A DNA stretch of 64,000 bases from Methylovorus menthalis (lineage in GTDB: Bacteria > Pseudomonadota > Gammaproteobacteria > Burkholderiales > Methylophilaceae), in assembly GCF_020523625.1 (NCBI RefSeq), contig NZ_JAJAQH010000003.1:62001-126000 (forward strand). The letters run 5' to 3'. Below the pieces are notes generated by a model. It worked only from the letters and a program-made list of their open reading frames with translations. It was not told the origin of the DNA and searched no databases. Shown here one piece after another: positions 1-64,000 of this stretch. The position numbers were made by a program, and so were the translations under genes. Position 1 is the first letter of the stretch, and the number at the start of each line of letters is the position of its first letter.

Positions 1-140
1 AAACGGCAGAAGCCAAGCTGATCACCAAGGTCAAGGCTGGTGGTAGTGGTGTTTGGGGCCCAATCCCAATGCCGCCTAACAGCCCGCACGTAAAAGACGA
101 AGACATCAAGACTATCGTTGAATGGATTCTGACACTGTAA
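1..140 (+). CDS. Class I c-type cytochrome, C-terminal part (5' end outside window)
   Basis: The open frame runs from the left edge to a TAA at 138-140 and encodes the last 45 residues of a small soluble cytochrome c. The segment GVWGPIPMPP carries the Met that would be the sixth haem ligand, and it is followed by a C-terminal helix ending WILTL; this is the typical end of the cytochrome c551/c552 family. The CXXCH haem site lies outside the window. The protein should be a periplasmic electron carrier. A strong terminator follows 23 bp after the stop, so the gene ends its transcription unit. Confidence 0.85.
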   Translation, partial: TAEAKLITKVKAGGSGVWGPIPMPPNSPHVKDEDIKTIVEWILTL

Positions 141-162
141 TTACGGATTACAGTTTTCAAAC

Positions 163-192
163 AAAAAGCCGGTTCAAAAGACCGGCTTTTTT
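163..192. terminator. Bidirectional intrinsic terminator
   Basis: The inverted repeat AAAAAGCCGGT / ACCGGCTTTTTT encloses a 7-nt loop. It has a T run on the plus strand and, read the other way, an equivalent T run on the minus strand. It can therefore end both the cytochrome gene and the convergent RidA operon. Confidence 0.85.
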
Positions 193-250
193 GTTGCCCG
201 CAACTCTCAATGGGTAGCGGTTAAACCTCGGCCCCAAGCGATTTTTCTGC

Positions 251-604
251 CTACAACTGGGCGGCCGTAATGACGATTTCAATGCGCCACTCAGGCTTGG
301 CCAGTGCTGCCTTTACCGTGGCACGCGGTGGAGCCGCTCCGGCAGGCACCCAGGCATCCCACACCGTGTTCATACCGTCGTAATCAGCCAGATCTGCCAG
401 GTAAATCTGCGCCATGAGGATGCGCGATTTATCGCTACCGGCTTCTGCCAGCAAGTTATCGATCATGGTTAGCACTTCTGCGGTTTGGCCCTGGATATCC
501 AGGCTGCCGTCATTCGCCACCTGGCCTGCCAGGTAAATCGTGCTGTTAAAAATGGATGCCTCGCTGTAGCGGGTGCCAGGATGTAAACGCTGAAGATCGG
601 ACAT
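251..604 (-). CDS. RidA family (YjgF/YER057c/UK114) protein
   Basis: This 117-residue protein belongs to the Rid family, whose archetype RidA hydrolyses reactive enamine/imine intermediates released by PLP enzymes. Family features visible are the early TRYSEA segment, the IYLAGQVA strand, the central LLAEAGSDKSRI helix and the AAPPRATVKAAL motif that contains the conserved Arg of the trimer-interface active site. It lies 8 bp downstream of an amino-acid permease and in line with a Na+/alanine symporter. That suggests a role cleaning up after amino-acid catabolism. The exact Rid subfamily cannot be assigned by eye. Confidence 0.85.
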   Translation of the reverse strand: MSDLQRLHPGTRYSEASIFNSTIYLAGQVANDGSLDIQGQTAEVLTMIDNLLAEAGSDKSRILMAQIYLADLADYDGMNTVWDAWVPAGAAPPRATVKAALAKPEWRIEIVITAAQL

Positions 605-612
605 GGAGAGTG

Positions 613-2019
613 TTAACGAGGTTGTTTGTTAAGAATGCTATGGTGCCTTGAATACACAAAATAGAACACTATTCCGAGCAGCACCCAGATAATAAATCGG
701 TGCCATGTTTCGTTTGGCAGGAACGTCATCAGAGCGCCACATGAGATTACGCCCAGCAGGGGAATTAACGGATTCCATGGATTCTTGAACGGACGCTTGA
801 GGTTGGGCTGGCGTATCCGCAATACCATGACGCCAATACACACCATGACAAAGCTTGCCAGGGTGCCGATATTTACGGTCTCTGCGAGCTCACCCAGCGG
901 GAAAAAGCCTGCGATCGATGAAATAATGAGGGCGCATAGCAGAATGATGCGTACTGGAGTACGACGCGCCGGATTCAGCTTGGAAAAAAAGGGTGAAATC
1001 AGGCCATCGCGGCTCATGGCATACAGGATGCGGGTGAGACCGTACATCAGCACTAGCAGCACAGTGATTAGCCCCGCCAGCACGCCGGTGGCCACAAGCG
1101 TTGAAGACCATGTGAAGCCGATTTTGGACAGCGCGTAGGCCACCGGCGAGCTGACATTGAGTTCAGTGTAATGCACCATCCCAGTCAGCAGGCCGGAGAC
1201 AAGAATATAGACAATGGTGCAGAAGGTGAGCGAAGCAATAAGTCCGATCGGCAAGTCACGTTGTGGATTTTTAGCCTCATCTGCTGCGGTGGAAACAGCA
1301 TCAAAACCAAAGTAGGCAAAAAATACCAGTGAAGCGCCGGCCAGGATGCCTGTGGTATGACCATCCGGCAGTTTTTCAAACCAGCCAAACGGCATGAAGG
1401 GCTGCCAGTTGTCGGTCTGGATATGCAAGGCCGCAATGGCGACAAAAATCACGATGGTGCTGAGCTTGATGGCAACAATGATGTTATTAACCTGAGCGCT
1501 CTGTTTTACCCCGATGATGAGCAGGAGCGCCAGCACCCAGATAATGCCAAACGCAGGCAGGTTGATGATGCCGCCCTGGATCGGCGCTTTGCTTAGCAGC
1601 TCCGGCAGATGGATATTGAAGTTGGCCAGCGTGCCGATAAAGTAACCGGCCCATCCATTTGCAACGGCAGCGGCCCCCACGCCATACTCCAGCAACAGAA
1701 TCCAGCCCATGATCCAGGCTATCAGCTCGCCGAATGCGACATAGCTGTATCCGTAAGCACTGCCTGATCCGCCAACTGACGCCGCCAGCTCTGCGTAGGA
1801 GAGGGCAGCAAATCCGGAAGCGATACCGGCAAAAATGAAAGAGACCACCACCGCTGGGCCAGAGAGCGTGGCCGCCGCAATGCCTGTCAGGACGAAAATA
1901 CCCGTGCCGATGGCACATCCTATGCCCAGCAGGGCGAGATCAAAGGCGCTCAGACATTTTTTGAGACCGCTACGGTCTTCAGTATCAATCGGCTTGGTAC
2001 GAAAAAGCTGTGCAAACAT
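613..2019 (-). CDS. APC-superfamily amino acid permease (cationic amino acid transporter type)
   Basis: The protein is 468 residues when started at the ATG at 2019, which has AGGGGAT just upstream; a longer frame to 2169 has no family similarity and was discarded. About twelve membrane segments are apparent. The first contains GIGCAIGTGIFVLTG, the unwound TM1 substrate/ion site of APC transporters, and FAYFGFDAVSTAADEAKNPQRD is the family TM6 and following loop. The family is the YfnA/CAT type of inner-membrane amino acid transporters. It lies between an AGCS symporter and a RidA protein on the same strand. The substrate is unknown. Confidence 0.88.
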   Translation of the reverse strand: MFAQLFRTKPIDTEDRSGLKKCLSAFDLALLGIGCAIGTGIFVLTGIAAATLSGPAVVVSFIFAGIASGFAALSYAELAASVGGSGSAYGYSYVAFGELIAWIMGWILLLEYGVGAAAVANGWAGYFIGTLANFNIHLPELLSKAPIQGGIINLPAFGIIWVLALLLIIGVKQSAQVNNIIVAIKLSTIVIFVAIAALHIQTDNWQPFMPFGWFEKLPDGHTTGILAGASLVFFAYFGFDAVSTAADEAKNPQRDLPIGLIASLTFCTIVYILVSGLLTGMVHYTELNVSSPVAYALSKIGFTWSSTLVATGVLAGLITVLLVLMYGLTRILYAMSRDGLISPFFSKLNPARRTPVRIILLCALIISSIAGFFPLGELAETVNIGTLASFVMVCIGVMVLRIRQPNLKRPFKNPWNPLIPLLGVISCGALMTFLPNETWHRFIIWVLLGIVFYFVYSRHHSILNKQPR

Positions 2020-2178
2020 GCGATCCCCTATTTTTTGAAAATAGTATGCACGAAATATGCCTGTTGCCTGATCTTGCATAAGCCATCCTTCTGGCCCATG
2101 TCTAAGTGTTGCCTGCTCGCCGTGCGATAAACCCGCTGGCGAAGGTGAGCCAGGGAAGGCCTGGCTCAAACAGGGGAC

Positions 2179-3501
2179 TTATCCCTTGAAGTAGCGATCA
2201 GTTTCCGCCTTGATCACCTTGGAAAGTACCAGCAGGCCGATCAGGTTGGGAATCGCCATCATGCCATTCATCAGGTCCGAGAAATTCCAAACCAGCTCCA
2301 GGCTGATGCTGGCGCCAACGGCGACGGCCAGAGTAAAGACCAAGCGATAAATCTTGATGCTGCGGAAGCCAAACAGGTATTCCACCGCTTTTTCGCCGTA
2401 GTAATTCCAGCCGATGAGGGTGGAGTAGGCAAACAGCGCAGTTGAAATGGCGACGATGTATTTGCCGGTGTCGCCCAGGGTTTCCGCCATGCTGATGCTG
2501 GTGAGCTGGCCTGCGCTGACGCCGTGCTTCCAGGCCGTAGCCGTGAGGATGATGAGCGCGGTCATGGTGCAGACCACCAGCGTATCGATAAAGGTTTGCG
2601 TCATGCTGACCAGTGCCTGGCTGACCGGGTCTTTGGTGCGTGCTGCAGCCGCGGCAATGGGGGCAGAGCCTAAGCCGGATTCATTGGAAAATACACCACG
2701 GGCAATGCCATAACGCATGGCGGCCGCGACCGTTGCCCCGGCAAAGCCGCCGCCTGCCGCTGCCGGGCTGAAGGCGTGATGGAAGATCAGGTAAAACGCA
2801 TGCGGGATTTCGCTCAGGTTATAGGCCAGTACCACCAGGCCACTACCCACATAGACCACGATCATCAGTGGCACCAGATAAGAGGTGAATTTGCCGATGG
2901 ACTTGATGCCGCCGATGATCACGAGGCCGGTCAGTACCATCAGGATAAAGCCGGTGAGTTCGGTGGGGATATGAAAGGTGGATTTGAAGATTTCTGCCGT
3001 GGCATTGGCTTGGGCCATGTTGCCAATGCCAAAGGCAGCACAGGCAGTGAAGAAGGCGAACAACGCACCAAGCCACGGCATGCCCACGCCTTTTGCCAGG
3101 TAGTACATGGGGCCGCCGCGCATGCCATGCGGGCCTTTTTCACGGTATTTGATGGCGAGGACGGCTTCTGAATATTTGGTCACCATGCCGACCAGGCCGG
3201 TCATCCACATCCAGAAGACGGCGCCGGGGCCGCCCAGGGTAATGGCGGTGGCGACGCCAACGATATTGCCGATGCCCACAGTGGCGGCCAATGCCGTCAT
3301 CAGCGCGGCAAAGTGGCTGATATCGCCATCGTGGCCGACTTCTTTCTTGAAAATCAGCTTGAATGCCAGCGGCAGGGTGCGGAACTGCAAACCCTTGAGC
3401 AGCACGGTGAGATAGAGGCCGGTGCCGACCAGCAGGATCAACATGGGTGGCCCCCAGATCCAGCTGGATAGTGTGGCGATAATGCTTTCAATGGTTTGCA
3501 T
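2179..3501 (-). CDS. Sodium:alanine symporter family protein (AGCS)
   Basis: This 440-residue polytopic protein has the AGCS signature: a Trp-rich start with a GPPMLILLVGTGLYLT segment, GGPGAVFWMWMTGLVGM, and the conserved block ARGVFSNESGLGSAPIAAAAA. Members import alanine or glycine with Na+. Its ATG has a good Shine-Dalgarno, AAGGGAG, but this lies inside a small hairpin (TCCCT/AGGGA, 3509-3524) that could partly mask it. The gene is first in the run to the APC permease and the RidA protein. Confidence 0.9.
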   Translation of the reverse strand: MQTIESIIATLSSWIWGPPMLILLVGTGLYLTVLLKGLQFRTLPLAFKLIFKKEVGHDGDISHFAALMTALAATVGIGNIVGVATAITLGGPGAVFWMWMTGLVGMVTKYSEAVLAIKYREKGPHGMRGGPMYYLAKGVGMPWLGALFAFFTACAAFGIGNMAQANATAEIFKSTFHIPTELTGFILMVLTGLVIIGGIKSIGKFTSYLVPLMIVVYVGSGLVVLAYNLSEIPHAFYLIFHHAFSPAAAGGGFAGATVAAAMRYGIARGVFSNESGLGSAPIAAAAARTKDPVSQALVSMTQTFIDTLVVCTMTALIILTATAWKHGVSAGQLTSISMAETLGDTGKYIVAISTALFAYSTLIGWNYYGEKAVEYLFGFRSIKIYRLVFTLAVAVGASISLELVWNFSDLMNGMMAIPNLIGLLVLSKVIKAETDRYFKG

Positions 3502-3551
3502 TTATAACTCCCTTTTTACAGGGATTATAAGCACAAACCGCGCCGATCAAG

Positions 3552-4451
3552 CTAAGCCAGCCAGTTTTTATCGATCAGGAAATCGCTGTAGAGACGGGCT
3601 TCAGGCGAGCCTGCTTCCGGTTTCCAGTCATAGCGCCATTTAACGATGGGTGGCATGGAAAGCAGGATAGACTCTGTGCGGCCATTAGATTGCAGGCCAA
3701 ACAGCGTGCCGCGGTCATACACCAAGTTGAATTCGACATAACGGCCACGACGATAAGCTTGGAAATCGCGCTCGCGCTCGCCATAGGCTATGTCCTTGCG
3801 GCGCTGCACGATAGGCATGTAGGCCTGAATGAAGGCATCGCCCACATTGCGGATCAGGGCAAAACTCTGCTCAAAGCCCAGTTCGTTAAAATCATCAAAG
3901 AAGATGCCGCCTATACCGCGTGGCTCCTTGCGATGCTTGAGGTGGAAATATTCATCGCAATGCTGCTTGAATGCGGGGTAATACTGGCTGCCGAATGGCG
4001 CGAGCGCTTCGCGACACAGACGGTGAAAATGCACGGCATCATCCTCAAAACCATAATAAGGGGTGAGGTCCATGCCGCCGCCAAACCACCAGATAGGTTC
4101 TTCGCCTGGTTTTTCAGCGACAAAAAAGCGCACATTCATATGCACGGTGGGGATGTAAGGGTTGCGCGGGTGAAACACCAGCGAGACACCCATGGCCTTC
4201 CAGCTGCGGCCTGCCGCTTCCGGGTGTGCCACGCTCGCGGATGGCGGCAATTTATTGCCGATCACATGCGAAAAGCCCACGCCTGCACGTTCAAACACAT
4301 TGCCTTCTTCCAGCAGGCAGGAAGTACCGCCGCCGCCTTCCGGGCGCTGCCAGCTGTCATTCAGGAAATTCTTGCCATCAATCAGCTCAATCGCTTCAAC
4401 GATGCGGTTTTGCAGACCTTGCAGATAGTCATATACGGCGTCGGAATTCAT
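3552..4451 (-). CDS. hemF: Oxygen-dependent coproporphyrinogen III oxidase
   Basis: HemF converts coproporphyrinogen III to protoporphyrinogen IX using O2 in haem synthesis. With the ATG at 4451 (GGAG 6 nt upstream) the product is 299 residues, the length usual for HemF. The frame continues to 4526 but the extra residues are unrelated. Family blocks include [49 protein letters not shown] and [16 protein letters not shown], with the conserved His and Asp positions present. It starts 13 bp after tsaC and is probably the last gene of the purH-purD-tsaC-hemF run. Confidence 0.96.
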
Positions 4452-4464
4452 GCGGTGCTCCGGT

Positions 4465-5010
4465 TTAGGGGCGCAAAATGCGTCCGGTGATGAGGTCTTG
4501 TATGGTCGAGGGCTTGCGGGCGCCACCGGTCAGTCCGGCGATGACGCGTACGCGCTGCCCGAAAAGCTGGCGGCACCGACGGGTGGTTTTGGCCGAGGCA
4601 TGGCCCGCCTTGTTGGCACTGGTGGAGACCAGGGCCATGCCCGCCATGCGGCAAAGTCTTGACGACAAGGGGTGTGCTGTCACGCGCACAGCAAGCGAGG
4701 GATGACGACCATGCAGCCAGATGGGGCAGTCTTCTGCGTGCGGCACCAGCCAGGTATGCGGGCCGGGCCAGGTGGTGGCAACGCGCGCTTGCTGTTCGGG
4801 GCTCAATGGTGCAATCAGGCGCTTGAAGCGTGCCTGCTGATCCGCTATCAGGATCAGGCCTTTGCGTTGTGGCCGACCCTTGAGGCGCAGTATGCGCTGC
4901 ACGCCCAGACGGCTATGTGGATCGCACCCAAACCCAAAGCAGGACTCGGTAGGATAGGCAATGACCCCGCCCTGACGCAGGTAATGCCGCAACTCGCGTG
5001 CATTCATCAT
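4465..5010 (-). CDS. tsaC: L-threonylcarbamoyladenylate synthase (YrdC/Sua5 type)
   Basis: This 181-residue single-domain YrdC protein makes threonylcarbamoyl-AMP from Thr, bicarbonate and ATP for tRNA t6A modification. The start [13 protein letters not shown] is the family YPTET-GL block (here E-S instead of E-T). [14 protein letters not shown] matches the conserved K-R-P-KGLI strand, and [10 protein letters not shown] and [10 protein letters not shown] follow. The short form lacks a C-terminal Sua5 domain, as in TsaC of other proteobacteria. It starts 12 bp after purD. Confidence 0.93.
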
Positions 5011-5022
5011 TGCCGTTTACTC

Positions 5023-6291
5023 TCAGGATTTGACGGCGCGGTAGCCGATATCCTTGCGCATCTGCGCGCCATCAAAATGAATCTCTTCGGCGATCTGGTA
5101 AGCACGGCTTTGTGCGTATTTCACGGTTTCGCCCAGCGCGGTAACGCAGAGTACACGGCCACCGCTGGTCAGCACGCGGCCATCTTCCAGTCGAGTGCCA
5201 GCATGAAACACATGGGCATCCTGCAGATCACGCGGCAGGCCGGTGATTTTATCACCGGTACGCGGGGTATCAGGGTAATTGGAGGCGGCCATCACCACGC
5301 CCAGCGCGGTGCGGCGATCCCAATCCACCGTCGCCTGGTCCAGCGTGCCGTTGACGGCATGCTCGGCCAGACCCACGAGGTCCGTCTTGAGACGCAGCAT
5401 GATGGGCTGGGTTTCCGGGTCGCCCATGCGGCAGTTGAATTCCAGCGTCTTGACGTCGCCTTCGGGCGTAATCATCAGGCCCGCATACAAAAAGCCGGTG
5501 TAGGGAATGCCATCCTTCGCCATGCCCGCGACGGTGGGGGCAATGATTTCGCGCATTACCTTGGCATGAATGTCAGGGGTGACCACAGGGGCTGGAGAAT
5601 ATGCCCCCATGCCGCCGGTGTTAGGGCCTTGGTCGCCATCCAGCAAGCGTTTGTGGTCCTGGCTGGTGGCCAGAGGCAGGATATTCTTGCCATCGACCAT
5701 CACGATAAAGCTGGCTTCTTCGCCAGTCAGGAACTCTTCAATCACCACGCGGGCACCAGCAGCCCCCAGCTTGTTGTCAGCCAGCATGGCGTCAATCGCG
5801 GCATGGGCTTCATCTTCATCCATGGCCACGACCACGCCCTTGCCTGCCGCCAAGCCATCGGCCTTGATGACGATAGGCGCGCCTTGTGCACGCACATAGT
5901 CGTGGGCAGCAGCAGCATCGGTAAACGTGCCATAGGCGGCTGTCGGGATGCCATGGCGTATCATGAACGCCTTGGCAAAATCCTTGGAGCTTTCCAGTTG
6001 GGCAGCTGCCTTGGTGGGGCCGAAAATCTTCAGGTCATTGGCGCGGAAAGTATCTACGACACCTTGCGAAAGCGGGGCTTCCGGGCCGACGATGGTGAGG
6101 GCGATCTGCTCCTTGAGCGCAAATTCCAGAAGATCGGCTACCGAGGAGGCGGGGACGTTGACCATGTCCGGGTTAAGCGCGGTGCCAGCATTGCCCGGGG
6201 CCACGTAAACGCGGCTGATATTGGGGTTTTGCGTAACTTTCCAGGCCAGTGCATGTTCGCGGCCACCGCTGCCAATGACGAGTACTTTCAT
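5023..6291 (-). CDS. purD: Phosphoribosylamine-glycine ligase (GARS)
   Basis: PurD joins glycine to phosphoribosylamine with ATP in the second step of purine synthesis. The 422-residue length is standard. The N-terminal domain begins MKVLVIGSGGREHALAWK, the signature of the family. The ATP-grasp core shows PIVIKADGLAAGKGV, VVIEEFLTGEEASF and the metal-binding segment LEFNCRMGDPETQ. It follows purH by about 100 bp on the same strand, the usual purHD order. Confidence 0.97.
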   Translation of the reverse strand: MKVLVIGSGGREHALAWKVTQNPNISRVYVAPGNAGTALNPDMVNVPASSVADLLEFALKEQIALTIVGPEAPLSQGVVDTFRANDLKIFGPTKAAAQLESSKDFAKAFMIRHGIPTAAYGTFTDAAAAHDYVRAQGAPIVIKADGLAAGKGVVVAMDEDEAHAAIDAMLADNKLGAAGARVVIEEFLTGEEASFIVMVDGKNILPLATSQDHKRLLDGDQGPNTGGMGAYSPAPVVTPDIHAKVMREIIAPTVAGMAKDGIPYTGFLYAGLMITPEGDVKTLEFNCRMGDPETQPIMLRLKTDLVGLAEHAVNGTLDQATVDWDRRTALGVVMAASNYPDTPRTGDKITGLPRDLQDAHVFHAGTRLEDGRVLTSGGRVLCVTALGETVKYAQSRAYQIAEEIHFDGAQMRKDIGYRAVKS

Positions 6292-6390
6292 GTTGTTAAC
6301 CCTGTGCTATGTGAACAATGCCCCGCGATCTGAACAATGGGCATTCCGCATAATCGGAAAGCCCATCCAGATGCGCAGGGCACGGCATAT

Positions 6391-7977
6391 TTAGTGACGG
6401 AAATGACGAATGCCGGTGAGTACCATGGCAATGCCATGCTCATCCGCGGCGGCAATGACTTCTTCATCGCGAATGCTGCCACCTGGCTGAATAACGCAAG
6501 CAGCACCGGCTTCGGCCAGCACGTCCACTCCATCGCGGAATGGGAAGAAAGCATCGGAGGCCACGGCAGAACCCTGCAGGGAAAGCCCCGCATTCTGCGC
6601 CTTGATGGCGGCGATCTTGGTGCTATCCACGCGGCTCATCTGGCCAGCGCCCACGCCCAGCGTCATACCATTGCCACAGAAGACGATGGCATTGGATTTG
6701 ACATACTTGGCCACGCGCCAGGCGAACAGCAGGTCTTGCAGCTGTTGCGGTGTAGGCTGTGTGCGGGTGACCACTTTGAGGTCAGACAGGCTGAGCTCAT
6801 GGTTGTCCGCGGTCTGGATCAGCAGGCCCGAGCCCACGCGCTTGGTGTCATGCGAGTTGCGGCCTTGCTCCCAGGCGCTGCTGCCACCGGGTGGCAATGC
6901 AATCTTGAGCACACGCACATTGGCCTTGGCCTTGAAAATTGCCAGTGCATCCGCAGTAAAGTCAGGCGCAATCAGCACTTCGACAAACTGCTTGGCAACG
7001 GCTTCTGCTGCGGCAGCGTCCACGGTCTGGTTGAAGGCGATGATGCCGCCGAATGCCGAGGTCGTGTCAGTCTGGAAAGCCTTGCTGTAGGCTTCGAGCG
7101 CGGTCGCGCCGACGGCAACGCCACAAGGGTTGGCATGCTTGACGATGACGCAGGCGCCACTGTCAAAGCTCTTGACGCATTCCCAGGCAGCATCAGCATC
7201 GGCGATGTTGTTGTAAGAAAGCTCTTTGCCCTGCAATTGTTCGGCGGTGACCAGTGAGCCAGGTGCCGGGTACAAGTCACGGTAGAACGCGGCCTGCTGG
7301 TGTGGGTTTTCGCCATAGCGCAGGTCTTGCACCTTGACGAAGCGGCCATTGGTTTGCGCGGGGAATGCGCTGCGGGTGCCATCGGTATTGATGGAGGAAA
7401 GATAATCGCTGATGGCGGCATCGTAGTTGCTGATGCGGTTGAACGCGGCGACGGACAGCGCAAAGCGTGTGGCCTGGCTGGTAGCGCCCCCCGTGCTTTT
7501 CATCTCATCCAGCACGGCGGCGTATTGCGATGCATCGGTCAGTACCACCACATCTTTCCAGTTCTTGGCGGCGGAGCGCACCATGGCAGGGCCGCCGATG
7601 TCGATGTTTTCAATCGCATCTTCCAGCGTACAGTCGGCCTTGGCGACAGTGGCCTCGAATGGGTAAAGATTGACGCAGAGCAAATCAATATTGGGAATAC
7701 CCGCTTCCTGCATGGCGCTCACGTGCTCAGGCAGATCGCGACGGCCCAGCAGGCCGCCGTGCACCTTGGGATGCAGCGTTTTGACGCGGCCATCCAGCAT
7801 TTCAGGAAAGCCGGTGTAATCACTGACTTCAATCACGGGAATCTGGTGATCGCGAAACAGCTTTGCCGTGCCGCCAGTCGAGAGGATTTCGACGCCAAAG
7901 GCGTGCAGGCTTTGGGCAAATTCGACGATGCCTGCCTTGTCGGAAACGCTGATGAGTGCTCTTTTGATGATGGCCAT
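6391..7977 (-). CDS. purH: Bifunctional AICAR formyltransferase / IMP cyclohydrolase
   Basis: PurH carries out the last two steps of IMP synthesis. The 528-residue protein has an N-terminal MGS-like IMP cyclohydrolase domain ([20 protein letters not shown]) and a C-terminal AICAR transformylase domain with [18 protein letters not shown] and [10 protein letters not shown] at the end. No Shine-Dalgarno is visible before its ATG; the leader instead carries three GTCAGT/ACTGAC units spaced exactly 10 bp apart. It lies 113 bp downstream of fis. Confidence 0.97.
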
Positions 7978-7980
7978 GAT

Positions 7981-8006
7981 GTCAGTTGATGTCAGTGAGG
8001 GTCAGT
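7981..8006 (-). repeat. Three 10-bp-spaced ACTGAC repeats in the purH leader
   Basis: On the plus strand GTCAGT occurs at 7981, 7991 and 8001, so the minus-strand leader reads ACTGAC three times with a one-helical-turn period, ending directly before the purH ATG. Two copies extend to ACTGACATCA. No ribosome-binding site is apparent here. The repeat may be an operator or a chance short tandem duplication. Confidence 0.45.
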
Positions 8007-8090
8007 AAATATGCGTCGTTAAATTGAAGCGGGAAAAATAAAACAGGAAAACATTAAGAACAGCATGAAGCGGCTATGGCCGCCTGGCGG

Positions 8091-8324
8091 TTATTCAATC
8101 TGGTAAAGCTGCATCTTCTTGCGCAGGGTGTTGCGGTTGAGGCCGAGAATCTCGGCGGCCTTGCTCTGGTTGCCCCCGGCGCGATGCAGCACATATTCGA
8201 GCATGGGTTTTTCCACGCAGCCCATCACCATGTCATACACGGCGTGTGGCGGCTGGCCATCAAGGTCTTTGAAATATTCATCCAGGGCGGCCCTGATACA
8301 GGCGGCGACGTCTTTGTTGCTCAT
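8091..8324 (-). CDS. fis: Fis-family DNA-binding protein
   Basis: This 77-residue protein is the short betaproteobacterial form of Fis, the nucleoid-associated factor for inversion stimulation. The C-terminal helix-turn-helix is clear: GGNQSKAAEILGLNRNTLRKK. The N-terminal half, with CVEKPMLEYVL, supplies the dimerisation helices. It follows dusB by 16 bp, the ancient dusB-fis arrangement, so both should share a promoter. It also resembles the C-terminal domain of NtrC-type regulators, but length and position favour Fis. Confidence 0.93.
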   Translation of the reverse strand: MSNKDVAACIRAALDEYFKDLDGQPPHAVYDMVMGCVEKPMLEYVLHRAGGNQSKAAEILGLNRNTLRKKMQLYQIE

Positions 8325-8340
8325 GCTTTATTTCTCATGG

Positions 8341-9372
8341 CTAGGCCGCCATCGCTTGGTCATCGGAGGAGTCAGTCTCGGGCACATATTGCAGGCGCTG
8401 GTCGTGCTGCAACAACTGACCGAAGAATTGGCTGATGGCCGCCTGTTGCTCGTCTACCGTTTGCAACTGATTCATGTGGTGGCGGAAATTGGCGGAATCC
8501 TTCAGCCCCTTGGTGTACCAGGAGATATGCTTGCGCGCCACGCGCATGCCAGTCAGCTCGCCATAAAAGTCATACAGGTCCTGCACATGGTCCAGCATCA
8601 CCTGATGGATTTCGCTCACCTCGGGTGGCGGCAGATGCTCGCCGGTTTCGAGGAAATGCGCGATTTCACGGAAAATCCAGGGGCGACCTTGGGCCGCACG
8701 ACCTATCATCACGGCATCGGCCTGGGTGTATTCCAGCACAAACTTGGCTTTTTCCGGGGTGGTGATGTCGCCATTGGCGATCAATGGAATCTTGATGGCT
8801 TGCTTGACCGCCGCAATGGTGTCGTACTCGGCATCGCCGTTATATAGGCAAGCGCGGGTGCGGCCGTGCATGGCCAGTGCCTGCACGCCGATGTCTTCCG
8901 CCATGCGCGCCACGGCCACGGCGTTGCGGTTGTTCTTGTCCCAGCCGGTACGGATTTTCAGGGTCACCGGCACATCCACGGCGGCCACCACCGCTTTCAG
9001 AATCTGCGATACCAGCGGCTCATCCTTGAGCAGGGCAGAGCCTGCCATTACATTGCAAATCTTCTTGGCCGGGCAACCCATGTTGATGTCGATGATCTGC
9101 GCACCGTTATCCACATTGTGCTTGGCGGCCTCTGCCATCATCTTCGGGTCTGCCCCGGCGATCTGCACCGAAATCGGCTCCACTTCGCCCTCGTGGTTGG
9201 CGCGACGCAACGTCTTGGCGCTGCCGTACAGCAGCGAGTTCGACGTCACCATCTCGGAAACAGCCAGCCCCGCGCCCAGCTTTTTGCAGAGCATGCGGAA
9301 AGGCCGATCCGTCACGCCCGCCATGGGCGCAACCACCAGATTGTTTTTTAGTTTGTATGGGCCGATTTGCAC
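8341..9372 (-). CDS. dusB: tRNA-dihydrouridine synthase B
   Basis: DusB is an FMN enzyme that reduces uridine to dihydrouridine in tRNA. The product is about 343 residues from a GTG at 9372, placed so that the protein begins VQIGPYKLKNNLVVAPMAGVTD, matching the family N-terminus; a TTG at 9393 or the ATG at 9495 are alternatives and no strong Shine-Dalgarno decides. Motifs include MGCPAKKICN with the catalytic Cys, VPVTLKIRTGW and LIANGDITTPEKA. It is the first gene of the operon continuing into fis. Confidence 0.94.
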   Translation of the reverse strand: MQIGPYKLKNNLVVAPMAGVTDRPFRMLCKKLGAGLAVSEMVTSNSLLYGSAKTLRRANHEGEVEPISVQIAGADPKMMAEAAKHNVDNGAQIIDINMGCPAKKICNVMAGSALLKDEPLVSQILKAVVAAVDVPVTLKIRTGWDKNNRNAVAVARMAEDIGVQALAMHGRTRACLYNGDAEYDTIAAVKQAIKIPLIANGDITTPEKAKFVLEYTQADAVMIGRAAQGRPWIFREIAHFLETGEHLPPPEVSEIHQVMLDHVQDLYDFYGELTGMRVARKHISWYTKGLKDSANFRHHMNQLQTVDEQQAAISQFFGQLLQHDQRLQYVPETDSSDDQAMAA

Positions 9373-9682
9373 TGAAGCTGAAACCTTGGACAAAGTCCGT
9401 ACGATGATTGTGGAAAAGCTGCCTATTTTATATGCAAACGGCAGGCGCGCAAAACGAAAAATTGTAATTGGTGGGCTTGACATGAGTAAAAGCATGCATC
9501 TGCTAGCTTGTTGATTCCCTTAAAACTATCAAGATTGCTTGGCGCTCTGTTCTCTGGCAGGGCCAGGCAAAAATACCTTCCTTGAGTAAACAGATAGACT
9601 GCTTTCGGCATCGCTAAAAAGTGGGCGTCAAGCTATGGATGCTTTATGCTGGCGCCACCCCTGGACCATAACTTATATGCCG

Positions 9683-10954
9683 ATGAACAAGCAGCCGATA
9701 TCCTCTCCCTCCACCACCCGCATCGCCTTTGCCAGCTTCATCGGCACTGCCATCGAGTTCTATGACTTTTACATCTACGCCATGGCGGCTGCCCTGGTGA
9801 TCGGGCAGGTGTTCTTCCCCGCGGAGGCTCCGGCGGCCCAGTCGCTCAATGCATTTTTGACCTTTGGCATCGCCTTTCTGGCACGGCCGCTGGGGGCGGT
9901 GCTGTTCGGGCATTTTGGTGACCGGGTGGGGCGCAAAGTCACTCTGGCGGCATCATTGTTGTTGATGGGGATCAGCACGTTGCTGATTGGTGTGCTCCCG
10001 GGCTATGCCGAATGGGGCGTGTGGGCGCCGGTGGTGTTGTGCCTGTTGCGCTTTGGTCAGGGGCTGGGGCTGGGCGGCGAATGGGGTGGTGCAGCCCTGC
10101 TGGCTACCGAACATGCGCCGGAGGGGCGGCGTGCCTGGTTTGGCATGTTTCCGCAATTGGGGCCCTCCGTGGGCTTTTTGCTGGCGACTTTGAGCTTTCT
10201 TGGTTTAAGCCTGTGGCTGACAGATGCTGAATTCAAGGCGTGGGGCTGGCGCGTGCCGTTTATTGCCAGCGCCTTGCTGGTGGTGGTGGGGCTTTATGTA
10301 CGCTTTACGCTGGCCGAAACCCCGGCCTTTGCCGCTGTGCTGGCCCATAAAGCCACCCATACTCTGCCGGTGGGCGCCTTGCTGAAGACGCATGCGCGTG
10401 CCGTGCTACTGGGCGCGCTGGCGATGGGCGTGTGCTACAACCTGTTTTACACCGCGACGGTGTTTTGCCTGAGCTATGGCACTGGCACGCTGGGCATATC
10501 GCGCCCGGTTTTTCTGGGCATGCTGTGCGTGGCGATTCTGGCGATGACGCTGGCGACGCCCTTGGCCGCTGCCCGGAGTGATCGTATTGGCCGTCGACCG
10601 GTGTTGCTGCGCGGGGCGCTGGCCGCCATGCTGGCGGGTTTTCTGCTGGCACCTGCGTTGCAGAGCGGTTCTTTGTTGCTGGTGACGGCGTATCTCGCGT
10701 TGTTGTTATTCCTCATGGGCGTGACCTTTGCCCCCATGGGTGCATTTTTGCCCGAGCAGTTCCCGGCCGCCGTGCGCTATAGCGGTGCCGGGCTTGCATA
10801 TAGTTTGGGTGGCATTCTCGGTGCCTCGCTGGCGCCCGCCATTTCGCAAGCGCTGGTGCAACAAGGCGGGCTGGCCTGGGTAGGCGGATATGTGTCGGTG
10901 ATGGCGGGGTTGAGTGCGCTGGCTGTGCTGGGGCTCAGGGCGCGGGCTGGGTAA
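9683..10954 (+). CDS. MFS transporter, metabolite:H+ symporter type
   Basis: About 423 residues and twelve membrane segments. The N-terminus [17 protein letters not shown] is the signature of the metabolite:H+ symporter (ProP/ShiA/KgtP-like) branch. The loop after TM2, [13 protein letters not shown], is the MFS motif A, and [24 protein letters not shown] is typical of the same branch. The start is uncertain: ATGs at 9677 and 9683 are both plausible and no strong ribosome site is visible. The substrate cannot be told. Its end overlaps the convergent YkgJ-type gene by 20 bp. Confidence 0.88.
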
Positions 10955-11195
10955 GTTGTTCCAGTTCGCCTAGCCAGTGTATGGCGTGCTCGCGGCTGGT
11001 GCCGCACATGGCGGGTTCCGGTTGCAGGCCGCCGCAGAAGTGCGGGCGCTCGGGCTGGCCGAAGATGGCGCAGCGCAGGTCGTCCGTTAATTGTATGCAG
11101 CGCACGCCAGCGGGTTTGCCATGCGGCATGCCGGGTATGGGACTGGTGATTGAGGGGGCGATGCAGCAGGCGCCGCAGTCCGGGCGGCAGTCCAT
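10935..11195 (-). CDS. YkgJ-family cysteine-cluster protein
   Basis: A small protein of 86 residues whose N-terminus reads CRPDCGACC, followed by further Cys at the GVRC, LRCAIF, PHFCGG and AMCGT positions. This is the CxxxCxxCC pattern of the YkgJ (UPF0153) family, predicted to bind Zn or an Fe-S cluster. Its ATG shares an A with the TGA of the upstream CinA-like gene (TGATG), so the two are translationally coupled. The function of the family is not established. Confidence 0.85.
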
Positions 11196-11935
11196 CACAT
11201 GGCTTGCCAGGGAAAGCCTGCCTGCGTCACGCCTTGCGTGATGTCGGCCATGGCAGCGGCCACCGCGTCAGACTGGCCTTTGACGCCCAGCTCGATGGTG
11301 CGTCGCGTATCCAGCTTGGGCAGGCTGAACAGCTTGACCTCGGGGTGGGTGGCGACGATGTGGTTCATGAGATCAATCAACTGGCTCTCACCGGCATCCC
11401 ACACCACAATCGCTTGTTCGGTGATCACATGCTGGTGGAACAGATGGGCGTAGTGCGTATCCAGCACCCATTCCATCATCGGCCAGGCCATCTCGGGAAA
11501 GCCGGGCATGAAGTAATGCGAGCCCAGTGAAAACCCCGCCACGCGGTTGACCGGGTTAGGGATCAGGTCAGCGCCCTTGGGGAAATCTGCCATCAGCACC
11601 CGCTTGGGGTAGGCGGCCTCGCCAAAGCGCGCTTCAATTTCGGCTACTGCGCCCGCATGGCGCTCAATGGGCAGGCCAGCGGCTTCGGCAGCGGCCTGGC
11701 GGGTAAAGTCGTCTGGCGTGGCGCCTATGCCGCCAAAACTGAACACGATGTCGCAACGGTCCATGCTGCGTTTGATGCTTTGCGCGATACGGCGCTGGTC
11801 ATCGCCCAGATACTCGGCCCAGCCAAGCTGCAAGCCGCGTGCGGCCAGGGTCTGGATTACCCGGGACAGATGGGCATCCTGCCGTTTGCCGGAGAGGATT
11901 TCATCGCCGATGATGTAGGCACCGAAGGTTGGCAT
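11195..11935 (-). CDS. CinA-like molybdopterin-binding-domain protein
   Basis: This 246-residue protein consists of the MoCF (molybdopterin-binding) domain found at the N-terminus of CinA proteins: it begins [16 protein letters not shown] and has the phosphate-binding segment [21 protein letters not shown]. The C-terminal CinA nicotinamide-nucleotide deamidase domain is absent. A role in nucleotide repair (ADP-ribose pyrophosphatase activity in related proteins) is possible. The coupled downstream YkgJ-type gene suggests a shared function that I cannot name. Confidence 0.85.
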
Positions 11936-12084
11936 GGTGTGTGGACGTTATCGAAAATCGCATTATATCCTGCCCGGTAATACAGGCTTGCAGTCTGGGC
12001 GCTTTCAACATGCGTCCTTATGCAACGCCATAAACCCAGGCACTATGCCATATACTTTGCAGCATATTTACCCTGATTTAGCTT

Positions 12085-12369
12085 ATGACCACCGACAAAG
12101 ATAACCCCGACAACGAAGTGCTATGCCACTGCAGCGGCACCAAGCGCGGCCAGATACGCGAGCTGTTTCTGGAAGGCCGTGATCTGGAGGGCATCTCGCG
12201 CTGGACGGGCGCGCTGACTGGCTGCGGCGGCTGTGAATGGGATATCGAGTGGTATCTAAAGGAGCTTAAGGAGGAGGGCGCGAAGGCCGCGCCCGTTTCT
12301 TCAACAGTGCCGGATTCGGCTGAGCCGCCCGCGGGTGATAGTCCTGAGGCACCGACAGAGGAGTCTTAG
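12085..12369 (+). CDS. BFD-like [2Fe-2S]-binding protein
   Basis: A 94-residue protein with CHC near residue 14 and GCGGC near residue 52, the C-x-C and C-x2-C pairs of BFD/NirB-type [2Fe-2S] domains. Between them lies the helical RGQIRELFLEGRDLEGISRWTGAL. The C-terminal 25 residues are Pro/Ser/Glu-rich and probably disordered. BFD domains act with bacterioferritin or as small redox modules. No partner gene is adjacent, so its role is open. Confidence 0.8.
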   Translation: MTTDKDNPDNEVLCHCSGTKRGQIRELFLEGRDLEGISRWTGALTGCGGCEWDIEWYLKELKEEGAKAAPVSSTVPDSAEPPAGDSPEAPTEES

Positions 12370-12412
12370 AGCCGAACCGGCTTGGCCTGCGAACATCTGT
12401 GGTGCTGAACGA

Positions 12413-15169
12413 TCAGTGCGCCGCTTCCCAGTTACTCCCTACACCGACTTCTGCCAGCAATGGCACATCCAGTTTTGCCACATCCTGCATCAGCTGCGGC
12501 AGTTTTTCCTTCACCAGCGCCAGCTCGTTATCCGGCACTTCCAGCACCAGTTCATCGTGCACTTGCATGATGAGTTTTGTGGCGAGCTTTTCGGTTTCCA
12601 GCCAGCTTTGCACGGCAATCATGGCGAGCTTGATGAGGTCGGCTGCGGTGCCTTGCATGGGCGCGTTGATGGCGGCGCGTTCGGCACCGGCGCGGCGCAT
12701 GCCGTTAGGGCTGTTGATCTCCGGCACCCACAGGCGACGGCCGAAGAAGGTTTCCACATAGCCTTGGGCTTTGGCGCGCTCGCGCGTGTTTTGCATGTAA
12801 TCGCGCACGCCGGGGTAGCGGGTGAAATAGCGCTCGATGTAGTTCTGCGCGGCCTGCCGTTCGATGCCGAGGTTTTGCGCGAGGCCAAAGGCGCTCATGC
12901 CGTAGATCAGGCCAAAGTTGATGACTTTTGCGTAACGACGCTGTTCGCTGCTGACGGCTTCGCGTTCCACGCCAAAAATTTCGGCAGCGGTGGCGCGGTG
13001 AATATCCTCACCGGCGGCAAAGGCGGTGAGCAGGCCGTCATCCTGTGACAAGTGCGCCATGATGCGCAGCTCAATCTGCGAATAGTCGGCGGAGACGATG
13101 TGGCCGCCCGCCGGGGCGATGAAGGCTTCGCGAATGCGGCGGCCTTCGGCGGTGCGTACCGGGATGTTCTGCAGATTGGGGTCCGAGCTGGAGAGGCGCC
13201 CCGTCACGGCCACGGCCTGGCTGTAGCTGGTGTGCACGCGGCCGGTGGTCGGGTTGATCATGCGCGGCAGCTTGTCGGTGTAGGTGGATTTCAGCTTGGC
13301 GAGCCCGCGATATTCCAGCAAGACCTTGGGCAATGGGTAATCCAGCGCCAGCTCCTGCAGTACATCTTCATCGGTAGAGGGCGTGCCGCTGGGGGTTTTC
13401 TTCAGGGGCTTGATGCCCAGCTTGCCGAACAGGATTTCCTGCAATTGCTTGGGCGAGCCCAGATTGAACGGCTGGCCGGCCAGTTCGTAAGCCTGTTGTT
13501 CCAGCGCCATCAGCTTCTGGCCGATTTCATGGCTCTGGCGATTCAGCATGTCATTGTCGATCAGCACGCCATTGCGCTCGATGGTAAACAGGATGTCCAG
13601 CACCGGCATCTCGATCTGGCGATAGACGAATTCCAGCTTGGCATCTTCGGCCACTTGCGGGTAAAGATACTCATGCAGTTGCAGGGTGATATCCGCATCT
13701 TCGGCGGCATATTCGCCCGCCTGCTCCAGCGCCACCTGGCTGAACGACACCTGTTTGGCACCTTTGCCCGCTACCTGTTCATAAGTGATGGTCTGCACGC
13801 CGAGGTGGCGCATGGCGAGATCATCCATGCCATGGGTACGATGGCTTTCCAGCACATAAGATTGCAGCAGGGTGTCGTGCGCAATGCCATTGAGCGCGAT
13901 GCCGTGGTTGGCCAGCACGTGCTTGTCGTATTTGAGGTTTTGCCCGACTTTTTTGATGGCGGGGTTTTCCAGCAGCGGCTTGATGCGCGCCAGCGTAGCG
14001 GCAAACGGCAGCTGATCTGGCGCGCCGGGGTAATCATGCGTCAGTGGCAGATAAGCGGCTTCGCCCGCCTTGATCGAAAACGACATGCCAACCAGCTTGG
14101 CGGTCAGCGGGTCCAGCGAGGTGGTCTCGGTATCAAAGCACACCAGTGCGGCGCTGCTGATCTTGTCCAGCCAGCGTTGCAGGCTGGCCTCATCGAGGAT
14201 GGTCTCGAACTGACGGGTGCTGACGCCAGCGGCGGCAAACAAATCTGCCGAGGTGCCAGCGGGCTGCGCTGCCACGGTGGGCAATGGGGCTTGCGCGGCG
14301 GGGATGGCCAGGTCCAGCTCGCGGCGCAGGGTCTTGAATTCAAAACGGTCAAATAGCTCGATTAGCTTTTCGCGGTCCTGCGGGCGTGGCGCCAGGTCAT
14401 CCAGGCTCTCCTGTATGCCCACATCGCAGCGGATGGTGATCAGCTCGCGCGCCGTGGGCAGCCAGGGCAGGGCTTTGCGCAGGTTCTCGCCCACTACGCC
14501 GGTTATCTGATCGGCATTGGCGACGATATTTTCCAGCGAGCCGTATTGCTTCAGCCATTTGACGGCGGTTTTCGGGCCGACTTTTTCCACGCCTGGCACA
14601 TTGTCCGAGCTGTCGCCTATCAATATCAGGTAATCCACCATCAGGCCAGGCGGCACGCCAAATTTGGCTTCGACGCCTGCCGGGTCCAGCACTTCATCGG
14701 TTTTGCGAAAGGCATCGCGCATGGTGTTGACGACGGTGATGTGCTCATTCACCAGTTGCGAAATATCCTTGTCGCCAGTGGAAATGATGACGCGTATGCC
14801 TTCGCGCTCGGCCTGCTTGGCCAGCGCGCCGATGACGTCATCGGCTTCCACGCCGTCTTCTACAATCAGGGGCCAGCCCATGGCCCGGATGGCCGTGTGC
14901 AAAGGCTCTATCTGTAGGCGCAGATCGTCGGGCATGGAGGCGCGGTTGGCCTTGTATTCGGGGTAGATGTCGTCACGAAAGGTTTTGCCTTTGGCATCAA
15001 ACACACAAGCGCTATAATCGGCCGGATAATCTTTATGCAGGCGGCGCAGCATGTTCAGCACGCCCTGAATGGCGCCGGTCGGCTCGTTTTGCTTGTTGCG
15101 CAAATCGGGCATGGCATGAAACGCCCGGTAAAGATAGGATGAGCCGTCAACCAATAACAATGTTTTCAT
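12413..15169 (-). CDS. polA: DNA polymerase I
   Basis: This 918-residue protein has all three domains of Pol I. The 5'-3' exonuclease occupies about residues 1-290 (LLVDGSSYLYRAFHA, GVEADDVIG). The 3'-5' proofreading domain is intact, with the catalytic DTET pair in CFDTETTSLDP. The polymerase domain fills the C-terminal 400 residues (SADYSQIELRIMAHLS, RRYAKVINFGLIYGMS, MQVHDELVLEVP). It acts in repair and Okazaki fragment processing. It is convergent with the BFD-like gene and divergent from the LOG gene. Confidence 0.98.
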   Translation of the reverse strand: MKTLLLVDGSSYLYRAFHAMPDLRNKQNEPTGAIQGVLNMLRRLHKDYPADYSACVFDAKGKTFRDDIYPEYKANRASMPDDLRLQIEPLHTAIRAMGWPLIVEDGVEADDVIGALAKQAEREGIRVIISTGDKDISQLVNEHITVVNTMRDAFRKTDEVLDPAGVEAKFGVPPGLMVDYLILIGDSSDNVPGVEKVGPKTAVKWLKQYGSLENIVANADQITGVVGENLRKALPWLPTARELITIRCDVGIQESLDDLAPRPQDREKLIELFDRFEFKTLRRELDLAIPAAQAPLPTVAAQPAGTSADLFAAAGVSTRQFETILDEASLQRWLDKISSAALVCFDTETTSLDPLTAKLVGMSFSIKAGEAAYLPLTHDYPGAPDQLPFAATLARIKPLLENPAIKKVGQNLKYDKHVLANHGIALNGIAHDTLLQSYVLESHRTHGMDDLAMRHLGVQTITYEQVAGKGAKQVSFSQVALEQAGEYAAEDADITLQLHEYLYPQVAEDAKLEFVYRQIEMPVLDILFTIERNGVLIDNDMLNRQSHEIGQKLMALEQQAYELAGQPFNLGSPKQLQEILFGKLGIKPLKKTPSGTPSTDEDVLQELALDYPLPKVLLEYRGLAKLKSTYTDKLPRMINPTTGRVHTSYSQAVAVTGRLSSSDPNLQNIPVRTAEGRRIREAFIAPAGGHIVSADYSQIELRIMAHLSQDDGLLTAFAAGEDIHRATAAEIFGVEREAVSSEQRRYAKVINFGLIYGMSAFGLAQNLGIERQAAQNYIERYFTRYPGVRDYMQNTRERAKAQGYVETFFGRRLWVPEINSPNGMRRAGAERAAINAPMQGTAADLIKLAMIAVQSWLETEKLATKLIMQVHDELVLEVPDNELALVKEKLPQLMQDVAKLDVPLLAEVGVGSNWEAAH

Positions 15170-15268
15170 AAGGTGCCTTCATAAACTGACTTCTGACGCA
15201 TGCCGTATTCAGGATGCCGTGCGCCAGTCCCGCATTTTCCAGGCCCTCAACACGCAAGGTTAAGCCCC

Positions 15269-15997
15269 ATGTCTGCTGCAAAAAAAATCCCGAAACTGAT
15301 GGACCCGGATCTCATCGAGCATCGACGTTCATCGCACGAGGCCTGGCATGCACTCGAGATTATGTCAGAATTCGTCGATGCTACCGAACGCCTGAAACAG
15401 ATTACCCCGGCAGTCTCGATTTTCGGCAGTGCCCGCACCGCACCCGATCATCCCTATTACCAGCTGACAGAAGAAATCGCGCGCCAGCTCTCCGAGGCAG
15501 GCTTCAGCGTGATTTCGGGCGGTGGCCCCGGCATCATGGAAGCCGCCAACAAGGGCGCGTTTTATGCTCGTTCGCCCAGCATCGGCCTCAATATCGAATT
15601 GCCGCACGAGCAAAAGGGCAACCAGTATCAGGACATCAGCCAGACCTTCCATCACTTTTTCATGCGCAAGGTCATGTTTGTCAAATACGCCTCGGCCTAT
15701 GTGGTGATGCCGGGCGGCTTTGGTACGCTGGATGAGCTGATGGAGGCGCTGACGCTGATACAGACCGGCAAGTCGCGCAAGATACCCATTATTCTGGTGC
15801 ATGAGCCTTTCTGGGGCGGCATGCTGGACTGGTTCCGCAATACGCTGGTGGCAGAAGGCATGGTGTCGCCGGATGACATGGACCTGGTGCAGGTGATTGA
15901 TGATCCGGCGGCCGTGGTGGAAGCCATCTTCAAGCACTACGAAACCCGTGGCTTCGAGTTGTCGCCAGCCGAGCGCCAGATTCAGCTTTACCTGTGA
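15269..15997 (+). CDS. LOG family protein (TIGR00730 type)
   Basis: The protein is 242 residues from the ATG at 15269 (AAGG upstream); the longer frame from 15200 adds unrelated residues. It shows the LOG signature: SGGGPGIMEAANKGAF, and PGGFGTLDELMEALTLIQTGK, the PGGxGTxxE phosphoribohydrolase motif. Family members cleave the N-glycosidic bond of nucleoside 5'-monophosphates; cytokinin-type substrates are known for some. Whether this one acts on AMP or cytokinin nucleotides cannot be told. Confidence 0.9.
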   Translation: MSAAKKIPKLMDPDLIEHRRSSHEAWHALEIMSEFVDATERLKQITPAVSIFGSARTAPDHPYYQLTEEIARQLSEAGFSVISGGGPGIMEAANKGAFYARSPSIGLNIELPHEQKGNQYQDISQTFHHFFMRKVMFVKYASAYVVMPGGFGTLDELMEALTLIQTGKSRKIPIILVHEPFWGGMLDWFRNTLVAEGMVSPDDMDLVQVIDDPAAVVEAIFKHYETRGFELSPAERQIQLYL

Positions 15998-16109
15998 TTC
16001 CCAACCGACATCTTCTGCATATCCATTTTCCCGGCTTGGGGTGGTTTTTGCTAGAATGCCTTCATCCCGCCGCTTTCGTTGTGAAGGCGGCTCAAAGCCT
16101 GAGGTGATT

Positions 16110-16445
16110 ATGCGACTGCTTCGTCATTTAGTTGTTCTAGCACTGGTATTGCCATGGCTCGCCCATGCTGCTGAACTGCCCAAGAATCTTGAACCTTTGC
16201 CAGAGGCACCTCCGCCGCCGCCAGGCTATGAAAATACGCCAGAGCCTGAAGTGACCATCACCAAAAAGGGCGAAGACACCATTGAGGAATACCGCGTTAA
16301 CGGTGAGCTTTACATGATGAAGGTGACGCCTTCGCATGGCGTGCCTTACTACCTGACCAAGGATGATGAGCAAAGCGATTGGGCACGTTCCAATGGGCCA
16401 ACCCCACCGATCTCGATTCCAAAGTGGGTACTGTTCCGATTCTAG
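16110..16445 (+). CDS. DUF2782 family periplasmic protein
   Basis: A 111-residue protein started at the ATG at 16110 with GAGGTG 4 nt upstream. It has a cleavable signal peptide (RLLRHLVVLALVLPWLAHA), a Pro-rich stretch EAPPPPPGYENTPEPEVTI, and a conserved core ITKKGEDTIEEYRVNGELYMMKV ending in a C-terminal IPKWVLFRF. The family is typical of beta- and gammaproteobacteria and has no known function. It lies 48 bp before thrB on the same strand and is probably cotranscribed. Confidence 0.82.
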   Translation: MRLLRHLVVLALVLPWLAHAAELPKNLEPLPEAPPPPPGYENTPEPEVTITKKGEDTIEEYRVNGELYMMKVTPSHGVPYYLTKDDEQSDWARSNGPTPPISIPKWVLFRF

Positions 16446-16493
16446 AATCCCGGTGCGAAGAGTTCATCTCTTCGCCATCTCACGATAAGCGTT

Positions 16494-17444
16494 ATGTCCG
16501 TATTCACTACCGTTACTTTCGAGCAGCTCAGCCATTGGCTTGAAGCTTATCCGCTGGGCCAGCTGCGTGATCTGCAGGGCATCGCTTCCGGCATTACCAA
16601 TACCAATTATTTTGTGACGACCGATACCGGTCGTTATGTGCTCACCCTGTTTGAAGAAAATACGGCGGAAGAGCTGCCGTTTTTTCTTGATCTCATGACC
16701 CATCTGGCCGAGCGCGGCATACCATGCCCGCATCCGGTCAAGAATCATGCGGGTGCCAGTCTGGGCGAGCTGAATGGCAAACCGGCGGCGCTGGTCAGCT
16801 GCCTGCGCGGCAAATCCCTTGAGCATCCCTCTGTTGAGCAATGCGCTGAAATCGGCCGTGTACTGGCAGACATGCATCTTGCCGGGCTGACCTTTCCTGC
16901 GGGCATGAAAAACCTGCGCGATGGTGAGTGGCGTCAAAAGACCGCTGCCAAAGTGGCTCCTTTATTGCGGCCTGCAGACAAAGCATTGCTCGATGCGCAA
17001 CTGACATTCGAGGCCGAGGCAGATTCGGAATATCTGCCCAGTGGCGTGATTCATGCTGATCTCTTCCGCGACAATGTGCTTTTTGATGGTAACGAACTGG
17101 GCGGCATCATTGATTTTTACTATGCCTGTCAGGATGCCTTGCTCTACGACGTCGCCATTGCGGTGAACGACTGGTGCGTGGATGCCGATGGCGGCCTAGA
17201 TCAGGCCAGAGTCATGGCGCTGATAGAGGCATACCATGCCGTGCGCCCGTTGACTGCCGCCGAAATAGAGGCGTGGCCGGGCATGCTGCGTACAGCTGCC
17301 ATGCGGTTCTGGTTGTCGCGCCTGCATGATTTGCATTTCCCGAGTGCCGGGGAGCTGACGCATGCCAAGGATCCGGGCCATTTCAGAACTATATTGCATA
17401 AGCGCATGACGGAGCCGTCGGCGCTGGGACCGCTACCCACTTGA
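16494..17444 (+). CDS. thrB: Homoserine kinase, aminoglycoside-phosphotransferase fold
   Basis: ThrB phosphorylates homoserine in threonine synthesis. This 316-residue enzyme is the ThrB variant of the APH/choline kinase fold, not the GHMP type. The N-terminus contains the family block GIASGITNTNYFVTT. The catalytic loop HADLFRDNVLFDGNELGGIIDF has the H-x-D-x4-N pattern and the DFG-like Asp. It is preceded by a DUF2782 gene and followed 33 bp later by a BPSS1780-type membrane protein. Confidence 0.95.
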   Translation: MSVFTTVTFEQLSHWLEAYPLGQLRDLQGIASGITNTNYFVTTDTGRYVLTLFEENTAEELPFFLDLMTHLAERGIPCPHPVKNHAGASLGELNGKPAALVSCLRGKSLEHPSVEQCAEIGRVLADMHLAGLTFPAGMKNLRDGEWRQKTAAKVAPLLRPADKALLDAQLTFEAEADSEYLPSGVIHADLFRDNVLFDGNELGGIIDFYYACQDALLYDVAIAVNDWCVDADGGLDQARVMALIEAYHAVRPLTAAEIEAWPGMLRTAAMRFWLSRLHDLHFPSAGELTHAKDPGHFRTILHKRMTEPSALGPLPT

Positions 17445-17477
17445 GGCAGCGGCCAATCATATAAAGGGGGAAAAATC

Positions 17478-18275
17478 ATGTTCAAGCGTAGCGCCAGAGA
17501 GGCCATTCATTGGGTCAGGGATTGTCTTGGTATTTTCAGGCAAAATCCTGCCATGTGGATGCTGGTGGCCCTGAGCTACGTGCTGCTATTCATGGTGATC
17601 CCAGCGATAGTTTTCCTGCCGGTGATCGTGAAATTGCTGGTGGTGATCATGGGGCCGTTTTTCCTGGTGCTGGCGCTCACGCTTTACCGTGAAGCCGACT
17701 ACGGACGCGATACCGAGTTCAGTGACATCGTCGCACAAGTGAAGCCGCAACTTGGCAAGCTGGTCGCCCTGGGCGGCGCTTGCATGGTTTATGGCATCCT
17801 CATCAGCTATGTGACGTCAGGCGATATGCAGGCGCTGGATGACATGGTGAATGCGAAGGCCGATGCTGAGGCACTGGCGACGCGCGCGGTGCCGCTGGCG
17901 ATCAAGATGCTGGTGTTGATGACGCCGATTTTCATGTCCACCTGGTTTGCTCCCATGCTGGTGGCGCATCACCAGTTCTCGGTATGGAAAGCCATCAAGT
18001 CCAGTATTGCCGGCTGCCTGACCAGTGTGTTGTCGCTGACCTTTGCCTGGATATTGCTCACGGCGGGTCTGGCACTTTGCATGATGGCGACGGGGATAGT
18101 GGTGGCGCTGGTGACAGCGATTATCAAGCCTGTTGGCCTGATCCTGACCTCGCTGACACTCTTGGCCTTTTTGCTGCTGGCGACCTCGCTGATGCTGGGG
18201 TTGCAATATGTCAGCTATCGCGACATCTTTGCCAAAAAGCTGGATGCAAAGACATTGGAACCCTCCGCTATATAA
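17478..18275 (+). CDS. BPSS1780-type integral membrane protein
   Basis: A 265-residue protein with five or six hydrophobic helices and an AAAGGGGG-type ribosome site just upstream. The N-terminus has REAIHWVRDCLGIFRQNPAMWM before the first helix, characteristic of a betaproteobacterial family of unknown function named after Burkholderia BPSS1780. A soluble loop (residues about 110-140) separates the membrane halves. It ends a three-gene plus-strand run; the shared terminator follows. Confidence 0.8.
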   Translation: MFKRSAREAIHWVRDCLGIFRQNPAMWMLVALSYVLLFMVIPAIVFLPVIVKLLVVIMGPFFLVLALTLYREADYGRDTEFSDIVAQVKPQLGKLVALGGACMVYGILISYVTSGDMQALDDMVNAKADAEALATRAVPLAIKMLVLMTPIFMSTWFAPMLVAHHQFSVWKAIKSSIAGCLTSVLSLTFAWILLTAGLALCMMATGIVVALVTAIIKPVGLILTSLTLLAFLLLATSLMLGLQYVSYRDIFAKKLDAKTLEPSAI

Positions 18276-18337
18276 GATTCTGAGTGGCGTAGCCGCCATC
18301 ACAGCTACTCCTTAGTCTCATGCATTGCAAACAAAAG

Positions 18338-18358
18338 GCCCGCATAAGCGGGCTTTTT
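18338..18358. terminator. Bidirectional terminator between membrane protein gene and uvrD
   Basis: GCCCGC-ATAA-GCGGGC is flanked by an A-rich left side and a T-rich right side (CTTTTTGTTTT). It lies between two convergent genes and can terminate both. Confidence 0.85.
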
Positions 18359-18361
18359 GTT

Positions 18362-20524
18362 TTATACCTTTTCCAGCTTGGCGTATTCCAGCATGAGCCA
18401 TTTCATGCCTTCGCTGCCGAAATTCACCTGTACCCGCATGTCGTTGGCGTTGCCTTCGTAATTCACGACCACGCCTTGCCCAAACTTGCTGTGCGCTACG
18501 GCCTGGCCGATCTTCCATGGCATGCTGTTTTTCTGTTCGCTGCTGGTGGCAGCTTGCGATACCGGAGACTCTCCATAGCCACCGCGGCCAGGGCTGGCGC
18601 GTGTATTCAGGCGCTTCAACAAGGCCTCGGGTATTTCATCCAGAAAGCGCGATGAAATACCGTAGCGCACCTGACCATGCAGCATGCGGCTTTGCGCGTG
18701 GCTCAGGTAAAGACGCTGGCGCGCACGCGTCACGGCTACATACATCAGGCGCCGTTCTTCTTCCAGCCCGTTCGTTTCGTAAAGGCTTTGCTCGTGCGGG
18801 CACAAGCCTTCTTCCAGTCCGCTGATAAAGACCGTGCGGAATTCCAGGCCTTTGGCGGCATGCACGGTCATCAGTTGCAAGGCATCGCGACCGACTTCTG
18901 CCTGATGCTCGCCCGCTTCGAGGCTGGCAAAGGTGAGAAAATCCGTCAACGTGCCGGCATCCTGATTATTATTGACGAAGGTAACGGCCGCCGAGATTAA
19001 TTCATCCAGGTTGGCGATACGATCTTCGCCTTCTTTTTCATTCTGGTAATGGGTTTTCAAGCCGGACAGCGTGGTGGCAATCTCGGCCATTTCCGGCAGC
19101 GTGAGCCCGGTGGCTTCTTCCGCCATCTGCCGGATCAACGCGACAAAGCCTTCTACGCCCTTGCCGGGGCGGCCGTTGCCCACTTTGTTGATGGCGGCCT
19201 GCCACAAGCTGCAATCTTCGGCGCGGGCGGCTTCCTGCAATTGTTCCAGGCTGCGTGCACCTATGCCGCGGGTGGGGAAGTTGATCACGCGCAGTAATGC
19301 GGTGTCATCGTTGGGGTTGGCGATCAGGCGCAGATAGGCCAGCGCATGCTTGATTTCGGCGCGCTCAAAAAAGCGCAGGCCGCCGTATACGCGATAAGGC
19401 AGACCAGCTGAAAACAGCGCATGCTCCAGCACGCGAGACTGGGCATTGGAGCGATAGAGCAGGGCGATCTCGCTCAGCTCGGTGCCCTCACTGTGCAGGG
19501 ATTTGATTTCGTCGACGATAAAGTTGGCTTCATCAATATCGTTGTATGCCTGATACACGCGTATCGGCTCGCCCTTGCCAGCCGAGGTCCACAGGTTCTT
19601 GCCCAAGCGGTTACGGTTGTGGGTGATGATGGCGTTGGCAGCATCCAGAATATTGCCGTGTGAGCGGTAGTTCTGTTCCAGCTTGACGATGTTGCGCACA
19701 TTGAAGTCTTGCTCAAAGTCGCGCATATTGCCCACTCGCGCGCCGCGAAAGGCATAAATCGACTGGTCGTCATCGCCCACGGCAAACACGCAATTGTCCG
19801 CCCCGGCCAGCAGCTTCAGCCACAGGTATTGCAGGCGGTTGGTATCCTGAAACTCATCGACCAGGATGTATTTGAAGCGGCTCTGGTAGTGCTGGCGTAT
19901 GCTGGCATCGCGGCTCAGCAGTTCATAGCAGCGCAGCAGCAGTTCGGCAAAATCGACCACGCCCTCACGCTGGCACTGGCGGTCATATTCTTCAAAAATC
20001 TCCCGCATGCGCTGCGAATGGGCGTCGTAGGCATCCACGGCATTTGCCCGCAGGCCTTCTTCCTTGCAGCTGTTGATATAGCCCATGACCTGCTTGGGTG
20101 GAAACTTTTCATCATCCACATTCATCTGCTTCATCAGGCGCTTGATGCTGGATAGCTGGTCGGCCGTGTCGAGAATCTGGAAGGTGGCAGGCAGCAGGGC
20201 TTCGCGATGATGCGCACGCAACAGCCGGTTGCACAGACCATGGAATGTGCCCGCCCACATGCCGCGCACGTTGATTGGGAGCATGGCAGACAGCCGTGTC
20301 AGCATTTCCTTGGCGGCCTTGTTAGTAAAGGTCACCGCCAGCAAACCATTGGGCGATACCTGTCCGGTCTGGATCAGCCAGGCAATGCGGGTGGTGAGTA
20401 CGCGGGTCTTGCCACTCCCCGCACCGGCAAGAATCAATGCGGATTGGTGTGGCAGCGTGACAGCCTCAAGCTGCTTGTCATTCAGGCCTTCGAGCAGGGC
20501 GTTGGGGGCGTGTTGTGAATTCAT
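18362..20524 (-). CDS. uvrD: DNA helicase II, UvrD/Rep superfamily
   Basis: A 720-residue SF1A helicase (start at 20524; an in-frame ATG at 20545 would add seven residues). Motifs: LNDKQLEAV (Q motif), AGAGSGKTRVLTTRI (Walker A), VTFTNKAAKEM (Ia), VDEFQDTNRLQYLWL (II), GDDDQSIYAFRGA (III), LEQNYRS (IV), LMTVHAAKGLEF (V) and VAVTRARQRLYLS (VI). The C-terminal Tudor-like tail (GQAVAHSKFGQGVVVNYEG) is the RNA-polymerase/UvrB contact region of UvrD and PcrA. It acts in excision and mismatch repair. Confidence 0.95.
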   Translation of the reverse strand: MNSQHAPNALLEGLNDKQLEAVTLPHQSALILAGAGSGKTRVLTTRIAWLIQTGQVSPNGLLAVTFTNKAAKEMLTRLSAMLPINVRGMWAGTFHGLCNRLLRAHHREALLPATFQILDTADQLSSIKRLMKQMNVDDEKFPPKQVMGYINSCKEEGLRANAVDAYDAHSQRMREIFEEYDRQCQREGVVDFAELLLRCYELLSRDASIRQHYQSRFKYILVDEFQDTNRLQYLWLKLLAGADNCVFAVGDDDQSIYAFRGARVGNMRDFEQDFNVRNIVKLEQNYRSHGNILDAANAIITHNRNRLGKNLWTSAGKGEPIRVYQAYNDIDEANFIVDEIKSLHSEGTELSEIALLYRSNAQSRVLEHALFSAGLPYRVYGGLRFFERAEIKHALAYLRLIANPNDDTALLRVINFPTRGIGARSLEQLQEAARAEDCSLWQAAINKVGNGRPGKGVEGFVALIRQMAEEATGLTLPEMAEIATTLSGLKTHYQNEKEGEDRIANLDELISAAVTFVNNNQDAGTLTDFLTFASLEAGEHQAEVGRDALQLMTVHAAKGLEFRTVFISGLEEGLCPHEQSLYETNGLEEERRLMYVAVTRARQRLYLSHAQSRMLHGQVRYGISSRFLDEIPEALLKRLNTRASPGRGGYGESPVSQAATSSEQKNSMPWKIGQAVAHSKFGQGVVVNYEGNANDMRVQVNFGSEGMKWLMLEYAKLEKV

Positions 20525-20607
20525 CTGCCAATTATCGCAGGTCATGCAGGCTTAGAGAACTAAAAGCGGGATACGGGGGTGATGGCAGAAAAACGGGATG
20601 TTAAAAA

Positions 20608-20787
20608 ATGAAAAATCGGGGATCTTTTCTGACAATTTTAGAAATTGTCGGAACTAAACGCGAGTGACTTCGTCTTACTTTGCAGATGGCGCAAGTCATC
20701 TCCCGCTTCTCCTCCCTGAGCGGGAAGCCTTATCTGATGAGGCTGCTTGATCCCCGATTTTACTCCCCTTTAATCGGGGTTTTTTTT
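20608..20787 (+). ncRNA. Putative structured RNA or orphan leader with intrinsic terminator
   Basis: This segment lies in a 400-bp gap between two minus-strand genes and has no recognisable protein gene. It contains a hairpin GACAATTT/AAATTGTC (20631-20649), a stem CCCGCT/AGCGGG whose 11-nt loop is TCTCCTCCCTG (an anti-Shine-Dalgarno-like loop), a third stem at 20727-20743, and a plus-strand terminator (CCCCGATT/AATCGGGG, then eight T) ending at 20787. A 5' block AAAAATCGGGGATC (20611-20624) can pair with GATCCCCGATTTT (20749-20761), competing with the terminator. A 19-codon frame (20608-20667) is rich in Ile, Leu and Val. No plus-strand gene lies downstream. I do not recognise an RNA family. 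The remaining part of the gap (20788-20945) shows nothing clear. Confidence 0.4.
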
Positions 20788-20945
20788 GCCTGTCGCTCTT
20801 GTAAATCCTTGTGGACTCCGGCGCGGAAGCGTTTCTGGAACTGATTATACCTTGGGCAAAATTAAATTGTAAAAAAATGTAACAGAATTGCTATCCAATC
20901 CCTGATCCGCCATGACAGGCCCCGCTGAACGGGGCTGTCCGTGAA

Positions 20946-21473
20946 TTAATCGGTGGCAATAATGATACAAACGCGCCGGTTTTCAGCTCGACCTTCGGGG
21001 GTGGAGTTATCGGCGATCGGCTTTTGTGTGCCGATGCCGCGAACGATGAGGCCTTCACGCGGAATGCCGGTTTGATTGAACGCATCGGCCACTGCATTGG
21101 CGCGCTGCTCCGACAGTTGTGTGTTGTAGGCATCGCGCCCTGACTTGTCGGCATGGCCTTCAATGCGCATCTTTACCAGGCCCACAGACAGCAGTGCCTG
21201 GCTCACTTTGTTGACGACAGCGCGACTTTTATCGTTAAGCACATACTGGTTGCTATCAAACAGCAATTTATCGGCAAAGCTGAGTTCCCAGCCTTCATCC
21301 GTTTGTACAAAGCCTTGTTCTTTCAGGGTGCGAAGCTGTTTTTGTCGCAGGGTTTCCTGCTCCGGTGCGGCGGTTGGAGTTGACTGACATGCGGTCAACA
21401 ACGTGGAAAAAGAAATGGCCAACATGGCATAGGTGATGATGGAACGTAACAAAGAATGCAATTTAAACCTCAT
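20946..21473 (-). CDS. yfiB: YfiB-like OmpA-family lipoprotein
   Basis: A 175-residue lipoprotein with a type II signal peptide ending LLTAC and a C-terminal OmpA/Pal peptidoglycan-binding domain (IEGHADKSGRDAYNTQLSEQRANAVADAF, then VRGIGTQKPI). In the P. aeruginosa YfiBNR system, YfiB sequesters the periplasmic repressor YfiR when activated and so releases the cyclase YfiN. Here it is the third gene of yfiR-yfiN-yfiB on the minus strand, 104 bp after yfiN. Assignment rests on domain and synteny. Confidence 0.85.
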   Translation of the reverse strand: MRFKLHSLLRSIITYAMLAISFSTLLTACQSTPTAAPEQETLRQKQLRTLKEQGFVQTDEGWELSFADKLLFDSNQYVLNDKSRAVVNKVSQALLSVGLVKMRIEGHADKSGRDAYNTQLSEQRANAVADAFNQTGIPREGLIVRGIGTQKPIADNSTPEGRAENRRVCIIIATD

Positions 21474-21577
21474 AGTGAATAGATTTCAGATACCCCTGTA
21501 TGTTGGAAGCCCACACGTTAAAAAACCAAGCCTTATCAATGGCTTTTATCTATCAATGCTTTAAATAACCCCGATTT

Positions 21578-22807
21578 TCATAATCCAATCGCCCAGCTGC
21601 CACGCTCCTGATCCTTGGCGCGGTACATCGCTTCGTCTGCCGCCGCCAGCAGTTCCTGTGCAGTGCGGGCATGGTCTGGGTAAAGTGCAATGCCGATGGT
21701 GACGGAGGTGGTGACCTGCTCACCGTTGGGCAATGTGATGGGAGACTGCATCTGGATGGCGATTTTCTCGGCAATATGCACGGCATCCTCGGCATGTTTG
21801 ATGGGCTTCAGCAGTGCCGCAAACTCATCCCCTCCAAGGCGGGCCACAATGTCACTCTCGCGCAACTGGCCGCTGATGCGCAGTGCCAGGATTTTCAATA
21901 CCTCGTCTCCAGCGCCATGCCCATAGGTATCGTTGATTTCCTTGAAGTGGTCACCATCCATGAACATCAATGCCACAGCGTTGTTGTGGAAACGGGCATC
22001 GCGCACAGCATGCTCCAGTTCGGATTCGAGCAAGCCACGATTGCATAGCCCGGTAAGACTGTCATGGTTGGCGCGATAGGCCAGTGTGTCATGTTCGCGT
22101 TCCACATGGCGCTGCCAGGTGGCGAGCTCATCCATCAAGGCATTGAAGTCCTGGTTTAGCTGATCGAGCTCGGCAATGTCAGCAGCGGGGGCACGCAAGC
22201 CGAAACTGCGATATTGACGAACGCGGTGGGCGGTATCGGCGAGCTTGTTCAGCGGGCCGGAAATACCCGCATGCATGCGCCGCGAGAAGGCCAGCGCCAG
22301 CAAGGTACTGAATGCCATGCAAGCCAGCACGCTGGCTACCCCGGTCACCAGGTATTGCACCAGAAGGCGGCTGTGCGGTACCAGCCGAATGCGCCCGATG
22401 GTGATGTTGTCGTGGGTGACAGGGTAATAATAGGGTTCAGGCATGACAATGCTCGCCAGCCAGTTTTCGAGCCGCACAAACGGGCCGGTCTCATGCCGTT
22501 TCCAGCTTGCCAGTGGCATGCCATTGCGCCCGACGACACGAATCTCTGCGACATCTTCGCGCTTGCCGACTTTATCCAGCGCTTCCTGCACCGCCAGCTC
22601 ATCGTTGAATACCACAGCCGCTTCGACCGTGTAGCTGAGCGAGCGCGCAACCAGCTGCATATTCTGCGTGGCATAGGCCTGCAAGGCATAAATGCCAGCG
22701 AGCGTGAGGGCAAGGCCGGAGGAAATGACCGCGATCAGGGCCACGCTCAGATGCGCGCGCCTTAGTACCTGATCCAATCCTGGGAGTGATGAGCGAGAGT
22801 TCGTCAT
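21578..22807 (-). CDS. yfiN: YfiN-like membrane diguanylate cyclase
   Basis: This 409-residue protein has a TM segment at about residues 18-38, a periplasmic domain of about 110 residues, a second TM segment at about 155-175, a HAMP-like linker and a C-terminal GGDEF domain. The active site GGDEF is intact, and RESD five residues before it is a complete allosteric I-site, so product inhibition is expected. The architecture and the upstream YfiR and downstream YfiB genes match the YfiBNR module controlling c-di-GMP in response to envelope stress. Its ATG overlaps the yfiR stop by 4 bp. Confidence 0.9.
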   Translation of the reverse strand: MTNSRSSLPGLDQVLRRAHLSVALIAVISSGLALTLAGIYALQAYATQNMQLVARSLSYTVEAAVVFNDELAVQEALDKVGKREDVAEIRVVGRNGMPLASWKRHETGPFVRLENWLASIVMPEPYYYPVTHDNITIGRIRLVPHSRLLVQYLVTGVASVLACMAFSTLLALAFSRRMHAGISGPLNKLADTAHRVRQYRSFGLRAPAADIAELDQLNQDFNALMDELATWQRHVEREHDTLAYRANHDSLTGLCNRGLLESELEHAVRDARFHNNAVALMFMDGDHFKEINDTYGHGAGDEVLKILALRISGQLRESDIVARLGGDEFAALLKPIKHAEDAVHIAEKIAIQMQSPITLPNGEQVTTSVTIGIALYPDHARTAQELLAAADEAMYRAKDQERGSWAIGL

Positions 22808-23379
22808 GGCAAAGATTTGCGCTTTCCTAGCTGGAGTACATTGGGATGTACACGCAAACCGCTGCGCGCAATGGTATCGAGATTGACTTCAAAGTAGACA
22901 TTGTCTTCACGAAACAGCAGACAGAACATGCCTCCCGCGCTGCATGAAGGCGGAGGTTCGCTGATGATCAGTATGGGTTGTCCGATAAGCTGTGCCAGCA
23001 GCGATTCACGCTCGCCACTCTCCATGGTGCCAATGTAGGCAATCTGGCATTGGGCGACGGCTTCAGGACTATGCTGTGCAAGCTGGCGTACCGTGATGCG
23101 GGGATGCATGGGGTTAGGGGTCCCCGCTATCAAGGCATCTGCATAGCGTGTGTCGCCGGTAATACATAGCTGAAGTTCAGGAAAAGGGGCGGGCCAGCGG
23201 GTGTAGCTGACGATGCCGTACACAATTTGCGCCACCTGTCTGCCACGCGCGATGTCATCGCTGGCGGCAGCATGGCTGGCCTGACTCGCAAGCAGCAGGC
23301 AGGCGAAACCCAGCCAGGTCAGCAGCGAAAAATCAGGAAGGCAATATTGCGTGCCGGAAAATGGTGTGAAACGGTAAAT
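22804..23379 (-). CDS. yfiR: YfiR-like periplasmic repressor (DUF4154), apparent ATT start
   Basis: YfiR binds the periplasmic domain of YfiN and holds it inactive. The conserved part (VYGIVSYTRWP through PNVLQLGKRKS) has the DUF4154 features. The first canonical start in frame is GTG 23235, which would remove the export signal. Upstream, 48 sense codons without ATG, GTG or TTG encode a clear signal peptide (LLTWLGFACLLLASQASHA). This frame begins with ATT at 23379, directly after an in-frame TAA, with AGGGGG 7 nt upstream. From ATT the product is 191 residues, the size expected for YfiR. A CTG at codon 19 or 20 or a sequence error are alternatives. Confidence 0.75.
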   Translation of the reverse strand: MYRFTPFSGTQYCLPDFSLLTWLGFACLLLASQASHAAASDDIARGRQVAQIVYGIVSYTRWPAPFPELQLCITGDTRYADALIAGTPNPMHPRITVRQLAQHSPEAVAQCQIAYIGTMESGERESLLAQLIGQPILIISEPPPSCSAGGMFCLLFREDNVYFEVNLDTIARSGLRVHPNVLQLGKRKSLP

Positions 23380-23407
23380 TTAACAACCCCCTAGTCAATC
23401 AAACATG

Positions 23408-23430
23408 ACGAGTTACCCGTAAGCACTCGT
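23408..23430. promoter_or_regulatory. Inverted repeat upstream of yfiR
   Basis: ACGAGT and ACTCGT flank an 11-nt spacer about 30 bp upstream of the proposed yfiR start. The surroundings are AT-rich and may hold the promoter of the yfiRNB operon. It could be an operator; no known regulator site is recognised. Confidence 0.3.
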
Positions 23431-23470
23431 TCTTTAATTTATCGCATAAGTATGGCCCGAATTGGGGAAA

Positions 23471-23494
23471 CTGCATAGATATTGGCCTATGCAG
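23471..23494 (-). terminator. Possible terminator after the sensor kinase gene
   Basis: CTGCATAG and CTATGCAG form an 8-bp stem with an 8-nt loop 33 bp past the kinase stop. On the minus strand it is followed by only TTTCCCC, so termination would be weak. Confidence 0.35.
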
Positions 23495-23526
23495 TCCGCT
23501 GGTGTGTAAGCGATCAGGTGTTTATT

Positions 23527-24930
23527 TTACGCGAGACCATCATCTCTGGCTTTGGGCAGCCTGAGTTCAAATCGTATTTTGTGGTCTTTCGACAGGGCGC
23601 GAATATTGCCACCATGCGCATCGATAATGGATTTGGTGATGGCGAGCCCCAGGCCAGTGCCTTCACTCTCACGCTGGCGTGAGGAGTCCACCCGATAAAA
23701 CCGGTCAAACACCCGGGCCAGCGACTCCTGCGGGATAGGCTCACCTGCATTATCCACAAAGACCATCATCCAGTCGGTATCGTCATTCTGGATGGTGATC
23801 GTAATGGCTTGCCCCACCGGGGTATAGCGCACGGCATTGGATAGCAGATTGCTGAAAGCACGGCGTATCATCAAGCGGTCTCCAGCTAGGGTGGCCGTAC
23901 CATGGCGCATGAGCGAGAGTTGTTTTTCAGCCGCCAACGCGTCGTAAAACTCAATCACGGCATCGATTTCTACGCCCAGATCCATGGTTTCGCGATGCGG
24001 TACCAGCAGGCCATTGTCCGCCTTGGCCAGAAACAGCATATCGGCAATCATGCGTGCGAGCCGCTCGTATTCTTCAATATTGGAATAGAGAATTTCCTGA
24101 TACTCGCCTGCCGAGCGCGCCTGCGATAGCGCTACATGACTTTGCGTCATGAGATTGCTAACCGGTGTGCGCAGCTCGTGGGCAATGTCGGATGAAAACT
24201 CCGATAGCCGAATAAACGATTCCTGCAGGCGGTGCAGCATGTCATTAAACGATACCCCAAGCTCGACCAGCTCGCGTGGCAGCGAGGCAACGTCGATTCT
24301 ATCGCCCAGACGGCTGGCCGAAATAGTGCCCGCCATGCGCACAAAGTCGCGAATCGGCCGCAAGCCCCGGCGGGCGGCAATCCAGCCCACCACTATAAGG
24401 AACAGGATGCCCGTGGTCAGGTAAAGCCAGAGGGCGCGCTGAAAATGATGGATGAAATGGTCGTGGTGGCCGATATCCACGGCAATGGCAACATTGAGCG
24501 GCGAACGTTGTGCCGTGGTCGCAAACTGCACTACCAGTCCGCGGTAAGCGTGGTCATCATGCTGCCACTTTTGTAGCGGCGCGCCATCGCTGCCATATAT
24601 GGGAGGCTTGGCCGTCAGTAGCGGGGCAGGGAAGCTTGCCTCCATAGAGCGGTAAACAACATGCCCATCCGGCGCGTATACCATGACCATCATGCCATGG
24701 TGGCCGATCAGGGCGTCATCCAGCCGCTGTGACAACGATGGGCTATCTGCACCAGGTGCCAGCATCAGCGCATGCTGGATGAGTTGCAGCTTGCCTTTTA
24801 TCTCCAGCAAGTCTTCTTCGGCAAAGTGGCTATCTACCGAGTAGCTGGCGATGGTGCCGATGGCGATCATGACGCTGGTTGATAGCAGCGCAAAAATCAG
24901 GGTGATACGGGTGATGATGGAGGCATGCAT
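23527..24930 (-). CDS. cusS: Heavy-metal sensor histidine kinase, CusS type
   Basis: This 467-residue kinase has a TM segment near residue 10-30, a periplasmic sensor of about 140 residues, a second TM at about 165-190, HAMP, a HisKA domain with the phosphoacceptor His in FSSDIAHELRTP, and a HATPase domain (NLLSNAVRYTP, DNAGEPIP, EGTGLGLAI). The layout is that of the CusS/CopS heavy-metal sensor kinase family. It starts 2 bp after the regulator gene and lies divergent from a copper oxidase operon, so Cu(I) or Ag(I) is the probable signal. Confidence 0.88.
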   Translation of the reverse strand: MHASIITRITLIFALLSTSVMIAIGTIASYSVDSHFAEEDLLEIKGKLQLIQHALMLAPGADSPSLSQRLDDALIGHHGMMVMVYAPDGHVVYRSMEASFPAPLLTAKPPIYGSDGAPLQKWQHDDHAYRGLVVQFATTAQRSPLNVAIAVDIGHHDHFIHHFQRALWLYLTTGILFLIVVGWIAARRGLRPIRDFVRMAGTISASRLGDRIDVASLPRELVELGVSFNDMLHRLQESFIRLSEFSSDIAHELRTPVSNLMTQSHVALSQARSAGEYQEILYSNIEEYERLARMIADMLFLAKADNGLLVPHRETMDLGVEIDAVIEFYDALAAEKQLSLMRHGTATLAGDRLMIRRAFSNLLSNAVRYTPVGQAITITIQNDDTDWMMVFVDNAGEPIPQESLARVFDRFYRVDSSRQRESEGTGLGLAITKSIIDAHGGNIRALSKDHKIRFELRLPKARDDGLA

Positions 24931-24932
24931 GC

Positions 24933-25613
24933 TTATGTCGCCTCGGGCACATCCAGCACATAGCCCATGCCGCGGACGGTATGAATCAACTTGGGCTCAA
25001 ACGGGTCATCAATCTTGGCGCGCAGGCGTCGCATGGCAACCTCAATCACATTGGTGTCGCTGTCAAAATTCATGTCCCACACCTGCGAGGCAATCAGCGA
25101 GCGCGACAATACCTCACCACGCCGACGAACCAGCAATTCGAGCAGCCCGAACTCCTTGGCCGTGAGCTCGATTTTCTTGCCATCACGCTGCACGCGCCGT
25201 CGCATGACATCAATTTCCAGGTTGGCAACTTGTAGTACATCCGCTTCGCGCGTCCTGCCACGGCGCAGCAGGGTGCGTATGCGGGCCAGCAATTCAGAAA
25301 AGGCAAACGGTTTGACCAGGTAATCGTCGGCGCCAAGTTCCAGGCCCTTTACCCGGTCCTCCACCAGGTCCCGCGCTGTGAGGAACAGAACGGGCGTATG
25401 CTTGCCCGCCTCACGCAGGGCCGAGATGATCTGCCAGCCATTGGCGCGCGGCAGCATCACATCCAGAATGATCAGGTCGTAGTGTTCACCCAGCGCCATA
25501 TGCTGCCCATCCAGTCCATCATGGACCAGGTCCGTGACAAATCCGGCCTCGGTCAGGCCTTTGCGTAAATACTCGCCGGTTTTGTGTTCATCCTCGACTA
25601 CAAGAATTCGCAT
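24933..25613 (-). CDS. cusR: Copper response regulator, CusR/CopR type (OmpR family)
   Basis: The regulator is 226 residues from the ATG at 25613, where the receiver domain begins [16 protein letters not shown]; the frame continues upstream without family similarity. The phosphoacceptor Asp is in [14 protein letters not shown], the conserved Lys in [10 protein letters not shown], and the winged-helix DNA-binding domain ends [11 protein letters not shown]. No Shine-Dalgarno is obvious. The divergent promoter region holds a palindrome suited to this family (25675-25692). With the adjacent kinase it should control the outer-membrane factor, multicopper oxidase and CusF-like genes. Confidence 0.9.
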
Positions 25614-25674
25614 GGAGTGGTCAGGTGGTGGTGTAGACAGTGATTGTGCCGCAAACCATGCTGGCTGGCAGCAA

Positions 25675-25692
25675 GATGACAAAAATGTAATC
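25675..25692. promoter_or_regulatory. CusR/CopR-type copper box
   Basis: GATGACA-AAAA-TGTAATC is an inverted repeat of GATTACA-like half-sites (one mismatch) with a 4-bp spacer. It resembles the TTACA-N-TGTAA sites bound by CopR/CusR-type regulators. It sits between cusR and the outer-membrane factor gene and could serve both directions. Confidence 0.65.
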
Positions 25693-25776
25693 TTGATGTC
25701 AGCTGGCTGTTGGGTGGCAAATGACATGATGGTCAGCATGAAACCAATTCCGTATATCCACTTGTGGCGGGCAAGC

Positions 25777-27165
25777 ATGATGCGCAGGGCCTGTGTGCGG
25801 CTGTTATGGCCCCTTGTGCTTGTCAGCCTGTTGCCGGGTTGCGCCACATTTTCGCGCGATGGCGGATTTGATCAGGTGGCTTCCACAGTGAAATCAAGAA
25901 CCGGCAAGGATATTCGCTGGGTCAAGTCCGAAGACGAGCGTCATGCCCTGGACGAGCGCATCGCACAACTGTTGCAGCAGCCTCTCGGCGTGGATGATGC
26001 CGTGCAGATTGCCTTGCTGAATAATCGCGGCCTGCAGGCATCCTATGCCGAGCTGGGGATTTCAGAGGCTGATCTGGTGCAGGCCGGCCGTTTGCCCAAC
26101 CCGCGCTTCTCCATGCTGCGCGCCAGCCGTGACGGCGAATACAAGATCGAACAGGCGCTGACCTTCAATATTTTTTCGCTGGTGACCATGCCCAAGGCCA
26201 CCGCCATCGAGCGTCGCCGCTTTGAGCAAACCCAGCGCCAGGTATCGCTGGAGGTCCTGCGGCTGGCCAACGATACCCGCAAAGCGTATTTCACCGCGCT
26301 GGCTGCCACGCAGTCCGAACGCTACATGCAGCAGGTGACGCGGGCGGCGGAGACCAGTGCCACTCTGGCACAACGCATGAAGCAGGCCGGCAACTGGAGC
26401 ACACTGGATGAGGCGCGTGAGCAGGGGTTTTATGCAGATGCAACGGTGGGCGCGGCCCGTGCCCGCCAGGCCAGTGTGCAGGCCACCGAACAACTTACGC
26501 GGCTGATGGGGCTGGATCACGCCCAATATAAGTTGCCCGAGCGCATGCCTGATCTGCCTGGGCAGATGGCAGAGGCTGGCAGTCTAGAGCAGACCGCGAT
26601 GCAGCAGCGCATGGATCTGCAGATGATGAAGCTGCAAACCGAAGCCCTTGCCGGTCAATTGGGTCTCACCAAAACCACGCGGTTTATCAATGTGCTGGAG
26701 CTGGGCCCTGCCCGCGTGCTGGAGGGGCGACGCTCGGACCCTTACAAAAATGGCGTCGAGATTTCGCTGGAGATTCCCTTGTTTGACTGGGGCAGCGCCC
26801 GCGTGGCGAGGGCAGAGTCTACCTATATGCAAGCGGTGAACCTGCTGGCGCAGACGGCGGTGGAAGCCCGGTCGCAAGTACGCGAAGGCTATGGCCGTTA
26901 TCGCGCCAGCTACGATATCGCCAGGAGTTATCGCGATAACGTGGTGCCTATCCGCCAGAAAATCGCCGAAGAAAACCAGCTGCGCTATAACGGCATGCTG
27001 GTCAGTGTGTTTGATTTGCTGGCCGATGCGCGCGCGCAGATCGCCAGTGTCAACAGCTACATCGAAGCCTTGCGCGATTTCTGGCTGGCGCAGAGCGATA
27101 TGGAAATGTCGTTGATCGGCAAGCCCGATTTTTCTGCGCCAGCTGCGGCTCTGGTCGCCCAATAA
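25777..27165 (+). CDS. TolC/CusC-family outer membrane factor lipoprotein
   Basis: A protein of about 462 residues started at the ATG at 25777, which gives a compact lipoprotein signal [22 protein letters not shown]; the in-frame ATG at 25738 is an alternative. It contains the duplicated coiled-coil outer-membrane efflux protein repeats ([40 protein letters not shown]). Such proteins form the outer-membrane channel of tripartite exporters. No CusB or CusA gene is nearby, so it must either borrow a pump from elsewhere or work with the neighbouring copper oxidase. Confidence 0.88.
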
Positions 27166-27219
27166 TACGAGCCCAGACCAGTCAGCAGGCTCAAGTAATC
27201 AATAGAACAGGATAACGAT

Positions 27220-28599
27220 ATGGTGTCTAGGCGTGATTTTCTCAAAGGTGCCAGCCTGGCCGGGGTGGCAGCAACCGCCGCTACGGTCAGCAAAGTCGCC
27301 ATGGCCGCGTTGCCGGAGATTGTCTCGGTGAGTGATGCCGAAACCCAGGCGCCGCTCATGCCCGACAATGGTCGCCCCTATAACCCGGTAGTCACCCTGA
27401 ATGGCTGGACATTACCATGGCGTATGCGCAATGGCGTGAAGGAGTTTCATCTGGTGGCCGAGCCGGTGGTGCGCGAATTGGCGCCCGGCATGAAGGCGCA
27501 TTTATGGGGTTACAACGGCCAGAGCCCGGGCCCCACGATTGAAGTAGTGGAAGGCGACCGCGTGCGTATCTATGTCACCAATCGCCTCCCCGAGCACACC
27601 TCCATGCACTGGCATGGCCAGCGCCTGCCCAATGGTATGGATGGCGTCACCGGCCTGACCCAGCCAGGCATCAAGCCCGGCAAAACCTTTGCCTATGAGT
27701 TTGTCGCGCAGCGGGCTGGCACCTTTATGTATCACCCGCATGCCGATGAAATGACGCAGATGGCGATGGGCATGATGGGCTTTTGGGTCACGCATCCGAA
27801 AAACCCCGCCACCATGGCGGTGGACCGTGATTTTGTGTTCCTGATCAATGCCTACGATATCGACCCCGGTGCTTACACGCCGCGCATCAATACCATGCTG
27901 GATTTCAATCTGTGGACCTTCAATAGCCGTGTTTTTCCGGGCATCAGCCCCATGGTGGTGAATCAAGGCGATCGGGTACGCATCCGCGTGGGCAATCTCA
28001 GCATGACCAATCACCCCATCCATATTCATGGTCACGAGTTCATGGTGACGGGCACCGATGGTGGCTGGGTGCCGCCCACCGCACGTTGGCCCGAAGTGAC
28101 CACCGACATTGCTGTGGGCCAGATGCGGGCGCTGGAATTCAAGGCGGATGCGCCGGGCGACTGGGCGTTTCATTGCCATAAAAGCCATCACACCATGAAT
28201 GCCATGGGGCATGACGTGCCCACCATGCTCGGCGTGGATCAGCGCGACTTGAAACAGCAACTGCAAGGCTTGTTGCCGGACTACATGGCCATGGGCCAGC
28301 ACGGCATGGCCAATATGGCGGAGATGCAAATGCCACTGCCGGACAACACCCTGCCGATGATGTCGGGCCAGGGCCAGTTTGGCGGGGTGGAAATGGGCGG
28401 CATGTTTACCACCGTCAAAATCCGCAAGGGCATCGCCAAACATGATTATCGCGACCCCGGCCATTACCAGCACCCCGCCGGTACGGTGGCCTGGGAAGTG
28501 GAAAACGATCTCCCGCCTGTCGAGCGGCCTGCAGACACCGACGCCGAAGGTGGCGTTGAAGTGCAGGTGCGCAAACCCGGCGACCACATGCAGCATTAA
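27220..28599 (+). CDS. Periplasmic multicopper oxidase (copper resistance)
   Basis: A 459-residue oxidase with a Tat signal (SRRDFLKGASLAG) and all copper ligands: HWHG, HPHADE, HPIHIHGHEF and HCHKSHHTMNAM, in which the last Met is the axial type 1 ligand. A Met-rich tail (about residues 350-405: MAMGQHGMANMAEMQMPLP, MMSGQG) recalls the Cu(I)-binding inserts of CueO and CopA. It probably oxidises Cu(I) to Cu(II) in the periplasm. It follows the outer-membrane factor by 54 bp and precedes a CusF-like protein, all presumably under CusR. Confidence 0.92.
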   Translation: MVSRRDFLKGASLAGVAATAATVSKVAMAALPEIVSVSDAETQAPLMPDNGRPYNPVVTLNGWTLPWRMRNGVKEFHLVAEPVVRELAPGMKAHLWGYNGQSPGPTIEVVEGDRVRIYVTNRLPEHTSMHWHGQRLPNGMDGVTGLTQPGIKPGKTFAYEFVAQRAGTFMYHPHADEMTQMAMGMMGFWVTHPKNPATMAVDRDFVFLINAYDIDPGAYTPRINTMLDFNLWTFNSRVFPGISPMVVNQGDRVRIRVGNLSMTNHPIHIHGHEFMVTGTDGGWVPPTARWPEVTTDIAVGQMRALEFKADAPGDWAFHCHKSHHTMNAMGHDVPTMLGVDQRDLKQQLQGLLPDYMAMGQHGMANMAEMQMPLPDNTLPMMSGQGQFGGVEMGGMFTTVKIRKGIAKHDYRDPGHYQHPAGTVAWEVENDLPPVERPADTDAEGGVEVQVRKPGDHMQH

Positions 28600-28617
28600 C
28601 CTGAATGGATGTTACTT

Positions 28618-29001
28618 ATGACCAAGCCAGTAATTCGTGTTTTATGGACCTTTAACCTGATCGGCATGATGGCCTTGCCGCTGCCGGGGTATGCGCACGA
28701 GGGGATGACGCATGACGCGCCACCGATTTCTGCCGCAGATACCGACATCAGCGCCACCCAAGGCGAAGTGCGCAAGATCAATCTGGAGCAAGGCACCATT
28801 ACGCTACGGCATGGCGATATCAAAAATCTGGGGATGCCGGGCATGACCATGGTCTTTGTCGCGCGAGATAAAGCCATGCTGCATGGTCTGGCAGAGGGCG
28901 ACCAAGTGGTGTTTCGTGCTGAGCGGCTGAATGGAGTGCTGATGGTGATTGCCATCCAAAAGCAGGGGGCAGCCAGTTCATCGTCAAATCCGGCGCCCTG
29001 A
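28618..29001 (+). CDS. CusF-like periplasmic Cu(I)/Ag(I)-binding protein with Trp-to-Met change
   Basis: A 127-residue exported protein (signal through GYAHE) with the OB-fold core of CusF: GEVRKINLEQGTITLRHGDI then GMPGMTMVF. Aligned by eye to E. coli CusF, the His and the two Met ligands are kept, but the Trp that packs on the metal is replaced by Met (GMPGM instead of NWPEM). The start at 28618 follows ATGGATG; an ATG at 28609 is also in frame. It is the last gene of the copper operon. Confidence 0.85.
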   Translation: MTKPVIRVLWTFNLIGMMALPLPGYAHEGMTHDAPPISAADTDISATQGEVRKINLEQGTITLRHGDIKNLGMPGMTMVFVARDKAMLHGLAEGDQVVFRAERLNGVLMVIAIQKQGAASSSSNPAP

Positions 29002-29085
29002 GCCAGTCGCATGACGTGAGGCTGGTGGTCTGACGATAGCGCGGCTGGATATCCCATTCAATCCATTGCAAAGACCATAAAAAAA

Positions 29086-29108
29086 GCCCCGGTTTCCCGG
29101 GGCTTTTT
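29086..29108. terminator. Bidirectional terminator between copper operon and groEL
   Basis: GCCCCGG-TTTC-CCGGGGC is flanked by an A run on the left and TTTTT on the right. It can end the copper operon on the plus strand and groESL on the minus strand. Confidence 0.9.
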
Positions 29109-29148
29109 ACTTGATGGCGAGGCTTGCAGCCTCTGCATCAGGCCTTGA

Positions 29149-30819
<1,671 letters not shown>

Positions 30820-30837
30820 TTAAGGGATGCGTCGCAA

Positions 30838-31128
30838 TTAAGCTTCAACAACGCCCAGAATGTCTTCTTCACGCAGTACCAGTACTTCTTCGCCGTTAAC
30901 CTTAACAGCCTGGCCTGCATACTTGCCGAACAACACCTTGTCGCCCACTTTCACATCCAGAGCGATAGCTTTGCCGCTGTCATCCTTCTTGCCAGGACCA
31001 ACAGCGAGGATCTCGCCTTGATCGGGCTTCTCTGCAGCAGTATCTGGAATGACGATGCCGGATGCTGTTTTACGTTCTTCTTCCAAGCGCTTAACAATCA
31101 CGCGGTCATGCAAAGGACGAATTGCCAT
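30838..31128 (-). CDS. groES: Co-chaperonin GroES
   Basis: A 96-residue GroES with the N-terminal [20 protein letters not shown], the mobile loop region [10 protein letters not shown], and [16 protein letters not shown] at the end. It caps the GroEL ring. A Shine-Dalgarno AAGGAG lies directly upstream of the ATG. First gene of groESL, preceded by a CIRCE element and a sigma-32-like promoter. Confidence 0.98.
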
Positions 31129-31198
31129 GAGTTACTCTCCTTAATAAAGTCATTTTTTGACATTGGGTTAATCAGAATTCGGGTAGGGCAGGGTGCTT

Positions 31199-31225
31199 TT
31201 AGCACTCAACCCTATAGAGTGCTAA
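31199..31225 (-). promoter_or_regulatory. CIRCE operator (HrcA site)
   Basis: TTAGCACTC-N9-GAGTGCTAA matches the CIRCE consensus at every arm position. It lies 70 bp upstream of groES. HrcA binding here should repress groESL until heat shock. Confidence 0.95.
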
Positions 31226-31254
31226 TAATAAGGGCGAGGGTGGGATTTTTCAAG
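31226..31254 (-). promoter_or_regulatory. Sigma-32-like promoter for groESL
   Basis: Read on the minus strand, CTTGAAA (31248-31254) and CCCTTATTA (31226-31234) are separated by 13 bp. This is close to the RpoH consensus CTTGAAA / CCCCATnTA. The -10 element abuts the CIRCE arm, so HrcA would block the same promoter that sigma-32 uses. Confidence 0.7.
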
Positions 31255-31386
31255 AGAGGGCTGGTCTTTTGTCGTGAGCAATTTAATTCAAGAGGTTTTT
31301 GATTTAGGTGAATATATTAAATTGATTAATAAATTCAATAGGATGGTGTTTATTTTTGAATGGGTGCGAAAACCATGTAATTCCAC

Positions 31387-32862
31387 ATGCCCAGGATTGC
31401 TGAGTTCGGAAAAAATATAAGGTCAACTTTCGCGGCCTTTATAATTCAGCCGTTACAATTTCAGTATATTCAGTTACTAAATAATAAAAACGCATTTTCT
31501 CAATTGAGCTTACAACTTCGATCCATTTTGATACTAGGGTACGGCAGCATCGGACAAGGCCTCACCGAAATACTGCTACGACACTTTTCCCTGGCTCCTC
31601 ATCAAATCATCATCATCGCAGCAGACGATGACGGCGCAATCGTAGCCGCGCATTTTGGGTTGTCGATCATTACATTGCGTCTGGATGAAGGTAATTATGA
31701 AAAGACGATCAGCCGCTACCTGCAGCCAGGCAGTCTCCTGATCAATGTATCTGTGGAAGTATCCTCAAAATCGTTAGTGGAGTGGTGTCGACCTCGGCAA
31801 GTCCTTTACCTCGATACCTGTGTGGAGCCTTGGGCTGGTGGATACCATAGGGCAGATGACCATGCTTTGACGACAAACTATTTTTTGCGGCATGAGATAT
31901 TGAAAGATAGTCGGCCTGGCGACCCTACAGCTATCGTAGCCCATGGGGCAAACCCGGGCCTGGTCAGTCACCTTGTGAAGGAGGGGTTGCAATCTCTCGC
32001 CACCTTGAGGGGTTTAGATCACTGGCACTCATGGCCGGACCTTGCACAACAACTTGGCGTAAAGGTCATTCAGGTGGCCGAGCGCGACACCCAATATACA
32101 AGGCTGCCACTACCCGCAGAGCATTTTTACAATACCTGGTCCGTAGATGGGTTGCTCGCTGAAGCGTGGCAGCCAGCCGAAATGGGTTGGGGCAGCCATG
32201 AGCAAACACTCCCGTTTGATGCACATCGGCATACATCAGGCGATCAGTCTGGCATTTATCTTGATCGCCATAGCATGGATATCAGGGTCAAATCGTGGGT
32301 GCCGTCAGTCGGTCCACAAGAGGCTTTGCTGCTTTCTCATCATGAAGCGCTGTCAATTGCCAATTGGTTGACCATGCCAGTAGACGGGCTTGATGGTTCA
32401 ACTTATTACCGGCCTACGGTTTACTATGCTTATCATCCCGCTCCAATTGCATTAGAGTCATTAAATAATTGGAGGGCTAACCAGTACCAACCGCCATTTG
32501 TAACCAAGGTTCTGAGAGATGAACTGGAGAATGGTATGGATCAGTTGGGCGTGCTACTTGTATTTGAGGGCGGTGCTTATTGGTATGGCTCGACATTGAC
32601 ACTTATAGAGGCACGCGAGCTTTCGCTCTTCAATAGTGCGACTTCTCTGCAAGTCGTGGCTGGCATCATTGGCGCCATTAGCTGGATGCTGGAAAATCCT
32701 GTCAAGGGTGTCATTGAAGCGGAATATGTGGACCATGGATATGTCATGCGCATTGCGCGCCCGTACCTTGGGCATGTTGGTGGCGTTCTCACAGACTGGC
32801 AACCACATTCAACAGGTGGCTTACAGTTTGAAGATTTCCTTATAAAAAAACACAATGAATGA
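31387..32862 (+). CDS. hss: Homospermidine synthase
   Basis: Homospermidine synthase joins aminobutyl groups from putrescine or spermidine to give homospermidine, with NAD+ bound tightly. The Rossmann start SILILGYGSIGQGLTE and the blocks YLDTCVEPWAGGY, VAHGANPGLVSHL, ERDTQYT, NTWSVDG and the C-terminal DWQPHSTG are those of the saccharopine-dehydrogenase-like Hss family. The ATG at 31387 gives 491 residues with a 45-residue extension before the Rossmann fold; a TTG at 31504 would fit the family better. Neither has a clear ribosome site. It heads a plus-strand group with an ATP-grasp ligase. The region upstream (31256-31386) is AT-rich. Confidence 0.9.
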   Translation: MPRIAEFGKNIRSTFAAFIIQPLQFQYIQLLNNKNAFSQLSLQLRSILILGYGSIGQGLTEILLRHFSLAPHQIIIIAADDDGAIVAAHFGLSIITLRLDEGNYEKTISRYLQPGSLLINVSVEVSSKSLVEWCRPRQVLYLDTCVEPWAGGYHRADDHALTTNYFLRHEILKDSRPGDPTAIVAHGANPGLVSHLVKEGLQSLATLRGLDHWHSWPDLAQQLGVKVIQVAERDTQYTRLPLPAEHFYNTWSVDGLLAEAWQPAEMGWGSHEQTLPFDAHRHTSGDQSGIYLDRHSMDIRVKSWVPSVGPQEALLLSHHEALSIANWLTMPVDGLDGSTYYRPTVYYAYHPAPIALESLNNWRANQYQPPFVTKVLRDELENGMDQLGVLLVFEGGAYWYGSTLTLIEARELSLFNSATSLQVVAGIIGAISWMLENPVKGVIEAEYVDHGYVMRIARPYLGHVGGVLTDWQPHSTGGLQFEDFLIKKHNE

Positions 32863-32887
32863 ACGTTGATACATTAAGGGAGACAAT

Positions 32888-33295
32888 TTGAAGAAAAAAT
32901 CGGTATCGGTGCCGCTGATTATCCTTGGCAGCCTGAGCTTGTCCGCATGTGACCCACAACCACTCAATGATGTGCAACAACAGGTATATAACAGTCGCGA
33001 AGAATGTGAGCGTGACTGGAATGATGGCCAGTCTTGCACAGACAATCCGAATGGTGAGCCTACCAACGATCATAATCCCTATTATGTGTACGGCCCCCGC
33101 TGGTATGGCCCTCGTTATTATTGGGATCATGATTTGCAACGCCCAGTGCAGTTGCGTCAGGATGGTACGACGCGGGTCATCAACAATAGCCGCATCAATT
33201 CATCAAGTGGATATAGCAGCAATTCCACTACGATTGGCAAAATTGATCGCGGCGGTTTTGGCTACACCGCACGCGGTTTTTCCGGAGGCGGTTAA
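32888..33295 (+). CDS. YgiB-like (DUF1190) lipoprotein with Gly-rich C-terminus
   Basis: A 135-residue protein from TTG 32888 (AGGGAGA upstream). It has a lipoprotein signal ending LSAC followed by Asp; Asp at position +2 is the inner-membrane retention signal in enterics. The middle has the DUF1190-like NSREECERDWNDG and a Tyr/Trp/Pro-rich stretch, then an Asn/Ser-rich linker. The end reads RGGFGYTARGFSGGG; RGGFG recalls the tail of E. coli YgiB. The terminal Gly codons also form the Shine-Dalgarno (GGAGG) of the next gene. It may be the peptide substrate of the adjacent ligase; that is inference. Confidence 0.75.
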   Translation: MKKKSVSVPLIILGSLSLSACDPQPLNDVQQQVYNSREECERDWNDGQSCTDNPNGEPTNDHNPYYVYGPRWYGPRYYWDHDLQRPVQLRQDGTTRVINNSRINSSSGYSSNSTTIGKIDRGGFGYTARGFSGGG

Positions 33296-33297
33296 AT

Positions 33298-34416
33298 ATG
33301 CAGCGCCTTACGATAACGCCCCGCCCGGATGCCGGTAAAAAGCTGGAGCAACAGGGACTCTCTTTCCACAATTGGGACGACTACTGGAAAGAAGACGCCT
33401 GTTATCAATTTACCCTGACTCAGATAGAGGAAATTGAAACCGCCACCGAAAACCTTTATGCCATGTGCCAACAGGCCTTACAGCTTGTGATTGATCAACA
33501 GCGCCTTGGCCAGTTGGGTATTCCAGAAATGTTCTGGCAGGCTATCCGCCAGTCCTGGGAAAAAGCTGACTTCTCGATTTATGGTCGCTTTGACCTTGCC
33601 TACGATGGCAAGAGTCCGCCCAAGATGCTGGAATACAATGCGGACACCCCGACCTCCCTGCTGGAGTCGGCAGTCTGCCAGTGGTACTGGCTGGAGGATG
33701 TATTTCCACAGCATGACCAGTTCAACTCGCTCCATGAAAAACTGGTAGACCGATGGAAAGCCTTGCCCAAAGGTGCGCCTGTTCATCTCACTTCATTGCT
33801 GGATAATGAAGAGGACTGGGTATGTGCCATGTACATGCTTGATACCGTCACACAGGCAGGGCACCAGGCCAAGCATATCTTTGTCGAAGATATTGGTTGG
33901 GACGAGGACCTCAAGTGTTTTGTGGACATGGAAACTGAGCCAATAGCTCGGCTGTTCAAGCTTTATCCCTGGGAGTGGATGATGCGGGAATCCTTTGCAG
34001 AACATGTTCTACAGGCACCGACACGTTTTATCGAACCACTCTGGAAGTCCGTGCTGTCCTGTAAAGGGCTGCTCCCCGTCTTGTGGGAGCTGTTTCCAGG
34101 TCACCCCAATCTGCTCCCTGCCTATTTTGATGCTGGCAAGCTTGCTTCGTATGCGCGTAAGCCGCTCTATTCGCGTGAGGGAGCCAACATTCAGCTAGTC
34201 AGGAATGGCCAGTTGATTGCGGAGGATGATGGCCCTTATGGTGCGGAAGGCTATATTTATCAGGAGCTATATGACATCCCGGTGTTTGATGGAAAATATC
34301 CTGTGATTGGTTCCTGGGTGGTGAATGGAGAGCCTGCCGGCATGTGCATACGCGAAGATGTGAAAGCCATTACCACCAATATGAGCAACTTTGTCCCGCA
34401 TTTTTTTACTGAGTGA
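33298..34416 (+). CDS. Glutathionylspermidine synthase-like ATP-grasp ligase (YgiC/YjfC type)
   Basis: A 372-residue protein with the GspS-synthetase type ATP-grasp fold: YGRFDLAYDG, MLEYNADTPTSLLES, KPLYSREGANI and the closing NFVPHFF. E. coli GspS makes an amide between the glycine carboxylate of glutathione and spermidine. This protein lacks the N-terminal amidase (CHAP) domain of GspS, as do YgiC and YjfC, whose substrates are not established. It starts 2 bp after the lipoprotein gene and lies in one run with homospermidine synthase and a DUF350 protein. That predicts a ligase using a polyamine. Confidence 0.88.
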   Translation: MQRLTITPRPDAGKKLEQQGLSFHNWDDYWKEDACYQFTLTQIEEIETATENLYAMCQQALQLVIDQQRLGQLGIPEMFWQAIRQSWEKADFSIYGRFDLAYDGKSPPKMLEYNADTPTSLLESAVCQWYWLEDVFPQHDQFNSLHEKLVDRWKALPKGAPVHLTSLLDNEEDWVCAMYMLDTVTQAGHQAKHIFVEDIGWDEDLKCFVDMETEPIARLFKLYPWEWMMRESFAEHVLQAPTRFIEPLWKSVLSCKGLLPVLWELFPGHPNLLPAYFDAGKLASYARKPLYSREGANIQLVRNGQLIAEDDGPYGAEGYIYQELYDIPVFDGKYPVIGSWVVNGEPAGMCIREDVKAITTNMSNFVPHFFTE

Positions 34417-34438
34417 ATTGAATAAAAAGGATAACTCC

Positions 34439-34819
34439 ATGATCAACAGCATTGCTGCTTTTCTGTCCTATTTGGGTGTTGCCATCCTGCTATTGGGCGC
34501 ATTTATGGCTATCTATGTCCAGATCACCCCATACAAAGAATTCAAGCTGATTGCACAAGGCAATGCTGCCGCAGCAATTTCCTTGTCAGGCGCAGTGCTC
34601 GGCTTCACTTTCCCATTGCTTGCCTCCATCTACTATACCCAATCCTTGCTCGAAATGACCATATGGGCAGGCATTACCTGCATTGTTCAGCTACTGGTCT
34701 TCACCGTCATGCGGCACTGGGCAAAACATATTGAAGATGGCGTACTGGCACCGGCCATTATATTGGCTGCATTGTCCATGAGTGTTGGCCTGCTGAATGC
34801 AGTGAGTATCAGCCATTAA
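34439..34819 (+). CDS. DUF350 (YjfL-like) membrane protein
   Basis: A 126-residue protein from ATG 34439 (AAAGGATAAC upstream) with four hydrophobic helices. The pattern matches DUF350: YKEFKLIAQGNAAAAISLSGAVLGFTFPL, then IWAGITCIVQLLVF. DUF350 proteins occur next to YgiC/YjfC-type ATP-grasp ligases in many bacteria and are thought to act with them at the inner membrane, but no activity is known. It follows the ligase by 22 bp. Confidence 0.88.
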   Translation: MINSIAAFLSYLGVAILLLGAFMAIYVQITPYKEFKLIAQGNAAAAISLSGAVLGFTFPLLASIYYTQSLLEMTIWAGITCIVQLLVFTVMRHWAKHIEDGVLAPAIILAALSMSVGLLNAVSISH

Positions 34820-34836
34820 GTGATCAAGGACTTATC

Positions 34837-34887
34837 ATGAATTACCTCATTCACTTCCAGAAGATATTACTTTGGTCACCCAGTTAA
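34837..34887 (+). CDS. Possible 16-codon leader ORF
   Basis: The frame MNYLIHFQKILLWSPS has an ideal Shine-Dalgarno (AAGGA, 6 nt spacing) that the following zinc-finger gene lacks. Its stop is 15 bp before the ATG of that gene, so translational coupling is possible. It could equally be a decayed former start. Not recognisable by similarity. Confidence 0.35.
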   Translation: MNYLIHFQKILLWSPS

Positions 34888-34901
34888 CAGGCTGCAATCA
34901 A

Positions 34902-35246
34902 ATGGCCAATAAAGAAGTTGGATATCAATGGACATGCCAGGTGTGCGATCAGAGCAACTCACCGCAAGCGAATGTATGTGCCAGATGTCAATTTCCATCG
35001 CACGCTTCAGGCAGGGAGATTGAGGCCGCAAAAATGGCATTTTCCAATGGTGATCCAACGCAAGGTATTGCCAAGGATGTAAATGAGTTGGGGATAATCA
35101 TCGGGATTTTGCTGCTGTGTACGGGCGGATTTTTGATGAAGTTTTGTTGGGAAAGTGGAGGATCTGCTCCCGGTATCGTATTAATTCTTCTTGGCGCATT
35201 AATACTTAACCTTAGCGGGTATGTTTGGCCGAAGAGAAAAGGTTAG
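34902..35246 (+). CDS. Small membrane protein with RanBP2-type zinc finger
   Basis: From ATG 34902 the protein has 114 residues; a TTG at 34872 would add ten. Near the N-terminus, WTCQVCDQSNSPQANVCARC fits W-x-C-x2-C-x3-N-x6-C-x2-C, the exact pattern of RanBP2-type zinc fingers, which bind single-stranded RNA or ubiquitin in eukaryotes. Two hydrophobic helices follow (IIIGILLLCTGGFLMKFCW and PGIVLILLGALILNLSGYV). The finger should face the cytoplasm or periplasm side of the inner membrane. It is the last gene of the homospermidine/ATP-grasp run. The function is unknown. Confidence 0.7.
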   Translation: MANKEVGYQWTCQVCDQSNSPQANVCARCQFPSHASGREIEAAKMAFSNGDPTQGIAKDVNELGIIIGILLLCTGGFLMKFCWESGGSAPGIVLILLGALILNLSGYVWPKRKG

Positions 35247-35331
35247 AAACATGTTGTTTGTCTGGATTCCAAGGGTACGCTGCTGGGTTTAACTGCATGG
35301 GTCTGTCGCCGCTAGCGGCTAGGCTGGTTCG

Positions 35332-36339
35332 CTAAATCAATGTCAGTTGCGCCCTGAGCTGCATGTAAGCCTTGGATGCATGAAATGCGGGCAGGAACTC
35401 TTCAAACGTATTAATCGGCAGGGGCCTGCTGAACAGATACCCCTGGTATTTCATGCAGCCTTTATTCAGCAGGTAGTTCAGCTGCTCGGTGGTTTCCACG
35501 CCTTCTGCAATCAGCATCATGTTGAGGTTTTTGCTGAGCACGACCAGGGTTTCCACAATCGCCTTGTCACTTTCGTTGGTCAAGAGATCGCGCACAAAGG
35601 ATTGGTCTATCTTTAGCTGCTCAAACGGCAGGTGCTTGAGGTAGTTGAGTGAGGAGTAGCCGGTGCCAAAGTCATCCAGTGACCAACTGATGCCGAAGGC
35701 GCGCAGGGCTTTCATTTTCTGGATGGTGGTGTCGACATCCTTTGCCAGCATGCTTTCGGTGAGTTCCAATTTCAGGTGGGCGGGCGTGGCGCCGCTGCGC
35801 ATCACGATCTCGATGACTTCCTGCACAAAGTCGGGTTGCCTGAGCTGCGATGCGCTGACATTCACGGCGATGCTGAGATGTGCCGTCTGCGGGTCTTTTG
35901 ACCACTTTACCAATTGGGCGCAGGCTTCTTTCAGTACCCAGGTGCCAATTGGCTGGATCAGGCCAGTTTCTTCTGCCACGGCGATGAATACGCCGGGCGG
36001 TATCATGCCGCGCGTCGGGTGTTGCCAGCGCAGGAGCGCTTCGGCTCCGAAAATATGCCCCTCGGCATCGACCTGGGGCTGATAGTGCAAGCAGAAATGG
36101 CCTTTCGCCAGGGCTTCGCGCATGTCCGCGTACAGCGAGTTGCGTATGGGGGTCTGTTGCAGGACAAGCCGCAGGGCAGCTTCGTCAAGGTGGAGTAGAT
36201 TTGTCGGGCGGCCATCGCGAGGCACGCCCGCGTTCGCTTCGCGATACAATAAGGCCTCACGCCAGTGAGGTGGAAAATCGTCATGTGATCTCCACTCGCC
36301 TGGCAATCCACATTGCCTGACCCCACAAGGATTCAACAT
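35332..36339 (-). CDS. EAL-domain c-di-GMP phosphodiesterase, start uncertain
   Basis: The last 270 residues form an EAL domain with all catalytic features: FGAEALLRWQHP (EAL), VNVSASQL, LELTES, SLDDFGTGYSSLNYL, KIDQSF and AEGVET, so it should hydrolyse c-di-GMP. The preceding 60-70 residues match nothing I know; the ALLQQTP/DMREALAKGHF segment is the usual lead-in of GGDEF-EAL proteins but no GGDEF is present. Starts at 36339 (ATG) or 36225 (GTG) are possible. Its 5' end abuts or overlaps the divergent helicase gene, suggesting a truncated gene. Confidence 0.8.
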   Translation of the reverse strand: MLNPCGVRQCGLPGEWRSHDDFPPHWREALLYREANAGVPRDGRPTNLLHLDEAALRLVLQQTPIRNSLYADMREALAKGHFCLHYQPQVDAEGHIFGAEALLRWQHPTRGMIPPGVFIAVAEETGLIQPIGTWVLKEACAQLVKWSKDPQTAHLSIAVNVSASQLRQPDFVQEVIEIVMRSGATPAHLKLELTESMLAKDVDTTIQKMKALRAFGISWSLDDFGTGYSSLNYLKHLPFEQLKIDQSFVRDLLTNESDKAIVETLVVLSKNLNMMLIAEGVETTEQLNYLLNKGCMKYQGYLFSRPLPINTFEEFLPAFHASKAYMQLRAQLTLI

Positions 36340-38647
36340 TAAGCTCGTTCCCAGCCTGGTCGTTTCCGAAAATCCCGCGGATCCGTTCCGGTACATTATT
36401 TCTGTGCGTGCCATGTGCGATCTGGTTGCCCGTCGCGGTGATCTGGATCAGCGCTTTACGCCGGCGCCCACGGCGCTGGAGGGGATGATGGGGCATACCT
36501 CGGTCACGTCTAATCGCAATGCCAGCTACGAGACCGAGATTGCGCTCACTGGCGAATATCAGAACATTTTTGTGCGGGGCCGGGCAGATGGCTATGACCC
36601 GGAGCTCAACCAGCTGGAGGAGATCAAGACTTTCAAGGGCCTGCTGGAGCGCATGCCGGAAAATCATCGCTTCCTGCACTGGGCGCAGGCCAAGGTGTAT
36701 GCCGCGCTGTTGTCGCAGGAGCGCGAGCTGCGCGAGATCAATACCGCGCTGGTGTATTACAACGTATCGAGCAAGACGGAAGAGCCGCTAAGCGAGCTTT
36801 ATACGGCGGAGGAGCTGGCCGCGTATTTCAACGCGCAATGCGCCCAGCTGCGCACCTGGGCGGACCGCGAGGTGGCGCACCGCCTGCGCCGTAACCTGCA
36901 GCTCACGGCCTTGCAGTTTCCGCACCCTACCTTTCGCACCGGGCAGCGCGTACTGTCGGAATCGGTGTACAAAACGGCGAGCCTGGGCAAATGCCTGATG
37001 GCGCAGGCCACCACCGGCATCGGCAAAACGCTGGGCACGCTTTTCCCGCTGCTGAAAGCCATGCCGGAAAAGAAGCTGGACAAGATTTTCTTTCTCACGG
37101 CGAAAACCTCCGGGCGCAAGCTGGCGCTGGATGCCATCCATGTGATTCACGCGGCCAACCCGGACCTTGGCTTGCGTACGCTGGAACTGGTGGCGCGCGA
37201 AAAGGCCTGCGAGCACCCCGACAAAAGCTGCCATGGAGACTCCTGCCCGCTGGCCAAGGGGTTTTATGACCGCTTGCCGCCAGCGCGCATAGCAGCGCTG
37301 GAGCGCGGCATGATGGACCGCGAGGCACTGGCGGCGGTGGCGCGGCAACATCAGATTTGCCCTTATTACCTGGCGCAGGATCTGGTGAGCTGGAGCGATG
37401 TGGTGGTGGGCGATTACAACTACTACTTTGATCTGTATGCCGTGCTGTATGCGGGCACGGTGATGAATGAATGGCGCGTCAGCATCCTAGTGGATGAGGC
37501 GCACAACATGATAGAGCGCGGCCGCAAGATGTACAGCGCCAAGCTGGATCAGCAGGTGTTCGAGGTCATGCGGCAGGAAGCCCCCAAGTCGCTGAAAACA
37601 CCGCTGGAAAAACTCAGCCAGGCCTGGAGCAGCATGGTGCAGCCGCAGGTGGCACCGTATGAGGTCTATCCGGCGATTGAGGAAGACTTTGAGCTTTCCC
37701 TGCAGCGGGTGGTCACGCGCATTACCGATTATCTGGTGCTGCACCCGACCGATAACGCCGCCAGCCTGCTGAATTTCTATTTTGACGCCCTGCAGTTTGT
37801 CACGCTGGCCGATGCCTTTGGCCCGCATTCCATGTTTGATATCACGCTGAAAGAGGGCCGCGCTAATTTGTTGCAGGCAAACACGGTGCTATGCATACGC
37901 AATATCGTGCCCGCGCCATTCCTCAAGACGCGCTTTGATGCCGCGCAATCTGCCACGCTGTTTTCCGCCACGCTCAGCCCCTCGCATTTTTACAGTGACA
38001 TGCTGGGCCTGCCGGATAAAACGCCGTTTATCGATGTGCCATCGCCATTCAGCCCAGAGCAGCTCGATGTGCGGCTGGTGACGCATATTTCCACGCGCTA
38101 TCTGCGCCGGCGCCACTCGGTGATGCCGATTGCCCAGCTCATGGCCAGGCAATACAAAGCCCGACCTGGCAACTATCTGCTGTTCGTGAGTAGCTTTGAT
38201 TATTTGCAGCAGGTATACGCGCTTTTTACCGAGCGTTATCCCGATATCCCGGTGCGGCAGCAAGCGCGCATGATGACGGAGCAGGACAGGGAAGCCTTTA
38301 TCAATGGCTTTACTGATACCTCGGAAGGCATTGCGTTTGCCGTGCTGGGCGGTGCTTTCGGTGAGGGCATCGATTTGCCGGGTGATCGGCTGGTGGGCGC
38401 CTTTGTCGCCACCATAGGCTTGCCGCAGATCAACGAGGTAAACGAGCAGATGCGGGAACGCATGGAAGAGATATTTGGCACAGGGTATGAGTACACTTAT
38501 CTCTACCCCGGCCTGCAGAAAGTGGTACAGGCGGCGGGCCGTGTGATCCGTACGCGCGAAGATACGGGCGCCATTTACCTGATTGATGACCGCTACTCGC
38601 AAGCCGAGGTGCGTGCCCTGCTGCCAACGTGGTGGGAAATCCGCTAA
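36338..38647 (+). CDS. RecB-type nuclease fused to DinG/XPD-like helicase
   Basis: The N-terminal 130 residues form a PD-(D/E)XK nuclease: GRADGYDPELNQLEEIKT (D, then E-x-K) and HWAQAKVYAAL (QxxxY). The helicase follows with Walker A ATTGIGKT, VDEAHNM, four Cys (ACEHPDKSC, GDSCP, ICPYY) for a [4Fe-4S] cluster as in DinG/XPD, and motif VI QAAGRVIRT. The canonical start GTG 36404 would cut off RYIIS, a conserved N-terminal strand, and has no Shine-Dalgarno. ATT 36338 has AAGGA 6 nt upstream and no in-frame ATG, GTG or TTG lies between. It probably acts in DNA repair. Confidence 0.82.
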   Translation: MKLVPSLVVSENPADPFRYIISVRAMCDLVARRGDLDQRFTPAPTALEGMMGHTSVTSNRNASYETEIALTGEYQNIFVRGRADGYDPELNQLEEIKTFKGLLERMPENHRFLHWAQAKVYAALLSQERELREINTALVYYNVSSKTEEPLSELYTAEELAAYFNAQCAQLRTWADREVAHRLRRNLQLTALQFPHPTFRTGQRVLSESVYKTASLGKCLMAQATTGIGKTLGTLFPLLKAMPEKKLDKIFFLTAKTSGRKLALDAIHVIHAANPDLGLRTLELVAREKACEHPDKSCHGDSCPLAKGFYDRLPPARIAALERGMMDREALAAVARQHQICPYYLAQDLVSWSDVVVGDYNYYFDLYAVLYAGTVMNEWRVSILVDEAHNMIERGRKMYSAKLDQQVFEVMRQEAPKSLKTPLEKLSQAWSSMVQPQVAPYEVYPAIEEDFELSLQRVVTRITDYLVLHPTDNAASLLNFYFDALQFVTLADAFGPHSMFDITLKEGRANLLQANTVLCIRNIVPAPFLKTRFDAAQSATLFSATLSPSHFYSDMLGLPDKTPFIDVPSPFSPEQLDVRLVTHISTRYLRRRHSVMPIAQLMARQYKARPGNYLLFVSSFDYLQQVYALFTERYPDIPVRQQARMMTEQDREAFINGFTDTSEGIAFAVLGGAFGEGIDLPGDRLVGAFVATIGLPQINEVNEQMRERMEEIFGTGYEYTYLYPGLQKVVQAAGRVIRTREDTGAIYLIDDRYSQAEVRALLPTWWEIR

Positions 38648-38717
38648 GGCATTTGGTGGCGGTAGCCTGGGATGAATAGCCCGCTGATCCAGAGTGTCAT
38701 TTCCCTAACCCCCCTTG

Positions 38718-39842
38718 TCAGGCCCGCTCGCTTTTCCGGGTCTCGGCTATCTGGCGTTGCAGCAAATGCAACACATGCCGCTCAATGGCATCCAGTGCCC
38801 AGGGCGCATCTTTATGCGTGGTTTCCTGCTCAACTGCCTCCAGCAGTTTGCCCGCCATATAGGTTTCAATAATCAGCGGGTGCACATAACACTTGCGGCA
38901 GATGGTGGGGGTGTTGCCCAGCTTGCGGGCGGCTTCGGTGATCGCCTGCACCACATTCTTTTTGGCCTGGGTCTGGTTTTCAAACGCATCCAGTGAGGTG
39001 AGCGATTGAAAGGTATGCAAGGTGCCAGACCAGGTTCTGAAATCCTTGGCGGTATAGTCGCGGCCGGTAATCGTCTTGAGATAAGCATTCACATCGGATG
39101 AGCTGATGGCATGGCGTTGCCCATCATCATCCACATACTGAAACAGCGCTTGCCCCGGCAGGTCCTTCATCTTGCGCACCAGGCTGGCCAGCCTTGCATT
39201 CTGCAATTCGATGGCATGCTCCACCCGGCTTTTGCCGCGGAAGTGAAAAGCGATGCGGCCGCCTTGCACCTCTACATGGCGATTGCGCAGGGTAGTGAGT
39301 CCAAAGGAACGGTTGGTGCGGGCATATTCGTCATTGCCAACGCGTATCATGGTTTTTTCCAGCAAGGCAATCACCAGTGCCAGCACTTTCTCCCGGCACA
39401 ACCCTGGCCTGGCAAGGTCCGCATCTACTTGCTCGCGTATCAGCGGCAGATGCAGGGCGAAATCCAGCATGTGGGCGTATTTCGCTTCATCGCGGATGGC
39501 GCGCCACTCCTTGTGGTAGCGATACTGCTTGCGGCCCTTGGCATCCACCCCGGTGGCTTGGATGTGCCCATTGGCATACGGGCATATCCACACGTCTTGC
39601 CAGGCAGGCGGAATGGCGAGCGCCTTGATGCGCACCAGATGCGTTTTGTCATGCAGTGGGCGGCCTTGCCGGTCTATATAGCGGAAGCCCTTGGCTGTGT
39701 GTTTGCGGGCAAAGCCGGGTGTGCCGTCATTCACATAGCGCAGCCGCGCGGCTTCGGCTGACAACGCCATGTCGCCATGCAATTCGGCACCGAGGGCGTC
39801 GTTGAGCTGGACTGTGCATTCATCAAGCGTGGTATCGGGCAT
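38718..39842 (-). CDS. DNA topoisomerase IB (poxvirus/bacterial type)
   Basis: A 374-residue type IB topoisomerase that relaxes supercoils through a 3'-phosphotyrosyl intermediate. The N-terminal domain has FRYIDRQGRPL and KTHLVRIKALAIPPAWQDVWICP; the catalytic domain has RVGNDEYARTNRSFGLTTLRNRH, GRDYTAKDFRTWSGT and CRKCYVHPLIIE, with the active-site Tyr in CYVHP. Present in a subset of bacteria as an accessory enzyme. It is convergent with the helicase gene and sits alone. Confidence 0.92.
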   Translation of the reverse strand: MPDTTLDECTVQLNDALGAELHGDMALSAEAARLRYVNDGTPGFARKHTAKGFRYIDRQGRPLHDKTHLVRIKALAIPPAWQDVWICPYANGHIQATGVDAKGRKQYRYHKEWRAIRDEAKYAHMLDFALHLPLIREQVDADLARPGLCREKVLALVIALLEKTMIRVGNDEYARTNRSFGLTTLRNRHVEVQGGRIAFHFRGKSRVEHAIELQNARLASLVRKMKDLPGQALFQYVDDDGQRHAISSSDVNAYLKTITGRDYTAKDFRTWSGTLHTFQSLTSLDAFENQTQAKKNVVQAITEAARKLGNTPTICRKCYVHPLIIETYMAGKLLEAVEQETTHKDAPWALDAIERHVLHLLQRQIAETRKSERA

Positions 39843-39936
39843 CGCGTGCTTTCAGCGGATGGATATGTACTTGATGACCAGTGCTGGCGGGTAAAAGTGC
39901 CTGAACGTCGGATGAAACGCTCAGGTCACCATAGCC

Positions 39937-40875
39937 TCAGATTGCAATGGCGAAGACCGGATCGTCGGCGGGGTGCCTGGCTGAAAGTCGCTGGCCTTCG
40001 AGCAGCAGCTCGTCATGAAAGATGCTGGCAATGGGCGATAGCTTTTTGCCCTTGGACGTGACGATATGCCAGTTGGCATGAATGGGGAAACCGGCGACAT
40101 CCAGCACGGTGATCTCGGTTTGATTGGGGTAATCATGAATGGCGTGGATGGAAATCACGCCGATGCCGAGATCACTGGCGACGGCTTCTTTAATCGCCTC
40201 GTTGCTGCCCAGCTCCAGCCGGATATTCGGCATGAACTTCATCTCCTTGAAATGCATATCGCAGGCCATGCGCGTGCCTGAGCCCATTTCGCGCAGGATA
40301 AACCGGTCTTGGCTGAGCTGATCCAGCGTGATGTGAGGCTGATGCGCCAAGGGGTGGGCTTTATTGGCGATGATGACGAGCGGGTTGGGCATGAAGACTT
40401 CGTCCTCAATCTCGATATGCAGCGGCGGCCGCGACATGATGTACATGTCATCCATGTTTTTTTCGAGGCGCTCGATGACTCCCTCGCGATTCAATACTTC
40501 CAGCGCAATATCAATTTCCGGATAGCGCTGGCAAAACGAGCCCAGCACCCGCGGCACAAAATATTTGGCGGTGCTCACTACCGCAATCTTTAGGCGGCCG
40601 CGCGTCACGCCTTTCAACGCCATGACTTTCTGCTCAAAGGCCTCCCACTCGGCGGACATAATGCGTGCGCTGTTGGCCAGCTCCAGCCCTACCTCGGTCA
40701 TGTGGATTTTTTTGGCGATCACCTCAAACAGCGGCAGGCCGACGGTGCTCGCCAGCTCCTTCAGTTGCATGGAGGCGGTGGGCTGGGTGATATGCATCCG
40801 CCGCGCGGCTGCTGTCACGCTACCGGTATCGGCCAGGGCCAGCAGCAAACGTAATTGGCGAAAGGTGACGTTCAT
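39937..40875 (-). CDS. LysR-family regulator, CbbR/CmpR-like
   Basis: A 312-residue LysR protein: N-terminal winged helix (FRQLRLLLALADTGSVTAAARRMHITQPTASMQL) and a periplasmic-binding-type effector domain. Overall sequence (ILREMGSGTR, SNEAIKEAVASDLGIGVIS) is close to the CbbR/CmpR group that controls CO2 fixation or inorganic-carbon uptake genes. It is transcribed divergently from an SbtA-type bicarbonate transporter 91 bp away, the usual LysR target layout. The intergenic stretch is AT-rich. Confidence 0.88.
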   Translation of the reverse strand: MNVTFRQLRLLLALADTGSVTAAARRMHITQPTASMQLKELASTVGLPLFEVIAKKIHMTEVGLELANSARIMSAEWEAFEQKVMALKGVTRGRLKIAVVSTAKYFVPRVLGSFCQRYPEIDIALEVLNREGVIERLEKNMDDMYIMSRPPLHIEIEDEVFMPNPLVIIANKAHPLAHQPHITLDQLSQDRFILREMGSGTRMACDMHFKEMKFMPNIRLELGSNEAIKEAVASDLGIGVISIHAIHDYPNQTEITVLDVAGFPIHANWHIVTSKGKKLSPIASIFHDELLLEGQRLSARHPADDPVFAIAI

Positions 40876-40966
40876 AGGTTTTATCTATGTAAGTGTTGAT
40901 TATTATCTATTTTACACTATGAATATTGCTTCTTATACTGCGCTCACTTTTAAGGGGAGCGTATAC

Positions 40967-41926
40967 GTGAGCAATTTTGCTGATCCAGCCATACTGTTTT
41001 TCATATTCGGGGTGCTAGCCGGGTTTGCCCGGTCCAATCTGGAAATCCCGCATGCCATTTCTCGTTTTTTATCGTTGTATCTCCTGATGGCGCTGGGCTT
41101 GAAAGGCGGCTTTGCCCTGCATCATTCCGGCATTACCTCCGAAGTCAGCCTGGCGTTGGGCCTCGCGATTTTTCTTGCCGTGTTTATTCCCATCGTGGCG
41201 TATTTCATCCTGGGAAAATGGCTCAATAAACTGGATGCCGCGGCGATTGCGGCTACTTATGGCTCCATCAGCGCGGTGACCTTCATTACCGCCTCGCAAA
41301 GTCTGGATCAGCAGGGTATTCATTACGGCGGCTACATGGCCGCGGCGATGGCGCTGATGGAATCGCCTGCCATTGTGCTGGCGATCGTGCTCGCCAATAA
41401 GGCCAGAGCGCAGCAATCGACTGGCACGTCCACTCACACCAGTTTGTCCAAGGTTCTGCATGAGTCGTTTACCGATGGTGGGCAGTTGCTGCTGCTGGGT
41501 GCCATGGCGATCGGCATTCTCAGTGGCGATGCCGGGCATAAAGCCATGACGCCGTTTTCGATTGATCTGTTCAAGGGCCTGCTGTCATTCTTCTTGCTGG
41601 ATATGGGCTTGCAGGTGGCGAGAAACCTCAGCCAGTTGAAGCGCGTGCCCAGGCTGACCATTGTGTATGGCCTGGTGGCGCCACCCGTGCATGCCATGCT
41701 GGCCCTGGGCATTTGCAAGCTGGTGGGCATGCAGCTGGGCGAAACCATCCTGCTGATGGTGCTGGCAGCCAGTGCGTCTTACATTGCAGTGCCCGCCGTC
41801 TTGCGGCAGGCGGTGCCTGAGGTGAGTCCGGCGCTGTATATGGGCATGTCGCTGGGTATTACGTTTCCGCTGAATATTCTGATCGGGATTCCTGCTTATA
41901 CCTGGCTTGCGCATTATTTCATGTAG
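40967..41926 (+). CDS. sbtA: SbtA-type Na+-dependent bicarbonate transporter
   Basis: A 319-residue protein from GTG 40967, chosen because AAGGGGAG lies 7 nt upstream; an ATG at 40919 has none. It has about ten helices in two inverted halves and the DUF897/SbtA features: NFADPAILFFIFGVLAG, MALGLKGG, TYGSISAVTF, MALMESPAI, and SYIAVPAVLRQAVPE near the end. In cyanobacteria SbtA imports bicarbonate with Na+. With a CbbR-like regulator alongside, a role supplying bicarbonate for carboxylation is likely. No SbtB/PII-like gene is adjacent. Confidence 0.87.
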   Translation: MSNFADPAILFFIFGVLAGFARSNLEIPHAISRFLSLYLLMALGLKGGFALHHSGITSEVSLALGLAIFLAVFIPIVAYFILGKWLNKLDAAAIAATYGSISAVTFITASQSLDQQGIHYGGYMAAAMALMESPAIVLAIVLANKARAQQSTGTSTHTSLSKVLHESFTDGGQLLLLGAMAIGILSGDAGHKAMTPFSIDLFKGLLSFFLLDMGLQVARNLSQLKRVPRLTIVYGLVAPPVHAMLALGICKLVGMQLGETILLMVLAASASYIAVPAVLRQAVPEVSPALYMGMSLGITFPLNILIGIPAYTWLAHYFM

Positions 41927-41957
41927 CTGGGGTGGATAGAGCCTGGTTTTAGCGTGA

Positions 41958-41992
41958 CTGATATGGTTTTTATTGAGACATCTGCATCTGTT
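41958..41992 (+). promoter_or_regulatory. MocR-region box A
   Basis: CTGATATGGTTTTT, a 9-bp spacer, then TCTGCATCTGTT. The same two blocks with the same spacer length occur at 43829-43863 between the MocR-type gene and ccoG. This copy lies 56 bp before the ATG of the 108-residue unknown gene. Probably a binding site of the MocR-type regulator. Confidence 0.6.
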
Positions 41993-42047
41993 GGTGTTTT
42001 GCCCGCTGCACTATGATGCCTCTTCGTTTATCCAGGCTGGGGCTTTC

Positions 42048-42374
42048 ATGCAGATTGTGGCGGTAACCAAAAAAGATCAGGACTTGCTGTTTGCCTCGGG
42101 CAATACCTTGCGCATTTCGGTGGAGCGCATGTTTGAAGTCGGCATCTACGAAGGGGCGGCAGAGGTAGCGCGTATCCGCTTTGAAGCGCTGTCGTCGCTC
42201 AATAATCTGGAGCTGCCACCGTTGTATCGGCTGTCCGCCGCATCGGTGACTACCGCCATGCCGCGCGAGCAGCTGGCCGATGCGGGCCGCGCCGCGATTG
42301 CCTTGTTTCAGTATTACACCAACGGCAGCGTGCGCGTGCCCGACGAGATGCAGGCGACGCTGGCGCTGGCCTGA
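42048..42374 (+). CDS. Unknown 108-residue protein
   Basis: The ATG at 42048 starts a soluble protein beginning MQIVAVTKKDQDLLFASGN. It has no membrane segment, signal or metal motif. A helical part with EAARIRFEALSS-like amphipathic pattern and a C-terminal FQYYTNGSVRVPDEMQ can be seen. I do not recognise a family. It is convergent with the MocR-type gene, with no space between stops, and is preceded by box A, so its expression is likely tied to that regulator. Confidence 0.65.
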   Translation: MQIVAVTKKDQDLLFASGNTLRISVERMFEVGIYEGAAEVARIRFEALSSLNNLELPPLYRLSAASVTTAMPREQLADAGRAAIALFQYYTNGSVRVPDEMQATLALA

Positions 42375-43790
42375 TCAGCGGATATGTTCGGGGATCAGCC
42401 TCGCCACCGTGTGCAGGGCCTGCTCGATTTCACTGGTCCATTCATGGCCGTAATTCAGCCGTATGTATTGCGAAAACTGCCGTTGCGCTGAAAACATGGG
42501 GCCTGGCGCAATGCTGATGCCATGTTCCAGACAATGCTGATGCAGCGAGAGTGCATCGGTGCCGTCGGGCAGTTTCAGCCACAGAAAATAGCCACCTGCC
42601 GGGCGCGTCAGCTGAGTACCGGCTGGGAATACCTGCTCAATGGTTTCAATAAAGCGTATCTGCTGCATCAGCAAGGTATGCCTGAGTGAGCGCAAGTGGC
42701 GGTCATAGCCACCCATGGCCAGATACGCTGCCAGCGTTTGCTGTACCGGCGCGGGCGCGGCAAGCGTGGTGGTGAGCTTGATGCGCTCTATGGTTTTGGC
42801 GTAGCGACCCGCTGCCACCCAACCCACGCGATACCCCGGCGCCAGACATTTGGAAAATGACGAGCAATGCATGACCAGGCCCTCGGTATCAAACGCCTTG
42901 GCAGGCTTGGGGCGCTGCTGCCCAAAGTACAGTTCACCATACACATCATCTTCGATCAGCGGCACCTGATAGCGCTGCAGCAAGGCCACCAAGGCCTGCT
43001 TTTTATCCTCCGGCATCAGGCTGCCCAAGGGATTCTGAAAATTGGTCATCAGCCAGCAGGCTGCTGGTTTATGCTGCTCCAGTGCCGCTGCCATGGCATT
43101 CAGATTGACGCCGGTTTTGGGATGGCTGGGGATTTCAATGGCATTCAGCCCATTACGCTCGATCGCCTGCAGCGCGGCATAAAAGGTCGGGCACTCGATC
43201 AGAATGCTATCACCGGGTTTTGAGACCGCGGCCAGGCAGAGATTGAGCGCTTCCAGCGCGCCATTGGTAATCACGATGTCATCGGTAGGCACGCTGAAAC
43301 CATCAATCATGTAGCGCACGGCAATCTGGCGGCGCAGGTTTTCATCGCCCGGGCTCAAGTCACGCACCGAGCTCCACGGGTCCATGTGCTGGGCGATGGA
43401 GGCCATGGTGCGGCCCAGTTTTTTCAGCGGAAACAGCAAAGGGCTGGGGAAGGCAGACCCCAGCGGCACCACCGTACGATTGCGAGTGGCGCCCAGAATA
43501 TCAAACACCAGCTCGCTCACATCCACCGGCGTCAAATACGGATGCGCCACCGGGTGCGCGACCAGCTCCGGCAGGCTGGAACCACCACCACTGACGTAAT
43601 AGCCCGAGCGCTCTTTTACCGTAATCAGGCCGCGCGCTTCCAGCAGATAATAGGCTTCAAATACGGTAGAAGCGTTTACCGCATGGCTAGCGCTGGCCTG
43701 GCGCACCGATGGCAGTTTGTCACCCTTGCGCAGCACACCGGTGCGTATGGATTCGGCAATATCTTCCGCCAGTTTTTCGTATTTTTTCAT
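42375..43790 (-). CDS. MocR-type regulator (GntR winged helix fused to aminotransferase)
   Basis: A 471-residue protein with an N-terminal GntR winged helix (YEKLAEDIAESIRTGVLRKGDKLPSVRQASA) and a fold-type I aminotransferase domain. The PLP lysine lies in CSSFSKCLAPGYRVGW; YGELYFG and FQNPLGSLM are also present. MocR proteins sense PLP or an amino compound; PdxR is the best-known example. It is divergent from ccoG, and the region between carries box B. The target pathway is not evident. Confidence 0.88.
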   Translation of the reverse strand: MKKYEKLAEDIAESIRTGVLRKGDKLPSVRQASASHAVNASTVFEAYYLLEARGLITVKERSGYYVSGGGSSLPELVAHPVAHPYLTPVDVSELVFDILGATRNRTVVPLGSAFPSPLLFPLKKLGRTMASIAQHMDPWSSVRDLSPGDENLRRQIAVRYMIDGFSVPTDDIVITNGALEALNLCLAAVSKPGDSILIECPTFYAALQAIERNGLNAIEIPSHPKTGVNLNAMAAALEQHKPAACWLMTNFQNPLGSLMPEDKKQALVALLQRYQVPLIEDDVYGELYFGQQRPKPAKAFDTEGLVMHCSSFSKCLAPGYRVGWVAAGRYAKTIERIKLTTTLAAPAPVQQTLAAYLAMGGYDRHLRSLRHTLLMQQIRFIETIEQVFPAGTQLTRPAGGYFLWLKLPDGTDALSLHQHCLEHGISIAPGPMFSAQRQFSQYIRLNYGHEWTSEIEQALHTVARLIPEHIR

Positions 43791-43828
43791 GGCCGGGCCC
43801 TGCAGCTGATCAGGCAGGCAGTATAAAT

Positions 43829-43863
43829 CTGATATGGTTTTTTATGTGGTTTCTGCATCTGTT
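43829..43863 (-). promoter_or_regulatory. MocR-region box B
   Basis: CTGATATGGTTTTT, 9 bp, TCTGCATCTGTT: the same arrangement as box A at 41958-41992. It lies 39-73 bp upstream of the MocR-type start codon and 55-89 bp upstream of the ccoG start, where an autoregulatory operator would be expected. Confidence 0.6.
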
Positions 43864-43917
43864 TTATATTGATGGCGAGTTTTAACATGGCACATACTCA
43901 AATGAATGGAGCCAGCC

Positions 43918-45360
43918 ATGCAAGCGGTTATTGCCGGTGCTGCCAAGCCCGCCAGAAAAATCATTCCTATCGTGCCGTATGCGGTCAAGGGCAAATATCG
44001 TAATCTCAAGACCGGGATTCTACTCCTGGCCTACACGGTTTATTTTGGCCTGCCCTGGCTCACCTGGCATGGTGCCGCGCGCAGCGGCCAGCCTTTGCTG
44101 TTTGACCTTGCTAATTCCCGCTTCTTTTTGTTTGATATCGTGATCTTCCCGCAGGACCTGATGGTGCTGATGGCGATCATGGTCATGGCGGCCACCATGC
44201 TGTTTGTCTCGGCCGCGCTATATGGCCGGGTATTCTGCGGGTTTTTCTGCTTCCAGACCTTGTGGACCGATGCCTTCCGCATGATAGAAGGCTGGGTGCA
44301 GGGCGAGGCGCAGGCCCGTATCCGCTTGATGAAACAACCCTGGGGCCTGGAGAAAATCGCCAAGCTGGGGCTGACCCATGCGCTCTGGCTTTGCCTGGCG
44401 CTGGCAACGGCCGTGACCTTTACCCTGTATTTCGCCGATGCCCGCCACCTGATCTCCGCCATCTGGGAAGGCCATGCGCCCATGGCGGCCTACACCGCCA
44501 TTGCTACCATCACCGCTACCACCTATGTCGCTGCCGGCTTTGCCCGCGAGAATATCTGCCGCGTGGCTTGTCCCTATGGCAAATTCCAGAGCGCGATGCA
44601 GGACCCGCTGACCAAAACCGTGGTCTACGATGCTGCCCGCGGTGAACGCACGCAAGGCCGCCAGCCACCCGCCAAGGCGCTCAAGGAGCCAGGTTCGCGT
44701 CAGCAGCAGGGCGTGGGCGACTGTATTGATTGCGGCTATTGCGTCAATGTCTGCCCCACCGGCGTGGATATCCGCAAGGGCTTTCAGATTGACTGCATTG
44801 CCTGCGGTTTGTGTATTGATGCCTGCAATACCATCATGAAATCCATACAGCTGCCAACCGGCCTGATTGATTTCCGCCAGGCCGCGGCGGTGGAGCCTGC
44901 GGCCAAATCTGCCACCATCAGCTTTGCCAGCCGCCTCAAGCAATATGGCTATCTGGGGCTGATGGCATTGGCGATTGTCTTCTTTGCCTACAAGATCCAG
45001 CACCTGGAGCCCTTCGTCGCCAATATCCAGCAAGACCAGCCGCTGGTGACCCGCATGTCCAATGGCGACCTCAAAAGCCGCTACATGGTGCGCCTCACCA
45101 ATAAAGAGGCTCATGCACAGACTTATGTGCTCACCCTGCAAGGCTTGCCAACCGATGCTGCCGCTGCCCGGCACGTGATGCAAGTGCCCTCCGGCAAAAC
45201 CTACGCCAGCACTTTCAGCATTGTGCTTTCACCGCAGGTGGCGCAGACGCTGCAAGGCTTTACTGCCGTGATCACGCCGCTGGAAGCGCATGAACGCGCC
45301 GAGCCTGAAAAAGCCCAGGAATTCAGTCTGGCGTATTCGTCGGGCCAGACTAGGGAGTGA
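43918..45360 (+). CDS. ccoG: Cytochrome c oxidase accessory protein CcoG (FixG/RdxA family)
   Basis: A 480-residue membrane ferredoxin-like protein started at ATG 43918 (GGAG 6 nt upstream; ATG 43906 also in frame). After two or three helices come GRVFCGFFCFQTLW, a second helix group, CRVACPYGKFQ, and two [4Fe-4S] motifs CIDCGYCVNVCP and CIACGLCIDAC. The C-terminal Ig-like domain (residues about 360-480) is periplasmic. CcoG delivers or reduces copper for assembly of cbb3 oxidase. No ccoNOQP genes are in the window; it is controlled from a region shared with a MocR-type regulator. Confidence 0.92.
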   Translation: MQAVIAGAAKPARKIIPIVPYAVKGKYRNLKTGILLLAYTVYFGLPWLTWHGAARSGQPLLFDLANSRFFLFDIVIFPQDLMVLMAIMVMAATMLFVSAALYGRVFCGFFCFQTLWTDAFRMIEGWVQGEAQARIRLMKQPWGLEKIAKLGLTHALWLCLALATAVTFTLYFADARHLISAIWEGHAPMAAYTAIATITATTYVAAGFARENICRVACPYGKFQSAMQDPLTKTVVYDAARGERTQGRQPPAKALKEPGSRQQQGVGDCIDCGYCVNVCPTGVDIRKGFQIDCIACGLCIDACNTIMKSIQLPTGLIDFRQAAAVEPAAKSATISFASRLKQYGYLGLMALAIVFFAYKIQHLEPFVANIQQDQPLVTRMSNGDLKSRYMVRLTNKEAHAQTYVLTLQGLPTDAAAARHVMQVPSGKTYASTFSIVLSPQVAQTLQGFTAVITPLEAHERAEPEKAQEFSLAYSSGQTRE

Positions 45361-45374
45361 TAGGCGTGGCAGGG

Positions 45375-47591
45375 TTACAGCAACGGCAGCATGTGGCTGG
45401 CGGCGGGGACATCCTGGAATAGCAGGGCGGGATTGTGCAGTACCTGGGTCATTTCCTTGGCGGGCAGGGGTTTGCTGAACAGGAAGCCCTGCATCTTGGT
45501 GCAGCCCAGCGATTGCAGGGTGTGCATCTGCGGCAGGGTTTCCACGCCTTCGGCAATGAGGTCGAGCTTGAAGCCGTTGGCGATACCGGCAATCGCCGAG
45601 ATGATGGAGGCGTTTTCGTTGGTGCTGCTGATGTCGCTGACGAAAGATTTGTCGATCTTGACGCTGTGGATGGGGAAGCGACGCAAGTAGGCAAGCGAGG
45701 AGTAGCAGGTGCCAAAGTCATCCAGGGCGATCTTGATGCCGTGGCTGCCCAGCTCTTTCAGCTTGCTGATCGAGCTTTCCACATCGCGCATCAGCAGGTT
45801 TTCGGTAATCTCGATTTCAAACAAGTCTTCGCTCAGCTGGTGGTGGCGTATCGGCGTCAATATGCGGCTGACAAAGGCATCTTCTTCCACGAGTTGCGGT
45901 GAGATGTTGATGGCCAGGCTGAAGTTGTTGAGCCCGGCATCCTGCCATTGCCGCATCTGCACGCAGGCTTCTTCCAGCAGCATTTCCCCCAGGGCGTGGA
46001 TAAGCCCGGTTTCTTCTGCCAGCGGGATGAATTCCAGCGGTGAGACCAGGCCGAGCTCGGGGTGATGCCAGCGCGCCAGGGCTTCGAGGCCGATGACGCA
46101 ATGACCATCCAGATGAATCTTGGGCTGGTAGTACAGCACGATCTGGCGTTTTTCGATGGCGCGCCGCAGCTCGTTTTCCAGCGACAGCTTTTTGTGGAAC
46201 ATGCTGTTCATGCTCGGATCGTAATACTGGAAGCCATTCTTGCCGCGCCATTTGACGTGGTACATGGCAATGTCGGCGCGCTTGATCAGGTTTTCGATGG
46301 AATCGCCATGGTCCGGGTAAATGGCGATGCCGATACTGGATGAGATGAAAATTTCGCGATCATCCAGCATGAAGGGGCGCTTCAGCTCATCAAAAATCTT
46401 CTGGGCAATTACCGTCGCATCATCCGGCTGATTGAGCTCGTGCAGCAGCATGGTGAATTCATCGCCACCCATGCGCGCCAACGTATCCTGCTCGCGCATG
46501 CAGTTGCGCAGGCGCGCGGCGACTTGCTTCAATAGCTCATCGCCATACAGGTGACCCAGTGTGTCGTTCACCCATTTGAAACGGTCCAGATCCAGGAACA
46601 TGATCGCCAGCTTGTGCTTGTTGCGCTTGGCGTGGTGAATCGCCACCGTGAGTCTGTCCTTGAACAGCATGCGGTTGGGCAGGTCGGTCAGGGTATCGTG
46701 GTAAGCCTGATGAGTGATCGCCTGCTCGGCTTTTTTGCGCTCGGTAATGTCGCGCGCGACGCCATAGGTGCCGTTGAATGGCGTGCCATGTTCCGGGTGC
46801 GTGCCATAAATGCCCATGGCATTGATGACGACCGTGATGTAATTCTGGTCGGGCTGGCGACGCTCACTGCGACGCTCCTGGCAGCGCAGCCGAAGCTCCA
46901 CGTTTTTGGCGGCGCGGTTGCCGGTGCGGCGCTCATTGAAGGCATGGTGTGCCCGCTCAAAATCCTCTTCATGGATCAGCAGCGTGTAATGCTTGCCCAG
47001 CATGGTCTCGCGCGAGTAGCCCAGCAGGGTTTCCACGCGGTTGTTGATGAAGGTGAAGTTGCCGTTGTCATCCAGCGTGTAGATGATGTCGGGCGAGCTG
47101 TCGATCAGGTACTGATAAAGCGTTTCGGATTCTTCGAGCCGGGCGTGGATGGATTTGTTCTGCAGCTCAAGCCGCGAGTGTTCCAGCGCATTTTCAATGG
47201 TGCGCAGCAATTCTTCTGGCTGGTAGGGTTTGCGCAAAAAGTCATAGGCGCCATGGCGCATGGCATCAATCGCGGCATTCAGGGTTTTGGTACCACTGAT
47301 GACTACCACCGGTATGCGTTGCTTGCCCTTGGGGAGTTGCATCAGCACCTCATGCCCGGTCATGCCCGGCATGGAAAGGTCCAGCAGCATCAGGTCAAAT
47401 CGTTGCTCGGCGACGAGATCAAGCGCCGCATGGCCGGAGTTGCACACCTGGGCGACATAGCCATGGATTTCCACCAGGTATTTGAGGCTCTCGGCCAGCC
47501 GGACATTGTCATCGACGATAAGCAGCCGGGCCAGCGGCGCTGGCTCGGCAACCGGCTTGGGTGTGGCGTTGATGGGATAGATGCTCGACAT
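45375..47591 (-). CDS. Response regulator with PAS, GGDEF and EAL domains
   Basis: A 738-residue protein: receiver domain (residues about 18-135; phosphoacceptor in LMLLDLSMPGMTG), PAS (about 155-285; YQYLIDSSPDIIYTLDDNGNF), GGDEF (about 300-460; RMGGDEF with REQD as I-site) and EAL (about 475-725; IGLEALARWHHPE, DDFGTCYSSLAYL, AEGVET). Both active sites look intact, so net c-di-GMP activity must be set by phosphorylation or PAS ligand. It starts 9 bp after the HDOD-kinase gene, its likely partner. Confidence 0.9.
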   Translation of the reverse strand: MSSIYPINATPKPVAEPAPLARLLIVDDNVRLAESLKYLVEIHGYVAQVCNSGHAALDLVAEQRFDLMLLDLSMPGMTGHEVLMQLPKGKQRIPVVVISGTKTLNAAIDAMRHGAYDFLRKPYQPEELLRTIENALEHSRLELQNKSIHARLEESETLYQYLIDSSPDIIYTLDDNGNFTFINNRVETLLGYSRETMLGKHYTLLIHEEDFERAHHAFNERRTGNRAAKNVELRLRCQERRSERRQPDQNYITVVINAMGIYGTHPEHGTPFNGTYGVARDITERKKAEQAITHQAYHDTLTDLPNRMLFKDRLTVAIHHAKRNKHKLAIMFLDLDRFKWVNDTLGHLYGDELLKQVAARLRNCMREQDTLARMGGDEFTMLLHELNQPDDATVIAQKIFDELKRPFMLDDREIFISSSIGIAIYPDHGDSIENLIKRADIAMYHVKWRGKNGFQYYDPSMNSMFHKKLSLENELRRAIEKRQIVLYYQPKIHLDGHCVIGLEALARWHHPELGLVSPLEFIPLAEETGLIHALGEMLLEEACVQMRQWQDAGLNNFSLAINISPQLVEEDAFVSRILTPIRHHQLSEDLFEIEITENLLMRDVESSISKLKELGSHGIKIALDDFGTCYSSLAYLRRFPIHSVKIDKSFVSDISSTNENASIISAIAGIANGFKLDLIAEGVETLPQMHTLQSLGCTKMQGFLFSKPLPAKEMTQVLHNPALLFQDVPAASHMLPLL

Positions 47592-47600
47592 GGTGCCCTT

Positions 47601-49805
47601 TTATTCCATTAATGCCAGATCGCTGGCTTCGGATTGCAGAGGCAGGCGCACGTCAAAGCTGGTGCCCTGGGGGGATGTACGGCAGGCCATGCTGCCATGC
47701 AGGGATTTGATAATGTCGTTACTGATGGTGAGCCCGATGCCACCATGGTTGCCGCCCTTGGTGCTGGTTTGCGGGCTGAACAAGCGTGCCATCACCTCAT
47801 CGGGGATGCCGTGGCCGGTATCGCTGACCTGAATCAGCAGCATGGGTTGTTCGCCAGCCCGATTTTCCACGTGGGTGGCAATGGTGAGCGTGCCGCCATT
47901 CGGCATGGCTTCGGCGGCATTGCGGATCAGATTGACCAGCACTTGCCGCAATTGGTACGGAATGGTGGTGACTTCAGGCAGGGTGGGATGCAGTGCTTCC
48001 ACCACATCCACGCCAGCGGGTTCCAGGTAAGTCTGGCGATGCAGGGTGATCAGGTCCAGCACCATCTGGTTGATATCCACACTGGCGGCGCTATAGCTTT
48101 GGCCATTGGAATACAGTTCGCCGATCATGACGCCGATGCGGTCGATCTCTTCATTGACGATGCTGATGTCATCGCTTTGCATGCCGTTTTTCAACATGCG
48201 CTGCTCTAAAATCGCGAGGTAGTTTTTGACGGTAGTGAGCGGGTTGCTGGTCTCGTGTACAAACCGTCGCAAGCGTTCTTTTTGCGCTTCGCCGGCCAGC
48301 ATGTCATCGGCGGGTTGTCCTCTGGCGGCGATGCGGCTGGCGGCAATGCGGGCAAGGGCGGTGGGGATGGACATCTGCGTGTCCAGTAGCAGAAATTCCG
48401 GCTGATCCAGCGCCAGCACCATCACCCCCATGGGCTTGCCTTTCAGCATCATGGGCACGCATAGCATGCCTGCGGCATCGCTCATGCGCATCATCTGCTT
48501 GTCTGGCAGGCTGGCCTTGCTGCCACGGAATGCCTCAAAACTATGGCGCGCAGCCTGCGCAAGCCAGGTGTCGGCAATCAGGCTCACATCCTGCTGGGTC
48601 GGCAGGATAAAGTCGGCTACCCATTTCTGGTCAGCCTGCAGCGGCTTGCCGATCAGGGTGGTCTGGGTTTCATTTGGCACAAACAGCATCAGCTGCTTGC
48701 TGTGGCAGATCAGCCGCGCCAGCTTTTGCAATTGCAGCAGCAAGGCCTCTTCATCCGGCTGCTGGCTGAGCGTGCTTTCCATGTGGTTGATCAGCGCATT
48801 GCTTGCCACGCCTTGCATCAGGCGGTCATCTATATTGGACGATGGCGCGAGCGGCGCTTGCGCACGGTTGCCCAGCGCGCCCAGCAGGGCTTCGATATCT
48901 TCGGCTTCCGGGGCGCTTTCCATGCCCAGCGCCGGTTTTTCGGCTTCGAGATTGAGCGAGATCGCCAGCACATCAATCTGCTGATGGCTGATGCTGACAA
49001 TTTCATCCAGCGCGGTTTCGCTCAGGTTGAACCAGCGCTCTGCCAGTTCGGCCAGGGCGGGCTTGTCACGGATATTCTGCTGCGCCAGCAGATTGGCCAG
49101 GTAGACAATCTTGATCAGTGCCGGGGAGTGTTCCAGCTGCGCGGCAGGCAAATGGTGATAAGCAATCGCATCTTCGAGGAAAGACTTCACCTGCCAGTTT
49201 TTGATGACCCAGGCGCCAAGCTCGCAATGGTCGATGCCAAAGCGCGCGGCTTCACTCTCGATGTAGTTTGGCAGGGATTCGTCGATGGCAAAAAACGCCT
49301 GGTACTGGGCATTGAATCCGCTCAACAGCCCCAGGCGGCCAATGTCGTGCAGCAGGCCTGAAATATAGGCTTCGTCGGTAGAAACCGCGCTCGTGCGGGC
49401 GGCCAGCGCCTTGCACAGCACGGCCGTGCGCAGCGAGTGATACCAGTAACTGGCGAGATCCTGCTGATTGCTCTTGAAGTAATCGCTCAGCATGCGCTGG
49501 AAAATAATGCTCAGGGTCAGGGTCTTGACCAGGTCCCAGCCGAGGTTGGAGATGCCGCTATACACCGACAATACCTGGGTTCCACGCTGGAATGCCGCCG
49601 AGTTGGCCACTTGCAGGATGCGGGCGCTGATCACCACATCCATTTCCATCAGGTCCGCCAGCTTGCGCATGTCGGTATCTTCATCCTGCAGCAATTCCAG
49701 AATGCGTGTCAGCACCTGCGGAATAGATGGCAGCGCGCTGATCGTGACGTGATTCAGCACGATCTGCGCGTGATGGTCCGGCATATATTGAGGCGATTGC
49801 TGCAT
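47601..49805 (-). CDS. HDOD-domain histidine kinase
   Basis: A 734-residue protein with an N-terminal HDOD domain (LPSIPQVLTRILELLQDEDTD, ARILQVANSAAF, FISGLLHDIGRLGLL-like block), a GAF-like middle (about 340-490) and a kinase core: FVHETSNPLTTVKNYLAILEQ with the phosphoacceptor His, NLIRNAAEAMPNG and GGIGLTISNDI. HDOD domains lack HD catalytic metal sites and act as signal or scaffold modules. No membrane segment is present, so it senses a cytoplasmic cue. It is cotranscribed with a c-di-GMP response regulator. Confidence 0.88.
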   Translation of the reverse strand: MQQSPQYMPDHHAQIVLNHVTISALPSIPQVLTRILELLQDEDTDMRKLADLMEMDVVISARILQVANSAAFQRGTQVLSVYSGISNLGWDLVKTLTLSIIFQRMLSDYFKSNQQDLASYWYHSLRTAVLCKALAARTSAVSTDEAYISGLLHDIGRLGLLSGFNAQYQAFFAIDESLPNYIESEAARFGIDHCELGAWVIKNWQVKSFLEDAIAYHHLPAAQLEHSPALIKIVYLANLLAQQNIRDKPALAELAERWFNLSETALDEIVSISHQQIDVLAISLNLEAEKPALGMESAPEAEDIEALLGALGNRAQAPLAPSSNIDDRLMQGVASNALINHMESTLSQQPDEEALLLQLQKLARLICHSKQLMLFVPNETQTTLIGKPLQADQKWVADFILPTQQDVSLIADTWLAQAARHSFEAFRGSKASLPDKQMMRMSDAAGMLCVPMMLKGKPMGVMVLALDQPEFLLLDTQMSIPTALARIAASRIAARGQPADDMLAGEAQKERLRRFVHETSNPLTTVKNYLAILEQRMLKNGMQSDDISIVNEEIDRIGVMIGELYSNGQSYSAASVDINQMVLDLITLHRQTYLEPAGVDVVEALHPTLPEVTTIPYQLRQVLVNLIRNAAEAMPNGGTLTIATHVENRAGEQPMLLIQVSDTGHGIPDEVMARLFSPQTSTKGGNHGGIGLTISNDIIKSLHGSMACRTSPQGTSFDVRLPLQSEASDLALME

Positions 49806-50001
49806 GGGTTTATGGATTCAAAGTCCGCGTTTTAAAAACAGGCTACAAAAGGGCGGGACGCAAGAATCGTGCTCGCAAGGCGCATGGTATATAGACCCCC
49901 CTTAGAAAAACTCCATTAGAGTGCATTAATTTTTTTGCTAAAAACCGATATTTTTTTATAATTTTCCAACAAATTAAGGCACTTATGCCAAGTTATTAAA
50001 C

Positions 50002-50018
50002 CACAATGTATCATTGTG
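50002..50018. promoter_or_regulatory. Palindrome upstream of the HDOD-kinase gene
   Basis: CACAATG-TAT-CATTGTG is a perfect inverted repeat in the 400-bp AT-rich gap (49806-50201) before the kinase gene. Together with the repeat at 50046-50075 it gives four CACAAT-type half-sites. No known regulator site is recognised. Confidence 0.45.
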
Positions 50019-50045
50019 TGAATAAAGAGACAATACCGTGTCTTA

Positions 50046-50075
50046 TAGCACAATTGATTTTTAATGGTTGTGCTA
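50046..50075. promoter_or_regulatory. Inverted repeat TAGCACAA-N14-TTGTGCTA
   Basis: Perfect 8-bp arms with a 14-nt spacer, 37 bp from the palindrome at 50002-50018 and sharing its CACAA core. The rest of the gap shows only AT-rich stretches and no coding frame. Confidence 0.45.
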
Positions 50076-50162
50076 GCCACCGGCGATCGGGAGCGGAGGA
50101 GTGCAGTGCCGAAATACCATGCCAACTGATCAGATTTCGACGCTGCAGGGCTTAAGAGCAAA

Positions 50163-50185
50163 CTGCCCGGTATAGTGCCGGGCAG
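50163..50185 (-). terminator. Hairpin after the left TonB receptor gene
   Basis: CTGCCCGG-7 nt-CCGGGCAG, 17 bp past the receptor stop on the minus strand. The stem is strong but the following T run is short (TTTGC), so termination may be partial. Confidence 0.55.
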
Positions 50186-50201
50186 TTTGATGGGAGGGGA
50201 G

Positions 50202-52610
50202 TTAGAACTGCATCTGTGCCGAGAAGGCCAAGCTGCGTGGGGTGCCGAGGTAGTAGGCGTTCAACCAGTAATCCTTGTCGAACAAATTGTTCACATTAAA
50301 GCGCAAGGTCAGTGGGCGGTTGGACACCATGGTCTGATAGCGGGCGCCAATATCGGCCGTGACATAGGATGGCAGGCGGTCCGTGTTGGCATCATCCGCA
50401 TATTGCTTGCCGGTATAGTAAACCCCGCCAGTGAGGGTCAGCCCCTCAACGCCGGGAATCTGATACTCGCTATATACCTTGGCAAACTGCTGCGCGACAT
50501 TCACCGGCACATTGCCCGCGTTTTCCGATTTCTTCACCGTGGCATCCATCAGCGTCAGGCCGGTAATCAGCGTTAGCCGGTCTGTGGCCTTGCCGGTGGC
50601 TCCGAATTCTATGCCTTTGTGGTTTTGACGGCCATTCTGGCGATACGTGCTGATACCGTCGGCCACATCAATGTATTGGTAAGCCTTTTCGATTTCAAAA
50701 ATAGCGGATGTCAGCAAGACCTTGCCCACACTGGCTTTCAGGCCGAACTCCTGCTGGCGGCTGACCATAGTCGGCATGATGGCATTGGCATTAGACACGC
50801 TAGTCGGCGCCCGTCCGCCTGCCTCCAGCCCTTCGATGTAGCTCAGGTAAGAGGTCAGCCATGGCATGGGTTTGTAAATCAGGGAAACCGCAGGTGAGGT
50901 ACGGCTCTTGTCATAGGACGAGGTCTTGCTATTTGCCTCGTTGTAACTGAGGGACAGGATACGGCTACGGTTTACCCCGGCCAGCATGGACCATTGCTCG
51001 TTGAAGGTGATCAGATCGCCCAGCATTAGGTTTTCATTGAAATCGCGGCCCTGGGTGTAAAGCGATTTGGTATTGGCAGCAAACGTTGGCTGTGCAACAT
51101 AGCTCGGGTTGCTGATGGAGAATGGACCAAGATAGGTGGAGGTGCTGTTGTAATCTGATCCGCGGTAGAGATCGGAATTCATGTAATAGCCGGTGGTGAC
51201 CTTGTGCGAAATGCTGCCAGTATCAAAGCGAATGTCGGCAAATGCTTGGCCTGCATTGAATATATCCTCGGTGTCAGCGCTGGCCAGGGCGAGTTGTCGG
51301 TAGGTTGTTGACGATAGCGGATAGTTGTAGGTACCGGCCGTGCCTTCGCGGTTGATGTAGTCGCGCATATAGGCGCCGCGCAGGGTGACATGGTCATTCA
51401 GCTGGTAGGTGAGCTTGCCCATCAGCTTGGTGTTGTGGAACTCATCGCCACTCCATTTCTGGCCCCAGTATTTGCTGGTGTCGGGTGCGGATGGGCGCTG
51501 GACTCCACTTGCAGCATCCACATACCAGTAGGCCGAGGTGCCGTCGATTCGGTAGTGGTTGTAAGCCGCATTCAGCTCCAGCAAAAGCTTGTCGGTAATC
51601 TGCCAGTCAATGGCGCCGCTGATCAGCTCGCGCTGTATGCTTTGGTGATCAACCGCGGTGTCACCTTCCTGCTTGACCACATTCAGCCGGTAGCCAGCGC
51701 GGCCTTCGTCATCGATGCGGCCACCAAAATCGCCGTGGGCGTAATACTGGCTGCCGCCGTAATTCCCCAGCGTGACGCTGTTCAGGCGTTCCATGGTCGG
51801 GCGTTTGTAGACGAAATTGATCATGCCGCCGGGGCTGGCAGCGCCATATAAAAAGCCGGAAAGCCCGTTCAACACTTCCACCCGTTCTTTGTCTTCCATG
51901 GTGGCGGCGTGGTTGTAGGCGCGGCGCATGCCATCTTCCGCCGTGTTGTAACCGCCGAAGCCGCGAATATTCACATTGGGGCTGAAGCCAGTGATCTGCG
52001 GGGTGGTGGTGCGGGTCGATGGATTGAGCTTGTAAACATCATCTGGCGATTGCGCCTGGATATTCTGGATCAGCTCCTGCGGAATCACGCTCATGGCATA
52101 GGGCGTATCCTGCAGGCGCATGCTGCCGAGCGCTCCCACGGACGAGATGGTTTTTACCCGATAGCCATCCGCAGCCTTGCCTTCTTCCTGCAAGGCGCCA
52201 TTGGATTCGTTGGCGGCCGACACGCTGACTTCAGGCAGGGTAGTGGGTTCGGCATGGCTTTGCGGTTTTTCCACATTGGCTGGATTGGGCTTGAGTGTGT
52301 AGCTGCCATTGCTGCCTTTCACCGCCTGCAACCCGCTCCCGGCCAGTAGCGCGGTCAAGGCGTCTTCTGGCTGGTATTGCCCATTGATCGGCTTGGCCTG
52401 CTTGTTGCGAACCAGATCGGCATTCACCCCGATCAGCATGCCGGTTTTGGCGGCCAGCTCGGTGAGGGCTTGCCCCAGTGGCTGGGCGGCGATCTGCAAA
52501 TGGCTGCTTGGGCTGGCATCGGCGGCGTGGGCCTGTGTCATCTGGCACAGGCACGCCACAATGGCGAGATGTAAAAGTGAGGCACGGCCCCACGCTGGAG
52601 ATGTTGTCAT
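50202..52610 (-). CDS. TonB-dependent siderophore receptor with STN signalling domain (left)
   Basis: An 802-residue receptor from ATG 52610 (CAGGGAG upstream; ATG 52634 in frame lies inside the hairpin). It has a signal peptide ending QAHAADA, an STN (Secretin/TonB N-terminal) domain (LQIAAQPLGQALTELAAKTGM) for signalling to FecR, a plug (LQDTPYAMSVIPQELIQ, NVNIRGFGGYNT, ERVEVLNGLSGFLYG) and a barrel ending FSAQMQF. A TonB-box-like LPEVSVSA lies between. It is the last gene of the PepSY-sigma-FecR-receptor operon. The ligand is unknown. Confidence 0.92.
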   Translation of the reverse strand: MTTSPAWGRASLLHLAIVACLCQMTQAHAADASPSSHLQIAAQPLGQALTELAAKTGMLIGVNADLVRNKQAKPINGQYQPEDALTALLAGSGLQAVKGSNGSYTLKPNPANVEKPQSHAEPTTLPEVSVSAANESNGALQEEGKAADGYRVKTISSVGALGSMRLQDTPYAMSVIPQELIQNIQAQSPDDVYKLNPSTRTTTPQITGFSPNVNIRGFGGYNTAEDGMRRAYNHAATMEDKERVEVLNGLSGFLYGAASPGGMINFVYKRPTMERLNSVTLGNYGGSQYYAHGDFGGRIDDEGRAGYRLNVVKQEGDTAVDHQSIQRELISGAIDWQITDKLLLELNAAYNHYRIDGTSAYWYVDAASGVQRPSAPDTSKYWGQKWSGDEFHNTKLMGKLTYQLNDHVTLRGAYMRDYINREGTAGTYNYPLSSTTYRQLALASADTEDIFNAGQAFADIRFDTGSISHKVTTGYYMNSDLYRGSDYNSTSTYLGPFSISNPSYVAQPTFAANTKSLYTQGRDFNENLMLGDLITFNEQWSMLAGVNRSRILSLSYNEANSKTSSYDKSRTSPAVSLIYKPMPWLTSYLSYIEGLEAGGRAPTSVSNANAIMPTMVSRQQEFGLKASVGKVLLTSAIFEIEKAYQYIDVADGISTYRQNGRQNHKGIEFGATGKATDRLTLITGLTLMDATVKKSENAGNVPVNVAQQFAKVYSEYQIPGVEGLTLTGGVYYTGKQYADDANTDRLPSYVTADIGARYQTMVSNRPLTLRFNVNNLFDKDYWLNAYYLGTPRSLAFSAQMQF

Positions 52611-52628
52611 GGTTGACTCCCTGAGTTT

Positions 52629-52665
52629 GGTCATTGGAATTGAGAAGCTCTCAACTCCAATGACC
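52629..52665 (-). other. 17-bp hairpin in the 5' leader of the left TonB receptor
   Basis: Arms GGTCATTGGAATTGAGA and TCTCAACTCCAATGACC enclose a 3-nt loop. On the minus-strand mRNA the single mismatch becomes a G-U pair, so the stem is fully paired. It ends 18 nt before the ATG and directly before CAGGGAG. No T run follows, so it is not a terminator. Confidence 0.7.
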
Positions 52666-52738
52666 GCGCCGAGGAAAAATCGGGCAGGTTGTATTGGCGG
52701 TTTTTTCTAAAAGTCAGTTATATAAAGCGCAAATCACC

Positions 52739-53755
52739 TTACTGATCAGGCGCGGGCTGGCGTGCGTCTGCGCCTGCCGTGTCCACCAGCACCACGAAGT
52801 TTGAATAGCGCTGAATGCGGATAGGCAATGCCTGTTGCAAGATGCTGAGTGCCTTGTCGCCGTCATCGGTGGGCAATACGCCGGTAAACCGCAGTGGCCG
52901 GGTATCGGTTCTCAGTTTGAGCAAGCCGGGGCGGTATTCCGCCAGCCGCGCAATCACGGCACTGAGCGGCGCATCTTCAAATACCAGCCGCTGCATGTGC
53001 CAGCTATCGGCGAGTGCTGGGGCGGGCATCAGGGTGTATGCCTGCTGGGCGTCAAAGCGCAGCTGTTCGCCTGCATATACCTTGCTGATGGTAGCTGAGT
53101 GTAGCGGCTTCACAGCTACCGTGGATTCCAGCACGGTGACGGTGCTGCTATCGACATCTTGTCGCACCAGGTAGCGCGTGCCGAGGGCGGTTGCCGTGCC
53201 ATCGCGATTTTCCACTATAAAGGGGCGCTGCTGCGGATCGTGCGCCACTTCGGCCAGCACTTCGCCCTCGGTCAGGCGTATGGTGCGCGTGTGGGCATCA
53301 AAGCGGATATCCACGGCGCTGTGCGTGTTGAGGGTGATGCGGCTGCCGTCACTCAGGCTGATCTGGCGGATTTCGCCAGTTGATGTACGTTCATCCGCCA
53401 GCCAGTAGCGGGTGGTCGGCAGTTGCAGGCCGCCCAGCAGCAGCAAGGCGCTCAAGGCGCTGCCGATTAGCACCTTGCGTCCACCCTTGCCGCGTTTTGG
53501 TTTTGCTGTGCCGGCATGGTCTGCCAGGCTTTGCCACAGGGTTTCCATCTGGCGAAAAATCTCGGCATGGCGCGGGTGGCGCTGTTGCCATGCCTGGCAG
53601 GCCGCCTGCAATTGAATGCGCTGCGCTTCGGTATCTGCTTCCGTCAGCTGGATCAGCCATTCGGCGGCTTGCTGTCGTACCTCGGGCATTGTCGGCTCCG
53701 GCACGGCCGAGGTTGCTGAAGCAGATTGCGATGTGGGGGGCATGTCGTCGGGCAT
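52739..53755 (-). CDS. FecR-family anti-sigma factor (left)
   Basis: A 338-residue protein from ATG 53755, 2 bp after the sigma factor stop. The N-terminal cytoplasmic helices bear the FecR_N pattern (RQQAAEWLIQLTEAD), one TM segment is near residues 95-115, and the periplasmic FecR domain follows (GEIRQISLSDGSRITLNTHSAVDI, GEVLAEVAHD). It would pass the signal from the receptor STN domain to the sigma factor. Confidence 0.92.
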   Translation of the reverse strand: MPDDMPPTSQSASATSAVPEPTMPEVRQQAAEWLIQLTEADTEAQRIQLQAACQAWQQRHPRHAEIFRQMETLWQSLADHAGTAKPKRGKGGRKVLIGSALSALLLLGGLQLPTTRYWLADERTSTGEIRQISLSDGSRITLNTHSAVDIRFDAHTRTIRLTEGEVLAEVAHDPQQRPFIVENRDGTATALGTRYLVRQDVDSSTVTVLESTVAVKPLHSATISKVYAGEQLRFDAQQAYTLMPAPALADSWHMQRLVFEDAPLSAVIARLAEYRPGLLKLRTDTRPLRFTGVLPTDDGDKALSILQQALPIRIQRYSNFVVLVDTAGADARQPAPDQ

Positions 53756-53757
53756 GG

Positions 53758-54285
53758 TCAGGGCGCGCCGGGGTAGAGCCGGGCATGGCAATGCACCAGT
53801 GCCCGTGATAGGTATTGCTTCACGCTGCTTTCCGAGACTTGCATGGTGGCGGCGATTTCGCGGTACCCCAGCCCATCGACACGGGCGAGCAGCAGGGCGC
53901 GCCGCGCTTTTTCATCCAGCTCTTCACTCAGCATCAGCAATACCTGCGCCAGCAATTGCCGCGCCGAGCAGATGGCTTCGGGGCTATGGCTGCTGTCATC
54001 GGCATTGAGCAGCGCGACTGCTTGCAGGGTTTCCTGCTCCACCTGGCGCTTGCGGAATTCATTGATCATCAGCCGGTTGGCGGTCACCAGCAGATAGGCC
54101 CTGGGTTCGCGTATTTCGGGGATAGTATCCAGCGCCAACAAGCGACTGAAGGTGTCGTGCGAAATATCCGCCGCATGGTGCGGGCAGCCCAGCTTCTTGC
54201 GCAGCCAGCCCATGAGCCAGCCCTGATGGTGGCGGTAGAGCAGGCTCAGCCATTGATTGCGCAGATGAATCTGGGGGCTCAGCAT
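53758..54285 (-). CDS. ECF sigma factor, FecI type (left)
   Basis: A 175-residue FecI-like sigma factor with sigma region 2 (LYRHHQGWLMGWLRKKLGCPHHAADISHDTFSRLL) and region 4 (LARVDGLGYREIAATMQVSESSVKQYLSRALVH). It starts 15 bp after the PepSY protein gene and is followed by FecR and a TonB receptor, so it should direct RNA polymerase to the receptor promoter when FecR is activated. It lies downstream of a Fur-box-like site. Confidence 0.93.
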   Translation of the reverse strand: MLSPQIHLRNQWLSLLYRHHQGWLMGWLRKKLGCPHHAADISHDTFSRLLALDTIPEIREPRAYLLVTANRLMINEFRKRQVEQETLQAVALLNADDSSHSPEAICSARQLLAQVLLMLSEELDEKARRALLLARVDGLGYREIAATMQVSESSVKQYLSRALVHCHARLYPGAP

Positions 54286-54300
54286 GGTTGGTGAGGCTGA

Positions 54301-55563
54301 TTAATTCGCTGGGCTGGGCTTGGAGCCATCGCGCTGAGCCAGATGGCGCTTGCCGATGGCGTCTGCGGACGCGGCACGCTGACTTTGAAGCAGGCGTGAC
54401 TTGCGCTTGCGTGCCCAGATAATGATGCCGGTGACGGAAAGCATGGTGACGATGACTCCCATCAGCGAGATCAGGATGCGCCCCGGCAAGCCGAGAATGC
54501 GGCCTGAATGTAGCGGAAACTGCGCCTGCATGAAGATATCGCCGGCACTGCCAGTGCCCGGCACAATGGCGCCCGCATATTCGCCCGTCTTGCCATCAAA
54601 ATACAGCCAGGGATTGCCGAGCCCGCCATCGCCATGGTCGTTGTCCGCTTCAAAGAATCCCACGCCGTATACGCCATACTGCGGCGACCAGAAAATGGCA
54701 CCGGGTGGCGCTTCCCAGCCGCGCATCCGCGCTTCGCTGGAGGCACGATCCAGCACGGCCTGACGCGAGATGACGGGCGTTAGCGGTTTATCCAGAGGGC
54801 TGGGGGTGATGGTGTCAAACGGGCTGGCAGTCAGCGGCGATATGCGATTCACCAGCGGGCGCATGACTTCCGTACCCAGGTTCATTGAGATGGAGGTCAC
54901 CGCCATGATCAGCAGCAGCCCCCATACCCAGACGCCCCCTGAGCGGTGCAAATCAAAGTTGAGCGCATAGCCGCCTTTTTGCCAGCGAAACGCAAACGAT
55001 TTGCGCCAGCTCGCGAAGTTGGGGAAGGAAATCCACAAGGCGATCAGGCTGTCGATCGTCCAGACGATGGCAATAATTCCCATGAACAGCACGCCCAATT
55101 CAAGATTGAAACCATCGGGGATATGCAGGCTGTAATGCAGCTTGTACAAAAACGGCAGCAGGTTTTCAGGAGCCAGCGAAATCTCGCCCCACATGCGCTT
55201 GCCCTGCACCTCGCCGGTGTAGGGGTTCACCGCCATCTGGTTGAAGTCCGGCGCATAGGGCTTGCCTGTGGCCGGGTTGAGCCGCGGCTGCACGAATAGC
55301 TGCAAGGCATGTCCGGCTTCTGTCGCCAGCGGCAGGTAAGTCACCATGATGGAAGGATTGGCTGCCTCGATCTCGTTAGCCAGCTGCAAGGAAGGCTGTG
55401 GGATGCCATGCGCCGGGGCTTGCAGCTCGAAGAGTTGCGGATTCAGCGCCGCATCCAGCTCATGATCCCAGGAAATGATGGCGCCGGTAAGACCGGCAAT
55501 AAACAGAAAAATCGCGGTGGCAAGGCCAAACCAGCGATGTAACAGGGTAAGTGGTTTACGCAT
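54301..55563 (-). CDS. PepSY-associated TM protein, possible ferric-siderophore reductase (left)
   Basis: A 420-residue protein with four TM helices and PepSY domains: LTLLHRWFGLATAIFLFIAGLTGAIISWDHELD at the start, LHYSLHIPDGFNLEL, and LPGRILISLMGVIVTMLSVTGIIIWARKRKS at the end. Proteins of this family near siderophore receptors are thought to reduce Fe(III)-siderophore in the inner membrane. It opens the left operon, with a Fur-box-like sequence about 45 bp upstream of the ATG. Confidence 0.85.
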   Translation of the reverse strand: MRKPLTLLHRWFGLATAIFLFIAGLTGAIISWDHELDAALNPQLFELQAPAHGIPQPSLQLANEIEAANPSIMVTYLPLATEAGHALQLFVQPRLNPATGKPYAPDFNQMAVNPYTGEVQGKRMWGEISLAPENLLPFLYKLHYSLHIPDGFNLELGVLFMGIIAIVWTIDSLIALWISFPNFASWRKSFAFRWQKGGYALNFDLHRSGGVWVWGLLLIMAVTSISMNLGTEVMRPLVNRISPLTASPFDTITPSPLDKPLTPVISRQAVLDRASSEARMRGWEAPPGAIFWSPQYGVYGVGFFEADNDHGDGGLGNPWLYFDGKTGEYAGAIVPGTGSAGDIFMQAQFPLHSGRILGLPGRILISLMGVIVTMLSVTGIIIWARKRKSRLLQSQRAASADAIGKRHLAQRDGSKPSPAN

Positions 55564-55606
55564 GACGCATCCAGCAGTAACGATAATTTAGGGGATATTA
55601 TACATA

Positions 55607-55625
55607 TCAAATACAAATCATTCTC
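55607..55625 (-). promoter_or_regulatory. Fur-box-like site, left operon
   Basis: TCAAATACAAATCATTCTC matches the 19-bp Fur consensus at 12 positions, with the right half (AATCATTCTC) best. It lies about 45 bp before the left PepSY gene. Confidence 0.55.
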
Positions 55626-55738
55626 ATTTTGTACTCAGCCGTGATTCTGCATGAAAGTAGCGCTTGATCATGTGCTTGCACACTGGGACCTTATCCTGAC
55701 TTTACGATTGAGCGGTTGTGGGATGCTGGCTTGTTTCA

Positions 55739-55757
55739 TATAATGATAATTATTCTC
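55739..55757 (+). promoter_or_regulatory. Fur box, right operon
   Basis: TATAATGATAATTATTCTC matches 16 of 19 positions of GATAATGATAATCATTATC. It ends 17 bp before the right ECF sigma start and overlaps the probable promoter, so repression by Fe-Fur is expected. Confidence 0.8.
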
Positions 55758-55774
55758 AACTGTATGTGTAGGCC

Positions 55775-56299
55775 ATGTCCCTGATTCTTTGTCCCCGTCG
55801 TCGCGATGTGGCAGAAATGCTTTATACCCAGCATCACAGCTGGCTACAGGGCTGGCTGCGCAAAAAGCTGGGCTGCGCGCATGGGGCGGCGGATATCGCG
55901 CAGGACACCTTCTTGCGCTTGATGGCTTCGCGCGATCTGCTGATGCTGCAGGAGCCGCGAGCATTTTTAACGCGCACGGCGACCCGCTTGCTGATCGATG
56001 ATGCGCGACACAAGAAAATTGAAGCCCTGTATCTGGAAGAACTGGCGGCGCAGCTGGAGCATGCGCATGCGCCCGACCCGGCCAAGATGCTGGAGGCAGT
56101 GCGTGCGCTGGCGTATCTGGTCTCCGTGTTGGAAACCCTGCCTGAGAAGCCGCGTCAGGCCTTCCTGATGGCGCAGCTGGAGGAGTTGGGGCATGACGAA
56201 ATCGCCAGCCGCCTGTCGGTTTCCAGCCGCATGGTGCGCAAGTATCTGGTGCAGGCGCTGGTGCATTGCCACGATGCGCTGGAACAGGTGCAGCCATGA
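55775..56299 (+). CDS. ECF sigma factor, FecI type (right)
   Basis: A 174-residue sigma factor closely built like the left copy: region 2 LYTQHHSWLQGWLRKKLGCAHGAADIAQDTFLRLM and region 4 LEELGHDEIASRLSVSSRMVRKYLVQALVHC. It opens the right operon below a strong Fur box. Its stop overlaps the FecR start by 4 bp (ATGA). Confidence 0.93.
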   Translation: MSLILCPRRRDVAEMLYTQHHSWLQGWLRKKLGCAHGAADIAQDTFLRLMASRDLLMLQEPRAFLTRTATRLLIDDARHKKIEALYLEELAAQLEHAHAPDPAKMLEAVRALAYLVSVLETLPEKPRQAFLMAQLEELGHDEIASRLSVSSRMVRKYLVQALVHCHDALEQVQP

Positions 56300-57351
56300 G
56301 CGAGCTGGCACATCAACCTGCTCATGAGGCTGAAGCGCGGGCTGCGACAGTGCGGGCTACGATAGTCAGGCAGGCTGCGGAGTGGCTGGTGCTGCTGGCC
56401 AGCCGGGAGGCCAGTGCCGCGGATGAAGCGGCGTTCAATGCCTGGATGGCGGCGGACCCGGCACATGCACGCGCCGTGGGTGCCATGCGCGGCTTTGTCG
56501 GCAAGCTGAATTCAGCGGCGGGAGATGCCTCTCAGCGCGCCGTGCTCCGACAAGCCCTGCACAAGCCCTCCAACAGTCGTGGCTGGCGTGGCGCGGCCGC
56601 CGCGATGTTGCTGCTGGGTGCCATGATAGGCGGCTGGCAGTTGTTCAATCCGTGGTCGGCCATATTTGCCGATCTGCGCACCGATACCGCCGAGTGGAAA
56701 AACGAAGTGTTGCCAGATCAATCGCATCTGGCATTGGCCAGTGCCACGGCGGTGGATATCAAGTTCAGCGCGCACGAGCGCAAGGTGGCGCTGCTCAAGG
56801 GCGAGATTCTGGTGGATGTCGCGCCTGATCCGCAGCGCCCATTCGTTGTGCAAACCCCACATGGCACCATGCGTGCACTCGGCACCCGCTTTGTGGTTAC
56901 GCTGACCGATAACGGGACCACGTTGACCATGCTGCACTCCAAGGTGGAAGCGCGCGCAGATGGGCAAGAGGATGCGCGCGTGGTGATGGCTGGCGAGCAG
57001 GTAGTGCTGTCCCCCGCGCATGTCAGCACCCCGGTGGCGATTGATGCTGAAGGCGTGGCCGCAGCGTGGAGTGCACATCAGCTGATGGTGCAGGATCAGC
57101 CTCTGAATCAGGTGCTGGATAGCCTGTGGCGCTATCGTCGTGGCATCGTCATGTATCGCAATACCGATATGGATGCCATGCACGTATCAGCCTTGCTGCC
57201 ACTGGAGGATACGGACCGGGCGCTGCAATTGCTGGCGAGTAGCTTCCCACTGCGCATCCGCCATTTGACGCCATGGCTGACCTGGGTGGAGAAGGTGGAA
57301 AAGCCTGCCCCGGCCGACCAGGTTAGCAATGGGCCTGCGCAGGGTTCATAG
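56296..57351 (+). CDS. FecR-family anti-sigma factor (right)
   Basis: A 351-residue FecR protein from ATG 56296. FecR_N helices (RQAAEWLVLLASREASAADEAAFNAWMAADPAHARAV), one TM segment around residues 105-125, and the periplasmic domain (DQSHLALASATAVDIKFSAHERKVALLKGEILVDV). It links the STN domain of the downstream receptor to the upstream sigma factor. Confidence 0.92.
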   Translation: MSELAHQPAHEAEARAATVRATIVRQAAEWLVLLASREASAADEAAFNAWMAADPAHARAVGAMRGFVGKLNSAAGDASQRAVLRQALHKPSNSRGWRGAAAAMLLLGAMIGGWQLFNPWSAIFADLRTDTAEWKNEVLPDQSHLALASATAVDIKFSAHERKVALLKGEILVDVAPDPQRPFVVQTPHGTMRALGTRFVVTLTDNGTTLTMLHSKVEARADGQEDARVVMAGEQVVLSPAHVSTPVAIDAEGVAAAWSAHQLMVQDQPLNQVLDSLWRYRRGIVMYRNTDMDAMHVSALLPLEDTDRALQLLASSFPLRIRHLTPWLTWVEKVEKPAPADQVSNGPAQGS

Positions 57352-57456
57352 CAAATAGCAGGCAAAAAAACTGGCAAGAAATGCAGCACATGCAGTTCCG
57401 CTTTTGCGGGTGACTACGTCATAGCTTGTGTAGACACCATCACAAAAGGGGAGCAC

Positions 57457-59940
57457 ATGAAGCAGTATCAGAAAAGTGGGAAGGGGCAGGCGCGATTGCT
57501 TGCGACAACGGCAGCGTGGACAAGATTGAAGCCCACCTGCCTGGCGGTACATCTGGCCCTGGGCACTATGCTTGCCATGTCGGCAAGCACGCAGGCAGCA
57601 GAGGTCGTGCAGAAGAGTTACCAGATTCCAGCGGGCAGTCTCGCCCAGGTATTGAACCGCTATGCGCAGCAGGCCGGTGTGCTGATTTCGTATGATGCCG
57701 GGCTGGTGAAAAACCTGAGTTCGCCTGGCCTGCAAGGGCAGTATGACGTGGACGCAGGCTTTGCCCGCTTGCTGGATGGCAGTGGCCTGCAGGTAAAACG
57801 CAATGCCGCCGGCTACGTGCTGGAAACTGCGCCAAAAACGGCAACGCCCGAGTCGACTGTAGTGCGTGATCAGACCCTGCCCGAGGTCGCCGTGGTTGCA
57901 AACGAGGAAAGAATGGCCGTCACCGAAAATACCGGTTCGTACACCACGGGCGAGACCAGCACCGCCACCCGGCTGGGTTTGTCCCTGCGCGAAACGCCGC
58001 AGTCGGTGAGCGTGATTACGCGCCAGCAAATGGACGACCGCGCCTTGCTGGGCTTGTCGGATGTGTTGCGCCAGACCACGGGCATCAGCGTCAACCAGAA
58101 TGGCTCGGACGTCACCGATGGCGTGCAGTATTACTCGCGCGGCTTTGCGGTGGAAAACTACATGATAGACGGCATTCCGCTGTCGACCAGCGAAAGCTGG
58201 CAGTATCAGGTTTCCGACCTGGCATTTTATGATCGGGTTGAGGTGGTACGGGGCGCGACTGGCCTGATGAGTGGCGTGGGCACGCCTTCGGCTGCCATCA
58301 ATCTGGTGCGTAAGCGCCCGACCAAGGAGTTTCAGGCCTCGGTCACCGGCATGGCGGGCTCTTGGGATAATTTCCGCGGTGAAGCGGATATCTCGGGATC
58401 TTTGAACGAAGATGGCAGCGTACGTGGCCGCATGGTGGGCGTGCGCCAGAGCAGCAACTCGTTTATCGATCGCATGAGCTCGGACAAGGAGATGTTCTAC
58501 GGCATTCTGGAGGTTGACCTCACCCCCAGCCTGCTGTTTACCGCCGGCTTGGAATACCAGAAATACACCTCCAATAGCGCCAGCCGTGCCGGCCTGCCCT
58601 TGTTTTTCAGCAATGGCAGCCGTACCAACTGGTCGCGTTCGGCCAATTCATCGGCTTCGTGGGCCGACTTCAATCATGAGCAGCGCTCGTATTTTGCCTC
58701 GCTGGAAAAGCGGTTTGACAACGACTGGCTGGCCAAGGTCGTGGTCAACCAGCGGCGCAGCGATTACGACGCCCTGCTGGGCTATGCCATCTGGAAGACA
58801 CCGAATACCGACGGCACCGGCATGGGCATGTACAAGGGCAGCTGGCTGGCCAAGCCCAAGCAGAACAGCATCGATGTTTATGCCACTGGGCCATTTAGCC
58901 TGTTCGGGCGCGAGCATGAGCTGGTGGTAGGTGTCACCGCCTCCAAAACCAGTTATCAGCGCACAACAAGCACTGGCTGGGCGCGTAGCGATATCGACAA
59001 TATCTTTACGTGGAATGGCGCTACGCCTGGCTACGACGATATCCCGGTGACTGGCTCCGGTGCATTTGACAGCCACGAATCCGGTGCCTATACCACGGTG
59101 CGTCTCAAGCCCGTGGATGATCTTTCCATCATGATCGGCAGCCGTATCAGCAACTGGAGCACGCGCAACTTCTCCTGGACCACCAGTGGTACGCAGAATG
59201 CAACCGATGCCCGCAGTGAAAGCGGCGTGGTAACGCCGTATGCCGGTGTAGTGTATGACCTCAACCGTACCTGGTCCGTGTATGCAAGTTATACCGATAT
59301 TTTCAAGCCGCAAACCAACCGTGGCTCTGACGGTACCTTTCTGGACCCCTTGACTGGCAACAGCAAGGAAGCGGGTGTCAAAAGCGAATTCTTCAATCGC
59401 AAACTCAACTTCAGCGCCGCTGTATTTGAGATTCAGCAGGACAATCTGGCACAGATCATTCCTGGCGTCACCATCGACGGCAATTCGGTGTATCGCGCCG
59501 TGTCCGGCACCAAGAGCCGTGGCTTCGAGGCCGAAGTCAGTGGCGAACTGCGCCCCGGCTGGCAAGTCGTGGCAGGTCTTTCGCATAGCCGCGCTAAGGA
59601 TAAAGATGGCGAGCTACTGAATACCTATGTTCCGCAGAACACCATCAAGCTGTTCACCACCTATCGCATGAGCGGTGTGCTGAACAAGCTGACGGTGGGC
59701 GGTGGCACCAATTGGCAGAGCAAGACCTACACCGATGGGCTGGGGCCGAATGGCGACCAGCGCTTCACCCAGGATGCCTATGCCGTGGTGGACCTGATGG
59801 CGCGCTATCAGTTTGATAGCCATCTGTCGGCTGCGCTCAACATCAACAATGTGTTCGAAAAATCGTATTACAGCACGACCAGTTCGAGCTATTTCGGTAC
59901 GCCGCGCAATGCCATGCTGACACTCAAGTATCAGTTCTGA
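57457..59940 (+). CDS. TonB-dependent siderophore receptor with STN domain (right)
   Basis: An 827-residue receptor with AAGGGGAG before the ATG, a long signal region ending STQAAE, an STN domain (YQIPAGSLAQVLNRYAQQAGVLISYD), a TonB-box-like LPEVAVVA, a plug (LRETPQSVSVITRQQMDD, GFAVENYMIDGIPL, VVRGATGLMSGVGTPS) and a barrel ending LTLKYQF. The plug resembles FpvA/FoxA/FhuE-type ferric siderophore receptors. It is separated from the following genes by a partial terminator. Confidence 0.93.
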   Translation: MKQYQKSGKGQARLLATTAAWTRLKPTCLAVHLALGTMLAMSASTQAAEVVQKSYQIPAGSLAQVLNRYAQQAGVLISYDAGLVKNLSSPGLQGQYDVDAGFARLLDGSGLQVKRNAAGYVLETAPKTATPESTVVRDQTLPEVAVVANEERMAVTENTGSYTTGETSTATRLGLSLRETPQSVSVITRQQMDDRALLGLSDVLRQTTGISVNQNGSDVTDGVQYYSRGFAVENYMIDGIPLSTSESWQYQVSDLAFYDRVEVVRGATGLMSGVGTPSAAINLVRKRPTKEFQASVTGMAGSWDNFRGEADISGSLNEDGSVRGRMVGVRQSSNSFIDRMSSDKEMFYGILEVDLTPSLLFTAGLEYQKYTSNSASRAGLPLFFSNGSRTNWSRSANSSASWADFNHEQRSYFASLEKRFDNDWLAKVVVNQRRSDYDALLGYAIWKTPNTDGTGMGMYKGSWLAKPKQNSIDVYATGPFSLFGREHELVVGVTASKTSYQRTTSTGWARSDIDNIFTWNGATPGYDDIPVTGSGAFDSHESGAYTTVRLKPVDDLSIMIGSRISNWSTRNFSWTTSGTQNATDARSESGVVTPYAGVVYDLNRTWSVYASYTDIFKPQTNRGSDGTFLDPLTGNSKEAGVKSEFFNRKLNFSAAVFEIQQDNLAQIIPGVTIDGNSVYRAVSGTKSRGFEAEVSGELRPGWQVVAGLSHSRAKDKDGELLNTYVPQNTIKLFTTYRMSGVLNKLTVGGGTNWQSKTYTDGLGPNGDQRFTQDAYAVVDLMARYQFDSHLSAALNINNVFEKSYYSTTSSSYFGTPRNAMLTLKYQF

Positions 59941-59968
59941 CGCGCGTCGTTTTGTGGCTTAACCGTGT

Positions 59969-60005
59969 CCGGTGCCTGAATTTTCAGGTACCGGCCTGTT
60001 TTTTT
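59969..60005 (+). terminator. Terminator between receptor and accessory genes
   Basis: CCGGTGCCTGA-ATTT-TCAGGTACCGG forms an 11-bp stem with one G-U pair, followed after CCTG by seven T. It lies 29 bp past the receptor stop and upstream of four co-directed genes, so it may set their level relative to the receptor. Confidence 0.75.
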
Positions 60006-60020
60006 GTAAAGGATGGATGG

Positions 60021-60371
60021 ATGCAGGTTTATGACGAAGGCAATGAGGTGAGCGACACCGAACTGGCGCAGCGCAACCCCAAGTCCGGCACATCCGGATC
60101 CAGCATGCGCTGGGCGGTGTTCTCACGCGTGATGGCGGCGATTGTTGGCGCCTATGTGCTGACGCTGCTGAGCATCGCCGTGCTGGCACTGGTATTGCCG
60201 ATGTCGCGCGCGGAGTCGGTGTTGCTGTCCATGCTGTTGTCCTTCCTGATCTATGCCTGTGCCGTCCTTTGGGTGTTTGCCACGCGCAGTGCATGGCGGG
60301 CATGGTGTGGCATGTTGCTGCCTTCGCTGCTGATGGCAGCGGGGCTTGGTTTGTGGTGGAGTTTGAAATGA
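60021..60371 (+). CDS. DUF3649 membrane protein
   Basis: A 116-residue protein from ATG 60021 (AAAGGA upstream), with a charged N-terminal tail and three hydrophobic helices (FSRVMAAIVGAYVLTLLSIAVLAL, LLSMLLSFLIYACAVLWVFA, LPSLLMAAGLGLWWS). DUF3649 proteins are found with PepSY and DUF3325 proteins in iron-uptake clusters and have no known activity. It overlaps the PepSY gene by 4 bp. Confidence 0.82.
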   Translation: MQVYDEGNEVSDTELAQRNPKSGTSGSSMRWAVFSRVMAAIVGAYVLTLLSIAVLALVLPMSRAESVLLSMLLSFLIYACAVLWVFATRSAWRAWCGMLLPSLLMAAGLGLWWSLK

Positions 60372-61993
60372 AAGACGCATTTAGAGCCTCCATGGCGTGG
60401 GTGCACACCTGGGCAGGCTTGCTGGTGTGCTGGGTGTTGCTGCTGATCTTTGCCGCAGGCACGGCCAGCTATTATCGCAACGAGATTACCTTGTGGATGC
60501 AGCCAGAGCTGCATGCCATTGCTCCCAGTCAGGATAGCCAGGCCCACATGGCCGAACGTGCGGTGATCGCCCTGCAACAGCGCGCGCCCGATGCCAAGCA
60601 ATGGTTTATCGGTTTTCCCAATGAGCGCAGCCAGGGCCTGCAGATTTTCTGGGAAGACAAACTGCCGCCGGGGGTAGAGCCCACGCGCGAACGCTTTCAC
60701 GATGTGATGCTGAATCCCGATACCGGCCTGCCGCTGGAGGTGCGCGAAACCAAGGGCGGCAATTTCTTCTACCGGCTGCATTTTGATCTGCATTATCTGC
60801 CGGTCACGCTGGCGCGCTGGATTGTCGGCTTTTGCGCCATGTTCATGCTGGTGGCGCTGGTCACGGGCGTGATCATTCATCGCCGCATTTTCAAGGATTT
60901 TTTTACCTTTAGGCCCGGCAAGGGGCAGCGCTCGTGGCTGGATGCCCATAACATCACCGGCGTGCTGGCTTTGCCTTATCACCTGATGATTACCTACACC
61001 GGCCTCATGCTGCTGATGTACCTCTATATGCCCACGCCGATCGTGGTTGCCTACCAAGGCAACAACCAGGCATTTTTCGGCGAGCTGTTCCGCGAAGAAC
61101 CAGCGCCCGAGCCTAGCGGCCGTCCGGCCACGCTGACCTCCATCGCTGGTCTGGTGACCGAGGCGCAACGCATCTGGCAAGGGGCGGCGGGCGAAGTGAG
61201 CGTTGATCACATGCATATCAATAATCCCAACGATGCCGCCGCCAGCGTCAGCCTGGATAAAGCCGGGGATAACGGCCTGATTGAGAGCGGCATGTCGCTC
61301 ACCTTTGATGGTGTCAGCGGCAAGCTGCTGCATGAGGTGGATGCCGAGCAGCGCGCCGTGGTGCAGACCGCCACCGCCATGCGCAGCCTGCACGAGGCGA
61401 ATTTTGCCCAGCCCTTGCTGCGTGCCCTGTTTTTTATCAGCGGCCTGGGCGGCTGCCTGATGATTGCCAGTGGGGCGGTGCTGTGGACCGTGAAAAAGCG
61501 CCAGGCGCAGGCCAAGCGGCTGGCAAGCGGACTGCCGCCAACATGGGGATTGCGGCTGGTTGAAGCCCTGAATCTGGGGGCGATTGCGGGCCTGCCCATC
61601 GCCTTCGCCACGTTTTTCTGGGCGAACCGCATATTGCCGGTGGGGCTGGCAGCCCGTGATGAGTGGGAGATCCATAGCGTGTTTATTGCTTGGGCCGCTG
61701 TACTACTGCTGGCGCAGTGGCGCCCGGGGCGGCATATGTGGCAGCTGATGCTGTGGCTGGGCGGCCTGATGTGGCTGGCGCTGCCCGTGCTGAATGCCAT
61801 GCTGACACCGCAATCGGCTTTGTTTACGACCGTGCTGCATGGCCCGGTTGCCGTGGCCGGGTTTGATATCACCGCCATGCTGCTGGGTGCGGCCATCTGT
61901 TTCGCGGCCTGGCGTACCGGTAAGGTGCGTAGCCCTAAGCTTTCTGCCCAGCCTAAACATCGCCGCGAACTGGCTGAAACGGAGGTGGCATGA
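60368..61993 (+). CDS. PepSY-domain membrane protein, possible ferric-siderophore reductase (right)
   Basis: A 541-residue protein with five or more TM helices. The N-terminal HTWAGLLVCWVLLLIFAAGTASYYRNEI, central LHFDLHYLPVTLARWIVGF and GQRSWLDAHNITGVLALPYHLMITYTGLMLLMYLY are PepSY-TM features, with His pairs on several helices that could bind haem. It is more complex than the left-operon PepSY protein. Overlaps DUF3649 and DUF3325 genes by 4 bp each, so all three are translated together. Confidence 0.88.
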   Translation: MKDAFRASMAWVHTWAGLLVCWVLLLIFAAGTASYYRNEITLWMQPELHAIAPSQDSQAHMAERAVIALQQRAPDAKQWFIGFPNERSQGLQIFWEDKLPPGVEPTRERFHDVMLNPDTGLPLEVRETKGGNFFYRLHFDLHYLPVTLARWIVGFCAMFMLVALVTGVIIHRRIFKDFFTFRPGKGQRSWLDAHNITGVLALPYHLMITYTGLMLLMYLYMPTPIVVAYQGNNQAFFGELFREEPAPEPSGRPATLTSIAGLVTEAQRIWQGAAGEVSVDHMHINNPNDAAASVSLDKAGDNGLIESGMSLTFDGVSGKLLHEVDAEQRAVVQTATAMRSLHEANFAQPLLRALFFISGLGGCLMIASGAVLWTVKKRQAQAKRLASGLPPTWGLRLVEALNLGAIAGLPIAFATFFWANRILPVGLAARDEWEIHSVFIAWAAVLLLAQWRPGRHMWQLMLWLGGLMWLALPVLNAMLTPQSALFTTVLHGPVAVAGFDITAMLLGAAICFAAWRTGKVRSPKLSAQPKHRRELAETEVA

Positions 61994-62352
61994 TGAAAAG
62001 CGCATGGCTTTATCTGGCGGCGTTTGCCTTGGCATATCTCGGCCTTGCCAGCCTGGCCTATGGCATGGAGCGCCATCACAAGCAGCTCACTCGCGCACAT
62101 GCCTCTGCAGTCCTGAAGGCGCTAAAGCGCGTGACACCGCTGGCGGCATGGGGCTGGCTGTTGGCCGCCCTGTATCTGGCGATCAGCCTGGAAGGTGCTG
62201 GCCCCGGCAGTGTGCTGTGGTTGGGCAACCTCACGGCAGGGGCGATGTTGCTGGCCTTGATGCTGACCTATGCACCGGGCCTGGCGCGTGGCCTCGCCAT
62301 GTTGAGTCTGCCGCTGATACTCCTCAGCATGGTGGGAGCGTATTGGGCTTAG
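61990..62352 (+). CDS. DUF3325 membrane protein
   Basis: A 120-residue protein with four hydrophobic helices and a central MERHHKQLTRAHA segment. DUF3325 proteins accompany PepSY and DUF3649 proteins in siderophore-uptake clusters. It starts within the PepSY stop (ATGA) and ends 90 bp before the DUF4198 gene. Confidence 0.8.
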   Translation: MMKSAWLYLAAFALAYLGLASLAYGMERHHKQLTRAHASAVLKALKRVTPLAAWGWLLAALYLAISLEGAGPGSVLWLGNLTAGAMLLALMLTYAPGLARGLAMLSLPLILLSMVGAYWA

Positions 62353-62442
62353 GGCATGCTTGTCCTTAATATTCGGCCGCCGGACGTTGCATCTTGGCTG
62401 GCAGGTTTGATTTTTGAAATTTCATACGGAAGGTAATCCATC

Positions 62443-63093
62443 TTGACGCACTCTATTTTTTCGTGTTTTTTCGCTGTTGCCCGTGCGGGCGGTTTGCTGC
62501 TGGCGACCCTGCTGTTCAGCCTGTCGGCGCATGCCGATTATGTCTGGCTGGAGCGGGATGGCGCCACGGCCCATGCCTACCTGGGTGAGCTGCAGCCGGA
62601 TCGTCCCGCTGCCAGCGTCGAATTGCTGGGCGATGCCCGCGCTTTCATGGCGGATAGCAAATCGCTGGCGACCACCATGCGTGACAGCCATTACACCGTT
62701 GCCAACCTGCGCGAAGGTGGCGACTTGCGCTTTACTGCCAAGCGCCAGTCATCCAACGGCGGCCTGCTGTTTTACCAGGCCAAGGCTGGCCGGGAAGACA
62801 CCAAGCCAGTGAATGACCTGGAGCTGGTGCCGGACCAGGCGGGTGGCAATACGTTCCGCCTGTATTGGAAAAGCAAGCAGGTGCCTGCTGACCAGGTCAA
62901 CGTGTACACCTCTGAAGGCTGGACGCGCAGCTTCAAGGCGGCAGCCGATGGTAGCGTGACTATCACCACGCCATTCCCCGGCCGCTATGTGCTGGAAGTG
63001 ACGGCCAAGGTTAATGGCACGGTGGAATTGGAAGGCAAAAAATACGATGACGTACGCCATGTGGCGACTGTCAGTTTTGTCGTAGCAAAATAA
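62443..63093 (+). CDS. DUF4198 periplasmic protein
   Basis: A 216-residue exported protein read from TTG 62443; there is no in-frame ATG before the signal peptide, and a GGAAGG lies about 12 nt upstream. After the signal (ATLLFSLSAHA) comes the DYVWLERDG start typical of DUF4198, which adopts immunoglobulin-like folds and is found near metal-uptake genes. The mature part ends VRHVATVSFVVAK. The function is unknown. Confidence 0.82.
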   Translation: MTHSIFSCFFAVARAGGLLLATLLFSLSAHADYVWLERDGATAHAYLGELQPDRPAASVELLGDARAFMADSKSLATTMRDSHYTVANLREGGDLRFTAKRQSSNGGLLFYQAKAGREDTKPVNDLELVPDQAGGNTFRLYWKSKQVPADQVNVYTSEGWTRSFKAAADGSVTITTPFPGRYVLEVTAKVNGTVELEGKKYDDVRHVATVSFVVAK

Positions 63094-63175
63094 ACCCCTA
63101 AACGCAGTACCCATTTTGCCTGCTCAACCGTCATAGAAAGTAAGAGCCGAAAAAATCGGCAAAAAGGTGGATGAC

Positions 63176-64000
63176 ATGAAGAAGCAAACATATGGATGGG
63201 GACTGCTGGCCCTGGGCATCGTACTGACCGGCGCGCTGGTCTGGACCATGCGCGACACGGTGGAACGCGATACGCAAGCTGTGAGCAAAGGTGACATCGA
63301 GATCAATGTCAGCGCGCTGGGCACCTTGCAGCCACGCAGTTATGTCGATGTCGGCGCCCAGGTCTCGGGGCAGATACGGCGCATACACGTGGCCCCCGGC
63401 AGCCATGTGGAAAAAGGCGAGCTGCTGATCGAGATAGATCCCAGCATTCAGCAGGCGGTGGTCGATAGCGACCGAGCCACGCTGGCCGCACTCAAGGCGC
63501 AATTGATGGAAAGCCAGGCGCAAAGCGAGCTGGCCGGGCAGCAGCATCGCCGTCAGCAGCAGCTGGCAAAAGACGACGCCACGCGTGAAGAAGACGTGCA
63601 GACCGCTCTGGCCAGCTGGCGCGCCGCCGAGGCACGGGTGGACAATCTGCGTGCACAGATTGAGGGTGCTCAGTCCACGCTCAAGGGCCATGAAGCCCAG
63701 CTGGGCTACACCCGCATTTATGCGCCTATGGCAGGCACCGTGGTGTCGCTTGAGGCGCGTGAAGGGCAAACCCTGAATGCCACTTACCAGACCCCCATGA
63801 TCCTGCGTATTGCCGACCTCAGCAGCATGACGGTATGGGCAGAAGTCTCCGAAGTCGATGTCACGCGCGTCAAGCCCGGCATGCCGGTGTATTTCACCCG
63901 CCTGGGTACCGAGCAGCGCCGCTGGCAGGGCAAGGTGCGGCAAGTGTTGCCAGCGCCACCTACGCCCGCCGGGCAGGGGCAGAGCAGTGAGACCAAGCCC
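63176..64000 (+). CDS. macA: MacA/PvdR-like periplasmic adaptor, N-terminal part (runs off the window)
   Basis: The open frame from ATG 63176 (AGGTGG upstream) continues without stop to the window edge, 275 residues. It has an N-terminal anchor helix (WGLLALGIVLTGALVW), a half lipoyl segment SYVDVGAQVSGQIRRIHVAPG, a coiled-coil hairpin of about 65 residues (KAQLMESQAQSE to AQIEGAQSTL), and YTRIYAPMAGTVVSLEAREGQT. MacA-type adaptors pair with MacB ABC transporters; near siderophore receptors they export siderophores (PvdR) or return them. Its partner is outside the window. Confidence 0.88.
   Translation, partial: MKKQTYGWGLLALGIVLTGALVWTMRDTVERDTQAVSKGDIEINVSALGTLQPRSYVDVGAQVSGQIRRIHVAPGSHVEKGELLIEIDPSIQQAVVDSDRATLAALKAQLMESQAQSELAGQQHRRQQQLAKDDATREEDVQTALASWRAAEARVDNLRAQIEGAQSTLKGHEAQLGYTRIYAPMAGTVVSLEAREGQTLNATYQTPMILRIADLSSMTVWAEVSEVDVTRVKPGMPVYFTRLGTEQRRWQGKVRQVLPAPPTPAGQGQSSETKP

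Follow-up and report, generated by a model that had tools for sequence, protein, structure and literature searches.

Which acid and which amine are joined by the ATP-grasp ligase encoded in one operon with a homospermidine synthase (Hss) in Methylovorus menthalis? The locus lies within a stretch of 64,000 nucleotides, referred to here as the window, and ORF calls on the window place five open reading frames on the forward strand between positions 31387 and 35246 (Table 1). The intergenic gaps are 25, 2, 22, and 82 bp, and three of the four are thus shorter than 30 bp, in agreement with an earlier sequence-only reading of the locus, which had described five same-strand genes mostly less than 30 bp apart. 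We consider it probable that the operon encodes a system for polyamine-to-protein conjugation, in which the ligase would amidate the C-terminus of the adjacent lipoprotein with homospermidine; both activities are predicted.

Table 1. Features of the operon, with positions counted from the first nucleotide of the window.
Feature	Position	Strand	Remarks
hss, homospermidine synthase	31504..32862	+	probable TTG start; longest ORF from ATG 31387
Small lipoprotein, proposed acid substrate of the ligase	32888..33295	+	TTG start, lipobox LSAC, mature 115 aa
C-terminal tail of the lipoprotein, RGGFGYTARGFSGGG	33248..33292	+	near-invariant R[GS]GFG motif and flexible tail ending in Gly
YgiC/YjfC-type ATP-grasp acid-amine ligase without amidase domain	33298..34416	+	PF03738, E 2.6e-148
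RxD...ExN of the ligase (R97, D99, E112, N114), probable catalytic motif	33586..33639	+	conservation
DUF350 (YjfL-type) membrane protein, four long helices	34439..34819	+	PF03994, E 3.3e-29
RanBP-type zinc-finger membrane protein	34902..35246	+	PF00641, 27.5 bits

The genes for Hss, the lipoprotein, the YgiC/YjfC-type ligase, and the DUF350 protein occur together again in other genomes. The nearest flanking genes encode GroES, an EAL protein, and a helicase, and neither PspA nor CesT/Tir was found among the operon genes and these neighbors. Promoter and terminator scans gave signals no better than those of shuffled sequence, and the sole match of an Rfam scan, anti-hemB, is far from the operon. 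The DUF350 protein, which had been correctly recognized before, was modeled with a pLDDT of 94.2, and a fold search with the model found no match (best E 0.86). The RanBP finger scores just above the family cut-off of 27 bits. A tblastn search with the zinc-finger protein returned nothing at E<=1e-3 in the other loci fetched up to that point. The zinc-finger gene, previously counted with the group, is indeed present next to the DUF350 gene but is not a conserved member of the unit. We rejected its product as a part of the system and consider it probably unrelated, because relatives are absent from those loci.

The longest ORF of the first gene contains Sacchrp_dh domains (PF03435, PF16653; E 2.4e-24 and 2.9e-19), and 14 homospermidine synthase sequences from the PDB match the protein with E 1.4e-113 to 4.7e-91, which bears out the Hss assignment of the sequence-only reading. 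Translation probably starts at the TTG rather than at the upstream ATG, because the residues from the TTG, SLQLRSILILGYG, align with the start of the protein from Methylobacillus glycogenes (L020), MSFLQQSILILGFG, and because matches to the PDB chains begin only at residues 44-47. All seven catalytic residues reported for BvHSS (E117, N162, E210, W229, E237, H296, E298; PMC8489232) are present. The same holds for the other 15 Hss sequences linked to ligases, with the exception of E117 in the frameshifted L020. The window protein is therefore a two-domain, saccharopine-dehydrogenase-like relative of solved Hss enzymes and is predicted to convert putrescine to homospermidine. Operon Hss proteins form a group of their own, separate from 27 unlinked Hss, in a tree that, like that of the ligases, is a quick one without bootstraps and with several long branches.

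The 372-residue ligase is the only PF03738 (GSP_synth) protein of the genome, and a Pfam scan detected no amidase domain in it, as expected from its earlier description as a GspS-like ATP-grasp ligase without amidase. Its nearest solved chains are YgiC (PDB 7uk8, E 3.4e-106) and YjfC (7uk6, E 3e-95). We rejected its identity as a bifunctional glutathionylspermidine synthetase (Gss), since it has no CHAP amidase domain and scores 165 bits against the NCBIfam Gss cut-off of 882. The four residues of the RxD...ExN motif are each at least 97% conserved among 106 ligases. In the fungal ATP-grasp enzyme Cp1B, alanine variants of R139/D141 and E163/N165 had abolished or much lower activity (PMC12568646), and by an equivalence judged by eye, the motif is probably catalytic. 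Besides E. coli, several bacterial phyla have ligases of this type, and so do 138 phage-collection records, some of which are bacterial contigs by name. The family had been called functionally unresolved, which is not wholly so, since E. coli YgiC and YjfC are annotated as peptide-spermidine ligases.

The acid substrate, which the sequence-only reading had left open, is suggested by the conserved C-terminal tail of the neighboring lipoprotein. The window lipoprotein has no Pfam match at E<=1, and DUF1190 (PF06693) is not matched at 0.1 either. However, among the 46 relatives in the alignment, 30 do match the DUF1190 model at E<=0.1, so that the earlier term DUF1190-like fits the relatives and not the window protein itself. 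The proteins adjoining the ligase are diverse, with a mean column identity of 18%, and the only invariant columns of their alignment A1 are G123 and G125. The R[GS]GFG tail was searched for as R/T/N/H/K/Q, then G/S/N, then G, F/L, and G, at most 50 residues from the end; the first set of loci comprised the best 80 of 337, picked by similarity to the window ligase. The pattern was matched in 94 of 99 loci, the remaining five being GFG variants; three loci are duplicates (L013=L053, L015=L086, L019=L030), which leaves 96 distinct loci, 91 with the pattern. Between 5 and 30 residues follow the motif. Gly or Ser is the last residue of 96 of 103 tail proteins (L046 left out), as compared with 110 of 840 background ORFs of at least 300 residues, which were called mechanically and are in part unreal. 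Gly is the final residue in 55 and Ser in 41, followed by Thr, Glu, and Ala, and cyanobacterial tails end in KG. The tail spans several phyla and includes E. coli YgiB/YjfM.

Lipidation of the protein and the position of the DUF350 gene vary much more than the tail. We rejected lipidation as a conserved feature, because the lipobox cysteine is missing from five proteins of the Hss-type clade (L012, L022, L025, L026, L031) and from two alphaproteobacterial ones (L074, L099). According to the E. coli-type rule, Asp at position +2 causes retention in the inner membrane. The window lipoprotein has Asp at this position, which would fit an inner-membrane location such as the sequence-only reading had proposed for the system; the residue is variable in relatives, with Asp in two of the 58 that have a recognized lipobox. 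The structure model of the lipoprotein has a pLDDT of 66.7 overall and below 50 in the tail, and a fold search with it gave no match (best E 2.2).

Among 200 genomes of the order, 19 encode the ligase, and precisely these 19 also encode the tail protein. The only tail-protein match among the other 181 (G193) was dismissed as chance, with E 0.0059 and a 58-residue frame containing a stop. In an independently drawn sample of 369 genomes of the class, the tail-protein profile matched none of 347 ligase-free genomes. A match in G282, with four stops and on a contig other than that of its ligase, was likewise ascribed to chance. Exceptions at the class level are G528, where GFG is absent; G501, in which an atypical end of 40 residues comes after RGGFG; G386, with the two genes on separate contigs; and G440, where the tail protein was not found and the contig has its edge. 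In G532, the gene after that of a distant ligase (E 4.2e-18) encodes a 351-residue protein ending in MGGFG...GAGG, and GFG-and-Gly ends are therefore not strictly limited to tail lipoproteins. In the phage collection, a protein near the ligase carries the tail in six of eight loci; none was seen in phage DSS3_VP1, where the record ends, or in the unannotated record MT836935. One record filed as phage, MD-2021a, has neighbors, including guanine deaminase, that look chromosomal.

The sequence-only reading had named homospermidine as the amine and had asked for constant co-occurrence of the ligase with Hss. Such co-occurrence was found in the ligase's own clade, where Hss is adjacent in 14 of 15 bacterial genomes and in phage Motura; L012 (G052), which belongs to this clade, has no adjacent Hss. 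Outside the clade it does not hold: Hss was found at none of 68 loci with ligase identity of 53% or less, many of them cut by contig ends, and four genomes of the order (G012, G060, G131, G181) have Hss and ligase on different contigs. We therefore rejected the view that YgiC-type ligases are generally linked to Hss. In Collimonas and Undibacterium, the Hss slot is occupied by an AdoMetDC-spermidine synthase fusion. Eight loci have such a fusion in this slot, confirmed with Pfam for L058 and assigned by BLAST for the others; contig ends truncate L042 and L085. Hss was absent from all four fusion-type genomes searched. The slot swap supports a polyamine made by the operon, here homospermidine, as the amine, and together with the linkage within the clade it speaks for the earlier proposal.

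In 15 Hss-type genome entries (14 distinct genomes), no Hss other than that of the operon was found at E<=1e-20, and AdoMetDC was found in none of them. NspC was not found above the cut-off in any of 18 genomes, and an OKR-type decarboxylase is present in all 18. Spermidine-synthase-domain matches above the Pfam cut-off were obtained in 12 of the 15 Hss-type entries, with a best E of 3.7e-14, compared with 1.9e-39 to 9.9e-44 for the same domain in the fusions; an aminopropyl-transferase-like protein may be present in Hss-type genomes.

The ligase could instead take putrescine or an imported polyamine, with Hss keeping the supply high. Most YgiC-type loci examined have neither Hss nor AdoMetDC-spermidine synthase beside the ligase, which can therefore probably use whichever polyamine the cell has. 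Nevertheless, each of the two synthases fills the slot within its own ligase clade, and the operon Hss are grouped apart from the unlinked ones, so that we find another amine quite unlikely here. The acid, in turn, could be glutathione or another short peptide; with glutathione, the product would be glutathionylhomospermidine, a metabolite for storage or redox purposes, as was proposed for the hss-gss clusters of betaproteobacteria and Achromobacter phage Motura (PNAS 2023, PMC9992855). The ligase superfamily also holds glutathionylspermidine synthetase and trypanothione synthetase, and small peptides are compatible with the name peptide-spermidine ligase. However, the ligase lacks the amidase domain and falls far below the Gss cut-off, E. 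coli YgiC is without Gss activity (Sui 2012, cited in PMC12506659), and the widespread tail partner would be left unexplained; neither of two CHAP-bearing bifunctional Gss genes (L196, L197) has such a protein nearby. We judge this route unlikely.

The ligase and the lipoprotein could also act jointly without the tail being the substrate; R[GS]GFG would then serve as a scaffold that holds the ligase, the DUF350 protein, or a different partner in the membrane, with the acid substrate elsewhere. The terminal residue is variable, which is odd and counts against one strict carboxylate site, and a strictly conserved internal motif resembles a binding site more than a reaction site. The same genes are also found in PspA-type envelope-stress operons (PMC11237479). 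Conversely, the end remains Gly or Ser despite the differing tail lengths, and the tail occurs in phage-collection loci of which Motura alone has DUF350 within the 3-5 kb flanks. A scaffold is therefore rather unlikely, and we retain the lipoprotein C-terminus as the acid.

Based on these observations, a mechanism of polyamine conjugation can be proposed. Hss would convert putrescine to homospermidine, probably the sole triamine made by the genome. The ligase would phosphorylate the C-terminal carboxylate of the lipoprotein with ATP and couple it to one of the amino groups of homospermidine. Docking may take place at the R[GS]GFG motif, and a tail rich in Gly and Ser would allow the end to enter the active site. 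A point against this scheme is that the ligase should reside in the cytoplasm and the lipoprotein should leave it, which would require tagging before translocation. The tagged lipoprotein would be exported or membrane-anchored and would thus bear a polycationic tail in the envelope, and DUF350 may work with it at the membrane. More broadly, we lean slightly towards protein polyamination as a dedicated post-translational modification of bacteria and phages, in which YgiC/YjfC-type ligases would modify the C-terminal carboxylate of tail-bearing, YgiB/YjfM-type envelope proteins with the triamine of the cell, spermidine or, in the clade of the window ligase, homospermidine; the R[GS]GFG tail would mark a protein as substrate. 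If this is true, bacterial envelope lipoproteins carry a charged polyamine, and phages have the same enzyme-substrate pair. The swap between Hss and AdoMetDC would then indicate the expected amine genome by genome.

The general idea is not new, since hss-gss clustering (PMC9992855) and the peptide-spermidine ligase annotation are known. The new clue is the conserved lipoprotein tail as a pointer to the acid substrate and a direct candidate for it. The idea of a C-terminal tail was not found in the open literature searched; the primary YgiC/YjfC paper may contain it. The Motura locus resembles that of the window, with the order hss, tail lipoprotein, ligase, small ORF, and DUF350-like protein. 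The cluster legend of PMC9992855 marks hypothetical and DUF genes, and its section 7 leaves the small protein between hss and gss without comment; this protein is the predicted substrate here, in contrast to the glutathione route of that work. The E. coli operons ygiB-ygiC and yjfIJKLM-yjfC share the ligase family and the DUF1190 lipoprotein with the window, and the yjf operon also DUF350. YgiB and YjfM end in RGGFG...MGG and RGGYG...WGG, and their genes are 5 and 2 bp upstream of the ligase. Unlike the window operon, those of E. coli lack a polyamine synthase, and the yjf operon has additional PspA-like, DUF2170, and DUF2491 genes. Ubiquitin is joined to spermidine through its C-terminal Gly. 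Eukaryotic ubiquitin- and SUMO-spermidine conjugates likewise link a polyamine to a protein, but they are made with E2 enzymes (PMC12270671), whereas the system proposed here would use an ATP-grasp ligase and a lipoprotein of its own. CesT/Tir-PspA operons group the ligase, DUF350, DUF1190 lipoprotein, and polyamine genes as the window does, together with PspA, band-7, and potassium channel genes that the window operon lacks, and their variants contain AdoMetDC and polyamine oxidase where the window has Hss (PMC11237479).

All five genes proposed by the sequence-only reading are present in the window, with families as it described, except that the lipoprotein itself lacks a DUF1190 match and that no relative of the zinc-finger gene was found in the other loci examined. 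The window Hss aligns with solved homospermidine synthases across nearly the whole chain and retains each of the seven residues given as catalytic in the Blastochloris enzyme. The nearest solved chains to the ligase, which contains no amidase domain, are E. coli YgiC and YjfC, and its RxD...ExN residues are each at least 97% conserved among 106 aligned relatives. The predicted structure of DUF350 consists of four long helices (pLDDT 94), with no fold match in the PDB. The AlphaFold model of the lipoprotein is of low to middling confidence, and residues 122-135 have pLDDT below 50, as would be expected of a flexible tail. The inverted repeat upstream of hss is perfect and of the CIRCE type, and 100 shuffles gave no match.

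Coordinates of features in the window and in ligase loci (L) of other genomes (G) or phages
Feature	Record	Positions	Remark
anti-hemB RNA	window	20699-20787	Rfam RF02837, Burkholderia RNA; 67.5 bits
Inverted repeat	window	31199-31225	TTAGCACTC-N9-GAGTGCTAA; in the groES-hss intergenic region, groES being on the minus strand
hss	window	31504-32862 (+)	probable start TTG 31504
Lipoprotein	window	32888-33295 (+)	
Ligase	window	33298-34416 (+)	
DUF350	window	34439-34819 (+)	
Zinc-finger gene	window	34902-35246 (+)	82 bp downstream of DUF350
Frameshifted hss	L020, Methylobacillus glycogenes JCM 2850	6020-7485	assembly error or broken gene
DUF350, tail protein, ligase, DUF4178	L036, Verrucomicrobia	568-3235	DUF4178 immediately after ligase
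Band-7/SPFH-like membrane protein	L151, T4-like phage 44RR2.8t.2	690-1613	by eye; near tail lipoprotein and ligase
hss flanked by two tail-bearing lipoprotein genes	L157 (G180)	3253-5556	tails RGGFGGTGRGGSAGG and RGGFGGIGHGFSGGG
351-aa protein	L198 (G532)	522-1574	ends MGGFGKEIPIPEDSGGGGLVGSGAGG

In 94 of 99 loci, the reading frame beside the ligase ends with R[GS]GFG, or a motif much like it, and a Ser/Gly-rich tail; the remaining five have GFG variants. An alignment of 46 tail proteins has a mean column identity of 18%. Only the two GFG glycines are invariant; the motif Arg and Phe, together with a Leu and a Tyr close to the N-terminus, reach at least 90%. The tail extends 5-30 residues beyond the motif, and its final residue is Gly or Ser in 96 of 103 proteins, as against 110 of 840 mechanical reading frames of at least 300 aa. 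Most tail genes (84 of 104) run into the start of the ligase gene or stop at most 25 bp short of it. YgiB and YjfM of E. coli, encoded directly upstream of YgiC and YjfC, are tail proteins, and YjfM ends in RGGYGRSSSARGHWGG. Cyanobacterial tail proteins (L048, L062-L064, L067, L070, L071) end in RGGGKG, with a penultimate Lys, unlike the other listed tails. The operon of L157 may have two substrates, since its hss is flanked by two tail-bearing lipoprotein genes. In Verrucomicrobia loci other than L036, a reading frame without assigned family takes the place of DUF4178.

The tail protein occurs together with the ligase. In the order sample (n = 200), its profile matches every one of the 19 ligase-bearing genomes and gives a single further match, at E 0.0059 in a 58-aa frame. 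In the class sample (n = 369), PF03738 is found in 22 genomes (17 YgiC-type, the window included, three distant and two fragments); the tail profile matches 15 genomes, all among these 22, and none of the 347 PF03738-free genomes. Ten of the 16 other YgiC-type class loci have a canonical tail; in one of these ten, G386, the tail gene lies on a separate contig. The tail is RGGFT...SGG in G496 and RSGFFGG...GG in G320 and G549, and G501 has RGGFG followed by an odd 40-residue end. GFG is absent at the G528 locus, and no tail protein was found in G440, a 58% complete genome with the locus at a contig edge. The two control loci (L196, L197) carry bifunctional Gss with a CHAP amidase domain, and neither shows an R[GS]GFG-tail protein nearby. 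The gene following the very distant, amidase-free GSP_synth ligase of L198 encodes a protein with the terminal pattern MGGFG...GAGG.

The ligase is present in 138 phage-collection records, of which eight loci were read. Tail proteins lie near it, with at most two genes between, in Motura, OC, Phosso, 44RR2.8t.2, LemonAid and MD-2021a, the last of which may be bacterial DNA; none was seen in DSS3_VP1, where the record ends, or in unannotated MT836935. Phage Motura carries hss, tail lipoprotein, ligase, a small reading frame and a DUF350-like protein, the full set; the flanks of the remaining seven loci yielded neither DUF350 nor Hss.

The expected co-occurrence of Hss with the ligase holds within one ligase clade, but not beyond it. 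The closest ligase relative found is from M. glycogenes (83% identity). The ligase occurs in 19 of the 200 order genomes and Hss in 32; eight have both, adjacent in three (window, G082, G180), whose ligases belong to one clade. The other sampled genomes of the same genus (n = 1) and family (n = 4) contain neither ligase nor Hss, and the operon is therefore accessory. Among the best 80 of 337 relatives by likeness to the window ligase, Hss lies directly upstream of lipoprotein and ligase in all 12 loci with identity of at least 58% (L020-L031) and was seen in none of 68 loci with at most 53%, many of them cut by contig ends. The Hss-type ligases group together (SH-aLRT 97), with Hss beside the ligase in 14 of 15 distinct bacterial members and in Motura. 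The exception is L012, whose genome has an Hss on another contig, running to the contig end. The 16 rows of linked Hss, two of them identical, form one group, set off from 27 unlinked same-order Hss (SH-aLRT 100). Like the M. glycogenes hss, the L024 ligase is split, into two reading frames.

The Hss position is filled by an AdoMetDC-spermidine synthase fusion in Collimonas (L038, L042, L050), Undibacterium (L058, L060, L061, L078) and L085, identified by Pfam in L058 and by BLAST in the other seven, two of which, L042 and L085, are truncated at contig ends. The eight ligases form one clade. AdoMetDC is absent from all 15 Hss-type genome handles (14 distinct genomes), and each Hss-type genome has a single Hss, the operon copy (two frameshifted pieces in M. 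glycogenes); no Hss was found in the four fusion-type genomes searched. Matches to the spermidine synthase domain exceed the Pfam cut-off in 12 of the 15 handles. They are weak, however, with a best E of 3.7e-14, compared with 1.9e-39 to 9.9e-44 in the fusions. NspC was above cut-off in none of 18 genomes, and an OKR-type decarboxylase is present in all 18, which makes a source of putrescine likely. Most other YgiC-type loci have neither Hss nor the fusion nearby, and 14 of 35 other genomes searched encode AdoMetDC somewhere.

Based on these loci, a mechanism can be proposed. Hss would produce homospermidine, and the ligase, docking on the tail motif, would activate the C-terminal carboxylate of the lipoprotein and couple the amine to it. 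The tagged lipoprotein may then be exported, and DUF350 may act at the membrane. We regard this whole scheme as the most likely one and as reasonably probable, with greater confidence in the amine than in the acid.

RefSeq names E. coli YgiC and YjfC peptide-spermidine ligases, a name reportedly derived from Pederick 2023. PMC9992855 describes hss-gss clusters in Motura and betaproteobacteria and suggests glutathionylhomospermidine, and PMC11237479 describes operons of DUF350, DUF1190, ATP-grasp and AdoMetDC with PspA. Because hss-gss clustering, the RefSeq naming and the PspA operons are on record, the gene linkage and general chemistry were already known. The present work adds, as far as the literature was accessible, the widespread tail and the Hss/AdoMetDC swap, which follows the ligase clades.
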